Assembly: GCA_020630275.1 (NCBI GenBank)
Contig: JAHDBU010000001.1
Coordinates: forward strand, 1 to 58,182
Direction of reading: 5' to 3'
DNA: 58,182 bases
Origin: Hellea sp.
GTDB lineage: Bacteria; Pseudomonadota; Alphaproteobacteria; Caulobacterales; Maricaulaceae
Shown piece by piece: positions 1 to 58,182 of this stretch. The notes under the pieces were generated by a model. It made no database searches. It was not told the DNA's origin and saw only the letters and a program-made list of their open reading frames with translations. Both the position numbers and the translations under genes were made by a program. Numbering within the stretch: the first letter of the stretch is position 1; every line of letters starts with the position of its first letter.

Positions 1-26
1 AAAAGAAAAAAGACCTGTTAGCTTCT

Positions 27-1982
27 ATGAGTGAAGACAATTATTCCGCCAAAGATATTGAGGTCCTAGAGGGCCTAGAACCTGTTCGCATGCGCCCTGG
101 CATGTATATTGGTGGGACCGATGACCGTGCTTTGCATCACCTTTTTGCCGAGGTTATCGATAACTCTATGGATGAAGCTGTTGCTGGGCATGCAAGCCGC
201 ATTGAGGTTGAACTTCATTCCGATGGATTTTTGTCGGTAACAGATAATGGCCGGGGTATTCCGGTTGATGCCCACCCTAAATACAAGGACAAATCAGCCC
301 TTGAAGTGATCATGACAACGCTCCATGCGGGCGGGAAATTTTCGAGCGACGCCTATGAAACCTCTGGCGGCCTCCATGGTGTAGGGGTCTCTGTCGTGAA
401 CGCTCTTTCGGATGCGCTCGAAGTTGAAGTTGCCCGGAACAAGCAATTATTTCGGATGAAGTTTTCTCAGGGCAAGCCGCTTGGAAAGCTCGAGGATCTA
501 GGCCCGATTAACAACAGACGTGGAACCCGCGTTCGTTTTCATCCTGATCCTGAGATATTCGGAGCTAAAGCCCATTTCAAACCAGGACGCCTTTTTCGCA
601 TGACCCGGGCAAAAGCCTACCTTCAACCAGGTGTAGAGATCCGCTGGAAATGCGACAAGAAGCTGGTTGAGGAGCTGGATACTGTTCCGCATGAAGCTGT
701 CTTTCATTTCCCAGACGGATTGGCAGATTATCTCAAAGAAACCATGGGCACCAAAGCTACGGTGACCCCTGAGATATTTGCGGGCCGGAGCAAGAAAGAC
801 AGCGGCCATGGACGAGTCGAGTGGGCGATTGCCTGGTCTCCAGAGGGCTATGGCGACGCAGATACCTTTGTACGCTCCTACTGCAACACCATTCCGACAG
901 GCGGTGGCGGCACGCATGAACAAGGTCTTCGCGCGGCCATTACCAAAGGTTTGCGCGCCTATGCCGATATCTGCGGCATGGGCAAGAAAATGACCCACGT
1001 TAAAGCCGACGATGTCATGAATGGGGCAGCTGCAATGGTCTCTGTTTTCATTGGCAATCCAGAATTCCAAGGGCAAACCAAAGACAAGCTATCTAACACT
1101 GAAGCTGCGCGGATCGTAGAGAGTGCAGTTCGCGATCCCTTTGATCACTGGTTAGCTTCATCCCCCAAAGATGCGACACAACTTCTGGAATGGGTAATTG
1201 AAAAAGCCAATGAACGCGTGCGACGTCGCAAGCAGAGAGACATCAACCGCAAATCGGCAACTAAGAGGCTTCGTCTTCCTGGTAAGCTTGCCGATTGCTC
1301 CCGTAAAGACTCCACAGATACGGAGCTCTTTATCGTTGAGGGTGATAGTGCGGGTGGGTCTGCCAAACAAGCCCGAAACAGGGAAACACAAGCCATTCTG
1401 CCGCTACGCGGTAAAATCCTTAATGTGCACAGCGCCAGCATGGACAAGATATCCAAAAACGCTGAAATCAATGATCTGATGACAGCCCTCGGGACAGGTC
1501 TGGGGCGCAAATTTGACCTGGAAGACCTTCGTTACGAGCGGGTTGTGATCATGACCGACGCCGACGTGGATGGCGCTCATATCGCGGCGCTGTTGATCAC
1601 ATTTTTCTATATTTATATGCGCCCGTTGATCGAAGAGGGGCGGCTGTTTATGGCAATGCCTCCACTTTATAAAATCACCCAAGGTGCCAAAACCGAATAT
1701 GCCATAGACGACTTACATAAGGACGAGTTGATTGAAAAGGTCTTCACGGGTCGCGGAAAAATTGATGTGGGCCGGTTTAAAGGCCTGGGCGAAATGATGG
1801 CGTCCCAGCTCAAAGACACCACAATGAACCCAAAGACCCGCAAGATGATCCAGATTAAAATTGATCAGGAAAACCTCCCCACGACCGAGTCTCTGGTGGA
1901 AACCTTGATGGGCAAACGGGCGGAACTGCGTTTCCAGTATATTCAGGATCACGCTCAATTCGTCGAAGAATTGGACCTTTAG
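27..1982 (+). CDS. parE: DNA topoisomerase IV subunit B
   Basis: ParE is the ATPase subunit of topoisomerase IV, which unlinks daughter chromosomes together with ParC. The N-terminal GHKL ATPase is visible: EVIDNSMDEA near residue 45, DNGRGIP near 75 and GGLHGVGVSVVNALS near 115. The TOPRIM domain follows, with EGDSAGGSA near 437 and DADVDG near 511. The closing motif GRFKGLGEMM and the length of about 650 residues fit alphaproteobacterial ParE better than GyrB, which is longer. The ATG at 27 has no Shine-Dalgarno sequence, and the frame stays open to base 3 with coding-like residues (KKKDLLAS), so the true start may lie left of the window. The Nudix gene follows immediately. Confidence 0.95.
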   Translation: MSEDNYSAKDIEVLEGLEPVRMRPGMYIGGTDDRALHHLFAEVIDNSMDEAVAGHASRIEVELHSDGFLSVTDNGRGIPVDAHPKYKDKSALEVIMTTLHAGGKFSSDAYETSGGLHGVGVSVVNALSDALEVEVARNKQLFRMKFSQGKPLGKLEDLGPINNRRGTRVRFHPDPEIFGAKAHFKPGRLFRMTRAKAYLQPGVEIRWKCDKKLVEELDTVPHEAVFHFPDGLADYLKETMGTKATVTPEIFAGRSKKDSGHGRVEWAIAWSPEGYGDADTFVRSYCNTIPTGGGGTHEQGLRAAITKGLRAYADICGMGKKMTHVKADDVMNGAAAMVSVFIGNPEFQGQTKDKLSNTEAARIVESAVRDPFDHWLASSPKDATQLLEWVIEKANERVRRRKQRDINRKSATKRLRLPGKLADCSRKDSTDTELFIVEGDSAGGSAKQARNRETQAILPLRGKILNVHSASMDKISKNAEINDLMTALGTGLGRKFDLEDLRYERVVIMTDADVDGAHIAALLITFFYIYMRPLIEEGRLFMAMPPLYKITQGAKTEYAIDDLHKDELIEKVFTGRGKIDVGRFKGLGEMMASQLKDTTMNPKTRKMIQIKIDQENLPTTESLVETLMGKRAELRFQYIQDHAQFVEELDL

Positions 1983-2007
1983 TTTGGTCCCGGACGAAGA
2001 CGCAACC

Positions 2008-2673
2008 ATGCCGAGTCCGCTCATACCAGCAGCGACAGTTCTATTACTACGCGACACCAAAGACGACATCGAAGTCCTCATGCTGCGCCGGAACAAAGCC
2101 CTCAAAGCTTTTGGCGGTGCCTGGGTGTTCCCTGGCGGTCGCGTTGACGATAAGGATGGTCCGGGCCTGGATGAAATTTCGCGCGCACAGCATACGGCGA
2201 TCCGGGAAACTATGGAAGAAACCAACCTGGATATTTCTGGGGCAAAGTTTGCAACGCTCTCTAATTGGATCCCACCTGTCGAAGAAAAGCGTCGATTTTC
2301 TACCTGGTTCTTTGTGGCTAAAGCCCCGGATTCGCCAGTGAAAATCGATGATGGTGAAATTCACGATTACCAATGGATCTCGCCTAAGGCAGCTCTAGCC
2401 AAGGTACCCTCACCTGACCTCTATCTCATGCCACCGACTTATATTTCGCTATGGTCGCTCAAGGCGTTTAATCACGTAGATGAAGCTTTGCTGGGAGTAT
2501 CCAATATGGAACCCGAACGGTTTGAGACAAAGTTCACTCGCGGCAATAAAGGCTTTATTACAATGTGGCCGGGAGATGCCTGCTATGACAGTTTGGACCT
2601 CTCTATCGAAGGTCCTAAACGCCGGCTTTATGCCGAACCTGATCAATGGCGCTACGAGACGGATTTTCGATAG
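2008..2673 (+). CDS. Nudix hydrolase with an expanded Nudix box
   Basis: The Nudix family hydrolyses nucleoside diphosphates linked to another group. The protein begins with a typical beta-strand (AATVLLLRD) and reads AWVFPGGRVD followed by AIRETMEETNLDI, so the GG...REtxEE core is present. The spacing between GG and RE is several residues longer than in the canonical box, as in Nudix proteins related to the CoA-type hydrolases. I chose the ATG at 2008 (221 residues). The frame also runs back to a TTG at 1984, two bases after the parE stop, which would add eight residues. The gene follows parE on the same strand and may be cotranscribed with it. The substrate cannot be read from the sequence. 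Confidence 0.85.
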   Translation: MPSPLIPAATVLLLRDTKDDIEVLMLRRNKALKAFGGAWVFPGGRVDDKDGPGLDEISRAQHTAIRETMEETNLDISGAKFATLSNWIPPVEEKRRFSTWFFVAKAPDSPVKIDDGEIHDYQWISPKAALAKVPSPDLYLMPPTYISLWSLKAFNHVDEALLGVSNMEPERFETKFTRGNKGFITMWPGDACYDSLDLSIEGPKRRLYAEPDQWRYETDFR

Positions 2674-2747
2674 CGCATATGCAACTTTTTTCACTTGCTT
2701 CGCGCTCGGTCGCTCTTTAGCCTCATCCAAAATATTTGGAGGGGAAT

Positions 2748-4661
2748 ATGCGTAGCTTAATCGGGAGTGTAGCGGCTATAGCGCTATTGGCTGGTTGTAA
2801 GGGCGGCGAAAAACTAGCGTCAAAAGAAAAGGCCGACCAAAAACCAACCCAGTCTCAGCCATCGCCTCAGTTGGCAGGTGCTGCGGTGACTGGTGAAAAC
2901 GCCTATTTTGGCGATTTACATATTCACACCAAAAACTCTTTCGATGCTTACATCTTCAATGTCCGGACAACGCCGGATGATGTTTATCGGTTTGCAAAGG
3001 GCGAAAGTGTCCGTCATCCCGCCGGCTACGATATCAAGATTTGGGGTGATCCTTTGGACTTTGTCGGCACAACCGACCACGGTGCCTATATGGGCATCCT
3101 GCCCGCTATGGATACCGAGGGACATCCGCTGTCCAAAGTCGAATGGGCGCAAGGCATGTTTGGCACTGACCCCGAACTTATTACTCGCGCTTTTGGGCGC
3201 ATTGGCGACTCTGTTCGCAGTGGCGTTCCTTATGACGAAATTTATGACCGCGACATCATTGACGATGCTTGGAAACAATCTGTCGACGCGGCCGATCGTC
3301 ATTATGCGCCAGGCAAGCTCACAACATTTTCTGCCTATGAATATACGTCGGTGAAAACCCGTGAAGGTGGAGACGGATTTGTGGGCGGCAACCTCCATCG
3401 AAACGTCGTTTTCCGTGACAAGGCCCCGAAGCGACTTTTCTCTACCCTCGATTCAACCAACCCTGAGGATCTTTGGGACTGGATGGATAATGAGCGGGCG
3501 CAAGGCCGGGACGTTATGGCCATCCCACACAACTCCAATGTGTCTGACGGTTTGATGTTTGATCTAGTGACCTATGAAGGCAATCCTATGAACAAGGCCT
3601 ATGCGGATCAGCGGATACTCAATGAGCCCATCGTAGAAATGACCCAGGTTAAGGGTACCTCCGAAACGCACCCTGCCCTGTCACCCAATGATGAATGGGC
3701 GAATTTTGAAATCTATGAAGACCTTCTAAGCTCCTACACAAAATCCAAAATTACAGGCAGCTATGTGCGTGAAGCTCTGGCCAATGGTTTTAAGATCGAA
3801 AAAGAGATCGGCACAAACCCGTTTAAGTTCGGCATGATTGGCGCCAGTGACTCCCATGTCGCTGGTGGTGCCTTTGACGAAAAAGATTATTGGTCCAAAG
3901 TTGGTATCTTGGACGCCACACCCGAATCTCGTGGCTCTGTTCCGCCTAAAGGCAGCAAAAGCTGGGAAGGCATTGAGCGCGACCAAAATGCCGAGCACTG
4001 GTTCAGCAAATGGGGCGCGTCTGGCCTTGCAGCTGTCTGGGCACCTGAGAACACGAGGGAAGCTATATTCGATGCTATGCGGCGTAAAGAAACCTACGCA
4101 ACATCTGGTCCGCGAATCAAAGTCAGAATGTTTGGCGGATATGATTACGACGCACGCATATTAGAAAAATCCGACATGGTCGCGCAGGCCTATGCGGGCG
4201 GTGTGCCTATGGGCGGTGACCTCTCAAGGAGCGAAACAGCACCGAGATTTGTCGTTTGGGCCATGCGGGACGCCCGCAGTGCTCCGCTACAGCGACTGCA
4301 GATGGTCAAGTCCTGGTATGCGGATGGTAAAGCTCAGGAGATGGTCTATGACATTGCCTGTTCTGATGGCGACACGCCTGATCCGGCGACTCACCGTTGC
4401 CCGGATAACGGCGCAAGCGTTAATCTCGAAAACTGCTCGGTTTCAGATGATAGCGGTGATGCGGAGTTAAAGACCGTCTGGACGGATCCGGATTTCAATT
4501 CTGATGTTTCGTTTGCCTATTACGTTCGCGTTTTGGAGAATCCAAGCTGTCGCTGGTCGACCTGGGACGCCTTGTCAAAAGGTACTGATCTTCATCCTGA
4601 TCTGCCCCCAACCATACAGGAGCGGGCCTACACGTCTCCGATCTGGTATAACGCTCAGTAG
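2748..4661 (+). CDS. DUF3604 lipoprotein (PHP-like fold)
   Basis: This is a 637-residue lipoprotein of the DUF3604 family, whose function is not established. The N-terminus is a lipoprotein signal ending in the lipobox LLAGC, followed by a charged, proline- and glutamine-rich linker. The family start YFGDLHIHT carries the H-x-H pair (His58, His60), and FVGTTDHG supplies another likely metal-binding Asp-His pair, as in PHP-type phosphoesterase folds. A further TTG start in frame at 2736 overlaps the Shine-Dalgarno GGAGGGG, so ATG 2748 is preferred. The C-terminal part has several cysteines, consistent with an extracytoplasmic location. It is followed after eight bases by the parvulin-like gene and then by a HupE/UreJ gene, probably one operon. 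Confidence 0.88.
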   Translation: MRSLIGSVAAIALLAGCKGGEKLASKEKADQKPTQSQPSPQLAGAAVTGENAYFGDLHIHTKNSFDAYIFNVRTTPDDVYRFAKGESVRHPAGYDIKIWGDPLDFVGTTDHGAYMGILPAMDTEGHPLSKVEWAQGMFGTDPELITRAFGRIGDSVRSGVPYDEIYDRDIIDDAWKQSVDAADRHYAPGKLTTFSAYEYTSVKTREGGDGFVGGNLHRNVVFRDKAPKRLFSTLDSTNPEDLWDWMDNERAQGRDVMAIPHNSNVSDGLMFDLVTYEGNPMNKAYADQRILNEPIVEMTQVKGTSETHPALSPNDEWANFEIYEDLLSSYTKSKITGSYVREALANGFKIEKEIGTNPFKFGMIGASDSHVAGGAFDEKDYWSKVGILDATPESRGSVPPKGSKSWEGIERDQNAEHWFSKWGASGLAAVWAPENTREAIFDAMRRKETYATSGPRIKVRMFGGYDYDARILEKSDMVAQAYAGGVPMGGDLSRSETAPRFVVWAMRDARSAPLQRLQMVKSWYADGKAQEMVYDIACSDGDTPDPATHRCPDNGASVNLENCSVSDDSGDAELKTVWTDPDFNSDVSFAYYVRVLENPSCRWSTWDALSKGTDLHPDLPPTIQERAYTSPIWYNAQ

Positions 4662-4669
4662 GACCCAAA

Positions 4670-5497
4670 ATGCGTAAATGGTGGCGCGAGCCTCTCGTTC
4701 ATTTCATTCTGATCGGCGCTCTGCTCTTTGTCGGACACTATATTTGGGCGCAGCATGTGTCCAAGCAGGACTATACAATCCATGTTTCGGCGAGCGAAAT
4801 TCAGCGACAGGCTGAAATTTTCGCCAGCGAGAACCAACGCCAGCCCTCGGACGAGGACATACAGGCACTGATCTTTGCCCATGTGGAAGAACAAATCCTC
4901 ATGCGAGAGGCTCAGAGATTAGGCCTGGAGGCTGACGATACGATTATTCGTCGGCGTCTGGCCCAGAAAATGCGCTTCATGATCAATGAGGACACACCTC
5001 CTGATTTGCCGAATGACGCAATCCTTAAAGCTTGGTTTGAAGAGAATGCGGCGTTATTTGTGCAGCCCGAACAGCGGGCCTTTATCCATGTCTATTTCAG
5101 TCCCGGTTCGCACAACGATGTCAGCGCGGCGGCCAATGAGGCTCTTAGCCGGATCAACGATCAGAATTGGAAGACACTGGGCGATCCGTTTATCGAAAGC
5201 AATTCAGTGACCATGATTGACGCCGACGGCTTAACCCGAAAATACGGCAAGAATTTTACGGACAAGCTCTTTGCGCTACCCATTCAAGACGACTGGCAGG
5301 GCCCTATCTCCAGTGCCTTTGGGTTACATTTGGTGCGTATCGTGGATCACCAATCCAAGGATACGCCTGACTTTGAAAGGGCGAGACCTGATGTAGAACG
5401 GGTCTGGCAAGAGCAATCCCTCCGTGCCGCCAATGAGCAGCGCCTCGTGGACTTGTTGGAGAAATATAAGGTCGAGGTCGAAGGATTGGATCCGTGA
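4670..5497 (+). CDS. Membrane-anchored PpiC-type peptidyl-prolyl isomerase
   Basis: This is a 275-residue parvulin-type protein predicted to assist folding outside the cytoplasm. One N-terminal membrane segment (HFILIGALLFVGHYIW) follows a short basic start, giving an anchored or uncleaved topology. A SurA/PrsA-like helical region (residues about 35-130) precedes the parvulin-like domain (about 135-245), with the family landmarks EQRAFIHVYFS and GPISSAFGLHLVRI. The C-terminus is a charged helix. The gene sits between the DUF3604 lipoprotein gene and the HupE/UreJ gene, and its TGA overlaps the next GTG start by four bases. A dedicated chaperone role for its neighbours is an inference from this arrangement. 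Enzymatic activity cannot be judged from sequence alone. Confidence 0.85.
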   Translation: MRKWWREPLVHFILIGALLFVGHYIWAQHVSKQDYTIHVSASEIQRQAEIFASENQRQPSDEDIQALIFAHVEEQILMREAQRLGLEADDTIIRRRLAQKMRFMINEDTPPDLPNDAILKAWFEENAALFVQPEQRAFIHVYFSPGSHNDVSAAANEALSRINDQNWKTLGDPFIESNSVTMIDADGLTRKYGKNFTDKLFALPIQDDWQGPISSAFGLHLVRIVDHQSKDTPDFERARPDVERVWQEQSLRAANEQRLVDLLEKYKVEVEGLDP

Positions 5498-6471
5498 GAG
5501 CGTTTTTAACCGCCTTCATCCTATTGGCTTTCAGTTTCTTTGCGTCCACGACGCAAGCTCATGAAGTCCGCCCAGGCTCCCTTAAAATCAAAGAAACCAG
5601 TCAGGACGTTTTCGAAGCCGTCTGGAAGCAACCTATACTCTCCGGAAAGCGTCTCAAGATTGATCCGGTATTCCCTGAAGGCTGTGCAGTGGACGAGTCG
5701 TCACGAAGCTTTGGAACCGGGACGCTCTCTGTCAATTATGATGTAAAATGCTCATTGGACTCCGGCACCATAAAAATTGATGGGCTTGAGCGAACCCTGA
5801 CCGATGTCTTCGTGGAAATTACCTATTTGAACGCTGAGCCAAAAAGAGAGCTCTTAAAGCCAGCTGCGAATGCCTTGGATTTATCCGAGGAAACAGGCGC
5901 GTCTATCGCGGAATATATCTGGATTGGTGTGGAACATATCATCTTTGGCTGGGATCATCTCTTGTTCGTTTTGGGGCTGGTATTGTTGGTTGAACGTCGT
6001 CAGATCATTGGCGTGGCGACTGCCTTCACCGTCGCCCATTCTATAACCCTGGCTCTGGCCGCTTTGGGTTTTTTGTCCATCCCAATTCGCCCCGTGGAAA
6101 TATTGATCGCCCTGAGCATTGCGCTCTTAGCCGTTGAAATAATGAGGAAATTTCGCGGAGAACTCGGCCTTTCTGCTCGACGGCCTTATCTCATCGGATT
6201 TCTCATCGGCCTCATTCATGGCTGCGGCTTCGCCTCAGCGCTTTCAGAGATCGGCCTGCCCAAAGGCATGGAGCTGCTCTCCCTGCTCTTCTTCAACATA
6301 GGTGTCGAGCTGGGTCAGTTTTTTGTCATCCTGATATTTGTCCTGGTTTTCTTCGCTTTGTCCAAATTTCAGTTTAATCGCAACAAGATCGTCGAGACGG
6401 CCGTCGCCTATGCCATAGGTGGTGTCGCCATGTATTGGGTCATCGACCGTCTGAAAGACTATGTTGTCTAA
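5494..6471 (+). CDS. HupE/UreJ family membrane protein
   Basis: The 325-residue protein has a cleavable signal peptide (FILLAFSFFASTTQA), an extracytoplasmic domain of about 120 residues, and then six to seven membrane segments. The membrane part carries the HupE/UreJ_2 landmarks HIIFGWDHLLFVLG, FTVAHSITL, LIHGCGFASAL and FFNIGVELGQ, with conserved His and Asp residues that could bind a metal. HupE and UreJ proteins are considered nickel permeases, but no hydrogenase or urease genes occur here, so the substrate is open. The start is GTG, overlapping the stop of the upstream isomerase gene by four bases, which indicates translational coupling. The stop codon interlocks with that of the convergent gene at 6468. 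Confidence 0.85.
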   Translation: MRAFLTAFILLAFSFFASTTQAHEVRPGSLKIKETSQDVFEAVWKQPILSGKRLKIDPVFPEGCAVDESSRSFGTGTLSVNYDVKCSLDSGTIKIDGLERTLTDVFVEITYLNAEPKRELLKPAANALDLSEETGASIAEYIWIGVEHIIFGWDHLLFVLGLVLLVERRQIIGVATAFTVAHSITLALAALGFLSIPIRPVEILIALSIALLAVEIMRKFRGELGLSARRPYLIGFLIGLIHGCGFASALSEIGLPKGMELLSLLFFNIGVELGQFFVILIFVLVFFALSKFQFNRNKIVETAVAYAIGGVAMYWVIDRLKDYVV

Positions 6472-6806
6472 TTGACCGCAATAAAGCTATAGGCGCGTTT
6501 ATCCGTTTGGACACTATCACTTTTAACAGCCAGCCGAATTTCGCCGCCTTGTTTGATATTGGGATGAGCGGGCAGACTTACCAGAACTTTCTGTCCACTC
6601 TCCAAAGTCACCAGCGCTTTGATAAAGGTTGGGCCGATGACCTTTTTATTGGGCAGGATAGTGTGAATAACGGCGGTTGTCTCGCCCGCATCCACCCAGT
6701 CATAATTATTGGGTTTGACCATCCAGACCCAAACGACGGCTGCCGCTGCCAATAGAAATCCGGCAACCGCCAGCTTTTCTTTTCCTGTTAAATTGAGGTT
6801 TGCCAT
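6468..6806 (-). CDS. Small single-span membrane protein, unknown
   Basis: I do not recognise this 112-residue protein. It has a short basic N-terminus and one membrane segment (LAVAGFLLAAAAVVWVWMV), followed by a polar, mainly beta-like domain of about 80 residues without cysteines. The topology is probably N-in with the C-terminal domain outside. The ATG at 6806 is preceded by a GGGAG Shine-Dalgarno sequence, which supports a real gene. It converges on the HupE/UreJ gene, and the two share the four bases CTAA as interlocked stop codons. The upstream region is shared with the divergent DUF962 gene. Confidence 0.7.
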   Translation of the reverse strand: MANLNLTGKEKLAVAGFLLAAAAVVWVWMVKPNNYDWVDAGETTAVIHTILPNKKVIGPTFIKALVTLESGQKVLVSLPAHPNIKQGGEIRLAVKSDSVQTDKRAYSFIAVN

Positions 6807-6897
6807 ATGTCTCTCCCTTATAAGGTGCTGGACATATGGGGAGGATTGGGCCCAATTAAATGTTGCGAGAGGAAAAACTTTTCGGCAGAATTACCTA

Positions 6898-7230
6898 ATG
6901 AGCGATACAACACCCAGCAATTCAGAAGGTTTTAACAGCTTTAAGGCATTTTATCCTTACTACCTCGCGGAGCATAGCGATGTGAATTGTCGGCGTTTGC
7001 ACTTTATCGGCACAGGCCTGATAGTCGCCCTTTGGGTCTGGGTATTTGCCACGGCCAATTGGTGGTGGTTATTGTTGACCCCCATTTTGGGTTACGGCTT
7101 TGCCTGGGTCGGTCATTTCTTTTTTGAAAAAAACAAACCCGCCACATTCAAACATCCTCTCTATAGCCTGATAGGGGACTGGGTGATGTTCTTTGATATG
7201 TTGCGCGGAAAAGTTTCCTTAGTGCGTTAG
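6898..7230 (+). CDS. DUF962 (Mpo1-like) membrane protein
   Basis: This 110-residue protein belongs to the DUF962/Mpo1-like family. In yeast Mpo1 is an iron-dependent dioxygenase of fatty-acid alpha-oxidation; the bacterial function is not settled. The family pattern is complete: a YLAEHSDVNCRRLHFIGT region with two histidines, two to three membrane segments, then AWVGHFFFEKNKPATFKHP with two more histidines and the closing DWVMFFDMLRGK. The open frame extends upstream to 6709, but that extension is antisense to the neighbouring gene. The ATG at 6898 matches the family start. Its stop TAG interlocks with the TAA of the convergent MATE gene. Confidence 0.85.
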   Translation: MSDTTPSNSEGFNSFKAFYPYYLAEHSDVNCRRLHFIGTGLIVALWVWVFATANWWWLLLTPILGYGFAWVGHFFFEKNKPATFKHPLYSLIGDWVMFFDMLRGKVSLVR

Positions 7231-8606
7231 GACTTCTTGGCCGTCATCGGGACCTTTGTCATGGTCCAGCCAAAGGCAATCAAACCGGAAATTATATTAG
7301 CGGCGGCTAAGCCCACAAACGCGCCTTTTAATCCGCCTAATGACACGCCTACATAGATCAACCCTATATATAGAATCAGAGACCGAATGATCGTGTAGAC
7401 AAGCCCATAAATAGGCCGCCCAATTGCGTTCAGCCCAGCGGCGCTGACAAAGACAAAGCCATAGGCAAATATCGTAACAGGCACGATGTAAAAATACGGC
7501 GTGATTTTCTCAATCAATTCGGCGTCTTTAGTGAAAATGGATGCAATCTGCGGTGCAAATAGAGCCATGATTACTGCCATGCCTGTACTCCAATAGAAAC
7601 ATATCCGGTAACAGACCCGAAAGGCTTCGCGGACACGTTCGGTTTTACCGGCACCGCCATTGCGTCCGGTTATCGCGCCGATACAGGCAGACAGAGCATA
7701 GAGAAGCCCAACCGAAATCAACTCGGCCCGACTGGCGACACCAAAAGCAGCGACGTCAACGTCAGACAGTTTCAAACTTAGGATCGCAACCGCGAAGAAG
7801 GTCGCTACGGGAACAATGATGTTCGTCATAGCAGCAGGAACGCCGACCTGCCCAACGATGGCCCATGCCCTTCGAATGGAGCGCAACGTCATGCCTGAAA
7901 ACGTGATGGCTTTTTGTTGAAACAAGACGAGGTAAAAACCGTAACAGGCTGCGATAATATTCCCAATCAGTGTGGCCAATGCCGCGCCTTGAATTTCCAT
8001 ACGGGGGAAAGGGCCCCATCCGAAAATCAAGAAAGGATCCAAGATGATATTGATGATAGCGCCCAATATCATTATCGAGCTCGGCAGTGCTGCCTGGCCA
8101 TTTCCCCGCAAAACATTATTGCTCATGGAGGCGATAGAGACAATGACGAGGCCTGGAAGAGAAATCATGAGATATTTCAAGGCCATGTCATAGACATCGC
8201 CTTTGGCCCCGGCTGCCTTTAGAACATTGGGGGCAGACAGCACCATCATCGTCACCAGAATACTCATGACTGTAATCGCCATGAGGATAGCTGCCGCTCC
8301 GTGGCGTTTTGATCTTTCTTTGTCGCCCTCGCCCAATGCTCTTGCGACGGCAGACATTGTTCCTGCTCCAAGGCCGATATTGGCACTATTACCCATAAAC
8401 GTTAGTGGAAAGGCGAAAGTAAGTGCGGCCAATGCCGCGATGGCCAAATTGGGACGGGCCGGATCGGTCAAGCGACCCAAATAAATCGTGTCGACAATCC
8501 CTGTCGATATGAGCGCTATGACCGCGATGGAAAACGGCCCGAGCATTCGCATGACATGACCGTTGATTGAACCTTCTAAGACATTGGTTTTATCAGTTTC
8601 GGACAA
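7227..8606 (-). CDS. MATE family multidrug/organic cation exporter
   Basis: The 459-residue protein has about twelve membrane segments and the MATE family layout of two similar halves. Family landmarks are IYLGRLTDPARPNLAIAAL in the first half and AFGVASRAELIS with GRNGGAGK at the start of the second. MATE proteins exchange Na+ or H+ for cationic drugs or metabolites across the inner membrane. The first start codon is TTG, with GAGG just upstream; an ATG lies 18 codons in. The gene is ten bases downstream of maeB on the same strand, so both may share a transcript. The specific substrate cannot be inferred. Confidence 0.88.
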   Translation of the reverse strand: MSETDKTNVLEGSINGHVMRMLGPFSIAVIALISTGIVDTIYLGRLTDPARPNLAIAALAALTFAFPLTFMGNSANIGLGAGTMSAVARALGEGDKERSKRHGAAAILMAITVMSILVTMMVLSAPNVLKAAGAKGDVYDMALKYLMISLPGLVIVSIASMSNNVLRGNGQAALPSSIMILGAIINIILDPFLIFGWGPFPRMEIQGAALATLIGNIIAACYGFYLVLFQQKAITFSGMTLRSIRRAWAIVGQVGVPAAMTNIIVPVATFFAVAILSLKLSDVDVAAFGVASRAELISVGLLYALSACIGAITGRNGGAGKTERVREAFRVCYRICFYWSTGMAVIMALFAPQIASIFTKDAELIEKITPYFYIVPVTIFAYGFVFVSAAGLNAIGRPIYGLVYTIIRSLILYIGLIYVGVSLGGLKGAFVGLAAANIISGLIAFGWTMTKVPMTAKKS

Positions 8607-8616
8607 TCGGCCTCAG

Positions 8617-10896
8617 CTATCGGTGAGACGGCGCGAATGCGGCCAGTGTCGCCATTTGAATGATTTCAGATGCCGGAGCGCCTAGACGACAGATCTGAAC
8701 TGGTTTTTCTAATCCAGTAAGGAACGGTCCTAAAACGGTAGCCCCACCAACAGCTTTCAACAACTTGGTAGATATTGAGGCGGAATGAATGGCGGGCATG
8801 ATCAAAACATTTGCGGAGTCGGTCAGACGCGAGAACGGATAGGTCAGCGTATGTAACGGATCGAGAGCCACGTCTGCTGACATATCACCTTCATACTCAA
8901 AGTTGACTTGACGTTCATCAAGGATTCGGACGGCTTCGCGGACGCGCTCCATGCGCTCACCCACTGGATTTCCGAAAGTCGAATAGGACAGCAATGCAAC
9001 GCGGGGTTCAAACCCGAATTGTCTGGCAAACCCGGCCGTCGTCTCGGCGATATCGGCAAGGTCTTTAGCCGCCGGAAACTCCGTGATATTGGTGTCAGCA
9101 ATAAACAGCGTTTTGCCTTGGTTGATGGCAACAGAAACCCCCATAGTCCGTTCATCCCGATCATGAGCCAAAACCATTCGAACGTCCCTTAGAGCTTTGT
9201 CATAGGTCCGAGTGACACCGGTTACCATACCATCTGCCAAGCCATGACTGAGCATAAGCGACGAGAATACATTTCGATCATTATTAACTAGACGCTGGGC
9301 GTCACGGCGCAGAAACCCGCTTCGCTGCAGCTTGCTATAGAGTGTCTCAACGAACTCTGCATTACGGTCAAAAAGACGTGCGTTAAGAATGGTCAGGTCT
9401 TCTCCGTTTTCAATGCCCAGCAATTTCATATTGTCCTGCACGGGTTTTTCTCGTCCAATCAGAATGGCCTTGCCTAGGCCGCGTTGCTGAAAGGCCTGAG
9501 CCGCCCTAATAACTGCCGGTTCCTCGCCTTCGGCAAATACTATGGTTTTGGGCTCATTGACGACGGATGCTGTAATCCCCTGCAAAAGCGCTGCCGTTGG
9601 ATCTTGTCTACGGGCCAACTGGCGTCTGTAAGCGTCCATGTCTTCGATAGGTTTACGGGCTGTGCCCGTATCCATGGCAGCTTGAGCGACATATGGCGGG
9701 ATTTCAGAAATCAAACGGGGATCGAAAGGCGCAGGAATAATATAGTCCGGGCCATATTTAGGGCGCTTCCCATGATAAGCCGCTGCAACTTCTTCCGGTA
9801 CGTCTTGCCGGGCCAGATCCGCAAGCGCCTTTGCGCAAGCGAGTTTCATCTCCTCGTTGACGTTCCGTGCGCGTACATCGAGAGCGCCACGGAAAATATA
9901 GGGGAAACCGAGAACATTATTGACCTGATTGGGATAATCCGAACGCCCTGTCGCAATAATGGCATCATCGCGAACGGCCTTTATATCTTCTGGGACAATT
10001 TCGGGGTCCGGGTTCGCCATGGCAAAAATGATGGGGTTTTTCGCCATGGACTTAACCATGTCTTGATTGACAATTCCGGCGACAGAGAGGCCCAGAAATA
10101 CATCAGCGCCCTCCATGGCTTCCGCCAATGTACGTTTATCGGTATCGATGGCATGAGGGGCCTTCCATTGATCCATATACTCTTTGCGCCCGCGAAAAAC
10201 GACGCCACGACTATCGACAACAATGGCGTTTTCATCTTTGATCCCCAGTCGTTTTATAAGACCAAGAACAGATAAGCCGGCAGCCCCGGCGCCCGCCAGA
10301 ACAACTTTGGTGTCTTCAAACTTACGCCCCGTCAAATCGAGCGCGTTGATTAAGCCCGCTGTCGCGATAATGGCCGTGCCGTGCTGGTCATCGTGAAATA
10401 CTGGAATATTGAGCTCGTCGCGGAGGCGCTGTTCAATGATGAAGCATTCCGGAGACCCAATATCCTCAAGATTGATACCACCGAAGGTATGTCCAATTCG
10501 ACGCACACATTCGATAAATTTATCTGCGTCTTCTTCTTCAACCTCAATGTCAAAGGAATCGATATCGGCAAACCTTTTAAATAGAACCGACTTCCCCTCC
10601 ATCACTGGCTTAGAGGCCGCTGCGCCCAAATTTCCCAAACCCAAAATAGCCGTTCCATTAGAAATCACGGCCACCATATTGCCTTTGGAAGTATAGTCGT
10701 AAGCCAAATCCGGATCTTTGGCGATTTCTTCTACCGGCACAGCCACACCCGGAGAATATGCCAAGGATAAATCTCGCTGCGTCGCCATTGGTTTGGTCGG
10801 TCTAAGGGCTAATTTTCCGGGTGTCGGTTCAGCATGGAATTTTAACGCTTGTTCGTCTGTAATGTAGGTTTTCCTGGCCAATTTCAGATTCTCCAA
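8617..10896 (-). CDS. maeB: NADP-dependent malic enzyme (malic enzyme-PTA-like fusion)
   Basis: MaeB decarboxylates malate to pyruvate, supplying NADPH and linking the TCA cycle to gluconeogenesis. The 759 residues comprise the malic enzyme domain (about 1-430; YSPGVAVPVEEIAKDP, GTAILGLGNLGAAASKPVMEG, VFHDDQHGTA and a GAGAAG nucleotide site) and a C-terminal phosphotransacetylase-like domain (about 440-759; YEGDMSADVALDP). The latter is regulatory in characterised MaeB enzymes. The first available start is TTG at 10896; the next methionine is about 36 residues in and already inside conserved sequence, so the non-ATG start is probably real. The gene is divergent from glnB. Confidence 0.95.
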   Translation of the reverse strand: MENLKLARKTYITDEQALKFHAEPTPGKLALRPTKPMATQRDLSLAYSPGVAVPVEEIAKDPDLAYDYTSKGNMVAVISNGTAILGLGNLGAAASKPVMEGKSVLFKRFADIDSFDIEVEEEDADKFIECVRRIGHTFGGINLEDIGSPECFIIEQRLRDELNIPVFHDDQHGTAIIATAGLINALDLTGRKFEDTKVVLAGAGAAGLSVLGLIKRLGIKDENAIVVDSRGVVFRGRKEYMDQWKAPHAIDTDKRTLAEAMEGADVFLGLSVAGIVNQDMVKSMAKNPIIFAMANPDPEIVPEDIKAVRDDAIIATGRSDYPNQVNNVLGFPYIFRGALDVRARNVNEEMKLACAKALADLARQDVPEEVAAAYHGKRPKYGPDYIIPAPFDPRLISEIPPYVAQAAMDTGTARKPIEDMDAYRRQLARRQDPTAALLQGITASVVNEPKTIVFAEGEEPAVIRAAQAFQQRGLGKAILIGREKPVQDNMKLLGIENGEDLTILNARLFDRNAEFVETLYSKLQRSGFLRRDAQRLVNNDRNVFSSLMLSHGLADGMVTGVTRTYDKALRDVRMVLAHDRDERTMGVSVAINQGKTLFIADTNITEFPAAKDLADIAETTAGFARQFGFEPRVALLSYSTFGNPVGERMERVREAVRILDERQVNFEYEGDMSADVALDPLHTLTYPFSRLTDSANVLIMPAIHSASISTKLLKAVGGATVLGPFLTGLEKPVQICRLGAPASEIIQMATLAAFAPSHR

Positions 10897-11020
10897 AGCC
10901 CTATTGAGCCCGTCTCTTAGCCATATTTAGCGAACGATTAAAGCTTAATATTTCGAGCTTTCCATTGCCTACATTATCAGCTCCTCTGATTTTGCGCACA
11001 AATTTTAATCACATCCATAA

Positions 11021-11482
<462 letters not shown>

Positions 11483-11515
11483 ATATAATCAGATCAGTTA
11501 GGGAAAGGATCTAAA

Positions 11516-12922
11516 ATGTCTGCTGACAAAATAGTAAAACGTTTGAAAGACGAGAATATCGGCTTTGTCGATTTTCGTTTCACAGACCCAAAAGGAAAAA
11601 TGCAACACGTCACATTCACAGCCGAGATGTGTGATGAAGATTTGTTTGCCGATGGGACCATGTTTGACGGTTCCTCTATTGGCGGATGGAAAGACATCAA
11701 CGAGTCTGACATGGTTTTGATGCCGGACACATCAACTGCCAAACTGGATCCGTTTTATCAGCAGGACACACTGGCGATTTTCTGTGACATTTTAGAACCT
11801 GATACAAATGAGCCGTATAACCGCGATCCTCGCGGAACGGCCAAAGCTGCTCAGACTTATATGAACTCAGCCAAGATCGGTGATCAGGTGTACTTCGGTC
11901 CAGAAGCTGAATTCTTTGTGTTCGACGATGTGCGTTGGAATACAGACAAAAACATTACTGGCTACGAAATTGACTCGACTGAGCTGCCAGAAAATACTGG
12001 CACACACTATGCAGGCGGCAATATGGGTCACCGTCCGGGTCCTAAAGGCGGCTACTTCCCAGTGCCACCAATCGATTCGGCGCAAGACATGCGCACAGAA
12101 ATGCTAACCATTATGGATGAGCTGGGTCTGCGCCCTGAAAAGCATCACCACGAAGTGGCCCCGGCACAGCACGAGCTTGGCATGAAGTTCTCTACTCTGC
12201 TTGAGATGGGCGACAACATGCAGCTTTATAAATATATCGTTCATAACGTAGCGCATGCTTACGGCAAAACGGCAACCTTTATGCCAAAGCCGATGTGGAA
12301 CGATAACGGCACAGGTATGCACGTCCATATGTCTATCTGGAAAGATAAGAAACCTCTCTTTGCCGGTAACGAATATGCTGGCCTCTCCAAAGAGTGTCTC
12401 TATTACATCGGTGGTATTATCAAGCATGCTCGCGCCATCAACGCGTTCTCAAATGCCTCGACCAACTCCTACAAGCGTCTGGTCCCTGGATTTGAGGCAC
12501 CTGTTATGCTGGCTTATTCGTCTCGCAACCGCTCGGCATCTATCCGTATTCCGTGGACGGCCTCTCCAAATGGCAAGCGTCTTGAAGCAAGATTCCCCGA
12601 TCCAGCGGGTAATCCATACCTGACCTATACAGCTTTGCTAATGGCTGGTCTTGACGGGATTAAGAACAAGATCGATCCCGGCGATGCCATGGACAAAGAC
12701 TTGTATGATCTGCCACCAGAAGAAGCAGCCCAAATTCCGCAAGTATGTGGTTCCTTGAAGGAAGCTCTCGAAGCTCTGGACGCTGACCGGGACTTCCTGA
12801 AAGCCGGTGGTGTCTTTGATGACGATCAGATCGACGCCTATATCGACCTAAAAATGGAAGAAGTGCACCGTGTGAACATGCACCCTCATCCAGTCGAGTT
12901 CGACCTTTACTACAAGTGCTAA
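11516..12922 (+). CDS. glnA: Glutamine synthetase type I
   Basis: GlnA makes glutamine from glutamate, ammonium and ATP, and is the main ammonium-assimilating enzyme. The 468 residues match the dodecameric GS I-beta class: [11 protein letters not shown] near residue 50, [12 protein letters not shown] near 125, [13 protein letters not shown] near 208, [10 protein letters not shown] near 265 and NRSASIRIP near 345. The adenylylation site is [10 protein letters not shown] with Tyr397, so covalent control by GlnE is expected. The ATG has an upstream GGGAAAGGA. It follows glnB and is closed by a strong terminator at 12945. Confidence 0.98.
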
Positions 12923-12944
12923 AGCTCTGAAGACAAGACAAAAT

Positions 12945-12971
12945 AAAACCGGGGCTCGCCCCGGTTTTTTT
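12945..12971. terminator. Rho-independent terminator after glnA
   Basis: A ten-base-pair stem (AAAACCGGGG / CCCCGGTTTT) with a CTCG loop is followed by a run of T on the plus strand. It lies 23 bases after the glnA stop. Because it also has an A-tract on its left side, it can act on the minus strand to end rpoZ transcription, which converges from the right. Confidence 0.9.
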
Positions 12972-12992
12972 ATACAAAATTTTTGAAAAAAA

Positions 12993-13367
12993 TTAGAAGC
13001 GGCTTGAAGAGTCGTTGTCGCGGTCGCCTTGAAGCGCTTTCATCAAATCGTCTGCTGACATTTCCTGCGGCAGCTCGGCATCTCCCTGTTCGATGTTCAG
13101 GACCGGTGCCTCTTCTTTTTCTTCTGGCATATCGTCGTCAAGGATAACTCGCTGCAGACCTACAACCAGGCCTTCACGTAAATCGTTCAAGTCCAATGTT
13201 TCTTCCGCAATTTCGCGCAAAGCAACGACGGGTGTTTTGTCATTGTCGCGATCGACAGTCAGGCTGGACCCTGCCGAAATGCTTCTGGAACGGTGTGAGG
13301 CCAATAAAACAAGGTCGAAACGGTTTGGAACGATCTCAACACAATCTTCCACTGTGACGCGTGCCAT
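12993..13367 (-). CDS. rpoZ: RNA polymerase omega subunit
   Basis: Omega assists assembly and stability of RNA polymerase and contributes to ppGpp binding. The 124-residue protein begins [20 protein letters not shown] and continues with [13 protein letters not shown] and a [10 protein letters not shown] segment, all family hallmarks. The last 50 residues are an acidic, low-complexity tail found in many alphaproteobacterial omegas. The ATG is preceded by GGAG. In many relatives rpoZ is followed by relA/spoT; here it instead converges on glnA with a shared terminator. The upstream region is divergent with thrC. Confidence 0.93.
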
Positions 13368-13444
13368 AATAACTCCGGGATAAATCTTTTAATTCGCAGG
13401 AAACATATTTCCGACTCGCGGGGCTATATAATCCGTGCTAAAAC

Positions 13445-13497
13445 TTTGCAAGAACTATTTATTTCCCTTGCAAATATGGTAAGTGACGCTTTTGCAA
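13445..13497. promoter_or_regulatory. TTTGCAA inverted repeats between rpoZ and thrC
   Basis: The 149-base divergent region contains TTTGCAAG at 13445-13452 and its complement CTTGCAAA at 13467-13474, with a 14-base spacer. A third TTTGCAA lies at 13491-13497, just before the thrC start. The spacing between arm centres is about two helical turns, which suits an operator for a dimeric regulator acting on one or both genes. No known regulator can be assigned from the sequence. Confidence 0.35.
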
Positions 13498-13516
13498 TGC
13501 AGCGAGACCTAAACCT

Positions 13517-14875
13517 GTGTTTTATAATTCACACAAAAATCCGTTGATTTCGGCCCCGTTCAGCCGCGCGCTCATGGCGAGTTTGGCGCCGGACGGAGGA
13601 CTGTGGATGCCAGGGAGCATAAAACGCTTCTCACCCGAGGAATGTGCCGAACTGGGTTCGCATTCATTCGCCGACTGTGCGGCAGTCCTAGCGCGTCAAT
13701 TCGTCGACGGTCAATTTACAGACGAGGATTTACAGAGGATTTGCCGAGACGCGTATGACTTTCCCGTCCCGCTCAAAACTCTGGATGGATACGAAGTCGA
13801 TCCGGCTGTACCGGAGCTCGCTGGGAATGAATTTTTGCTCGAACTGTTTCACGGCCCAACACTGGCGTTCAAGGACTTCGCCGCCCGTTTTATGGGTCGA
13901 GCCGCCAGCCATATAATGAGCAAGAAAGACCAGACGCGGACCATTCTTGTGGCAACGTCTGGTGACACAGGCGGCGCCATAGGAGACGCCTTCCTCTATC
14001 AAAATGGCATTCGCGTTTTTATTCTATTCCCAAAAAATGGGGTCAGCAAAGTTCAGGAACAACAACTAACAACAATGGGTGGCGGCGATGCCAATGTTCA
14101 TGCCATTGCAGTCGATGGTACGTTTGATGATTGCCAACAAATGGTCAAAAACGCTTTTGCCGACAATCAACTTACCCGAAAATATAATCTGATGTCGGCC
14201 AATTCGATCAATGTTGGACGGGTAATCCCTCAAAGTTTCTACTATTTCTGGACCAGCCTGCAACTTAAAGCCGCTTATGGTGATCTTCCGATAGTCTATT
14301 CCATTCCTTCTGGAAATCTAGGCAATCTAACTGGCGGACTAATTGCACGAGAAATGGGGGCTCCGATTGACCGATTTGTTGTAGGCAATAATGTCAACGA
14401 CCCATTTGTGGACTACCTAGAGACCGGGGAATATACCCCTCGCCCGTCACAACCCACGCTTTCCAATGCCATGGATATTGGACGACCCAATAATTTTCCT
14501 CGGATATCCAAACTATTTAAGAACAATTATGACGACATTCTTAAAGTCTGCTGGGGCGCGTCATTTTCTGATACGGACACTGAGCGGCATATGCGTAGAG
14601 TTTTCGCGGAAACAAACTACATAATGTGCCCCCACACTGCCGTGGGACATATGGCTATGAATGCCTTTGCAGATGATATTGATATTGAGTTTCTCAAGGT
14701 TACTGTGGCAACAGCACATCCAGCAAAATTTGCAGACAGTGTTGAACGCATATTGAGAACTGAAATCTCAATGCCAGAACCGTTAGCCAAAGCAATGACG
14801 AGAGAAAAAGTTTTTGTAGAAACGAAACCTAACCTTGACGCGCTCGTTGAAATTCTCGAAACAGAGATGTCATGA
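13517..14875 (+). CDS. thrC: Threonine synthase
   Basis: ThrC converts O-phosphohomoserine to threonine with pyridoxal phosphate. The 452-residue length fits the long, bacterial/fungal-type enzyme. The N-terminus contains SLAPDGGLWMP; the PLP lysine is in GPTLAFKDFAARFMG (Lys119); ILVATSGDTGGA and SIPSGNLGNLTGG are cofactor-phosphate and substrate loops. The start is GTG at 13517 without a strong Shine-Dalgarno sequence. The TGA overlaps the ATG of the next gene by four bases. In related genomes thrC is often followed by a zinc peptidase gene, so the downstream kinase-like partner here is less usual. Confidence 0.95.
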   Translation: MFYNSHKNPLISAPFSRALMASLAPDGGLWMPGSIKRFSPEECAELGSHSFADCAAVLARQFVDGQFTDEDLQRICRDAYDFPVPLKTLDGYEVDPAVPELAGNEFLLELFHGPTLAFKDFAARFMGRAASHIMSKKDQTRTILVATSGDTGGAIGDAFLYQNGIRVFILFPKNGVSKVQEQQLTTMGGGDANVHAIAVDGTFDDCQQMVKNAFADNQLTRKYNLMSANSINVGRVIPQSFYYFWTSLQLKAAYGDLPIVYSIPSGNLGNLTGGLIAREMGAPIDRFVVGNNVNDPFVDYLETGEYTPRPSQPTLSNAMDIGRPNNFPRISKLFKNNYDDILKVCWGASFSDTDTERHMRRVFAETNYIMCPHTAVGHMAMNAFADDIDIEFLKVTVATAHPAKFADSVERILRTEISMPEPLAKAMTREKVFVETKPNLDALVEILETEMS

Positions 14876-15516
14876 AACTTTCAGCCAAACAATTTCTCGC
14901 AAAACACAACGACAAAACACTAAAGCTGGCTTTTGTCGGCATGTCCAATATCGGCAAATCATACACAGCAAAACGCTTTGCAGATCATTTCGGATATACT
15001 TTAATAGAGGTCGACAAGATGATCTGGGAACGCCTTGGTCATGACGACATGGATGAATTTGCTGACTGGCAGGGCCATCCTTACGAAGAGGGATATGCAG
15101 AACGAGAAGCCCTTTCCATAGAAATGGAAACTCACGCGACGGACAAGGCTATCAGTCAATCCGAAGGCGCAACGATCCTCGATACCACAGGCAGTGTTAT
15201 TTATGTCTCGCCTATACTGAGGCGCAAAATCAAAGAACAATTTTATGTGGTTCACATCAAAGCGGAGATGAGTGACCTTGAACGGTTGAAATGGGATTAT
15301 TTCGACAATCCCAAACCTTTAATCTGGGGACGTCAATATCGGCCCAAACCAAATTTGACCGACCGTGAAAATATTTTTGAATGTTATCCCAAACTGCTAA
15401 TGTCCCGCGCTAAAGAGTATGTCTCCATGGCGGACGTTACGGTTACGTCCAAATTTGTTTTGGACCCAGACCTGACTGAGGACGACCTACTGGCTGCGAT
15501 CAAGCCATCCCGATAG
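14872..15516 (+). CDS. Shikimate-kinase-like P-loop protein coupled to thrC
   Basis: This 214-residue protein has a Walker A motif, FVGMSNIGKSYTAKRFAD, near residue 25, followed by IEVDKMIWERLG, the place where shikimate kinases carry their substrate-binding Asp. A later strand, TILDTTGSVIY, resembles the Walker B region of this fold. It is longer and more divergent than AroK, and the C-terminal WGRQYRPKPNLTDRENIF segment is not typical of AroK. The start overlaps the thrC stop by four bases, which implies translational coupling. A small-molecule kinase linked to threonine metabolism is an inference only. The last 30 bases overlap the convergent hemH gene. Confidence 0.75.
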   Translation: MKLSAKQFLAKHNDKTLKLAFVGMSNIGKSYTAKRFADHFGYTLIEVDKMIWERLGHDDMDEFADWQGHPYEEGYAEREALSIEMETHATDKAISQSEGATILDTTGSVIYVSPILRRKIKEQFYVVHIKAEMSDLERLKWDYFDNPKPLIWGRQYRPKPNLTDRENIFECYPKLLMSRAKEYVSMADVTVTSKFVLDPDLTEDDLLAAIKPSR

Positions 15517-16494
15517 CAATTGCGTTTTCGCCAAATTTGCTAGAAATCTGACATGGCCCTCTGAGCTATTCAGGCACGCAATATACTCAAAATGCGTTCC
15601 TCCGGCCTCCATGAACGTCTCCCGGGCTTCCATATTGATCTCTTCCAATGTCTCCAGACAATCCGCCGCAAATCCCGGCGTTATGAGCGCAACCGACTTT
15701 ACGCCCTCTCCTGGCAAGGCCTCGAGGACTTTATCCGTATAGGGCTGTAACCAGGCCTTAGGGCCGAAGCGCGATTGGAATGTCAGGCGGAGTTTGTCTT
15801 CTGACATGCCTAACCTTTGACGCATGAGCTCTACCGTTCGCTGACATTCTTTCTGATACGGATCACCTTTATCGATATAGGATTGTGGCATGCCGTGGAA
15901 GGATGCCAGAACCACGTCCGGTTTTGTTTCCATTCCGTCGAGACTCTCTTTGATCGATTGAGCCAGCAATTCGATATAATCTTCATGCTCATGGTAATCT
16001 CTAACAAAACGCAAGGTCGGGACGTTCCGGGCCTTTTTCATTGCTTTGTGGAAACCGTCGTAAACCGAAGCCGTGGTCGCACCTGCATATTGGGGATAGA
16101 GCGGCAGGACGGCAATCCGAGTAATGCCTTTTTCTTCCATACGTTCCAGAACGGATCCGATAGACGGGTTGCCGTAGCGCATGGCCACGTCCACTTCGAT
16201 CGTTTCACCCAATATTTCCTGCACAGCTCGTGCTTGAGAGCGAGTAATCCGAACAAGTGGTGCCTCATCTCCAGCTTGCCCATCAAATTCGTGCCAGATT
16301 TTTTTGTAGGCTCGTGCCGACCTCGCTGGTCGGACCCTTAAGATAATTCCGTGGAGAATCGGGCACCAGATCCATCGTGTTGTCTCGATTACGCGTTTGT
16401 CGTGCAAAAACTCAAACAGGTATTTCCTTACCGCGCTGGGGGTTGGCGCATCCGGAGAACCCAGATTAACAAGGATGAGGCCAGATTTTTCCAT
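15487..16494 (-). CDS. hemH: Ferrochelatase
   Basis: HemH inserts ferrous iron into protoporphyrin IX, the final step of protoheme synthesis, at the inner membrane. The 335 residues start with the family signature GLILVNLGSPDAPT. The catalytic His200 lies in SFHGMPQSYIDKGDPY, and the second acidic patch CLETLEEI is near residue 275. YPQYAGATTASV and FQSRFGPKAWLQPYT are also conserved. The C-terminal codons overlap the convergent kinase-like gene by 30 bases. The other heme genes of the window (ctaA, hemA, hemB) are not linked to it in an operon. Confidence 0.96.
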   Translation of the reverse strand: MEKSGLILVNLGSPDAPTPSAVRKYLFEFLHDKRVIETTRWIWCPILHGIILRVRPARSARAYKKIWHEFDGQAGDEAPLVRITRSQARAVQEILGETIEVDVAMRYGNPSIGSVLERMEEKGITRIAVLPLYPQYAGATTASVYDGFHKAMKKARNVPTLRFVRDYHEHEDYIELLAQSIKESLDGMETKPDVVLASFHGMPQSYIDKGDPYQKECQRTVELMRQRLGMSEDKLRLTFQSRFGPKAWLQPYTDKVLEALPGEGVKSVALITPGFAADCLETLEEINMEARETFMEAGGTHFEYIACLNSSEGHVRFLANLAKTQLLSGWLDRSQ

Positions 16495-16613
16495 TACAGG
16501 TCTTAATTCGTTTCGTGTAATTTTAAATTGTTAGCAGAGCAGGACTTGACCCCAGTCAATTCACGTTTACGAATACGAATAGCAAGGAAAATCAGATCAA
16601 AAGGGGTAAAAAA

Positions 16614-18491
16614 ATGCGCAAAGCTCTCTTACTCGCCACCGGCTTGTCCATTCTAACACTCGTGGGATGCAAAGCCGAAACAAAAACCGAAGCACAAGTT
16701 CAAACTCCGCCACCGGCAACCGAGCAAAAAACGGCACCAGTCACCGCCGAAAAAGAAAGCCCGCCAACGCCACAAGAAGCCAAAGAATTTCTTCAAGCGG
16801 CCGAAGAGGAACTCGCCCGCGAAAACGAACTTGTTTACCGGATGGCATGGGTGCAAAACAACTTCATTAATATGGACAGCAATTATGTGCTTCAAAAGCT
16901 TAATGCTGATTATGCCAAAATCGGCACACGGCTGGCCAATGAGGCCAAGCGCTTCAATGACCTCGACTTGCCGGCTGACATGAAGCGCAAGCTCAATGTT
17001 TTGAAAACCGGGAATGTCTTCCCTGCTCCTGACAAAGACGGCGCTGCGGAAAAGCTGTCTGAATTGTCCACTAAACTAGGTTCAATCTACAGCACGGGTA
17101 AGTTCGAATATAAGGACAAAGAACTGACTCTAGGTCAGCTCTCAGACATTATCGCCACATCAAGAGATCCAGAAGAACTTCAGGCTGTCTGGGAAGGTTG
17201 GCGCACGGTCTCCCCGGCCATGAAGGACGGATATGCCAAGATCGTCGATATCGCCAATGAAGGATCCCGCGAGTTAGGGTTCAAAGATACGGGAGACCTC
17301 TGGCGCGGCGGATATGATATGGAAGCCGAGGCCTTTGCCGCCGAAGCCGACCGCCTCTGGGGGCAAGTAAAACCCTTATATGATCAGCTGCATTGTTACG
17401 TCCGAACCGGTCTGAACCAGGAGTATGGCGATGAGGTCGTCCCGCTAGATCAACCGATCCGCGCCGACCTTTTGGGCAATATGTGGGCCCAGAGCTGGGG
17501 CAATGTCTATGATCTGGTCGCCCCCGAAGGCGCTGGCGACGGCGTCGACATCACAAAACTTCTGAAAGAAAACGATTATACCGTGATCGATATGGTCAAA
17601 ACAGCCGAGGATTTTTTCGTCTCGATGGGCTTTGAACCACTTCCTGAGACATTCTGGGAGCGTTCTTTATTCGTCAAACCCGCTGACCGGGAAGTCGCCT
17701 GCCACGCTTCGGCCTGGGATGTAGACAACAAAGAGGATTTACGGATTAAGATGTGCACCAAGATCAATGGCGAAGATTTCATCACAGTTCACCACGAACT
17801 TGGACACAATTTCTATCAGCGCGCCTATATGGATCAGCCTTTTTACTACAAAAACGGCGCCAATGACGGCTTCCACGAAGCCATTGGCGATATGATCGCT
17901 TTGTCGATCACCCCGGATTATCTGGTTGAGATTGGTCTATTGGATGAAGCTAATGTTCCAGGTGAGGACGAAGATATCGCCCTTTTGATGCGTCAGGCTA
18001 TGGATAAAATTGCATTCTTGCCCTTCGGCATCATGATTGATCAATGGCGTTGGAAAGTTTTTTCCGGTGAGTATTCCCCATCTGAATATAATAGTGGCTG
18101 GTGGGAATTACGGGAAAAGTATCAAGGCATACGTCCACCGTCTTCCCGGCCTGGAGATGCTTTCGATCCAGGCGCTAAATATCACATTCCCAATAACGTC
18201 CCTTATATGCGTTACTTCCTGGCGCACATTCTGCAGTTCCAGTTCCACAAGGCTGCTTGCGACATGGTTGGCTATGACGGGCCGCTACACCGCTGCTCCG
18301 TCTACGGCAACAAAGAGGTTGGCAGCAAATTTAACGCCATGATGGAAATGGGCGCCTCAAAGCCTTGGCCCGACGCTCTGGAAGCCTTCACAGGGACCCG
18401 CGACATGGATGGTTCGGCTGTCGTGGAGTATTTTGCACCTTTAATGGCCTATCTTGAGGCTAAAAACGAGGGAAAATCCTGCGGCTGGTAA
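16614..18491 (+). CDS. M2 family dipeptidyl carboxypeptidase lipoprotein
   Basis: The 625-residue protein is a secreted zinc metallopeptidase of family M2, the family of angiotensin-converting enzyme. The lipoprotein signal ends in LTLVGC, followed by a linker rich in Glu, Lys, Thr and Pro. The catalytic site is HHELGHNFYQ near residue 392, and the third zinc ligand is in FHEAIGDM near 418. The upstream WRTVSPAMKDGYAKIV and the downstream GIRPPSSRPGDAFDPGAKYH and YMRYFLAHILQFQ segments are conserved in M2 enzymes. AAGGGG precedes the ATG. It most likely trims peptides in the periplasm. It stands alone in its transcription unit. Confidence 0.92.
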   Translation: MRKALLLATGLSILTLVGCKAETKTEAQVQTPPPATEQKTAPVTAEKESPPTPQEAKEFLQAAEEELARENELVYRMAWVQNNFINMDSNYVLQKLNADYAKIGTRLANEAKRFNDLDLPADMKRKLNVLKTGNVFPAPDKDGAAEKLSELSTKLGSIYSTGKFEYKDKELTLGQLSDIIATSRDPEELQAVWEGWRTVSPAMKDGYAKIVDIANEGSRELGFKDTGDLWRGGYDMEAEAFAAEADRLWGQVKPLYDQLHCYVRTGLNQEYGDEVVPLDQPIRADLLGNMWAQSWGNVYDLVAPEGAGDGVDITKLLKENDYTVIDMVKTAEDFFVSMGFEPLPETFWERSLFVKPADREVACHASAWDVDNKEDLRIKMCTKINGEDFITVHHELGHNFYQRAYMDQPFYYKNGANDGFHEAIGDMIALSITPDYLVEIGLLDEANVPGEDEDIALLMRQAMDKIAFLPFGIMIDQWRWKVFSGEYSPSEYNSGWWELREKYQGIRPPSSRPGDAFDPGAKYHIPNNVPYMRYFLAHILQFQFHKAACDMVGYDGPLHRCSVYGNKEVGSKFNAMMEMGASKPWPDALEAFTGTRDMDGSAVVEYFAPLMAYLEAKNEGKSCGW

Positions 18492-18538
18492 GGAGGAGCG
18501 TTAACCTTTGTTAAATCATACGGTGGCAAGCGGGGACT

Positions 18539-19882
18539 ATGGTCCTCGCGCATTCCATAGCTGAAAGCCCGCGCAAATTCCTCGCGGTAAAGTCCGTACT
18601 GATTGTTGCGGATTCTGAAGATAGCCAAACAGAGTTATCCGACCAGTTACATGAATCGGGCTATAATACGGTCAATTCTATATATTCTGGCGATCGTCTG
18701 AAAGGTATTCCCCGTCAGACCCCGGATGCTGTCATAATTCGTCTTTCGATCTATGTCGATCAAGCTAACGCCATCGCCGATGCATTGCGAAATCGTTATG
18801 CTGGCAAAAACATACCGTTAATTGGGATTTTTCCTGAGAACCATGATCAGAACACCACAAATTTTGACTCTACCCTCATAGAACCAGTTTTCCCAAAGCA
18901 AATTGTCCATCGCGTGGCGGCCATGGTGCGCCTTAGCACAATGCAAACTGAGATCACACTTCGGCTAGAGACTCTGGATGAAGATTTTGGGATTGAGCAC
19001 AAGCTAAACGCAGAAGCCTTTGACACAAAATTGACCGTTTTGTTTATTGGCAAAGCCACGCCGGAATTCATGATCATTATCAATGCGCTCGAGCGCAAGA
19101 ATGTGGAAGTCGTGGCGGCGTTTACGTCATTTTCGGCCTTTGACTTTTTGCATGATTTTGTATTTGACGCTGTCGTCATTAATGCACTGAACGGCATGGA
19201 ACCGGGTCTGACGATTGCGCAAACCATGCGGCGAAACTCGGCGCTTTATCATACGCCCGCCCTACTATTAGGTCAAAAGGGTAAAATCCGAAGCCAAACC
19301 GCTTTCGAACATGGTGTTTCCGATATTTTATATTCCGATACAGATGAACGGGATATTCAGGATCGTATTCTTGAGCTCGCGCGTTTTCATCGATTGCATC
19401 GCCAGGTCAGAGCCGAATTTGAAAATATGGGCCACGAGGCTGTATTGGATCCTTGTGGTACCTATTCGGGCACGTTTTTCTCAAAACACCTCAGTCGCCT
19501 GATGGATACATATTCCACGCAAGATCTGCCAGTCTCAGTTTTGACGGCAGAAGTCTGTTTCGATGAAACCGTTACAATGGATGAACAAAGCAAAGCCCTC
19601 AATGAACTGGGCGGCATTATCAAAAACCTTGTGAGGGTTTACGATGTGACAGCTCGTATATCCCGAAATGTTTTCGTCATTGCGTTTCCGGGTCAACCTG
19701 CCTCTAGTTTATCTTCGGTACAACATCGTTTGTCTTCTATCCCCAACAACACTAAGCTCTTGGATGATGGTCCCAGTGGTCAGTCTCGGAAAATTGGTTT
19801 AAACATTGATATCGCTGAGATGAGCCACGGCGTTACGGGCGAAACATGGCTGGCCCAACGCTTAACTATTGACAATAGCTAG
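18539..19882 (+). CDS. PleD-like protein with degenerate receiver and GGDEF domains
   Basis: The 447-residue protein has the layout of PleD: two receiver-like domains (about 18-135 and 163-285) and a GGDEF-like domain (about 298-440). All active positions are altered. The phospho-acceptor place is Arg68 in the first receiver (DAVIIRLS) and Asn215 in the second (DAVVINAL). The GGDEF motif reads SRNVF at 375-379, in the context VTARISRNVFVIAF. It is therefore unlikely to be phosphorylated or to make cyclic-di-GMP, and is more plausibly a scaffold or ligand sensor. Its stop interlocks with that of mfd (CTAG). The domain reading comes from motif alignment by eye. Confidence 0.7.
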   Translation: MVLAHSIAESPRKFLAVKSVLIVADSEDSQTELSDQLHESGYNTVNSIYSGDRLKGIPRQTPDAVIIRLSIYVDQANAIADALRNRYAGKNIPLIGIFPENHDQNTTNFDSTLIEPVFPKQIVHRVAAMVRLSTMQTEITLRLETLDEDFGIEHKLNAEAFDTKLTVLFIGKATPEFMIIINALERKNVEVVAAFTSFSAFDFLHDFVFDAVVINALNGMEPGLTIAQTMRRNSALYHTPALLLGQKGKIRSQTAFEHGVSDILYSDTDERDIQDRILELARFHRLHRQVRAEFENMGHEAVLDPCGTYSGTFFSKHLSRLMDTYSTQDLPVSVLTAEVCFDETVTMDEQSKALNELGGIIKNLVRVYDVTARISRNVFVIAFPGQPASSLSSVQHRLSSIPNNTKLLDDGPSGQSRKIGLNIDIAEMSHGVTGETWLAQRLTIDNS

Positions 19883-22800
19883 CCAGTATTAAGAGCGTTC
19901 AAAGTCTTTACAGCCAATTTGACGCGCGCGTCTGCTTTTTCTAACTGACCTGCAATAAAAATCGTCTGATCTGGCCGCAATCTCCACCCCTTGTTTTGCG
20001 TGATCGCATTGAGAATAACCGAAGGATCGGAAATACCCTCATGGCGCATGGTCACTACAAGCCCCCGAGGTCCTGCATCAATCTTAGCAACTTGAACCTT
20101 TCGACATAAACGTTTGATTTTCATGACATTTAGAAGCGAGCCTACTTCTTGGGGTAATTTCCCAAACCTGTCGATGAGCTCAGCCGCTAGGGCTTCGGAG
20201 GCTTGATCGTCTTCAATCTCGGAAATCCTGCGATAAGTGGCCAGACGCAGATTCAGGTCTTGGATATAATAGTCAGGAATAAGAACAGCGATACCCAGAT
20301 TGACGCTGGGTGACCAGGACTGATCTTTGACTTCTTTGTCATCACGGAGCTCGGCCACCGCCTCTTCCAGCATATGCTGATAAAGCTCAACGCCGACATC
20401 TTTGATATAGCCAGATTGCTCCTCTCCCAATGGGTTGCCGCCTCCCCTCATATCCAAATCATGACTCGCTAATGTAAACCCAGCCCCAAGCGTATCAAGA
20501 GATTGCAGAATTTTAAGACGTTGCAGAGCTCCCGCAGTCGCTACATGCTCATCCGGCATGGTGAGATAGGCATAGGCTCGGATCTTGGAACGTCCAACCC
20601 GGCCACGCATTTGGTAGAGCTGCGCAAGGCCAAACCGATCCGCCCGGTAGACAATCATGGTATTGGCACTTGGAATATCAATGCCGCTCTCGATGATGGA
20701 GGTCGACAATAGCACATCATATTGTCCATCATAAAAGGCGGTCATAATGTCTTCCAGGTCACGGCCAGGCATCTGCCCATGAGCTGTGATAAATTTCACC
20801 TCGGGCACATCTTCGCGCAAAAAATCCTCAAGCTTGGGCAGGTCGGCAATACGCGGTGCCACAAAGAAACTCTGTCCGCCGCGGTATTTTTCCCGCAAAA
20901 CGGCTTTTCTCACCGAGACCGGATCAAAGGGTGACACATAAGTTCGTACGGCCAAACGGTCGACGGGTGGTGTGGCAATCAATGATAAATCTCGAATACC
21001 AGACAATGCCATTTGAAGTGTACGCGGTATCGGCGTAGCCGTCAGGGTCAGCACATGCACATCCGCCCGCAAAGCTTTGAGACGTTCTTTATGAGAGACC
21101 CCAAATCTCTGCTCCTCATCAACAATCAACAAACCGAGATTTGCGAAGGAAATTGATTTGGCCAATAACGCGTGGGTCCCAATGACGATATCGCATCGCC
21201 CATTGGCGATTTCTTCTTTCGTCGCATTAGCTGATTTTGGCGACACCAGACGCGATAGTTGACGAACGTGGACCGGCAGGCCTCGAAACCGTTCGGAAAA
21301 TGTTTTGAAGTGTTGACGGGCCAGAATAGTGGTCGGTGCCACAATCGCGACTTGCTGCCCGCTCATGACCGCCGCAAAGGCCGCGCGCAGGGCCACCTCT
21401 GTTTTCCCAAAACCCACATCACCGCAAATCAGCCGATCCATGGGCTTTCCGCTGCCCAGATCTTCGAGTACATCCTCAATAGCGGATAGTTGATCGTCAG
21501 TCTCCACATAAGGGAAACGGGCACAAAATTCGTTATAATCCTGGGTCGGCACGTCGATGGGATCAGCGGACCGCAGAGCCCGCTTGGCAGCAATCTTGAT
21601 CAACTCTGCCGCCATATCTTGAAGGCGTTTCTTGGCCTTGGCCTTACGCGATTGCCAGGCAACACCGCCCAACCGGTCCAGATTGACCAGATCGCCAGCT
21701 GCCCCGTAGCGTGACAAGAGCTCGATATTCTCTACTGGCAGATAGAGCTTGGCGCCGTCTGCATATTCCAGATCAAGGCAATCATGAGGCGCTGACTGAA
21801 CATCCAGTGTCTTGAGCCCAAGATAACGCCCCAGACCATGATCGATATGAATTATCAGATCACCCGGTTGTAGCGCAGAGGCCTCTGAAATGAAGTTCTT
21901 GGCTTTGCGGCGGCGGCTGCGATTGACCAGGCGGTCACCCAGAATGTCTTGTTCCGAGAGGATGCGCAGATCACCAAACTCAAATCCCTGCTCCAGCGGT
22001 AAGGTTACCCGGCGCAGAGACCCTTTGGGCAATGCGAGCAGATCTGGGCCCCGTTGCTCTTCTGGTAGCACAAGATCGTGATCCTCAAACACGCTAGACA
22101 TGCGCTCGGACGAGCCTTCAGTCCAGGATGCGATGATTACGGTTTTACCCGCATCGCGTTCCGCTTTGACATGATCCACAACAGCATCAAAAACGTTGAC
22201 GCCTTCAGTCTTGCGTTCATTAGAAAAATTGCGGCCGGATCGCCCCTTAAAATCAATCAGATTATCCCTTTCGGGCGGAATGAATGGTGAATGCCAGCGT
22301 TTGCGGGATGCGGCGGCATCTATATGCTCAGGATATAAGTAAAGGTCGTCAAATGGTAATGGACGATATTGACCTTCCGTTGCACCGCCACGTTTTTCCT
22401 CACTAGCGGCTGTATGGGCTGTTCGGGTTTCATGCAGATCCAGGACGAGGTCTCGGCGTTCAAACATGGCCTCTTTAGCCAGGCTATCAAATGCCACCAA
22501 GGCACTTTCTGGCAGGTAATCAAAAACCGTTTCCAGTTTTTCAAAAAACAGTGGCAGGAAATGTTCAATCCCTTGAGGCCTTATACCCTCGCTAACGGAG
22601 GCATAGATCGGGTCTTTACTGGTCCCACCTCCAAATTTAGCCACATAGGCCCGGCGGAAATTCGCTTTAGCGTCATCATTGAAGAAAACTTCCCCGACAG
22701 GCGCAAGGTCAATTGAGCTGATCTGCCGAGTGGTGCGCTGTGTCTCAACGTCGAAATGGCGAATATTTTCCAGCTCATCTCCAAAGAAATCCAGGCGGAC

Positions 22801-23340
22801 AGGCTCACCTAATGCAGGTGAGTAAATATCCACCAATCCTCCGCGGATGGCGTAATCCCCCGGTTCGACGACCGTAGAGGCCCGGCTATAGCCGTTCATC
22901 ATCAGGTATTTTTCAAGTTTCTCGCGAGCCAATGATTGCCCGGCCTTGGCACTAAAACCAGACTCGGCGATCACTGACTTAGGTGGCACACGCTGGGAAA
23001 CGGCACTGACTGTAGATACGATGATCAATGGCGCATCGGCCTTAACCTGGGTCAACAAATAGAGCGCGGCACTTCGACGGGCGGCAATCAGACGGCTCGG
23101 AGATATGCGGTCATAGGGCAGACAGTCCCAGGCTGGCAGAGATACAACGGGGATATCTGGCGCAAAAAAACGGCAGGCGGCTTGAAAAGCGGCGGCGCGG
23201 CTATCGTCGCGGGCCACAAACACCGCCGGACGTCCGTCTTTGCGTACCGCGCGGGTAAAGATAATCGCGTCCAGCCCTTCTGGTAGACCCGCTGCCGTCA
23301 GTTCATCCTCGGCAGATATATATCTTTGGATTTGCAGCAT
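19879..23340 (-). CDS. mfd: Transcription-repair coupling factor
   Basis: Mfd removes stalled RNA polymerase from lesions and recruits UvrA. The 1153 residues follow the family order: UvrB-like module (about 1-340), a variable linker, the RNA polymerase interaction domain (GDLIIHIDHGLGRYLGL, about 495-560), the translocase with Walker A GDVGFGKTEVALRAAF near 640 and DEEQRFGV near 740, the TRG region, and the C-terminal TRCF domain. Its ATG shares one base with the sdhE stop, so translation of the two is coupled. The order recG / sdhE-mfd is conserved in alphaproteobacteria. Confidence 0.97.
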   Translation of the reverse strand: MLQIQRYISAEDELTAAGLPEGLDAIIFTRAVRKDGRPAVFVARDDSRAAAFQAACRFFAPDIPVVSLPAWDCLPYDRISPSRLIAARRSAALYLLTQVKADAPLIIVSTVSAVSQRVPPKSVIAESGFSAKAGQSLAREKLEKYLMMNGYSRASTVVEPGDYAIRGGLVDIYSPALGEPVRLDFFGDELENIRHFDVETQRTTRQISSIDLAPVGEVFFNDDAKANFRRAYVAKFGGGTSKDPIYASVSEGIRPQGIEHFLPLFFEKLETVFDYLPESALVAFDSLAKEAMFERRDLVLDLHETRTAHTAASEEKRGGATEGQYRPLPFDDLYLYPEHIDAAASRKRWHSPFIPPERDNLIDFKGRSGRNFSNERKTEGVNVFDAVVDHVKAERDAGKTVIIASWTEGSSERMSSVFEDHDLVLPEEQRGPDLLALPKGSLRRVTLPLEQGFEFGDLRILSEQDILGDRLVNRSRRRKAKNFISEASALQPGDLIIHIDHGLGRYLGLKTLDVQSAPHDCLDLEYADGAKLYLPVENIELLSRYGAAGDLVNLDRLGGVAWQSRKAKAKKRLQDMAAELIKIAAKRALRSADPIDVPTQDYNEFCARFPYVETDDQLSAIEDVLEDLGSGKPMDRLICGDVGFGKTEVALRAAFAAVMSGQQVAIVAPTTILARQHFKTFSERFRGLPVHVRQLSRLVSPKSANATKEEIANGRCDIVIGTHALLAKSISFANLGLLIVDEEQRFGVSHKERLKALRADVHVLTLTATPIPRTLQMALSGIRDLSLIATPPVDRLAVRTYVSPFDPVSVRKAVLREKYRGGQSFFVAPRIADLPKLEDFLREDVPEVKFITAHGQMPGRDLEDIMTAFYDGQYDVLLSTSIIESGIDIPSANTMIVYRADRFGLAQLYQMRGRVGRSKIRAYAYLTMPDEHVATAGALQRLKILQSLDTLGAGFTLASHDLDMRGGGNPLGEEQSGYIKDVGVELYQHMLEEAVAELRDDKEVKDQSWSPSVNLGIAVLIPDYYIQDLNLRLATYRRISEIEDDQASEALAAELIDRFGKLPQEVGSLLNVMKIKRLCRKVQVAKIDAGPRGLVVTMRHEGISDPSVILNAITQNKGWRLRPDQTIFIAGQLEKADARVKLAVKTLNALNTG

Positions 23341-23594
23341 TAAAATTCAGGTCGGTACTGACGTATTTTTTCTAATAGCGGCGTGTCGAAATTGGCGGGT
23401 ACGGGCTGTGCCTTTGTGATCCAGGCATAGATATCATGGTCCTTGGCTTCCAAAAGATCCTCAAAAGCCACCAGTTCCTCATCGGACAGCTCATCGATGT
23501 GGGTTTTTAAAAATCCGCCCAACAGAATATCGGCCTCTTTAAAGCCGCGATAATTGGCCCGGTAGAGCAGTCTTTTCTTGCGTGTTTCGTCCAT
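23340..23594 (-). CDS. sdhE: Succinate dehydrogenase FAD assembly factor
   Basis: SdhE (CptB, homologous to eukaryotic SDHAF2) promotes covalent flavinylation of the succinate dehydrogenase flavoprotein. The 84-residue protein carries the diagnostic RGFKEAD motif (RGxxExD) near residue 16, followed by LLGGFL and the small acidic helices ending in DHDIYAWI. The length is typical. It is divergent from recG across 65 bases and is read into mfd with a one-base overlap. Confidence 0.93.
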   Translation of the reverse strand: MDETRKKRLLYRANYRGFKEADILLGGFLKTHIDELSDEELVAFEDLLEAKDHDIYAWITKAQPVPANFDTPLLEKIRQYRPEF

Positions 23595-23659
23595 GGTTCT
23601 TTCTTATACCCGAGAGTCAGGATTAGCATCTTGCGCCCCCCTAAATTCTCGTCCAACTT

Positions 23660-25747
23660 ATGGCAATGCGGCCAGATGTTCTTTTTCCGTTTTTTGCCGA
23701 TGTGACAAGCCTAAACGGTGTGGGTAATCGTGTGCGTGAGGCTCTAGGCCGGGCTATGGGTACGCGGATAAAGGATTTGCTTTTAACGCCGCCATCAAAT
23801 CTCATTGACCGAAGTTACCGACCCAATATTGCTGGCGCCCGCCAAGGTGAAGTTTGCACATTCACTGTAACAGTCGGCCAACATTCGGTTCCAGAATCCC
23901 GGCGCAAACCTTATAAAATCAAAGTCTACGACAACACGGGCGATATGACTTTGGTTTTCTTTCAGGCTCGTGCCGATTACCTGAAGCGTGTCCTACCAGA
24001 GGGTAGCAACCGTCTTATTTCTGGAAAAATTGAATTTTACGGCCCAAACATCCAGATGACGCACCCAGATTATATTCTGGACCCCAGAAAAAATGAGGAC
24101 CTTCCTCTCTACGAGACGCAATATCCTTTGACCCAGGGCCTCTCACAAAAGGTGGCTCGCAAAGCGTTGGTTCAAGCCAATCAGAAAATCAATGACCTCC
24201 CCGAATGGCTCGACCGCAGCCTGCTGGAGCGTCAGGACTGGCGGAGCTTTAACGAGTCTCTTCGGCGCATGCATCAGCCCGAACACCCGGTGGATGTGAA
24301 AGCGGAGTCACCGCCTCGTATGCGCCTGGCCTATGATGAAATCCTTGCCAAACAATTGGCCTTGGCATTGGTGCGCGAGAGTACACGGAAACGAAAAGGC
24401 AGCGCGCTCGAGGCCGACGGAAAATATGTGGAGGATGTCCTCAAAGGCGCCCCCTTCCCGCCGACGGGCGCACAAAGCCGGGCCGTCAAAGAAATCATTG
24501 CTGATTTGGCATCGCCCTATCGCATGTCGCGGTTATTGCAAGGGGACGTCGGAGCAGGCAAAACTTTTGTGGCCGCTCAGATTGCTGCCTACGCCGCCGA
24601 GGCCGGCGTTCAGATCGCCCTCATGGCCCCCACTGAAATTCTGGCCCGCCAACATGCCCAAACCATGTCAGAATTTCTGGAACCCGCCGGCCTCACGGTC
24701 GAAGCCCTGACAGGCCGGGACAAGGGCAAGCCGCGCGCCGCCCTCATGAATGGCCTCAGGGAAGGCTATATTGATGTAATCATCGGCACCCATGCCCTGT
24801 TTCAGGACGCCGTTGAGTTTAAAAATTTGGGACTAGTCATCATCGACGAGCAACATCGTTTTGGCGTGCATGATCGCATGCGGCTGGCTCAGAAGGGTAA
24901 AAAGCCGGATTTACTGGTCATGACTGCCACCCCAATTCCGCGTACACTAGCCCTCACCGCTTATGGGGATTTAGATATCTCAAAGTTGGATGAGAAGCCC
25001 GCAGGCCGCAAACCCATCGATACGCGTATTTTGCCGCTGCAAAGGCTAGACAATATTATCGACGCCGTAGGGCGCACTATCAACGACGGCAATCAGGTCT
25101 ATTGGGTTTGTCCCCTTGTTGAGGATAGCGACCTTATTGATCTGTCGTCTGTCGAAGAGCGCCACCGCGCCTTGCAAGCCCATTTCGGCAGCCGGGTTGG
25201 TCTTGTGCATGGTCGTCTGTCACCCCAAGAAAAGGACATGATGACCGAGCGCTTTAAGTCGGGCGATCTGGATGTTCTGGTCGCGACGACAGTTATCGAG
25301 GTCGGCGTCGATGCGCCCAACGCTACGGTAATTGTCATCGAACATGCGGAGCGCTTTGGCCTGGCGCAACTCCACCAATTACGGGGCCGGGTTGGCCGTG
25401 GCGACAAACAATCATCCTGTCTGTTGCTCTATAAAGGTCCGCTATCTGTCAATGGGAAAGCACGCTTGGAAATCATGCGCCAAACCGAAGACGGATTCGT
25501 AATAGCGGAAAAGGACTGGGAGCTGCGGGGCTCAGGGGATTTGCTAGGCAGTCGTCAAAGCGGCCTGCCCAAATTCACACTAGCCGATATGGATAAACAT
25601 AAATCCCTGTTGGAAACCGCCCATCAAGACGCTCGGATTATTATTGAAAAAGACCCGGGTTTAAAAACCGAACGCGGACAGGCCTTGCAGGTCCTGCTTT
25701 ATCTGTTTGAACAGGATTGGGGGATAGAACTGATGCGCGCTGGTTAG
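23660..25747 (+). CDS. recG: ATP-dependent DNA helicase RecG
   Basis: RecG reverses stalled forks and migrates branched DNA. The 695 residues include the wedge/OB domain (about 60-170), the Walker A loop GDVGAGKTFVAAQ near 296, DEQHRFGV near 395, MTATPIPRTLA, and the TRG motif region close to GLPKFTLAD. The protein begins MAMRPDVLFPFFADVTSLNGVG, as in relatives. It is divergent from sdhE, and its stop TAG interlocks with the TAA of the convergent DUF502 gene. Confidence 0.97.
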   Translation: MAMRPDVLFPFFADVTSLNGVGNRVREALGRAMGTRIKDLLLTPPSNLIDRSYRPNIAGARQGEVCTFTVTVGQHSVPESRRKPYKIKVYDNTGDMTLVFFQARADYLKRVLPEGSNRLISGKIEFYGPNIQMTHPDYILDPRKNEDLPLYETQYPLTQGLSQKVARKALVQANQKINDLPEWLDRSLLERQDWRSFNESLRRMHQPEHPVDVKAESPPRMRLAYDEILAKQLALALVRESTRKRKGSALEADGKYVEDVLKGAPFPPTGAQSRAVKEIIADLASPYRMSRLLQGDVGAGKTFVAAQIAAYAAEAGVQIALMAPTEILARQHAQTMSEFLEPAGLTVEALTGRDKGKPRAALMNGLREGYIDVIIGTHALFQDAVEFKNLGLVIIDEQHRFGVHDRMRLAQKGKKPDLLVMTATPIPRTLALTAYGDLDISKLDEKPAGRKPIDTRILPLQRLDNIIDAVGRTINDGNQVYWVCPLVEDSDLIDLSSVEERHRALQAHFGSRVGLVHGRLSPQEKDMMTERFKSGDLDVLVATTVIEVGVDAPNATVIVIEHAERFGLAQLHQLRGRVGRGDKQSSCLLLYKGPLSVNGKARLEIMRQTEDGFVIAEKDWELRGSGDLLGSRQSGLPKFTLADMDKHKSLLETAHQDARIIIEKDPGLKTERGQALQVLLYLFEQDWGIELMRAG

Positions 25748-26466
25748 GTGATTTGGACCGGTAATTCTATTTCGGTCCCGTCCTCTAATAGGAGCTTGTC
25801 GTCATTAGATACAATACCCCCGGAGATAATCATCTTGGCCCCCTCCTCTGGCGTCATATCCAGAATTTTCAAATCTGTGCGTTTTGTAAACAACAAAAAG
25901 CCAGACGTGGGATTGGGTGTGGTCGGGACAAAAATACTCACATAATCACCTTTAAGGTGTTTGGTCGGGGCACCTTTGAGGTCCGCCGTCACAAATCCTA
26001 TGGCCCAAAGCCCCGGGCGCGGATATTCTAGCAGGCAGACTTCCTTGAAATTGCGCTCATCGCTCTTAGCAACCGTGTTGACGATCTGCTTTAAGCCGCC
26101 ATAGAGATTGCGTACAAATGGCACGCGCTCCAAAATACGCTCGCCAAATCGCAAGATGCTGCCACCAATGAAATTTGATGCAATCACGCCTAAAACAAAC
26201 AAAGCACTTATAGCCACAATTAAGCCAATGCCCGGTATATTGAAGCCGATCCGTTCTTCTAGATAAGGGCCTGGATTAAGCTCTTTGGGCAGCAGATTCC
26301 AGACAGTGGCATCCACTTTTGTTACGATGAAGGAAATCACCCAGATAGTGGCCGCCAGGGGCAAAGCAATAATAAGTCCAGTAAAGAAACGGTTTCGCAA
26401 AATACGCAAAAATCCCGGTCGTTCTTTCTCAACCGTTACATCATTTTCATCTGGTGAATCTACCAT
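25744..26466 (-). CDS. DUF502 inner-membrane protein
   Basis: The 240-residue protein belongs to the DUF502 family, function unknown. Two membrane segments (GLIIALPLAATIWVISFIV and GLIVAISALFVLGVIASNFI) are followed by the family motifs RVPFVRNLYGGLKQIV and VFVPTTPNPTSGFLL. The C-terminal soluble domain is probably cytoplasmic. The gene converges on recG and is divergent from the DUF3089 gene with only about 31 bases between the starts. Its position beside recG is common in alphaproteobacteria, but no functional link is known to me. Confidence 0.88.
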   Translation of the reverse strand: MVDSPDENDVTVEKERPGFLRILRNRFFTGLIIALPLAATIWVISFIVTKVDATVWNLLPKELNPGPYLEERIGFNIPGIGLIVAISALFVLGVIASNFIGGSILRFGERILERVPFVRNLYGGLKQIVNTVAKSDERNFKEVCLLEYPRPGLWAIGFVTADLKGAPTKHLKGDYVSIFVPTTPNPTSGFLLFTKRTDLKILDMTPEEGAKMIISGGIVSNDDKLLLEDGTEIELPVQIT

Positions 26467-26497
26467 TGGCTTCGTTCCGCAAACAGGCTAGTCAGAC

Positions 26498-27721
26498 GTG
26501 ACCACCTTACAGACTCATATGGCTAAATTGCGGCAATTTTCAACTCAAACTTATTTCATTTTCTCAGGAATATTCGCTGCACTCCTGATCTTTGCGGCTT
26601 TAATCTACTACCGGAACGATATTTTCCAGTCTATGCAAGATCCCGGTCAGCCGTTTCAAACCTATGAGGCCCCGGAAGCCCCCAATTATAACTTGGCTAA
26701 AAACTGGATGGAATTGCCGGACCTGGCGGCCGACCCGTTTAAGCATGAAACCCAAGGCGACGTCTTTGTCATATTGCCTGTCCTCTTTAAAGGGGGCGAT
26801 CACTGGAACCTCCCTATTACAAGAGAGGATCAAATAGACCGGCTCAATCAAACAATTCGTCCCAATTATGTCGCGCCGTATAAATCGGCCGGGCGTTTGT
26901 TTGTGCCATATTATCGTCAGGCCTCACTTTATACGTCCATGACCAATCGGGAAGATGCTAGGCGATCCCTCGACTTGGCCTATCGGGATGTGCGACGGGC
27001 CTTTGAATTCTTTCTCAAACACTCTCCACCTGAACGACCCATTATCCTGGCTGGTCACGGGCAAGGTGCGTCTCATGCGCAACGCTTATTGTCAGAATTT
27101 TTTCGGGGCCCTCTGAAAGATCGCCTCGCAGCCGCCTATCTGATTGATCATCCTCTTCCGTTAGAACATTTTGAAAGTCAATTGGCCGGATTGGTTCCCT
27201 GCGAGAGTTCATCCGACACAAAATGTGTAGTGGGCTGGGGCGCATTCATGCCTGGTGATCAGGCCATTGTGGACAGGTTCGGCACAGATTTGAATGTGTT
27301 CGAAACAGACGACTATTACAAAATCAATGGTCGCCCACTTTTGTGTATGAACCCGCTGTCGTGGTCACGCGGACCAGACTATGCGCCGAGGCGACTGCAT
27401 AAAGGTGGTATGGCTGCCATTGGTTTGGAGCCCGACCGGAAGGTCGCCCCCCTCACAAAACAGTTCGGGGCGCAATGCGAAAACGGCTTTTTGTATATCG
27501 ATAAACCGCGCAGCCGTGCCCTGCGCCGCCCTATTCGAATAGGCGGCCATTACAGGACATTGCAATTTAACCTGTTTTTTGAGGATATCCGCCAGAATGC
27601 AATGGCGCGCGTTGAGGCCTTGAAAACAGGCGGTCAGTTACCGGAACGTGTGGAAAAGCTGGATGATCTTGAGGTAATTGAAATTGTCGATAGCCCAACC
27701 AAACCCGTTGACGAGGAATAG
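26498..27721 (+). CDS. DUF3089 alpha/beta-hydrolase-fold protein without nucleophile
   Basis: The 407-residue protein has one N-terminal membrane anchor (FSGIFAALLIFAALIYY) and a DUF3089 domain facing outside. The DUF3089 landmarks are DVFVILPVLF, the RLFVPYYRQASLY stretch, and AYRDVRRAFEFFL. The nucleophile elbow, normally G-H-S-Q-G, reads GHGQG here, with Gly188 in place of serine (codon ggg at 27059). It may thus be a non-enzymatic binding protein. The start is GTG at 26498; an ATG at 26519 is equally possible. The stop abuts that of kdsA without a gap. Confidence 0.82.
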   Translation: MTTLQTHMAKLRQFSTQTYFIFSGIFAALLIFAALIYYRNDIFQSMQDPGQPFQTYEAPEAPNYNLAKNWMELPDLAADPFKHETQGDVFVILPVLFKGGDHWNLPITREDQIDRLNQTIRPNYVAPYKSAGRLFVPYYRQASLYTSMTNREDARRSLDLAYRDVRRAFEFFLKHSPPERPIILAGHGQGASHAQRLLSEFFRGPLKDRLAAAYLIDHPLPLEHFESQLAGLVPCESSSDTKCVVGWGAFMPGDQAIVDRFGTDLNVFETDDYYKINGRPLLCMNPLSWSRGPDYAPRRLHKGGMAAIGLEPDRKVAPLTKQFGAQCENGFLYIDKPRSRALRRPIRIGGHYRTLQFNLFFEDIRQNAMARVEALKTGGQLPERVEKLDDLEVIEIVDSPTKPVDEE

Positions 27722-28585
27722 CTAGGCAAAACTGATAGATTCGCTCGCCTTAGAAAGCTCATCGAAACGTTTGATATCATTCAATAATTTCTCAAAATGA
27801 TCCATTGGAATCATATTGGGCCCATCAGACGGCGCATTAGCAGGGTCCGGATGAGTTTCCATGAAAATCGCCGCCACACCAATTGAGGCCGCTGCTCTAG
27901 CCAAAGGAGGTACAAATTCTCGTTGACCGCCACTCGTTCCGCCCTGCCCACCTGGCTGCTGAACAGAATGGGTGGCATCAAATACGACAGGTCCGCCAAA
28001 CGATTTCATAATCGGCAAGCCCCGGAAGTCAGTGATAAGGGTGTTGTATCCAAAGCTGGCGCCGCGTTCACAAGCCATGACATTCGGATTTCCAGCCTCA
28101 ACCAGTTTATTAAGTACATTTTTCATATCCCAAGGAGCGAGAAATTGTCCTTTTTTGACATTGATGACCCGATTGGTTTTCGCGGCGGCCACTAACAAAT
28201 CTGTCTGCCGACATAGAAAGGCTGGGATTTGTAACATGTCGACCACTTTGCCAACCTCACGCGCCTGCTCTGCGGTATGAATATCGGTCAGACACGGGAG
28301 GCCGGTTTCTTTTTGGATCGCTTCGAAAACTGGCAGAGCTTTATCCAGCCCCATACCGCGGGGTGAATGAATACTGGTTCGGTTCGCTTTATCGTAAGAC
28401 GTTTTGTAGACAATGTTCAGGCCAACCCGATCTGAAATGTCCCGCAGACGTTCTGCCGTCATGAGCGCATGATCCCGGCTTTCCATGGCACAAGGCCCAG
28501 CCAGTATGGTCACTGGCTCGGAATTTCCGATATTATAGGTGCCGCGCCCCGGCGTTTGCATCGCAATGGTCGAATTGATTTCCAT
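27722..28585 (-). CDS. kdsA: 3-deoxy-8-phosphooctulonate (KDO-8-P) synthase
   Basis: KdsA condenses arabinose-5-phosphate and phosphoenolpyruvate to KDO-8-phosphate for lipopolysaccharide. The chosen start gives 287 residues, close to the family norm; the frame extends 21 codons upstream without conserved sequence. Landmarks are ILAGPCAMES, YKTSYDKANRTS, DIHTAEQA and FDATHSVQQPGG. The cysteine in AGPC, where the metal-independent E. coli enzyme has asparagine, indicates the metal-dependent class. The gene is divergent from cysK. Confidence 0.93.
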   Translation of the reverse strand: MEINSTIAMQTPGRGTYNIGNSEPVTILAGPCAMESRDHALMTAERLRDISDRVGLNIVYKTSYDKANRTSIHSPRGMGLDKALPVFEAIQKETGLPCLTDIHTAEQAREVGKVVDMLQIPAFLCRQTDLLVAAAKTNRVINVKKGQFLAPWDMKNVLNKLVEAGNPNVMACERGASFGYNTLITDFRGLPIMKSFGGPVVFDATHSVQQPGGQGGTSGGQREFVPPLARAAASIGVAAIFMETHPDPANAPSDGPNMIPMDHFEKLLNDIKRFDELSKASESISFA

Positions 28586-28686
28586 AGCGGCGCCAGTAAC
28601 ATAAGTTTGAATAAAAAGCATGGATTTTTGCAGCAAATTCGGCCACATCGTGTTTCAAATATTCGCAAAGAAATCTGGAGACTGAA

Positions 28687-29685
28687 ATGTCCGCTGCCTC
28701 TGTGCTCGACCTGATCGGCAACACCCCCCTTATCCGGCTGAATGATGCGTCCAAACTGACCGGCTGTGAAATTCTGGGCAAGGCTGAATTCCTAAACCCT
28801 GGCCAATCTGTCAAAGATCGCGCGGCCTTGAGCATTATTCGCGCCGCTGAAAAATCCGGCGAATTAAAGCCTGGCGGTGTGGTCGTCGAAGGCACGGCCG
28901 GTAATACGGGTATCGGTCTGGCGATGGTCTGTTCAGCACTCGGCTATCGCTGTAAGATCGTTATGCCCCGCACTCAGAGCCAAGAGAAAAAAGATGCGGT
29001 CAAACTCCTTGGGGCGGAACTCGTCGAGGTCGATGCTGTGCCATACAGTAATCCCAATAATTATGTCCATATATCTGAGCGCATGGCCAAAGAACTCGCA
29101 GATACGGAACCTAATGGTGCGATTTGGGCGAACCAGTTTGATAATACAGCCAATCGCGACGCACACATCCATACGACCGGGCCGGAAATCTATGAACAGA
29201 CAGACGGAAAAGTGGACGGCTTTATTTGCGCAGTAGGGTCCGGTGGAACCCTGGGCGGCGTGTCGATGGCCCTTAAGAAACTCAATCCGAAAATTCAGAT
29301 CGGTGTGGCTGACCCGATGGGTTCCAAAATGTACAGCTTTTACAAGTACGGTGAGTTGGAGAGCGAAGGTAACTCTATCACCGAAGGCATCGGGCAAGGG
29401 CGTATCACCGCCAATCTCAAAGACATAGTGGTCGACCGAGCCTATCAAATCCATGACAAAGAAGCTTTGGAAACACTGTTTTCGCTTAATCAACTCGAAG
29501 GCATTTGTCTGGGGGGATCTTCGGGGATCAATGTGGCCGGCGCCATCCGCATGGCCAAAGACCTGGGACCAGGTCACACCATTGTGACTATTCTATGTGA
29601 TTACGGACAGCGCTATCAATCCAAGGTCTATAATCCTGAATTCCTGCAAGAAAAAGGCCTGCCGGTGCCGCCATGGCTTTTGTAG
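28687..29685 (+). CDS. cysK: Cysteine synthase A
   Basis: CysK makes cysteine from O-acetylserine and sulfide with PLP. The PLP lysine is Lys43 in NPGQSVKDRAA, and the Asn/phosphate loop GTAGNTGIGLA lies near residue 67. The serine loop GGSSGINVAGA is near 278. At 332 residues it is slightly longer than the E. coli enzyme and resembles the form frequent in alphaproteobacteria. GGAG precedes the ATG. The 3' end overlaps sseA by 13 bases, and metC follows, so cysK leads a sulfur operon. Confidence 0.94.
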   Translation: MSAASVLDLIGNTPLIRLNDASKLTGCEILGKAEFLNPGQSVKDRAALSIIRAAEKSGELKPGGVVVEGTAGNTGIGLAMVCSALGYRCKIVMPRTQSQEKKDAVKLLGAELVEVDAVPYSNPNNYVHISERMAKELADTEPNGAIWANQFDNTANRDAHIHTTGPEIYEQTDGKVDGFICAVGSGGTLGGVSMALKKLNPKIQIGVADPMGSKMYSFYKYGELESEGNSITEGIGQGRITANLKDIVVDRAYQIHDKEALETLFSLNQLEGICLGGSSGINVAGAIRMAKDLGPGHTIVTILCDYGQRYQSKVYNPEFLQEKGLPVPPWLL

Positions 29686-30506
29686 GGGCATCCGAATATC
29701 TGGTTGACGTTGATTGGCTAAAGCAAAGACTGGACGATCCTGATATTGCTATCCTGGACGGGACTTGGTTGATGCCAGGGTCCAAAGAGGTTGTGCCGGA
29801 CGGATATATTCCCGGCGCGCAATTTTTCGATATTGATGACATCGCAACGCCACATCCAACACTTACCCATATGTTACCAAGCCCAGAACGGTTTGAAGAC
29901 ACCATGAACATAATGGGTATTGAAAATCATAATCATGTGATTTGCTATGATCGACGAAGTGTTGCTACAGCCCCTCGCCTCTGGTGGACATTTAAGATGT
30001 TTGGTCATGAGCGCGTATCCGTTTTGAATGGCGGTCTACCGGCCTGGTTGGCAGAAGGATTTGAAATTACGGATAAAGAAACCACCCGTTCCACGGCCGC
30101 TCCCTATAAATGCCATCCTTCTCTTACAGGCGTCATGACAATGGCTGAAATTCTGGAAGAATTGGAAAACACCCCACAAATCGTCGATACAAGACCATTA
30201 GGGCGGTTTCTCGGCCAAGACCCCGAACCCAGACCCGGTCTAAGGAGCGGTCGGGTACCAGGCAGTCGCTCTTTTCCTTACAAAAATTGCATCAAAGACA
30301 ACCGTTTTATACCCTTGAGCGATCTCAAGCATATGATTGAGGCCTTAGATCTAGATTTTGAAAAACCGATTATCACGACCTGTGGGTCGGGCGTTGCAGC
30401 CTGCGGTGTTGCCTTTATTTTGACTCAGCTAGGCGCGAGCGACATAAGAGTATATGACGGTTCATGGAGCGAATGGGGAGCGTCCGACGCACCGATAGAG
30501 ATATGA
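29673..30506 (+). CDS. sseA: 3-mercaptopyruvate sulfurtransferase
   Basis: SseA transfers sulfur from mercaptopyruvate to cyanide or thiols. It has two rhodanese domains (about 8-130 and 155-275). The catalytic Cys237 sits in TTCGSGVAAC, whose CGSG-type loop marks mercaptopyruvate rather than thiosulfate sulfurtransferases. ILDGTWLMPG and GYIPGAQFFDID in the first domain are also typical. The gene overlaps cysK by 13 bases and the next gene by four, so its product probably works on cysteine-derived sulfur in the same pathway. Confidence 0.92.
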   Translation: MAFVGASEYLVDVDWLKQRLDDPDIAILDGTWLMPGSKEVVPDGYIPGAQFFDIDDIATPHPTLTHMLPSPERFEDTMNIMGIENHNHVICYDRRSVATAPRLWWTFKMFGHERVSVLNGGLPAWLAEGFEITDKETTRSTAAPYKCHPSLTGVMTMAEILEELENTPQIVDTRPLGRFLGQDPEPRPGLRSGRVPGSRSFPYKNCIKDNRFIPLSDLKHMIEALDLDFEKPIITTCGSGVAACGVAFILTQLGASDIRVYDGSWSEWGASDAPIEI

Positions 30507-31651
30507 AAGATAAAACCAAATTTACTCATATAGGCCGGCCGAAACCGGGGATCGCAACGCCCGTTAATCTAGACGTTACGCGCGCCTCGACTCTGCTGTT
30601 TGCAAAGTCTGAAGATTTATACAGGACTGACATCAGAGGTTATGGTCGCCATGGCAGCCCATTGCATGACGCGTTAGAAGAGGCTTTCAACGAGCTGGAA
30701 AATGGCGCGGGCACATCGTTGGCTCCATCAGGGTTTGCAGCCTGCACGCTGGCCATTTTGTCTTGCGTTTCGGCGGGAGACCACTTGCTAGTAACAGATT
30801 CAATTTACGGGCCGACCCGGAACTTCTGTGAGAACTTTCTTAAGGGACTGGGCGTGGAAGCGGAGCGCTACGACCCGCGCATAGGTGCCGAAATCGCTTC
30901 TTTTTTTAAACCCAACACGATAGCAATCATTACAGAAAGCCCCGGCTCTTTGACGTTTGAAATTCAAGACCTACCTGCCATTGTCAAAGCTGCGAAAACA
31001 AGGGACCTCAAAGTTATTGTCGACAATACCTGGTCCGGTGGCATTAGCTACAAGCCTCTCAATATGGGAGCAGATATCAGCATCCATGCCGCGACCAAAT
31101 ATATGGGCGGGCATAGTGACATTCTCTTTGGCGCTGTCATCAGTAGAACAAAGGATATGGCGGCGAAAGTCGCAAAGACACGAAAGTTTCTGGGTTATGC
31201 CACGTCACCAGATGATGCCTATCAAATCTTGCGGGGCTTTCGCACCCTCCACACACGGTTTGAGGCTCAGGAAAAAAGCGCCGTGCAACTGGCTGACTGG
31301 CTAAAGACACAATCTTTTGTAGAAACAGTTTTGCACCCAGCTCTCGACTGCCATCCGGATCATGGACTTTGGAAACGGGATTTTACAGGCGGCGGCTGTC
31401 TTTTCACCGTGGTTATGAAACCAGCCACAACCCAGCAAATCAACGCCTTTATTGATGGCTTAGAGCTCTTCGGCATCGGTTTTTCTTATGGTGGCTTTGA
31501 GAGCGTCGTCATTCATTGCGACCCGCAGCTTAACCGAAAATTCGGTGACGGTTTTGCTGGGCCACTAGTGCGTTTTGGTTGTGGCCTAGAGGATATCGAA
31601 GATCTGAAAGCCGATATAATGCAATCCGCTGCTCAAGCCCTGAATGCGTAA
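30503..31651 (+). CDS. metC: Cystathionine beta-lyase
   Basis: MetC cleaves cystathionine to homocysteine, ammonia and pyruvate with PLP. Started at ATG 30503, which overlaps the sseA stop as ATGA, the protein has 382 residues. The PLP lysine is Lys199 in HAATKYMGGHSD. SLAPSGFAACTLAIL, DNTWSGG and FSYGGFESVV are family landmarks, the last favouring beta-lyase over gamma-synthase. The frame opens 13 codons earlier but without conserved sequence. The 3' end overlaps the following hydrolase gene by eight bases. Confidence 0.92.
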   Translation: MKDKTKFTHIGRPKPGIATPVNLDVTRASTLLFAKSEDLYRTDIRGYGRHGSPLHDALEEAFNELENGAGTSLAPSGFAACTLAILSCVSAGDHLLVTDSIYGPTRNFCENFLKGLGVEAERYDPRIGAEIASFFKPNTIAIITESPGSLTFEIQDLPAIVKAAKTRDLKVIVDNTWSGGISYKPLNMGADISIHAATKYMGGHSDILFGAVISRTKDMAAKVAKTRKFLGYATSPDDAYQILRGFRTLHTRFEAQEKSAVQLADWLKTQSFVETVLHPALDCHPDHGLWKRDFTGGGCLFTVVMKPATTQQINAFIDGLELFGIGFSYGGFESVVIHCDPQLNRKFGDGFAGPLVRFGCGLEDIEDLKADIMQSAAQALNA

Positions 31652-32891
31652 ACCGCTCTTACGATATAAGCGATTTTGGCTGCTCTCTATTCTCGTCGTG
31701 ATTATTGGCTATCTACTGACCATGAGGCCCGTCCAGATTATTTTACAAACGGCGTCGAATAATCCAAGTCCCGTAACCGCATCGCCTGCCCTGCCAGATG
31801 TGACAATCGAAACTTGGACCGCATTGCGTCGAGACCATCTCAATTCCCTCGAGGCCTCTCTTTATGGAAGTTTTCCATCCGAATTAAATGTATCCATAGT
31901 CGCCACAAAGACGTTGGGTCGGCCAAGTGGATTAGAAAACGCTCAAATACAGCATTACGTCTTGCAAGTCAGCAATCCACTTAATCAACATTCATCCGAG
32001 TTAGACTTTGTTCTCATATCCCCGTCTGGCGGTACAAATCGACTTATTCTGACTCAGAACTTTTGCCCCAATCATGATGTGTTGAGCGGTTTCGATATGC
32101 GCAAACCCAATAACATCCAATTTAGTTGCGCCGGCGAAGGCGTTTTTTCAAAACTCATGCTGTATTTTTTTGGCCGCTATATTGTGACGCCACCTATCGA
32201 AGCTATTCTCGATAATGGATATGCACTCGGTATAATGCATCCTCCGCAGTTTATAGCCGATAGTCCGAACTTAGCCGAAGAGCAATTGAACTCATTCTTT
32301 TCAAACCATAACCAAAACGAACGACCGGGCGCACTCATAAGCTGGGCTGCATTATCGACGAATATGGCGGAGCTTTTAAGTCAGAATTACGAAACAATCG
32401 TGACCTGGGGCCACTCGCGATATGGTAAGACCGCACTTCTGGCGGCTGCCTATTCCAAGCATATTGACGGTGCCATAGCCCATCAGTCTGGCACTGGGGG
32501 TGCGAGTCTGTTTCGGGATAAGGCGGGAGAAACTTTGTCGGATATCGTTTCGGGCTACCCACATTGGTTTGGAAAGAATGCGGATAAATATACCGACGAT
32601 CCTCATGAGCTTCCATTGGATCAACATTACCTGTTAGCGCTGATAGCCCCTAAACCTGTTTTACTCGGCAATGCCAGGCGCGATGTATGGTCTGACCCAG
32701 AAGGCGCCTTTCATGCAGCCAAAGCTGCAAATTTGATATACGCTCAGTTTAATAAAAAAGGCATGACCGCCACCCGACTAGACGAATTTAAACCCGAGGA
32801 TCATATCAGTTTCTGGACTCGACCGGGAACGCATGGCGTAACCGAAGAAGATTGGCCGGCCTTTCTTGAATTCTTGAATAATCATTTTTGA
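31644..32891 (+). CDS. Membrane-anchored alpha/beta hydrolase, CE15-like
   Basis: The 415-residue protein has an N-terminal membrane segment (FWLLSILVVIIGYLLTM) and an extracytoplasmic alpha/beta-hydrolase domain. The nucleophile elbow is WGHSRYGKTALLAA with Ser258. The following AIAHQSGTGGASLFRD, SGYPHWFGKNADKY and LPLDQHYLLALIAPKPVLL stretches resemble glucuronoyl-esterase-like (CE15) proteins and their relatives. HGVTEEDW near the end offers the catalytic histidine. Substrate is unknown, and a link to the sulfur genes is suggested only by the eight-base overlap with metC. It ends two bases before the 3' end of the opposite-strand tRNA-Arg. Confidence 0.75.
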   Translation: MRKPLLRYKRFWLLSILVVIIGYLLTMRPVQIILQTASNNPSPVTASPALPDVTIETWTALRRDHLNSLEASLYGSFPSELNVSIVATKTLGRPSGLENAQIQHYVLQVSNPLNQHSSELDFVLISPSGGTNRLILTQNFCPNHDVLSGFDMRKPNNIQFSCAGEGVFSKLMLYFFGRYIVTPPIEAILDNGYALGIMHPPQFIADSPNLAEEQLNSFFSNHNQNERPGALISWAALSTNMAELLSQNYETIVTWGHSRYGKTALLAAAYSKHIDGAIAHQSGTGGASLFRDKAGETLSDIVSGYPHWFGKNADKYTDDPHELPLDQHYLLALIAPKPVLLGNARRDVWSDPEGAFHAAKAANLIYAQFNKKGMTATRLDEFKPEDHISFWTRPGTHGVTEEDWPAFLEFLNNHF

Positions 32892-32893
32892 GA

Positions 32894-32970
32894 TGGCAGA
32901 TCCAGTAGGACTCGAACCTACAACCTGCCGCTTAGAAGGCGGCTGCTCTATCCAGTTGAGCTATGGATCC
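32894..32970 (-). tRNA. tRNA-Arg (anticodon TCT)
   Basis: The 77-base minus-strand sequence folds as a cloverleaf with a CCA end encoded. The anticodon stem-loop GCCTTCTAAGC places TCT in the loop, and the T-loop GGTTCGAGTCC is standard. The acceptor pairing closes with a G-U pair at the first position. It lies eight bases after the stop of the NDUFS4-like gene on the same strand and is probably released from that transcript. Confidence 0.93.
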
Positions 32971-32978
32971 CCGATATC

Positions 32979-33284
32979 TTAATGAGTCCAAGGAAGCTTG
33001 CGCTCATATGCGAAATTCTCTGCATAAGAACGTGAAATCCTTTTGACCGTTTTGGGTTTGATGACCCTATGTGGAATATTATTGGACTTTGCATATGCAA
33101 CGGCAGCTTCTAGCGTCTCAAAACGCAAATCCAGCTGCGCACTCATATCCGTTGACCGGTAAGTCCCCGTCAGCGGATCAACCGTTGCTTCACCGGACTT
33201 CGGCAGTTCCAAGACCCAATGTCTTGAATTGCTGCGACCAGATTGCATGGCGTTGGGCGAAGGCTGATAAATCCGCGCAAACAT
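32979..33284 (-). CDS. NDUFS4-like complex I accessory subunit
   Basis: This 101-residue protein belongs to the ETC complex I subunit family, the bacterial counterpart of mitochondrial NDUFS4 (18 kDa subunit). In alphaproteobacteria these small subunits are attached to the peripheral arm of NADH dehydrogenase. Landmarks are MFARIYQPSPNAMQSGR, WVLELP, LRFETLEAAVAYA and the terminal SYAENFAYERKLPWTH. The ATG at 33284 has GGAG at the right distance; the frame extends ten codons upstream without family similarity. No other complex I genes occur in the window. tRNA-Arg follows at once. Confidence 0.92.
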   Translation of the reverse strand: MFARIYQPSPNAMQSGRSNSRHWVLELPKSGEATVDPLTGTYRSTDMSAQLDLRFETLEAAVAYAKSNNIPHRVIKPKTVKRISRSYAENFAYERKLPWTH

Positions 33285-33353
33285 AATGGCTCCAATAAGC
33301 TTCGGAGTGGGCATTAAAGCGATTGAGGATTGTTGTAAAGCGGGGAAATGGCG

Positions 33354-35303
33354 TTATCCGTTAAAGGCCCCGTTCAATATTTTCTTGACGTCCGACAAGC
33401 TTTGTTTTCGTCCACCGCCCGCAGCCATTCGTGCTTGAGCAATGGCAGGATTTCCCGTTGAACTCTGGGCTACCGCACGCATCTGAGATTGCGGCAAGGG
33501 TTGGCGAGGTTCAGGCTGATGCGTGGGCTGCCGAGAAGCCGTTACAGGAGCTTGCTTGGCGGCACCATTATTGGCTGCAGGAATGGCACCGGCATGATTG
33601 TCTTTAGGGGACCTGCGGCTGCGCCAATTTGCAAAAACGCCTTGCATGAATTCAGGCGTCGTCCGATCCTCTGCCCAAAGATGAGTGAACTTGGCACTTG
33701 AACTATGTGGACGATATTCCTCGGCTAACGTATTTAATATTACCCGCATGGGCATGTTGACACTTTCACCAAAGATCATGGTCTCGGCCGTTCCGAGGGA
33801 TGGCAAAAATGATAATAATTCATCCGCACCGTCCGGCACGGCAGCCCGAACAAAATTCTGATCAACCTCGTTGCTTAAGCGCATGGAAAAAACCGTAGAG
33901 CATTGCGATAGGGTCGACGGTTCCAATTCAGAAGGTCTTTGAGAAATAATACCGAGGGATACCCCGTACTTCCGGCCTTCTTTAGCAATGCGAGAAATAA
34001 TCTTTCGAGTGGAATTGAATCCAAGACTCGGATCTGCGGGCACGTATCTGTGCGCTTCCTCACAAACGAGAAGAATCGGTATCTTTCGATCGCTCCAGAC
34101 CGCCAGATCAAAGGCCAAACGACTAACGACGGAAACGACTATATTCATGGCCTCAGAGGGAATTGAGGAAAAGTCCAATATGGATATTGGTCTATTATTT
34201 ACGGGGATCCTGAAAATCCGCCCGACAATATTCTCAATTGGGTTAGCCGCTGCTTGATTACGAAATATAAACTGATAGCGCGGGTCGGATAAGATCATCT
34301 GAATACGACGTTTCAGGCGCATAAATGGTTGCAAATTGTTCGCGTTTTGGAGCTTACCCATTTCATGGTCGATGAGTTTAATTAGGTCCCTAATCCGGTA
34401 CGGAACCGGAGAGTCCAGTGAAATATGTGCACCTGCTCGACCAAGTTCTTTTTCTAAGTCTCCAATTTTTAACTGCGATGATATTGAACCGCCCTGTTGC
34501 GCCATACGTTCATAGAGCTGCTTTGCCTTGAGAATGACCTCGTGCAAAATCTCCTGCTCCTCGCGCCGATGATCCTCAATTTCGCTAGCAAGAAGCTCAA
34601 CTGTTTCTTCGAAGTTGAATAACCAAATAGGAAGATCCAGCGTATTTCCGCTTATCACCTCCGCCATTGGACCAAAACTCCTTGAATATTCGTTGTGAGG
34701 ATCAAACAACACAACGTGAGCATTCCGATTTTCCTGCAAAATCGCTTGAAGGACTAATGCCACGGTACAAGATTTACCGGAACCGGTTGAGCCGATAATA
34801 GCAAAGTGCTTTGACAATAGATCATCCGTTCGCACATTAGCCACAATAGAATTATCTTGCTGTAACTTGCCAACTGTGATGCATTGCTCATCATCGCGGT
34901 TAAATATAGTCCTGAGTTCTAATTGCGTCATGGTCATGACAGCTTCGTTCAAGACCGGGAATGACCTCACACCTCTAAAAAACTGAGTTTCTCGTGTCGT
35001 CTGATTTGTTGTGATCTCCCCTAGAATATCGACTTGCGCAATACATCCGTCGCGCAACCCTTCTTCATCAGGATCACCGATCTTCAAGGAAGAAACCATA
35101 CAGATCACCAGAGACTGGCGCGTCATAATTTTCAAAATCGTACCGAGTTGGGCGAAATGGAGCTGTCCATTGACGATGATTGACTTGTTCAAACGCACCA
35201 ACGCCTTTGAAGAACCAACGGACATGATTCGACCGACTTCGACAGCTTGCTGCACGGGCGGTTGTTGCTGTGCCTGATTTTGAACGCCGTTCGCAGTCTG
35301 CAT
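33354..35303 (-). CDS. HerA-like ATPase (FtsK/HerA superfamily)
   Basis: The 649-residue protein has an N-terminal HAS-barrel-like region (about 20-130), a RecA-like core with Walker [16 protein letters not shown] near residue 172, and Walker [14 protein letters not shown] near 410. A helical insertion (about 235-330) follows the first strands. The sensor segment [13 protein letters not shown] and the [15 protein letters not shown] stretch match bacterial HerA. The last 110 residues are Gln-, Pro- and Ala-rich and probably disordered. HerA hexamers pump DNA, often with a NurA nuclease in end resection; no NurA is encoded nearby. It could instead serve chromosome handling or defence. Confidence 0.82.
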
Positions 35304-35393
35304 AGACCTGAATCCCCAATAACTGGGCGAATCAATACCCTAAAAGGTGTTAGGAAATACTTACCAACTGTATCAAAACGGCACTTAAGAAAA

Positions 35394-35470
35394 TGGTCGG
35401 GGCGGCAAGATTCGAACTTGCGACCCCCTGTTCCCAAAACAGGTGCGCTACCAGGCTGCGCTACGCCCCG
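35394..35470 (-). tRNA. tRNA-Pro (anticodon TGG)
   Basis: The 77-base minus-strand gene has a seven-pair acceptor stem (CGGGGCG/CGCCCCG), the anticodon stem-loop CTGTTTTGGGAACAG with TGG, the T-loop GTTCGAATC, and an encoded CCA. A TATAAA about 20 bases upstream may be its -10 element. It is about 90 bases upstream of the HerA-like gene on the same strand. Confidence 0.94.
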
Positions 35471-35538
35471 ACAAAGGCTGCCTCTCTTTATACAACAAAA
35501 TTATTTTCGCAAGTCTTACTGTAAGAAAAAAATCGAAT

Positions 35539-36027
35539 TTATTGTTCGCTATTTCCAACATTCCCGAAGAAAGGATGTTTAACCACATCGCCCGGCATAA
35601 TGCCAAGTTCGAGCGCCCGCCCACCTGCTAATTCCAGTACGGCAGCAACCGTAGCTTCGGATGAAATCGACCGCAAAGAATAAGGTGTAGCTGAATGCTC
35701 AATCTTCAAAATCTTGCCATTTTGGCGGACAAAGATGATGTCCAGCGGCACGCCAGTATTCTTCATCCAAATAGAAAGAACGCCCTGCTCGGCGTATTCG
35801 AATAGCATACCCTTTTCCGGCTCGATGACATCTCGGTACATCAGACCACGAGTCTGCTTTTCTGGCGTGTCTGCGATTTCGACAGAAAAATTATGAGTTG
35901 CGCCGTCGCTTTCGATCATCAGAGCCTCCGGGGCACCGAAATCTACATTCTTGATATCGGCATCCTGCGCCAAAACTGGCATAGCCAAAACAGCAGCTCC
36001 GAAAGTTCCCAACAGCAGTTTTTTCAT
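35539..36027 (-). CDS. DUF192 secreted protein
   Basis: The 162-residue protein starts with a signal peptide ([18 protein letters not shown]) and continues with the DUF192 domain, function unknown. Family landmarks are [31 protein letters not shown] and [15 protein letters not shown]. It is predicted to be periplasmic. The ATG at 36027 follows GGAA at a good distance; two earlier in-frame starts add only six codons or fewer. It stands between two tRNA genes, all on the minus strand. Confidence 0.88.
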
Positions 36028-36054
36028 ATTGCGTTCCATAAACACGACTTACCC

Positions 36055-36083
36055 AAAGCCCGGCAAAACGCCAAGGGCTTTTT
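36055..36083. terminator. Terminator-like hairpin between tRNA-Glu and DUF192
   Basis: The arms AAAGCCC-GGC (36055-36064) and GCC-AA-GGGCTTT (36070-36081) form a ten-pair stem with a two-base bulge. On the plus strand it ends in five T residues; on the minus strand it ends in TTTGGG. The minus-strand reading would end the tRNA-Glu transcript before the DUF192 gene. The plus-strand reading has the better T-run, but no plus-strand gene lies upstream. Confidence 0.5.
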
Positions 36084-36120
36084 ACTTAAAAATCTATGGT
36101 AAAAACACGGAGGAAAGTCG

Positions 36121-36195
36121 TGGCAGTCCCTAGGGGAATCGAACCCCTCTTTCCAGGTTGAAAACCTGGCGTCCTAACCGATAGACGAAGGGACC
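36121..36195 (-). tRNA. tRNA-Glu (anticodon TTC)
   Basis: The 75-base minus-strand cloverleaf begins GGTCCCTTCGTCTATCGG, carries the anticodon stem-loop CCAGGTTTTCAACCTGG with TTC, and ends in an encoded CCA. The glutamate identity agrees with the short variable loop. A promoter with a 17-base spacer lies just upstream at 36213-36241. Confidence 0.95.
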
Positions 36196-36212
36196 GCGTT
36201 ACGACGAGAGGG

Positions 36213-36241
36213 CATATATATGCGCTTTGTCCCGCTTTCAA
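36213..36241 (-). promoter_or_regulatory. Candidate promoter of tRNA-Glu
   Basis: Read on the minus strand, TTGAAA (36241-36236) and TATATG (36218-36213) are separated by 17 bases. The -10 end is 17 bases from the mature tRNA 5' end, leaving room for a short leader. Both boxes are close to the housekeeping consensus. Confidence 0.6.
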
Positions 36242-36266
36242 GTCAGTTTATTGAAAAAATTGCATT

Positions 36267-38033
36267 TTATGCAAAAGCCATATCTACAACATGAAAATCA
36301 ATTCGTGTACGGCCATTCCAGTTATCCTGTTTGATACGCCCGGCCACATGTACGGGCTTGCCGTGATTTGACAACAATATGTCTGACAGGCCGTTTTCCT
36401 CTGCATTGAAACAAATCGCATTAACCCGGGCACCTTCCCGGTCTGTGAAGGCACAGCGTACATGTCCACCCCGCAGGCGCTCTGCATATGCAATGCTCAG
36501 CCTATCCATGACGAAAACCGGTTCTGGATTGCTGGCCCCAAAGGGTCCAACTTTGTCCACTTGATCCACGAGCTTCCTGCCAATTGCAGTCGGTCTAACC
36601 AGACAATCTATTTTCATAGCAATTTCCTGTCGAGCTTTTCTGACATCTTCGCTTAAATAGTCTTGTATAAAGCGTTCAAATTCTTGGATTTTTTTTCGTT
36701 CAATTGTCAGCCCTCCCGCCATGGCGTGACCACCCCCAGAAATCAACAGCCCCGATTCTTTGGCGGCGGAAATCGCTGCGCCAAGGTTGACCCCTTTGAG
36801 CGAACGTCCAGAACCCTTTCCAATACCGTCCTCATCTATGCCAATCACTATAACGGGTAGTCCGAGCTGGTCCTTCAGGCGCCCGGCAACGATACCGATA
36901 ATCCCAGCGTGCCAGCCTTCCATGGCGGTCACAACCACTGTGTCTTCTATCATGTTCTGCGTGGCAGCCTCATCAGCTTCAAACAGGATTTGTGCTTGGA
37001 GTTTCTTACGCTCGGCATTTACCCGATCTAGCTCCGCAGCATGATGGTAAGCTTTCTGTGTGTCCTCTGTACTAAGCAGCTCCGCCCCCATTCGGGCCTC
37101 ACCGATTCGCCCCCCCGCATTAATACGGGGGCCCAAGACAAAGCCGGCATGATAAGTCGTATAGGGTTTCTGGATTTTTGAGACATCAGCCAACGCCGCA
37201 ACTCCCGGATTATAGCTACCCGTTAGGACTTTCAGGCCCTGTCGGACTATGGCCCGATTAAGTTGGGTTAGCGGGACTACATCGCAAATCGTCCCTAAAG
37301 CCGTCAGCCCCAATAGCCCTAAAATATCCGGTAAATCTTGCTTGCCCCGGCGACGAAGTTCCCGATTCAGGCCCGCTAGCAGCATAAAAGTCACACCAGC
37401 GGCTGCCAAAAACCCTAATCCAGACTCATCATCAGGTCGGTTTGGATTAATGAGTGCACGGCAGGGAGGGATGTCTGCATCCATAAGATGGTGATCAACG
37501 ACAACAATATCTAGGCCGAGATCCTGTGCTGAAACAAGCGCCGAACGCGCCGCCGCACCGCAATCAACCGTAATCACCAGATCAAAGCCCTGCTCTTTCA
37601 GGATTTCAAAGGCCTTTTCCGAGGGACCGTAGCCCTCCTTTATGCGGTCCGGCACATAAAGGCCAAATTCGTGCCCCAGTTCTTTGGCCCATCTCAGAAG
37701 CTGCGAAGCGGATGTCGCCCCGTCCACATCATAATCGGCAAAGACGGCAACCCGTTTGCCCGCCTCCATGGCGTCAAGGATGCAAGTGACAGCCAGATCC
37801 ATGTCTTTGAGCGATGACGGATCCGGCATAAGATTTCTGAGTTTCGGTTCCAGGAAATCGGGGACGTCATCGAGACTAACATCTCGACCAGCCAACAGCC
37901 GAGCTGTCAGCAGGTCGACATTATGATGGGTCTGGTATTGTACGAGCAACTCTTCAGAATTGTTACGAAATACCCAGCGGCGACCTCGAGCGGACGATTC
38001 AACATCCAGAACAGTTTCTTTCGCCAAGCTCAA
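36267..38033 (-). CDS. recJ: Single-stranded-DNA-specific exonuclease RecJ
   Basis: RecJ degrades single-stranded DNA 5' to 3' in recombination and mismatch repair. The 588 residues contain the DHH-family motifs: VFADYDVDGATSA near 98, VVDHH near 178, LGLTALGTICDVVPL near 240, and the DHHA1 motif ISGGGHAMAGGLTI near 440. The C-terminal OB-type domain includes FGASNPEPVF. The ATG overlaps the stop of the upstream aminotransferase gene by four bases. In several alphaproteobacteria hom and glpX lie between these two; they are absent here. Confidence 0.95.
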   Translation of the reverse strand: MSLAKETVLDVESSARGRRWVFRNNSEELLVQYQTHHNVDLLTARLLAGRDVSLDDVPDFLEPKLRNLMPDPSSLKDMDLAVTCILDAMEAGKRVAVFADYDVDGATSASQLLRWAKELGHEFGLYVPDRIKEGYGPSEKAFEILKEQGFDLVITVDCGAAARSALVSAQDLGLDIVVVDHHLMDADIPPCRALINPNRPDDESGLGFLAAAGVTFMLLAGLNRELRRRGKQDLPDILGLLGLTALGTICDVVPLTQLNRAIVRQGLKVLTGSYNPGVAALADVSKIQKPYTTYHAGFVLGPRINAGGRIGEARMGAELLSTEDTQKAYHHAAELDRVNAERKKLQAQILFEADEAATQNMIEDTVVVTAMEGWHAGIIGIVAGRLKDQLGLPVIVIGIDEDGIGKGSGRSLKGVNLGAAISAAKESGLLISGGGHAMAGGLTIERKKIQEFERFIQDYLSEDVRKARQEIAMKIDCLVRPTAIGRKLVDQVDKVGPFGASNPEPVFVMDRLSIAYAERLRGGHVRCAFTDREGARVNAICFNAEENGLSDILLSNHGKPVHVAGRIKQDNWNGRTRIDFHVVDMAFA

Positions 38034-39217
38034 TCGCCAGTTTCCAAATATGCACGGATATTGCGCGCAGCCTGCCGTATGCGCTGTTCATTCTCAACCA
38101 ATGCAACCCGGACATAACCTTCACCATTACTGCCAAAGCCGACACCGGGAGAAACAGCTGCTCCGGCGTGGATCATCAATTCTTTGGCAAATTCCAATGA
38201 GCTCATATGGGCTTTAGACTCGGGCAAGGGCGCCCACACAAACATTGAAGCATCCGGGCTGGGGATATCCCAGCCGGCCCTCCCAAAAGACTCTACCATG
38301 ACGTCGCGGCGGTTCTTATAAGTTTCGCGGGCCGCAACGACACAATCCTGCGGTCCGTCTAAAGCTGCACAAGCCGCCACCTGTATCGGAGTAAAAGCTC
38401 CGTAATCCAGATAAGACTTTACCCGTGCTAAAGCCGCGATCAGGTGCGGAGCCCCAACGGCAAATCCCATGCGCCACCCCGCCATAGAATAGGTTTTCGA
38501 TAAAGACGTCGTCTCCACCGCCACATCCTTGGCACCGCCGACCTCGAAAATAGACGGAGGCTTTTCGCCGAAATAGATTTCTGAATAGGCCAAGTCAGAA
38601 AGAATTATGATATTATGCTCATGGGCAATTCGTACGATTTCTTCGTAAAAGCTTATTTCCGCTGTATGCCCAGTGGGATTGGAAGGAAAACAGACCACGA
38701 TCGCCATGGGTGGTTTCGTCGCTTTGGCCAGCGCATCTTTTACGCCAGCCAAATATTCGTCCGCCGTAATGGCTGGAATAGGCTGAATTTTTGCGCCCGC
38801 AATCACAAAACCATAAGCATGGAGCGGATAGGACGGATCCGGAGCATAGATTACATCGCCGGGTTCAGTGATGGCTTGAGCCAGATTTGCAAAGCCTTCT
38901 TTGGATCCCATAGTCGCGATAATTTCCGTCTCCGGATCTAGGCTCACACCAAAACGTCGATCATAATATCGCGCACAGGCCTGACGCAGACCATTGATAC
39001 CTCGTGATACGGAATAGCCCGTTGTACGCGGTTTCTGGACTGTCTCGATAAGTTTATCGATGACGTGTTTAGGAGTCGGTTGGTCCGGGTTGCCGAAACC
39101 AAAATCAATGATGTCCTGCCCCTCTTTGCGCAACTGTGCCTTGAGCTTATTGACTTCGGCAAAGACGTATGGGGGGAGCCGCTGAATCCGGTAAAATTCG
39201 GTTTTTTTGCTGAGCAT
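38030..39217 (-). CDS. alaC: Glutamate-pyruvate (alanine-forming) aminotransferase
   Basis: This class I PLP aminotransferase of 395 residues is close to AlaC and annotated LL-diaminopimelate aminotransferases. The start FYRIQRLPPYVFAEVNKLK and FGFGNPDQPTP are diagnostic. The PLP lysine is in TSLSKTYSMAGWRMGF near residue 238, with SNPTGHTAE and SDLAYSEIYF for cofactor contact. The substrate-binding arginine lies in GYVRVALVEN. AlaC produces alanine from pyruvate and glutamate. Its stop overlaps the recJ start. Confidence 0.87.
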   Translation of the reverse strand: MLSKKTEFYRIQRLPPYVFAEVNKLKAQLRKEGQDIIDFGFGNPDQPTPKHVIDKLIETVQKPRTTGYSVSRGINGLRQACARYYDRRFGVSLDPETEIIATMGSKEGFANLAQAITEPGDVIYAPDPSYPLHAYGFVIAGAKIQPIPAITADEYLAGVKDALAKATKPPMAIVVCFPSNPTGHTAEISFYEEIVRIAHEHNIIILSDLAYSEIYFGEKPPSIFEVGGAKDVAVETTSLSKTYSMAGWRMGFAVGAPHLIAALARVKSYLDYGAFTPIQVAACAALDGPQDCVVAARETYKNRRDVMVESFGRAGWDIPSPDASMFVWAPLPESKAHMSSLEFAKELMIHAGAAVSPGVGFGSNGEGYVRVALVENEQRIRQAARNIRAYLETGD

Positions 39218-39235
39218 TGTATAGGCTTTTTGTTT

Positions 39236-39595
39236 TTAATTCTCGACAGGGTCGTCGAGCTTATATTCTTGAACTTTGGCTTTCAGCGCATCGATATTTT
39301 GTTCTATTTCCTGATCAGTCTGACCGTAAACAGCAGCCGGAGCGTTAAATCCGTCTCGCGTTCGAATCATATCCTTGGCGGCACGGTCCCAGTCTGCAGC
39401 CGACCTGACGCCGGTTGGTGAATCAGGCGCATCGCTTGGATTGGGGTACTCCAGCCTGTCGGAACCCTCAATGGCCTCATTAAACGCCGGCAAATCAACC
39501 AGATCAGGCATGCTCACCGTATTGCAAGCCGATAGGAACAATCCTACCAAGAGCACGTAAACGCGCCGAGTCGTTTTTTGTTTTTCAATCCTCAC
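39236..39595 (-). CDS. Small predicted lipoprotein, unknown
   Basis: I do not recognise this protein. A basic start (RIEKQKTTRR) is followed by a hydrophobic stretch and the lipobox FLSAC, then about 95 polar residues rich in Asp, Pro and Ala. The C-terminal half is a likely amphipathic helix (QEIEQNIDALKAKVQEYKL). Both possible starts are GTG (39595 and 39643); the inner one gives a normal lipoprotein signal and 119 residues. It lies between alaC and argC on the same strand. Confidence 0.65.
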   Translation of the reverse strand: MRIEKQKTTRRVYVLLVGLFLSACNTVSMPDLVDLPAFNEAIEGSDRLEYPNPSDAPDSPTGVRSAADWDRAAKDMIRTRDGFNAPAAVYGQTDQEIEQNIDALKAKVQEYKLDDPVEN

Positions 39596-39656
39596 GCTTT
39601 TCTTATGAGAGAAAAAGATGGAGCCGTCACCCGAAAAATTCACAGGCGTAAATAAA

Positions 39657-40688
39657 TTACGGAAAAACCGGCAGGGCCTCTAATCCCAAAGTCTCGCCCC
39701 ATCCTTGGGCAACGTTATAGTTTTGAATGGCTTGGCCAGCGGAGCCTTTGACCAGATTGTCGATGACACCGACCAAGATGACTTGCCCCGGCACGCGATC
39801 TTGAAAAATTCCGAGACCGAAGAGATTGCTGCCGCGCACATGACGGGTTTGGGGGACGCTGTCCATCAGGCGCACAAAAGGCTCGTCTTTGTAGCGCGCT
39901 TGGTAGGTTTTCGTGACTTGGTCGAAGCTCACGCCCTTCGCCAATCGTGCATAGGCGGTGGTAATCATACCCCTATTCATAGGAATAAGATGTGGCGTAA
40001 AACTGACCAATGATTTTTGACCTGATATCCTTGTTAGCATCTGGTCTATTTCTGGCGCATGACGGTGCGTTCCGACCCCATAAGCATGGGCCCCATCAGC
40101 GACTTCCGAATAAATCAAGCCTTCTTTAGCTTTGCGACCGGCCCCGGTCACCCCAGATTTCGCGTCAATGATGATATTGTCCATTTGAAACAGGCCTGCT
40201 TCGATCCCGGGTAAGAGCGACAGCAGGCTGCAGGTCGGGTAGCAACCCGGACAGGCGATAAGGTCGGCACCTTGGAGATCAGCTTTCGCATATTCGGTCA
40301 GACCGTATACAGCCGTTCCCAACAGGTCGATAAAGGCATGGGGACGGCCATAAGTTTGCTCGTAAAGCACCGGATCAGAAAGTCGAAAATCAGCCGAAAG
40401 GTCAACAATCGTTCCGACTTTGTCTTTAATCTGGGCAATGGTTTCCTGACTGGCCCCGTGCGGGAGACAGGCAAAGACAACATCAATTTCTGAAAAATCA
40501 ATATCTTCCCATTTCTGAATCATCATGTCGCCAAAGTTTGGATAAGTGTCCGAGAGTTTTTGTCCGGCGCGGGAATGACCGGATAAGGCCTTGAGTTCTA
40601 GATTTGGATGACCATGAACAAGACGAATAGTTTCCGCACCCGTATATCCGCTGGCTCCTAGTATCGCGACATTGTGTTTGATGGTCAT
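39657..40688 (-). CDS. argC: N-acetyl-gamma-glutamyl-phosphate reductase
   Basis: ArgC reduces N-acetylglutamyl phosphate in arginine synthesis. The 343 residues begin with the NADP-binding GASGYTGAETIRLV, carry the catalytic cysteine in IACPGCYPTC near residue 150, and include KSGVTGAGRKAKEG and HRHAPEIDQ. The length is typical of the long ArgC type. GGGA precedes the ATG. The gene begins only about 13 bases after the hairpin that terminates rplM-rpsI, so expression probably needs read-through. Confidence 0.95.
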   Translation of the reverse strand: MTIKHNVAILGASGYTGAETIRLVHGHPNLELKALSGHSRAGQKLSDTYPNFGDMMIQKWEDIDFSEIDVVFACLPHGASQETIAQIKDKVGTIVDLSADFRLSDPVLYEQTYGRPHAFIDLLGTAVYGLTEYAKADLQGADLIACPGCYPTCSLLSLLPGIEAGLFQMDNIIIDAKSGVTGAGRKAKEGLIYSEVADGAHAYGVGTHRHAPEIDQMLTRISGQKSLVSFTPHLIPMNRGMITTAYARLAKGVSFDQVTKTYQARYKDEPFVRLMDSVPQTRHVRGSNLFGLGIFQDRVPGQVILVGVIDNLVKGSAGQAIQNYNVAQGWGETLGLEALPVFP

Positions 40689-40700
40689 AATTATCCCAAA

Positions 40701-40730
40701 AGAAAAAGGCGCCTCGTCTCCGAAGCGCCT
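40701..40730 (-). terminator. Terminator of the rplM-rpsI operon, abutting argC
   Basis: On the minus strand AGGCGCTTCG / CGAGGCGCCT form a stem with one mismatch and a four-base loop, followed directly by TTTTTCTTTT. The argC Shine-Dalgarno GGGA follows within the next few bases. This makes it a terminator that argC transcripts must pass. Confidence 0.8.
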
Positions 40731-40760
40731 GAAACATAAACGATTTTGTTTGTCGTATTC

Positions 40761-41258
40761 TTAACGCTTGGAGAACTGGAAGCTCTTACGGGCTTTCGCC
40801 TTGCCGTATTTTTTACGCTCAACAACACGCGAGTCGCGGGTGAGGAAGCCAGCGGCTTTCAGGGGGGCGCGTAAAGACGGCTCGTAAAGGTTTAGAGCTT
40901 TGGAGATACCGTGCTTCACGGCACCCGCCTGACCGGACAGTCCGCCGCCTTTTACAGTCGCAATAACGTCATATTGGTCGACACGCTCGGCAACTTCGAA
41001 TGGCTGACGAATAATCAAACGCAGAACCGGACGGGCAAAGTACACTTCCTGATCGCGGCCATTCACGGTGATTTTGCCGGAACCTGGCTTGATCCAGACT
41101 CGGGCAATAGAGTTTTTCCGCTTACCGGTCGCATAAGAACGGCCATGCTCGTCAATCTTGGGCTCCCGTAGGACCACATCTTGGGCCGTCGCAGCCGGAG
41201 CATCGGCTCCGCCTTCCATGACGTTTTTCAGGTCTTCAAGAGTATTAGTCTCGGCCAT
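40761..41258 (-). CDS. rpsI: 30S ribosomal protein S9
   Basis: S9 sits on the head of the small subunit with its C-terminal tail near the P-site tRNA. The 165-residue protein has an alphaproteobacterial N-terminal extension of about 35 residues, then [18 protein letters not shown] and [19 protein letters not shown]. The invariant C-terminus ends in [11 protein letters not shown], close to the canonical RRPQFSKR. The start is three bases after the rplM stop, the normal L13-S9 operon. Confidence 0.97.
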
Positions 41259-41261
41259 GTT

Positions 41262-41735
41262 TTAGCCCTCTCTTGTGTTTTTAGAGCTCATGGATTTGAA
41301 GTCGATGACTTCAGGCTTTTGAGCTTCGTGTGGATGTTCGGCACCCGCATATACATGCAGATTTGACAGTTGCTTTCGCGCCAGCGGGCTTTCCTTGGGC
41401 AGCATACGCTGAACGGCTTTCTTCATAACACGCTCAGGGAAACGACCGTCGAGAATTTTCCCCGCGGTTGTTTCTTTCAAACCACCGGGATAACCAGTGT
41501 GTTTGTAATACATCTTATCTTTGCGTTTGTTGCCGGTGAAGACAACTTTGTCCGCATTGATAATGACGACCTTGTCACCACAGTCGATGTGCGGTGTATA
41601 GTCAGGTCTGTGCTTGCCACGCAGGCGCATGGCGATAAATGTCGCCAGACGTCCGACGACAACACCTTCCGCATCAATCAAGATCCATTTCCTGTCTTGA
41701 ACGTCCGCGGTCTTTAAAAACTTTGTCGCTTTCAT
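41262..41735 (-). CDS. rplM: 50S ribosomal protein L13
   Basis: L13 is an early assembly protein of the large subunit. The ATG at 41735 with AGAGGT upstream gives 157 residues starting [17 protein letters not shown]. Landmarks are [41 protein letters not shown] and [17 protein letters not shown]. An upstream extension of 15 codons is open but not conserved. rpsI follows within three bases. Confidence 0.97.
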
Positions 41736-41778
41736 TATAACCTCTATTTCGGGGTTTCCCGTAGATTTAGATGGGCGC

Positions 41779-41805
41779 ACCTAACACAACAAACATGTCT
41801 GTCAA
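41779..41805 (-). promoter_or_regulatory. Candidate promoter of rplM-rpsI
   Basis: On the minus strand a perfect TTGACA (41805-41800) is followed after 15 bases by TTAGGT (41784-41779), about 45 bases before the rplM start. The -35 box is convincing; the -10 box and the spacing are weak, so the exact promoter is uncertain. Confidence 0.45.
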
Positions 41806-41953
41806 TGCTATTTTTCCACACCCCACTTAATTTACCCATAAATAACAATGATTTACACATGCGGTATTATTTTACCTCAACAAACATACAACTTTCTTGA
41901 TTTTAAGCTTGAAATATCTTGACCACTTCAACCAAAACGTTAGAACACGCTTT

Positions 41954-42121
41954 ATGAACACATTAGGTATACTGGGGCTATGTATCTGTGCTGCTACTCT
42001 CCCCTTCGTTGGCGCCTCCTTAAGGCGAAATCCCCCTCCACATCAGAAGACCGATAAGAAAGTTCCCTTTCTTGTTTTTACGATAGGCGCTATTGTCGCG
42101 GTGATAGGTTTTCTTCAATAG
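41954..42121 (+). CDS. Possible small two-span membrane protein
   Basis: I do not recognise this 55-residue open frame. It predicts two hydrophobic helices (LGILGLCICAATLPFVGA and VPFLVFTIGAIVAVIGFL) joined by a basic, proline-containing loop, a believable helical hairpin. The ATG has no good Shine-Dalgarno sequence, and the frame is open upstream to a TTG at 41897. Located between the rplM promoter region and a lipoprotein gene, it could be real or chance. Confidence 0.4.
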   Translation: MNTLGILGLCICAATLPFVGASLRRNPPPHQKTDKKVPFLVFTIGAIVAVIGFLQ

Positions 42122-42189
42122 AAACTCAGTCTGTCAGGCAAAGGCCTTGATGTCTTGCTCATCGCCTTGAACGCGCGTATGGGCGAGGT

Positions 42190-43116
42190 ATGAATATCAG
42201 ATATTTTATGATCCCCGCCCTGACGCTGGCTCTGATTGGATGCAAAGACAAGTCTGAACCCGTTGAAGTCAACATCAATCCGGAACCAGATGTCAAGATC
42301 TCCAGCTCTGTTGACGTTAAGGCCACCTCTCACCTATTTCCCAAAGAGCAGATCATCAAAGCGACGATCGCACCGAAATCGGGAATGCGAGCCTTTTCAA
42401 GCAAAATCCTACTTTTGTCAGACTCGGGAAAACTGTACGCAACAGACACGGCTTTTCCTCAGTTAGAGTTAATCCACGCGGGCCCTATTACCGACATTTC
42501 TGGTTTCTATCTTAGCGATAACATCTCAGGTTTTCTGGCCCAGGAGGCTGAAAACAAGATCAGTGCCTATCTCGATACAGATGCCGGAAAGTTTGATGTG
42601 ATACCTCTTGAAGGCCTACCCTCCGGGGTTGGCTTCTGCGAAGACATGATCAAGCGGCCCGGGCTAATCACTTTATCACTTCCCGACAGCAAAACCACTT
42701 TTAGCCTTTCCTTCAAGGAAGAGAGGTTAACGCTCAGCGCTGTGGAAGACGGACAGGATTGCGGCAAAGCTCGGCAGTTCGCATTGACAAAACAAGAAGG
42801 CGGTACATCATTACTAGCAGAGAAAACCGCTGCACAAATTGCGGAACAGCTTGCCGGCAGCAAAATATACGAGACTTTTATCCTCTCATCTGGCCTGGCC
42901 GTTCAACACGGGCAGACGGCCAAAGGGGTTAAGGTCATCGATGGCTTGAGTATTGATGGTCTTTCGACTTCGCAATGGACCTATTCGACAAGTCAGCCTC
43001 TGGGCAACACGTTCAATGCCGGAGTCACATTAATTCGCGGCGATGACGAAAACCGGATCGTCATGATTGCGAATGATTACCTTGCCCGGACAGTATTTAG
43101 GCCCAACGACAACTAA
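42190..43116 (+). CDS. Predicted lipoprotein, unknown function
   Basis: I do not recognise this 308-residue protein. The signal peptide ends in the lipobox LALIGC, followed by an acidic linker and a domain that looks mainly beta (repeated strands such as KILLLSDSGKLYATD and SGFLAQEAENKISAYLD), perhaps a propeller. Two cysteines (in GFCEDM and DCGKAR) could form a disulfide. A phytase-like or surface propeller domain is possible but not demonstrable here. It converges on ctaA with five bases between stops. Confidence 0.7.
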   Translation: MNIRYFMIPALTLALIGCKDKSEPVEVNINPEPDVKISSSVDVKATSHLFPKEQIIKATIAPKSGMRAFSSKILLLSDSGKLYATDTAFPQLELIHAGPITDISGFYLSDNISGFLAQEAENKISAYLDTDAGKFDVIPLEGLPSGVGFCEDMIKRPGLITLSLPDSKTTFSLSFKEERLTLSAVEDGQDCGKARQFALTKQEGGTSLLAEKTAAQIAEQLAGSKIYETFILSSGLAVQHGQTAKGVKVIDGLSIDGLSTSQWTYSTSQPLGNTFNAGVTLIRGDDENRIVMIANDYLARTVFRPNDN

Positions 43117-43121
43117 CCCAA

Positions 43122-44141
43122 TTAGTACCCTCGTTGGGCACCGCGCCATAAACCCATGGCTGAAATAAAAACAAATATAGCCAAGAATTGATGTGCCAAC
43201 GCTAAATTGAGCGGTACAACTTTGATGAGCGCCCAGACCCCTAATCCAATTTGGGTTATCAACAGGACTGTGAACATAATTGCTTTCGTCCTGATTTTGC
43301 GAATGCTGCGCACCCGCCATAAGAATATAATGGTCAAGAAAAAGAGCAAATAGGCTAGAATACGGTGATTAAATTGTATTGCAGCAATATTTTCGAACAG
43401 GTTTTTCCAAAACGGGCTTAGGTCACCATAGCCTTCCGGGACTATTTTTTTATCCATATAAGGCCAGTCATTATACCGTTTGCCAGCATGAGTACCCGCA
43501 ACAAATGCCCCGGCTACAATCTGTAAATAGACTAAAATACCGATCAATCCGGCATGTTTGGGCGCCGCCGGGGGTTCATTGCGCAGACCCCACCCGTCCC
43601 GATGATCTTTCCACGTCCAATAGAGTAATCCCAGTATTATGAAAGCTACTCCCAGATGAAAGGCCAACATATATTGGCTGACATCCACTCGGTTCTCAAC
43701 CAAGCCGCTTTTAACCATGTACCAACCAACAACCCCTTGCGCGCCGATCAGCAGCCCGATCAATAGAAACCGCGGAAACTTGCCCTTGGGGATTTTACGC
43801 CGAAATAATAGGTATAAGAAAGGCAATGCATAAACCAAACCAATCACCCGTCCATAAAGTCGGTGAAACCACTCCCAGAAGAAAATCCGCTTGAATCCGG
43901 AAAGCTCCATATCGGGATGCTCAGCCTCAAATTCGGGAATTTGCTTGTATTTTTCAAAAGCCTCACGCCAGGCTTCATCTGTCATTGGTGGCAATATACC
44001 TGATACCAGATCCCATTCGGTGATGGACAGGCCTGAATTGGTTAGCCTTGTAACCCCGCCAATAACGATCATGCCAATCACCAGCAAAATTAACGCGCCC
44101 AACCATGCCGAAATACGACGATCAGTAGAAGTGGATACCAC
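43122..44141 (-). CDS. ctaA: Heme A synthase (CtaA/Cox15 type)
   Basis: CtaA oxidises the C8 methyl of heme O to give heme A for cytochrome c oxidase. About eight membrane segments are visible, in two four-helix halves. The heme-ligand histidines appear in EWFHRLYGR, AFHLGVAF, FNHRILAY and LAHQFLAI. The start GGVTRLTNSGLSITEWD is diagnostic of the alphaproteobacterial/mitochondrial Cox15 class. I chose GTG 44141 (339 residues); the frame continues upstream only by reading through tRNA-Pro. The tRNA ends 26 bases before this start on the same strand. Confidence 0.94.
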   Translation of the reverse strand: MVSTSTDRRISAWLGALILLVIGMIVIGGVTRLTNSGLSITEWDLVSGILPPMTDEAWREAFEKYKQIPEFEAEHPDMELSGFKRIFFWEWFHRLYGRVIGLVYALPFLYLLFRRKIPKGKFPRFLLIGLLIGAQGVVGWYMVKSGLVENRVDVSQYMLAFHLGVAFIILGLLYWTWKDHRDGWGLRNEPPAAPKHAGLIGILVYLQIVAGAFVAGTHAGKRYNDWPYMDKKIVPEGYGDLSPFWKNLFENIAAIQFNHRILAYLLFFLTIIFLWRVRSIRKIRTKAIMFTVLLITQIGLGVWALIKVVPLNLALAHQFLAIFVFISAMGLWRGAQRGY

Positions 44142-44167
44142 GCACAAGATCCCAATTATAATTGCAG

Positions 44168-44245
44168 TGGTCGGAGTGATTGGATTTGAACCAACGACCT
44201 CTCGTCCCCCAGACGAGTGCGCTAACCGGACTGCGCCACACTCCG
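44168..44245 (-). tRNA. tRNA-Pro (anticodon GGG)
   Basis: The 78-base minus-strand gene has the acceptor CGGAGTG/CACTCCG, the anticodon stem-loop CTCGTCTGGGGGACGAG with GGG, the T-loop GGTTCAAATCC, and an encoded CCA. The position directly after a MerR-family gene and ihfA is common in alphaproteobacteria. Confidence 0.94.
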
Positions 44246-44265
44246 TGACCACTTGAAGCGCAGGC

Positions 44266-44293
44266 TATATAGCAAGCCTATTACGCATGGCAA
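44266..44293 (-). promoter_or_regulatory. Candidate promoter of tRNA-Pro(GGG)
   Basis: On the minus strand TTGCCA (44293-44288) and TATATA (44271-44266) are 16 bases apart, in the gap between the MerR gene stop and the tRNA. The -10 box ends 20 bases before the tRNA. It could also drive ctaA through the tRNA. Confidence 0.5.
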
Positions 44294-44310
44294 TTGCAAA
44301 GAATCCTGTC

Positions 44311-45003
44311 TTATTGCGGCGGAGTGTCCTGTTTGAATGCCAGCCATTGTCGCTTTAATTCTTTGAGTCGCCCTAACGCACCTTCGAGCTCAGACCGCTC
44401 GGCGTCCGTCAATCCGGTCGGTACTGCCTCAATACTGTGAACTGAAAGTCGCGAACGACGCTCAGAATTGGCCGGCTCGCCCTCACTCGGTTCGTCCAGT
44501 CTAGGAGGTTCTGGTTCGGGAAGGGTCTCGATTTCGACCTCTTCTGGCGAGGTGTCCTCTTCCGGAAAAAAGGACTCGCTTGCGAAATCATGAGGTTGAG
44601 CGTCGGCAAAAGAGGCGGTTGAAACTTCGTCGTCGAGTATCTGGGTTTCATTGTCTTTTGGCGCAGCTTGAATATGATCAGGCACGAGGACAGTATCTTT
44701 CACATCCTTAGGGATCGAAGCCCGGCGGATAGAACGACCTAGTTCCGCTACGCGCGCCGCGCCTTTGACTCGTATGAGTTTTTGTACATCCTTAATCGGA
44801 TGGCGCTCATCATGGAGCAAAATTTTTATCCCCCTGAGGAACTCAATATCTTCAGGTCGGTAAAATCTGCGCCCCCCGCCTCTTTTTATCGGTTTGAATG
44901 ATGGAAATTTGGACTCCCAAAACCGTAGAACATGGGGCTGTAAGTCGAGTTCGTCAGCAGCCTCGCTTATGGTTCGAAATGCACGCGTAGTTTTTGACTG
45001 CAT
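44311..45003 (-). CDS. MerR-family transcriptional regulator
   Basis: The 230-residue protein begins with a MerR-type winged helix: [22 protein letters not shown], then [17 protein letters not shown] and a recognition-helix continuation to residue 80. The remainder is acidic and probably disordered until a C-terminal coiled helix ([19 protein letters not shown]). No cysteine metal site is visible, so a metal sensor is unlikely. It is two bases downstream of ihfA, an arrangement seen across alphaproteobacteria. Its targets are unknown. Confidence 0.88.
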
Positions 45004-45005
45004 GC

Positions 45006-45311
45006 TTAGCTCTTGCTCAGTGCCGCATCCACTCGGTCACGCATCATTTGCGAAGGTTTGAATGTCAAAACCCGGCGTGGTGTTATCGGCACCTCTTCAC
45101 CAGTTTTGGGATTTCGACCAATCCGTTCGTTTTTGTCGCGAAGTGTGAATGTTCCGAATCCGGCAAGCTTGACCACTTCACCGCGGATCAGTGCATCAAT
45201 AATCTGATCGATAACCGCCTCCACTAGTGCGGCACTTTCAGTTCTGGATAGACCGATTTCGCGATAAACAGCTTCAGCGAGGTCGGCTCTGGTCACTGTA
45301 TTACGGATCAT
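45006..45311 (-). CDS. ihfA: Integration host factor alpha subunit
   Basis: IhfA pairs with IhfB to bend DNA sharply at specific sites. The 101 residues show the HU/IHF fold, with [17 protein letters not shown] and the DNA-intercalating proline in [12 protein letters not shown] near residue 65. The tail [18 protein letters not shown] is typical of the alpha subunit. An 87-base gap to fabH may hold its promoter. The MerR gene follows after two bases. Confidence 0.95.
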
Positions 45312-45333
45312 TAGATTCCCCTTAACGGCCTAG

Positions 45334-45362
45334 CTATAACGGAAATTATGTATAATATTCAA
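45334..45362 (-). promoter_or_regulatory. Candidate promoter of ihfA
   Basis: On the minus strand TTGAAT (45362-45357) and TTATAG (45339-45334) are 17 bases apart within an AT-rich stretch, about 22 bases before the ihfA start. The elements are moderately close to consensus. Confidence 0.35.
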
Positions 45363-45398
45363 TAGGTAAACAACCATTTTTGAACGATTAACGCCGGA

Positions 45399-46364
45399 TT
45401 AGTAGCGTAAAAGCGAAGCGCCCCAAGTAAATCCACCGCCAAAGGCCTCCAAAAGAGCTAAATCTCCACGCTTTATGCGACCATCGCGAACCGCTGTGTC
45501 AAAGGCTAATGGCACGGACGCTGCGGAAGTATTGGCGTGTTTGGCTACAGTGGAAATTACCTGCTCTGGCTTTAACCCTAATTGCCGTCCAACACCATCT
45601 AGGATCCTTTGATTAGCTTGATGAGGAACCATCCAGTTGACGTCTTTGATATCAATACCGACCTGCCCCACACACGTTTTCATGGCGAGCGCAATATCTT
45701 TGACGGCGTGTCGAAAAACTTGTTTCCCTTCCATACGAACATGACCAACCGTTTGTGTTCTGGACGGCCCTCCATCGACATAGAGCAAATCACAGTGTTG
45801 CCCGTCGGAACGAATGAAACTATTAATCACACCCTGCTCGGTGTTGTCTTCGCGCCCCAGAACCATTGCCCCTGCGCCGTCTCCAAATAGCACACAAGTT
45901 GTGCGGTCTTCCCAATCCAAGATACGCGAAAAGGTTTCGGCACCGATGACCACTACATTTCGATAAGGCCCAGCCTTAATCATAGCATCAGCCACATGGA
46001 CGGCATAAACAAAACCGCTGCAAACAGCCTGGATATCAAATGCTGCACCGCCTCGAAGGCCCAGCTTTTCCTGAATTATGGTTGCAGTCGACGGGAATGT
46101 CAGGTCCGGCGTGGTCGTAGCCACTATAATGAGATCAATATCGTGCGAAGTCAGACCGGCATGACCCAAAGCATTTTTAGCAGCCGCGACACCCAAATCC
46201 GATGTAAACTCACCATCAGCCGCAATATGCCTTTGCTCTATGCCGCTGCGTTCCCGAATCCACGCATCCGACGTGTCCACTATAGACGCCAGTTCGTCAT
46301 TCTTCATTATACGGGCCGGAAGATAACTGCCGACTCCGCGCACCACGGAGCGAATATTTGTCAA
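45399..46364 (-). CDS. fabH: 3-oxoacyl-ACP synthase III
   Basis: FabH condenses acetyl-CoA with malonyl-ACP to start fatty acid synthesis. The 321 residues contain the catalytic cysteine in DIQAVCSGFVYA near 115, the histidine in WMVPHQANQRI near 248, and the asparagine in VAKHANTSAAS near 278. GVGSYLPARIM at the start and LLEAFGGGFTWG at the end are standard. The ATG overlaps the plsX stop by four bases. Confidence 0.96.
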   Translation of the reverse strand: MTNIRSVVRGVGSYLPARIMKNDELASIVDTSDAWIRERSGIEQRHIAADGEFTSDLGVAAAKNALGHAGLTSHDIDLIIVATTTPDLTFPSTATIIQEKLGLRGGAAFDIQAVCSGFVYAVHVADAMIKAGPYRNVVVIGAETFSRILDWEDRTTCVLFGDGAGAMVLGREDNTEQGVINSFIRSDGQHCDLLYVDGGPSRTQTVGHVRMEGKQVFRHAVKDIALAMKTCVGQVGIDIKDVNWMVPHQANQRILDGVGRQLGLKPEQVISTVAKHANTSAASVPLAFDTAVRDGRIKRGDLALLEAFGGGFTWGASLLRY

Positions 46365-47413
46365 GCCACAAATCCCATATTGTCGTCTTCATCGTGGAGG
46401 GCGTTTAATGTGCGCTCAACTTCGGCGAGGAAATCACTTTCAGCCAGTTCAACACCAATCGCTACAGCATTTGCAAAACCGACGGCATCAGTGCCACCAT
46501 GACTCTTAATAATGATGCCATTGAGGCCAAGAAACACGCCGCCATTGGCGCGTCTGGGATCAAGACGTTTTTGCAGACGTTTAAAGCCCGCATAGTTAAG
46601 CATGGCCGTAAATTTCGACCATATTGAGGCCTGTAGTGACTCCTTAAAAAACTTTGATATCAGCTTGGCTGTCCCCTCGGCGGTTTTCAAAGCGATATTA
46701 CCCGTGAAACCGTCCGTCACAACCACATCTACTTCGCCAAAGGAAATATCATTACCCTCAACAAAGCCGACATAGTTCAGGCCTAACTCACTATTATTTA
46801 ACCGCTCATGGGCTGCTTTGATGGTCGCATTACCTTTGAGCTCTTCTGTTCCAACATTCAGAAGGCCGATGCTAGGTTTGTCTTTATGGAATAAAGCCCG
46901 ATAATAAGCTTCGCCCATAACCGCAAATTCGGTCAGGTGCGACGCATCACAATCTACATTGGCACCAATGTCCAGCACAACACACATGCCGTCGGGTTGA
47001 GGCCAAAGACCTGCAATCGCCGGACGTTGAACACCAATCATAGTACGTAGTAAGCGATAGGAAATCGCCATGAGTGCGCCCGTATTGCCTGCGGACACGC
47101 CCACTCGAGCGCTGCCCTCTTTGACGGAGTCGATTGTATTCCACATGCTCGACCCCTCACCTCGGCGTAAGGCATGCCTGGGCTTGGTATCCATATCAAT
47201 GGCCAATTCTGTGTGGACGATTTCAGACCGGGCTGTTGTGAGCGGCGCCTTGGCCATTAGCGGCGCAAGCTGCGTCTCATCGCCGTGAATTATGAAATGT
47301 ACGTCATGATCACTTCCCTGGGTCTTGAGGTAATGCTCAAGTCCCTGAATGACGATGTCCGGGGCGTTATCTCCGCCCATGGCATCAATCGACATGACAA
47401 ATGCTTCGCTCAT
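46361..47413 (-). CDS. plsX: Phosphate acyltransferase PlsX
   Basis: PlsX converts acyl-ACP to acyl-phosphate for phospholipid synthesis. The 350 residues start with SIDAMGGDNAPDIVIQG and include SAGNTGALMA, DIGANVDC, GLLNVGTEELKG and VVTDGFTGNIALK. It is coupled to fabH by a four-base overlap. In many alphaproteobacteria a DUF177 gene sits directly upstream; the 79-base gap here is too small for one. Confidence 0.96.
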   Translation of the reverse strand: MSEAFVMSIDAMGGDNAPDIVIQGLEHYLKTQGSDHDVHFIIHGDETQLAPLMAKAPLTTARSEIVHTELAIDMDTKPRHALRRGEGSSMWNTIDSVKEGSARVGVSAGNTGALMAISYRLLRTMIGVQRPAIAGLWPQPDGMCVVLDIGANVDCDASHLTEFAVMGEAYYRALFHKDKPSIGLLNVGTEELKGNATIKAAHERLNNSELGLNYVGFVEGNDISFGEVDVVVTDGFTGNIALKTAEGTAKLISKFFKESLQASIWSKFTAMLNYAGFKRLQKRLDPRRANGGVFLGLNGIIIKSHGGTDAVGFANAVAIGVELAESDFLAEVERTLNALHDEDDNMGFVA

Positions 47414-47492
47414 ATTCTTGTCTGCTATCCTCCAAAGGAGGCCTATAGAGGAATTATGGGGGCATGCCTACAATTGATTGAGAGAAATCAAG

Positions 47493-48047
47493 CTAAAAAT
47501 TTGGAAATATATACTTCTGTTCAGCGAGTTCATCAAAAGTCTTTCCAGACAATTCCTCCCTCATCGACTGCAAATATTCTGTGACGTGATTTGCAAATAA
47601 CGATGATTCTTCCTTTAAAGCACCTTGCTGAACCGCTTCCAGAAGTTTTGTTGGCTCACTCAAAGATTCTGTCAATGTTTTCAGGCGTTTATAAAAAAAT
47701 CCAACAATAGGCTTTATGCGTTTCTTGACACCTGTATCCGTATACCCCTCTTCTCGCAGTGCCGTATCAAAATCTTTAACCATGACATCGAAAACAGCTT
47801 GAGATAGACTTCCCTCATTATTTCGACCTGTATTTATGCCTTCGCGCATCTCCGCGGAACGCACTGCATCCATAAACACTGCCAGATGCATCGTAAGAAT
47901 ATCGACCCGGCCATCATAAGTATCTGGGAACCGTTCTGGCCCAAAAAACTCTGGCTGCCGCGATTGGCGCATCAGGGACGCATAAATGTCCCCAGCTTGG
48001 GATTTCTTATTGGATTTGGCTTTAAAAAAGCGCTGCAAAAATCCCAT
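47493..48047 (-). CDS. Ubiquinol-cytochrome c chaperone (CBP3-type)
   Basis: The 184-residue protein belongs to the CBP3/UQCC1 chaperone family, needed for biogenesis of cytochrome b of complex III in mitochondria and bacteria. Landmarks are FPDTYDGRVDILTMHLAVFM, the NEGSLSQAVFDVMVKDFD stretch, and a VKKRIKPIVGFFYKRL helix. The ATG at 48047 has GGAG upstream; the frame extends 12 codons further without conservation. It is divergent from bamE, an arrangement conserved in alphaproteobacteria. Confidence 0.87.
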   Translation of the reverse strand: MGFLQRFFKAKSNKKSQAGDIYASLMRQSRQPEFFGPERFPDTYDGRVDILTMHLAVFMDAVRSAEMREGINTGRNNEGSLSQAVFDVMVKDFDTALREEGYTDTGVKKRIKPIVGFFYKRLKTLTESLSEPTKLLEAVQQGALKEESSLFANHVTEYLQSMREELSGKTFDELAEQKYIFPNF

Positions 48048-48150
48048 TTCAGGCTCCGATTTTATACAGAAGATGTCTTGCATGTTTGCATGGCTTTAGC
48101 TACTGCAATCGCACGCGAATCCAAAGACGACAAAGAGTCACTAGAATAAT

Positions 48151-48657
48151 ATGAAACGCTCAATCATCAGACCCGTATCCGTTATCGCTATTGTTGCTCT
48201 TCTTTCCGCTTGTAATCCAACTCTGCGAAATCACGGTTATATTGCAACCGCCGAGAAGCCTCAGGCCGTCGAAGTCGGCTCTGACACCAAAGCCAGCGTC
48301 CTTTCTCGGCTCGGTAACCCATCCGTTCAAGGCACATTCGACGAGAGCCTGGAAACGGACACTTGGTATTACATGGCCGCAACCCGGCAGCGTTTTGCTT
48401 ACTTACGCCCCGTTATCGAAGAGCGCTCCATCACAGCGATCTCGTTTAATGAAGACGGTCAAGTCGTGAAAGTAGCCGAATACGGCATCGAAGACGGCCA
48501 ATACGTGAATTTTGTCGACCGTAAAACACCGACTCGCGGTCGTGAAGTTTCGATTCTTGAACAAATCTTCGGTACACTTGGCCGACTACCGACCGACCGA
48601 ATCGGCGGTGGCAATCAGAATACCCCAGGGGGGGCAGGAGGTCCCGGCGGCCGCTAG
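48151..48657 (+). CDS. bamE: Outer membrane assembly lipoprotein BamE (SmpA/OmlA)
   Basis: BamE is a small lipoprotein of the BAM complex that inserts outer-membrane proteins. The signal ends in LLSAC, and the domain follows with GSDTKASVLSRLGNPSVQG and TDTWYYMAATRQRFAYL. The typical fold covers residues about 25-125. A C-terminal extension ends in a Gly- and Pro-rich run. It is divergent from the bc1 chaperone gene and closes with a terminator. Confidence 0.92.
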   Translation: MKRSIIRPVSVIAIVALLSACNPTLRNHGYIATAEKPQAVEVGSDTKASVLSRLGNPSVQGTFDESLETDTWYYMAATRQRFAYLRPVIEERSITAISFNEDGQVVKVAEYGIEDGQYVNFVDRKTPTRGREVSILEQIFGTLGRLPTDRIGGGNQNTPGGAGGPGGR

Positions 48658-48679
48658 CTACGGCGCTGACCTCAGCAAT

Positions 48680-48722
48680 AAAACCCGGCCTTTATATTGT
48701 GGAATATAGGCCGGGTTTTTTA
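48680..48722. terminator. Terminator between bamE and thiL
   Basis: The arms AAAACCCGGCC and GGCCGGGTTTT (48680-48690 and 48709-48719) pair perfectly and are extended by a second AT-rich stem around a GTGG loop. T-runs exist on the plus strand (six T residues) and, more weakly, on the minus strand. It probably ends bamE and also the long thiL operon arriving from the right. Confidence 0.88.
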
Positions 48723-48750
48723 TTGGCTAAATCATAGAATTATTTCGTTC

Positions 48751-49686
48751 CTAAAAATGCGAATATCCCGACCTAACGAACGTAACCTCTTTTCCGTCTT
48801 GCACCAACTTCAATCCCTCGCCCAATCCGCATTGCCCGACCCAGGTCAGGTTAAATGGCAAATCGGCAGCCGCTTTTTCAATAGCCAGACGGTGATCTTC
48901 GTGGGCAGTGAAGATGATTTCGTAGTCATCGCCATGGGTCAACAGGCGTTCGAGATCACCCTTGTCTGAGGCCAGCCAGTTTTTGATCTCCAGCGGGAAT
49001 TGCAAGCGGTCCAGATCGACAATCCCGCTAACATGGCTAACCTCCAGGATATGAGAAAGATCGGCAATAAAACCGTCAGAGATATCCACCGACGCCGTCC
49101 CAAAGGTACGAAGCAGGTTCGTAAGCTGGTTGCGTGGCGGAAGACGATAGAACATATCCCGATCACCGCGCAGTTCGCTTATAGCCCGCAACCCGAAATA
49201 ACCTTTGCCCAGATAACCGGTGAGCCAGATATCATCACCGGGCTTGGCCCCTCGCCTTTTGACTGCCATGCCCTTCGGACATTCCCCAATCAGCGTGGCC
49301 GAAAAAACCGCCGGACCATCTATGGACACAGTATCCCCACCCCAAAGATGAATTTTAAATTCCTCTTGAACCGCGCGCAGCCCTTCGGCGAAACTCTCGA
49401 TCAGGCTTAATTCCACAGACTTCGGCCAAGCCAAAGATATCAGATAACCTCTTGGTGAAGCGGCTTTGGCGGCGATATCCGAAAGATTGACCCGCAACAA
49501 CCGCTGCGCCACATCAGCACCATATTCACCTTTGGGAAAATGAACGCCTTCGACCATGGCATCTTTGGTAAGAACCAGATCAAACCCAGGTGTCGGAGAG
49601 AAATGCGCCGCGTCGTCCAGAAGGCCCAATCCTTCGGGCCCCGCCAAAGGCGCAAAATATTTCGAGATCAGGTCAAACTCGTTCAA
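48751..49686 (-). CDS. thiL: Thiamine-monophosphate kinase
   Basis: ThiL phosphorylates thiamine monophosphate to the active diphosphate. The 311 residues carry the PurM/ThiL pattern: GLLDDAAHF near 20, TKDAMVEGVHFP, NLSDIAAKAASPRGYLISLAWP, WGGDTVS and SVDISDGFIADLSH. THGDDYEIIFTA marks the second nucleotide region. It overlaps nusB by four bases and is the last gene of the riboflavin operon. Confidence 0.94.
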   Translation of the reverse strand: MNEFDLISKYFAPLAGPEGLGLLDDAAHFSPTPGFDLVLTKDAMVEGVHFPKGEYGADVAQRLLRVNLSDIAAKAASPRGYLISLAWPKSVELSLIESFAEGLRAVQEEFKIHLWGGDTVSIDGPAVFSATLIGECPKGMAVKRRGAKPGDDIWLTGYLGKGYFGLRAISELRGDRDMFYRLPPRNQLTNLLRTFGTASVDISDGFIADLSHILEVSHVSGIVDLDRLQFPLEIKNWLASDKGDLERLLTHGDDYEIIFTAHEDHRLAIEKAAADLPFNLTWVGQCGLGEGLKLVQDGKEVTFVRSGYSHF

Positions 49687-50141
49687 ACTGGCTTTCCAAC
49701 CAAACCAAATTCAGCGGCGCGGACTCTCTTGGCGTATTTGTCTAGAGCTCCATTCACAAAGGCCGGTTCGCTTTGTTCGAAAAACTGCGACGCAACCGAT
49801 ACATATTCGTCAATAATGACAAGGGCCGGAATATCCGGACGACGGGAAATCTCGTAGCTCCCAGCCCGCATAATAGCTCGCAAGGTCATGTCCAGCCGTT
49901 TCATAGACCACTTCTCCGACAGATGGTCGGCGATATCTTGATCAATGGTTTCTTGAAATTGCACGACACCGCGCAAAACGTCTTCGAAAAACTCTAGGTC
50001 GGTTTTCTCGATATCGATACGGTGATGGGAGAACTCTTCGATAACAGAATCCAGCTGAATGCCAGAAATGTCCATCTGATAAAGTGCCTGCACAGCGGCC
50101 AGACGCGCGAGGCTCCGGCGCTTATGATAATTGTCGTCCAC
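49683..50141 (-). CDS. nusB: Transcription antitermination factor NusB
   Basis: NusB, with S10, supports antitermination in rRNA operons. The 152 residues include SLARLAAVQALYQMDISG near the start and the terminal ALDKYAKRVR, with the all-helical family pattern between. It overlaps ribH by one base and thiL by four. The order ribH-nusB-thiL is widespread in proteobacteria. Confidence 0.93.
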   Translation of the reverse strand: MDDNYHKRRSLARLAAVQALYQMDISGIQLDSVIEEFSHHRIDIEKTDLEFFEDVLRGVVQFQETIDQDIADHLSEKWSMKRLDMTLRAIMRAGSYEISRRPDIPALVIIDEYVSVASQFFEQSEPAFVNGALDKYAKRVRAAEFGLVGKPV

Positions 50142-50566
50142 TAGCCTTTCAGCTCTTCACGGATTTTAATCATCTTAAGGACAGCATTAGCGGCAAATCC
50201 GCCTTTGTCTTTCTTGTCCTTTTTGGCGCGGGCCCAGGCCTGTTTTTCGTTTTCGACTGTGATGATACCGTTACCTATGGCCAGGTTTTGATCGACCGCT
50301 AAATCCATAATGGCACGCGCAGACTCCTGACAAACATAGTCATAATGTGTGGTCTCGCCACGGATGACGCAGCCTAGAGCAACATAGCCATCAAACTTGG
50401 TTTGACCCGCCTCGGCATAGGAAATGACATGGGGAATTTCGAGGGCACCCGGGACAGTGACTTTGGTGATTTCAACGCCGGGCTGTTGCAGAACGGCCAG
50501 AGCACCTTCGAGTAGTGCGTCAGAGATCTCTTCGTAGAAACGCGCTTCAATAACAAGAATTTTCAT
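50141..50566 (-). CDS. ribH: 6,7-dimethyl-8-ribityllumazine synthase
   Basis: RibH joins the ribityl pyrimidine with dihydroxybutanone phosphate. The 141 residues hold VTVPGALEIPHVISYA, ALGCVIRGETTHYDYVC and the NGIITVENEKQAWARA stretch. The active-site histidine is in ETTHYDYV, near residue 75. The ribH start is eight bases from the ribBX stop. Confidence 0.95.
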   Translation of the reverse strand: MKILVIEARFYEEISDALLEGALAVLQQPGVEITKVTVPGALEIPHVISYAEAGQTKFDGYVALGCVIRGETTHYDYVCQESARAIMDLAVDQNLAIGNGIITVENEKQAWARAKKDKKDKGGFAANAVLKMIKIREELKG

Positions 50567-50574
50567 GGGCTGAC

Positions 50575-51723
50575 TTATGATTTATATTGTTTTGGCGGCG
50601 TGATGCCGGTGAGTTCCAGATTATAGGCTTCCAGACCGATAAGCTTGGGCAAGGTATGGGTGATCAGGCGCATTTTACGAACTTTTTGATCGGCCAAAAT
50701 TTGCGCGCCGACACCATATTCACGAATGTTTTGCTCTTTGCGGTCACCGGGAATACTGTGCGCTCCGAGACGTTCCAGCAAAGTATCAATACTTCCCTCC
50801 CGGATCAGTACCATAACCGCGTGGCCTTCATATTCAGCCAGTTGGTGCATTGCATGCCAGATCATTCCAGAGCGCGGGCTATTTTCGTGCAATATGTCCC
50901 CTGCAAAATCGATCTTGTGAACCCGAACTAATGTCTCTTTTCCTGGAATTGGCTCTCCCTTGGTCAAGGCGACGTGTTCAAGACCATCTAGATAGTTACG
51001 GTAGACATGAATTTTGAAATCATGCCCCGCCTGATCCGTGAAATTGCTGGATGCCACATGTTTGACGAAGTGATCTTTCTGCATGCGATAGGCGACCAAG
51101 TCTTCGATCGTACCGATTTTCATACCATGGAACTGAGCGAACTTTACGAGGTCCGGCAGGCGCGCCATGGTTCCGTCATCATTCATGATCTCGCAGATCA
51201 CCGCCGAAGGGTTCAATCCGGCCATGCGGGAAATATCAACAGAGGCCTCGGTATGGCCCGTCCGAACGAGGACACCGCCATCTCGAGCGATGATCGGGAA
51301 CATATGACCTGGTGATACGATATCGCGTTCAGTCGACTCTGGATCAATCGCAACCTGAATTGTCCGAGAACGGTCACCGGCACTGATGCCGGTTGTGACG
51401 CCGTCGCGAGCTTCGATAGATTGAGTGAAGGCCGTCTCAAACCGAGATTTGTTCTCCGCCGACATATTACGAAGGCCCAGAGCGTCGGCGCGCGATTCTT
51501 CGATGGCCAGACAAATCAGGCCGCGACCAAATTTGGCCATAAAATTGACAGCGTCCGGGGTCGCAAACTGGGCTGGTATAATTAAATCGCCCTCATTCTC
51601 GCGGTTTTCAGCGTCGACCAAAATATACATACGGCCATTACGGGCATCTTCGATAATCTCTTCGGGCGTGGCCAAATTAAAGACATCCTGTTTCGAGGCT
51701 TTATTGAGCTTTTCAGTCATCAC
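50575..51723 (-). CDS. ribB: 3,4-dihydroxy-2-butanone-4-phosphate synthase, RibBX-type hybrid
   Basis: The N-terminal RibB domain (about 15-215) is intact, with DAENRENEGDLIIPA, GHTEASVDISRMAGL and CEIMNDDGTMAR, and makes dihydroxybutanone phosphate from ribulose-5-phosphate. The C-terminal part (about 220-380) resembles GTP cyclohydrolase II but lacks its zinc-binding cysteine triad: where active enzymes read C-x10-C-x-C, this protein has HENSPRSGMIWHAMHQLA. It therefore matches the RibBX hybrid type and should not open GTP. A separate GTP cyclohydrolase II must be elsewhere in the genome. The start overlaps ribE by 11 bases. Confidence 0.92.
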   Translation of the reverse strand: MMTEKLNKASKQDVFNLATPEEIIEDARNGRMYILVDAENRENEGDLIIPAQFATPDAVNFMAKFGRGLICLAIEESRADALGLRNMSAENKSRFETAFTQSIEARDGVTTGISAGDRSRTIQVAIDPESTERDIVSPGHMFPIIARDGGVLVRTGHTEASVDISRMAGLNPSAVICEIMNDDGTMARLPDLVKFAQFHGMKIGTIEDLVAYRMQKDHFVKHVASSNFTDQAGHDFKIHVYRNYLDGLEHVALTKGEPIPGKETLVRVHKIDFAGDILHENSPRSGMIWHAMHQLAEYEGHAVMVLIREGSIDTLLERLGAHSIPGDRKEQNIREYGVGAQILADQKVRKMRLITHTLPKLIGLEAYNLELTGITPPKQYKS

Positions 51724-52351
51724 GGGCTTTCATATGCGACAAGTATCGGGCCACATAGCGCGCTATGAGGTCGATTTCCAGATTTACTTTGTCACCAATG
51801 CCAAGTTTTCCCAGTGTCGTGACTTCAGCTGTATGGGGTATGATATTCACCTCGAACCAATCTTTACCAACCTCATTCACCGTCAATGACACACCATCCA
51901 CACAGGCAGAGCCTTTCGGCGCGATGGCGAACATGATCTCGTTCGGTGTTTGAAAGCGGATACGTTTTGACCCCGCAATCTCTTCGATGTCCAGAACCTG
52001 TCCCCGTCCATCTACATGGCCAGTGACCAAATGCCCGCCCAGCTCGTCCTTGGCAGTCATGGCGCGTTCCAGATTGATCAAACGTCCCTCGTCCCAGCTA
52101 CCCATAGTGGTTTTGTCGAGGCTTTCATCCGAAACGTCAAAGCTGTACCAGCCGGCGTATGCAGAGCTTTCCAGCAAGCCCTTCTCAACCACGGTCATGC
52201 ACGCCCCGGAATGAGAAATAGATGCGCCGATATCAATGCTCTCAACGTCGTAATTTGTATGGACAACCATACGCGTATCGCCCCATTCCCCGCCCGTCTC
52301 GCGAGCGACTTTAGCAATGCGCCCGACATCTGTGATGATCCCCGTAAACAT
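51713..52351 (-). CDS. ribE: Riboflavin synthase alpha chain
   Basis: The enzyme dismutates two lumazine molecules to riboflavin. The two lumazine-binding repeats are visible: MFTGIITDVGRI with SISHSGACMTVVEK in the first, and GGHLVTGHVDGRG with KGSACVDGVSLTVNEV in the second. The 212 residues fit the family. It overlaps the neighbouring ribB-type gene by 11 bases and the reductase gene by one. Confidence 0.95.
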   Translation of the reverse strand: MFTGIITDVGRIAKVARETGGEWGDTRMVVHTNYDVESIDIGASISHSGACMTVVEKGLLESSAYAGWYSFDVSDESLDKTTMGSWDEGRLINLERAMTAKDELGGHLVTGHVDGRGQVLDIEEIAGSKRIRFQTPNEIMFAIAPKGSACVDGVSLTVNEVGKDWFEVNIIPHTAEVTTLGKLGIGDKVNLEIDLIARYVARYLSHMKARDD

Positions 52352-52998
52352 CAGGTCACGCGCTCCAGCACTTCATATGTATCAGGTCCAATCATCTCAT
52401 AGGATTGTCGTTGAAAACGGACCGCTTTGTCCAGTGACGAAAACGCCATATCACCTATGCAGTTTCGCCCGTCACCGCCGAGAACTATGGGTGCCCGAAA
52501 CCAGTGAATGCGATCAATCAAACCACGTCGCAAAAAGCTCGCCGCCAAAGTTCCGCCACCTTCAATCAAGAGAGAATTCACGCCCAACGTCCCAAGTACG
52601 ATTAAACTTTCACAAATATCTAATCCATCGTCGACAGAAGCAATACTAAAAACCTGAACGCCCATTTGTTTCAACCCTTTAGGAGCTTTTTCTCGACTAA
52701 AAACCACAACCGGTATGTCTCCTGCAGATCTGGCTAGCTGGGAGTCCGGGGATAAACGCAGGCGGCTATCATACACAATACGTACGGGATCCGGTTGCCC
52801 CGAAATTCTGGTCGTGAGAAGGGGGTCGTCCTTCATGACGGTGTTAGATCCGACACAAATCCCATCATGTTTGGCCCGAAGTTCGCGCCCTTTAGCGCGC
52901 GATTCTTGCGAGGTAATCCATTTGGACTGCCCATTGGAGAGCGCAATTTTCCCGTCCAATGACGTCGCCATTTTTAGAGAGATAAATGGTCGATCCAC
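52351..52998 (-). CDS. ribD: Riboflavin reductase domain (RibD C-terminal half only)
   Basis: This 215-residue protein matches only the reductase half of bifunctional RibD, which reduces the ribosylaminopyrimidine. It begins RPFISLKMATSLDGKIALS and continues GQSKWITSQESR, KHDGICVGSNTVMKDDPLLT and the terminal LLIEGGGTLAASF, all reductase landmarks. The N-terminal deaminase domain, with its H-A-E and PCxxxG-type zinc motifs, is missing. The adjacent nrdR gene is complete, and only five bases separate the two, so the domain is not hidden by a frameshift here. Deaminase activity must come from another locus. Confidence 0.88.
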   Translation of the reverse strand: MDRPFISLKMATSLDGKIALSNGQSKWITSQESRAKGRELRAKHDGICVGSNTVMKDDPLLTTRISGQPDPVRIVYDSRLRLSPDSQLARSAGDIPVVVFSREKAPKGLKQMGVQVFSIASVDDGLDICESLIVLGTLGVNSLLIEGGGTLAASFLRRGLIDRIHWFRAPIVLGGDGRNCIGDMAFSSLDKAVRFQRQSYEMIGPDTYEVLERVT

Positions 52999-53003
52999 GC
53001 CGA

Positions 53004-53474
53004 CTACTCTTCTTCCTCAATCTGAGAGAGTTTTTCTGCCTCGATAAATGTTTCGAAATCATCAGCGGCCCGAAAATCCCGGTACACGCTAGCATAGCGC
53101 ACATAAGCGACCTTATCGAGTCCTGCCAGACCCTCCATGACTAGTTCTCCGATTTGATCCGATGTGATGTCAGAATTACCGCCACTCTCAAGCTGTCTGA
53201 CGATACCACTGATCATTTGCTCTACCCGATCAGGGTCCACGGGTCGTTTCTGCATGGCGATCATAACCGAGCGAGCGAGCTTGTTGCGGTCAAACGGGAC
53301 GCGTTGCCCAGTCTTCTTGACCACATAAAGCTCACGGAGTTGTATGCGTTCGAAGGTCGTAAATCGTCCTGCGCAGGCATTACACAGTCGACGACGACGC
53401 ACAGCCGTCCCGTCTTCCGCCTGACGGCTGTCTTTGACCTGGGTGTCTTCGCTATTGCAGAACGGGCATCGCAT
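53004..53474 (-). CDS. nrdR: Transcriptional repressor NrdR
   Basis: NrdR represses ribonucleotide reductase genes in response to ATP/dATP. The 156 residues begin with the zinc ribbon [17 protein letters not shown] and [13 protein letters not shown], followed by the ATP-cone domain (about 50-135). [13 protein letters not shown] and [11 protein letters not shown] are conserved. It lies 23 bases after glyA and directly before the truncated ribD, an order conserved in alphaproteobacteria. Confidence 0.96.
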
Positions 53475-53497
53475 AGGATGCTTATATAGGGGTGCAA

Positions 53498-54805
53498 TTA
53501 CCCTCGGTAAATAGGAAAGCGGGCTGTTAAGGCCTTCACCTCCTCCTTTACTTTGGCTTCGATCTCCGGGTTACCATCCGGATTTTCAGCTAAAGCGTCG
53601 AGAATTTTCGCAATCATTTGACCAATCTGACGGAATTCAGCGGGGCCGAATCCTCTGGTTGTCCCGGCTGGCGAACCGATTCGAATACCCGATGTGACGG
53701 TGAACTTTTCTTTGTCAAACGGGATACCGTTTTTGTTACATGTAATATAGGCCCGTCCCAATGCTTTTTCCGCCGCGTTGCCTTTCACGCCTTTTGGTGA
53801 CAAATCTATGAGCGCCAAATGTGTGTCCGTACCGCCGGAAACTACGGCATAACCGGCCTCGACCAGGGCTTCGGACATGGCTTTGCAATTATCAATAACC
53901 AACTGACTATAGGCCTTGAACTCAGGCTTGAGTGCATCGCCAAAGGCTACGGCCTTGGCCGCAATGACGTGCATAAGTGGCCCGCCTTGAAGGCCCGGGA
54001 AAACGGCCGAGTTGATTTTCTTGGCGATCTTCTCATCATTGGTCAAGATCATGCCGCCGCGCGGGCCGCGCAAAGTCTTATGCGTTGTGGTTGTTGCTAC
54101 ATGGGCATGCGGGAACGGGCTTGGGTGCGTGCCACCGGCCACCAGACCTGCGAAGTGCGCCATATCAACATGGAGATAAGCCCCAACTTTGTCGGCGATT
54201 TCTCGAAAACGGGCAAAATCAATGACGCGGGCATAGGCTGAGCCACCGCAAATGATCAGCTTGGGTTTATGCTCCAGCGCCAAAGCTTCGACCTGATCAT
54301 AATCAATCAAATGGGTGTCGCGGGTGACGCCATAGGTTATGGCGTTAAACCATTTGCCAGACATGTTTGGCGGCGCGCCATGGGTCAAATGCCCGCCGGA
54401 CGCCAAATCCATACCCAGAATAGTATCGCCAGGTTTTAACAAAGCTAGAAACACGCCCTGATTGGCCTGGGAGCCTGAATTGGGCTGCACATTAGCAAAG
54501 CCACAATCAAATAGTTTGCAAGCCCGCTCTATGGCCAGGTTTTCGGCCACATCTACGTGCTGACACCCGCCATAATAGCGTTTACCCGGATAGCCCTCGG
54601 CATATTTATTAGTCAGAACAGAGCCCTGTGCTTCGAGAACCGCATTGGACACAATGTTTTCAGACGCGATCAGCTCAATTTCGTGCTGCTGCCGATCGAG
54701 CTCATCCTGCATACTCGCGTAAAGCTCGGGGTCCCGTTCCTTCAGCCCCTGCGAAAAATAATCTTTAAGATGTGCGAAAGCTTGCTTGTTTTCAGCGACA
54801 GACAT
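53498..54805 (-). CDS. glyA: Serine hydroxymethyltransferase
   Basis: GlyA interconverts serine and glycine with tetrahydrofolate. The PLP lysine is Lys243 in [14 protein letters not shown]. Landmarks are [28 protein letters not shown] and [12 protein letters not shown]. The 435 residues are typical. GGAG lies seven bases before the ATG. It is the first gene of an eight-gene minus-strand operon reaching thiL, and its 81-base leader contains an inverted repeat. Confidence 0.97.
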
Positions 54806-54854
54806 CTGAGCTCTCCGTAAAATTGAGGGTGTCGGTTATTGAATTTGGAACTGA

Positions 54855-54874
54855 GTCGCAACGAAATTTGCGAC
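54855..54874. promoter_or_regulatory. Inverted repeat in the glyA leader
   Basis: GTCGCAA (54855-54861) and TTGCGAC (54868-54874) form a perfect seven-base inverted repeat around six bases, 50 bases upstream of the glyA start. No T-run follows on either strand, so it does not look like a terminator. It could be an operator for a dimeric repressor or a short RNA hairpin. The leader is too short for most known glycine or folate riboswitches. Confidence 0.4.
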
Positions 54875-54886
54875 ATAAAATAGAGC

Positions 54887-56113
54887 TTAAGCGACTTTTT
54901 CCCGTTTTAAATCAAGTTCGTCCCAAACTTGGTGCAAAGCGCCCATTAATTGATCCATCATTGTCTCTGAGTGAAAGGGGCTCGGGGTAAAGCGCAGGCG
55001 TTCTGTTCCTCGCGGCACGGTCGGGTAATTGATCGGTTGAACGTATATACCAAACTCTTCGATCAGGCGGTCTGATATGGCCTTACATTTAACCGGGTCA
55101 CCGACCATGAGCGGCACAATATGCGTATCGCCATCGATAAACGGGAAGCCATCGGCGCGGAAACGCTCTTTCAAGGCACTAGCGCGTTCTTGATGTTGCA
55201 CGCGCATTTCCGGTGATATTTTCAGGATTTTCACACTGCGCAATGCACCGGCAGCCGTGCTGGGCGGGATGGATGTTGTGAAAATAAAGCCCGACGCCAT
55301 AGAGCGAACCGCATCAACGATCACTTCATCGGCTGCGATATAACCACCTATCATACCGAATGCCTTGGCCAAAGTGCCCTGTATGATATCAATCCGGTCC
55401 ATAAGAGCTCGTTCTTCGCAAACACCGCCGCCACGCCTGCCATACATACCGACAGCGTGCACTTCATCGATATAAGTCAGAGCGTTATATTTATCGGCCA
55501 GATCGCATATTTCTTTGATGGGCGCGATATCGGCGTCCATGGAATAAACGCTTTCGAAAGCGATAAGTTTGGGACGGTCCGCAGGCGCCGCTTTCAATTT
55601 GGCTTCTAAGTCCACCAAGTCATTGTGTTTGAAAATATGCTTTTCGCAACGTGCGCGCTGAATGCCTGAAATCATAGAAGCGTGATTCATTTCATCAGAA
55701 AAAATAATTAAGCCTGGAAGGATTTTGCTCATCACGCCAAGAGTGGCCTCATTAGCCACATAGCCTGAGGTAAACACGAGCGCTCGATCTTTATCGTGTA
55801 ACTCAGCCAATTCTTTTTCCAACTGAACATGATAATGAGTTGTACCAGCAATGTTACGGGTGCCGCCTGAACCGGTGCCTGCGGCATCAACGGCAGACTT
55901 AACGGCTTCAACAACGCAATCATTTTGCCCCATTCCTAGATAGTCGTTGGAGCACCAAACTACTATTTCCTTTTCAGAGTAGTCGTCTTTATACCAGACC
56001 GCTTTTGGAAATTCGCCCTTTACACGACGGATATCCTGAAAGACCCTGTACCGACCTTCGCCACGTACACTATCTACGGCATCGGAAAAATAGGATGTAT
56101 AATCAAAGGGCAT
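54887..56113 (-). CDS. hemA: 5-aminolevulinate synthase
   Basis: This enzyme condenses glycine and succinyl-CoA in the C4 heme route used by alphaproteobacteria and mitochondria. The 408 residues show [29 protein letters not shown] and [13 protein letters not shown]. The PLP lysine is Lys250 in [13 protein letters not shown]. The start [19 protein letters not shown] fits the family. It is divergent from hemB, with glyA 81 bases downstream; glyA can supply its glycine. Confidence 0.97.
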
Positions 56114-56198
56114 AGCCTACCTTGAACCAGTTTCGTTTAAAATACGACAATATGTATAAATAATCCATTGCCGAAACGCCGCATCAAGCTCTAAATAG

Positions 56199-58182
<1,984 letters not shown>

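Follow-up and report, generated by a model that had tools for sequence, protein, structure and literature searches.

In the stretch of Hellea sp. DNA analyzed here (58,182 nucleotides, hereafter the window), a 447-codon gene raises an intriguing question. Why would a protein built like the cyclase PleD keep its frame intact after losing its catalytic loop and its receiver aspartates? The original prediction regarded it as a PleD-like protein in which every signaling residue is replaced and which is under selection as a structural or ligand-binding element, for instance a scaffold for polarity or cell cycle control. Our analysis points, with a probability of about 0.9, to an ortholog of Caulobacter PopA, a catalytically dead PleD paralog. 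Five things are observed directly: the protein is orthologous to PopA, its cyclase site is lost, its inhibitory site (I-site) for cyclic-di-GMP is retained, it is conserved in relatives, and PleD, CtrA, CpdR-like, RcdA-family and PopZ-family genes lie elsewhere in the genome. Loss of the catalytic residues is thus probably normal for a known family and not the mark of a novel protein type; to treat the gene as a PleD-like oddity overlooks this named family, whose members are known for such an appearance.

The frame is single and open from ATG to TAG (18539-19882, forward strand, 447 amino acids), as had been predicted. Its features are as follows.

18539..19882, + strand: probable popA ortholog, 447 aa, REC1-REC2-degenerate GGDEF (ORF, reciprocal matches, tree, structure model)
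18590..18943, + strand: first receiver domain, aa 18-135, a pseudo-receiver; approximate bounds (secondary structure of the model, PhoB-type profile match)
18740..18742, + strand: R68, replacing the phospho-acceptor Asp of the first receiver (alignment)
19028..19408, + strand: second receiver domain, aa 164-290; approximate bounds (Pfam Response_reg at 179-277, lowest dN, structure matches)
19181..19183, + strand: N215, acceptor position of the second receiver, where PleD proteins vary too (alignment)
19430..19879, + strand: degenerate GGDEF domain, aa 298-447; approximate bounds (Pfam, model, structure matches)
19634..19645, + strand: cyclic-di-GMP I-site RVYD (R366, D369), retained (same in 94/94 PopA-like rows)
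19661..19675, + strand: degenerate A-site SRNVF, aa 375-379, at the position of GGEEF in PleD (alignment)
19727..19729, + strand: R397, third I-site residue, equivalent to PleD R390, retained (same in 94/94 PopA-like rows)
19879..23340, - strand: mfd, transcription-repair coupling factor, the convergent neighbor by which the popA locus is recognized in relatives (locus comparison)

Sequence profiles alone place this protein poorly. Its Pfam matches are weak and both under the Pfam cut-offs (Response_reg, 1.2e-6; GGDEF, 0.0045), a PhoB-type profile matches aa 18-149, and the NCBIfam model of PleD, PRK09581, gives 78.9 bits against a cut-off of 474; family placement is out of reach of Pfam and NCBIfam alone. 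A sequence search of the PDB (E up to 1) returned 23 sequences, mostly receiver domains, and PopA was not among them. The predicted structure (mean pLDDT 82.8, pTM 0.78) is more telling. Foldseek puts PleD chains in all of the first ten places (1w25, E 1.8e-22), and a second structure aligner matches PleD over model residues 16-447 with Z about 21 and a large rmsd, probably because the domains are placed differently. The receiver-receiver-GGDEF order therefore comes from the model and its PleD matches, Pfam alone being sub-cut-off, and the fold implied by the original prediction is the one obtained.

Which member of the PleD family is it? A scan of named genomes, from which the best 80 of 273 related loci were kept, included Caulobacter vibrioides DSM 9893, whose locus L214 we call PopA from its features, position and the literature. 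The best match of the window protein in that genome has an E value of 1.4e-53 and the next one 0.12; in the opposite direction the C. vibrioides protein finds the window protein at 6.6e-54 and the PleD of the same genome at 2.1e-7. The two are reciprocal best matches with 32% identity over 373 aligned amino acids. In a quick 64-row tree, one branch with support of 100 (SH-aLRT only) parts 47 PopA-like from 17 PleD rows, the former comprising 45 of the 94 PopA-like rows first collected plus two named C. vibrioides rows, of which one duplicates L112. The PopA-like group spans five families.

Gene order agrees with this placement. Mfd lies within the DNA read at 75 of 95 distinct PopA-like loci (36/46, 7/7, 24/25 and 8/17 by collection, repeats removed, the flank often being only 1.5 kb) and is convergent with the gene in 75/75. 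The order in C. vibrioides L214 is popA(+), DsbA-like(+), mfd(-). In family f4, no Mfd was found near the popA-like gene in 5/5 loci. The DsbA-like, CoA-transferase-like and ssb genes of L214, L293, L297 and L299 were named by eye from sequence. Upstream of popA in the window, a gene of the Peptidase M2 (angiotensin-converting-enzyme) family occupies 16614-18491, and such a gene adjoins popA in 16 of the 46 loci L001-L046. Elsewhere in the window, a 308-aa frame at 42190-43116 has no Pfam match at 1e-5.

If the gene is PopA, what would it do? Published work describes Caulobacter PopA as a paralog of PleD whose A-site is degenerate and whose RxxD I-site survives and binds cyclic-di-GMP (PMC12564702, PMC10333796, PMC3764195), as a polarly localized protein, and as one that delivers CtrA to ClpXP (PMC3764195, PMC8973945, PMC11519897); the text of PMC2877005 does not mention PopA. 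By analogy, PleD and other cyclases would make cyclic-di-GMP, which would most likely be bound by the I-site residues R366, D369 and R397. Ligand binding would then drive the dimer form of PopA and its recruitment to the pole, where PopA, with RcdA and CpdR, would hand CtrA and similar substrates to ClpXP at the swarmer-to-stalked (G1-S) step. Ligand binding, localization and CtrA delivery are all likely for the window protein, judging from the Caulobacter literature. The ligand-binding and cell cycle role first suggested for it pointed in the right direction, PopA being a polar cyclic-di-GMP effector, although its premise that all signaling had been lost fails on the intact I-site.

The genome carrying the window, 77% complete, encodes a PleD with GGEEF (locus L062 on contig C172; 532.5 bits, cut-off 474), CtrA (427.2 bits, cut-off 350) and a CpdR candidate whose best match is CpdR at 157.7 bits, under the model cut-off of 180. 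It also matches PF07323 and PF10691, which we take to be the RcdA and PopZ families; among 14 control genomes, these two match only C. vibrioides. Across genomes, RcdA-family matches occur in 59/61 and CpdR-candidate matches at 1e-15 in 60/61, those of G004 and G046 being only a long, kinase-length frame. The partners and PopA do not always travel together. PopA is present in G011, which has no RcdA-family match, in G026, which has no CpdR match at 1e-15, and in G046 with its kinase-length CpdR match only. Four genomes (G045, G049, G059 and G060) have RcdA and CpdR matches with PopA not found, the best matches in G045 and G049 being PleD.

The mfd locus was also inspected in genomes where PopA is missing. 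In G045 and G049 (L299 and L297), a CoA-transferase-like gene sits immediately next to mfd, a place taken in C. vibrioides by popA and the DsbA-like gene, and popA looks cleanly lost. G004, of the same genus as the window (L293 and L270) and about 90% complete, lacks PopA and an RcdA-family match and has CpdR only at kinase length; it retains CtrA at 94% identity and an intact mfd flank with ssb-like and DsbA-like genes, as if the members of the adaptor branch had been lost together. G007 has no PopA match, but there the contig with mfd stops on the relevant side, making the absence uninformative.

A PopA by descent need not do the job of Caulobacter PopA. The protein could still bind cyclic-di-GMP and serve mainly another function, for example in flagella or polarity, instead of delivering CtrA to ClpXP. 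Some observations speak for this. The N-terminal part of PopA contacts RcdA, and PopA has a second role as a monomer with SmrF, according to PMC8973945; it is the N-terminal receiver that evolves fastest (dN 0.43-0.56 in 8/9 congener pairs). With identity to C. vibrioides PopA at about 31-32% and the first-receiver Asp changed to Arg, partner contacts may differ from those of C. vibrioides PopA. The last residues of CtrA itself are Leu/Met/Ile-Ser-Ala at 13 of the 30 loci read (L260-L272, the clade of the window, including its own CtrA), and Ala-Ala at 12 of the other 17 (L273-L289); because of the Ser-Ala end, the C-terminal degron, and with it CtrA degradation, may differ in this clade. Against another main function, RcdA-family, CpdR-like, CtrA and PopZ-family genes, together with PleD, are all in the genome, completing the set of partner genes expected of PopA. 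Moreover, G004, the sole congener with an intact mfd flank and no PopA, is also without an RcdA match and a free-standing CpdR, although this is one case. We therefore consider a changed main function possible but doubtful and retain CtrA delivery as the likelier role of this PopA.

The receivers themselves deserve a closer look, as both phospho-acceptors were originally described as lost. Arg68 (in DAVIIRLS), Asn215 (in DAVVINAL) and SRNVF are indeed found by alignment at aa 68, 215 and 375-379. For the first receiver the description stands: Asp is present in 17/17 PleD rows and in 61/94 PopA-like rows, including the C. vibrioides gene, versus 0/18 of the loci L001-L018, and the quick tree requires a minimum of 5 gains or losses of Asp at this position. 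As judged from the alignment, the absence in the clade of the window is a real loss, and because of it this receiver most likely functions there without being phosphorylated. We take the first-receiver Asp of C. crescentus PopA to be dispensable, and R357 to be a residue number of that same protein. The second acceptor is a weaker case, since the 17 PleD rows themselves have S in 8, D in 5 and N in 4. The second receiver is also the most constrained part of the protein. It has the lowest dN in 9/9 congener pairs, and in the closest congener (84% identity; whole-gene dN 0.100, dS undefined or saturated by NG86), dN is 0.117 in the first receiver, 0.032 in the second and 0.115 in the GGDEF domain. 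Identical positions among 8 congeners number 61/131 in the second receiver, 21/125 in the first and 28/150 in the GGDEF domain. Within the second receiver (window 19028-19408) lies a conserved AAFTSFSAFDFLH-type stretch; this domain is perhaps an unmapped partner surface.

Has the GGDEF domain lost its signal altogether? On the catalytic side, yes. SRNVF replaces the GGEEF found in 17/17 aligned PleD rows, just as ATEVF does in L214, and a GGDEF-like motif occurs in 0/94 PopA-like rows, so that the orthologs do not retain the catalytic residues either. The metal and base residues of the PleD from the same genome, D324, D326 and N332, correspond to E, C and T. The window protein thus has the degenerate A-site of PopA and neither of the PleD hallmarks, a GGDEF/GGEEF active site and the first-receiver Asp. 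On the binding side, RVYD (366-369) is an RxxD I-site at PleD spacing, five residues ahead of SRNVF, and in the alignment R397 falls on the third arginine of the I-site; the PleD I-site residues contributed by one chain are R359, D362 and R390 in an excerpt of PMC7288161. The claim that every signaling residue is replaced is contradicted by this intact triad. At the sequence level, the site that makes the signal has gone and the I-site that binds it remains, and the protein probably still binds cyclic-di-GMP.

Conservation of the triad speaks against a pure scaffold with no ligand and no signaling input; a scaffold was among the roles originally proposed. Such a scaffold fits the absence of GGDEF and of an Asp in the first receiver, but it would not require a conserved I-site. 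The triad (R, D, R) is present in 94/94 of the PopA-like rows first collected, makes up three of the only 9 columns at least 98% identical across them, and is invariant in a 51-row alignment of the window protein and 50 of the 80 named loci. These 94 rows were the best-scoring matches of the first collection and are therefore biased toward kept I-sites. As a check on this bias, 40 further matches, nearly all lower-scoring, were fetched; one (L326) repeats L098, and the remaining 39 comprise 7 PleD-type sequences with GGEEF and 32 degenerate ones. The triad is complete in 29 of these 32; the exceptions, L327, L334 and L335, all belong to genus g44 of family f5 and read R-D-N, K-D-K and N-D-K, the third place being alignment-dependent. 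Excluded before the 94-row count were the repeats L071-L074 and L108, the wrong-frame L078+ and two mis-extracted L090 rows; L076, whose frame is over-long, and the 17 PleD rows also stand outside it. The named C. vibrioides loci L188 and L214 repeat L119 and L112, giving 94 rows rather than 96, and 12 later-collected loci repeating earlier genes were left out. Near-copies remain among the rows, so row counts are not independent events. A ligand-free scaffold is accordingly improbable, and a PopA that senses cyclic-di-GMP is preferred.

The degenerate catalytic and receiver residues and the low Pfam scores might equally suggest a decaying pleD duplicate or a pseudogene. Yet frames are open in relatives, and the PopA-like proteins form one group across five families. 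Whole-gene dS by NG86 is undefined in 8/9 congener pairs, the ninth (L001-L006) having dS of 2.6 and omega of 0.155; Caulobacter pairs were therefore used for omega. It ranges from 0.014 to 0.107 in 20 Caulobacter pairs, the top 20 by identity among 25 chosen sequences, with sequences shared between pairs. Together with a dN of only 0.10 and saturated dS in the closest congener, these values bear out the predicted selection on the gene, indicate purifying selection that is strongest in the second receiver, and leave decay very little chance. An active diguanylate cyclase whose A-site is merely atypical, a reading for which the modeled GGDEF fold speaks, has next to none, given SRNVF in place of GGEEF and the changed metal and base residues.

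Where PopA may be losing its I-site is family f5. Besides the three exceptions above, two mfd-adjacent proteins, both missed by the profile search, occupy the PopA position.

L294:4954-6240, - strand: PopA-position protein of G056, mfd-adjacent, weak tblastn match (E 4.6e-7)
L296:218-1465, + strand: PopA-position protein of G048, mfd-adjacent positional candidate, homology weakly supported

They have QPAD and SPLD, respectively, at the RxxD position and are 26% identical to each other. The PopA-type proteins L334 (G200) and L335 (G162) have KDTD and NDTD there, and in L327 (G158) only the third I-site residue is changed. These f5 proteins are candidate ligand-blind PopA proteins, and those of G056, G048, G200 and G162 come nearer to the original description than the window protein does. 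It is conceivable, though we rate it as rather unlikely, that PopA has been losing its inputs stepwise across the order to which Caulobacter and the source of the window belong: the first-receiver Asp in the clade of the window and the I-site in f5. If this is true and CtrA delivery persists in f5, cyclic-di-GMP control would have been removed from a cell cycle step while the adaptor was kept.

An apparent oddity thereby becomes a named gene, and a well-supported, diverged PopA is added to the family. What PopA seems to need is the I-site triad, which almost all copies read retain; the cyclase site has gone, and in many copies so has the Asp of the first receiver. This conservation pattern predicts which inputs matter, and f5 is where the last of them may be lost.

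How does the window protein compare with known systems? It shares with PopA of Caulobacter crescentus/vibrioides (CC1842, CCNA_01918) the REC-REC-GGDEF order, the dead A-site, RxxD and the third arginine, a reciprocal best match, a locus near mfd and the partner genes in the genome. It differs in sequence, at about 31-32% identity, in having Arg where Caulobacter PopA has the first-receiver Asp, and in gene order, popA and mfd having no intervening gene in the window whereas in L214 the DsbA-like gene separates the two. Strong divergence within PopA is on record: HNE_1984 of Hyphomonas neptunium is listed as the popA homolog of CCNA_01918, apparently with 25% identity and a reciprocal best match, in an excerpt of PMC7200025. 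PleD has the same fold, domain order and I-site residues, but its GGEEF, metal and base residues and first-receiver Asp are all absent from the window protein. PelD, according to the review PMC10333796, is likewise a dead GGDEF protein reused as a cyclic-di-GMP receptor through an RxxD I-site; unlike the window protein, it is a Pseudomonas membrane protein with a GAF domain, and it evolved separately.
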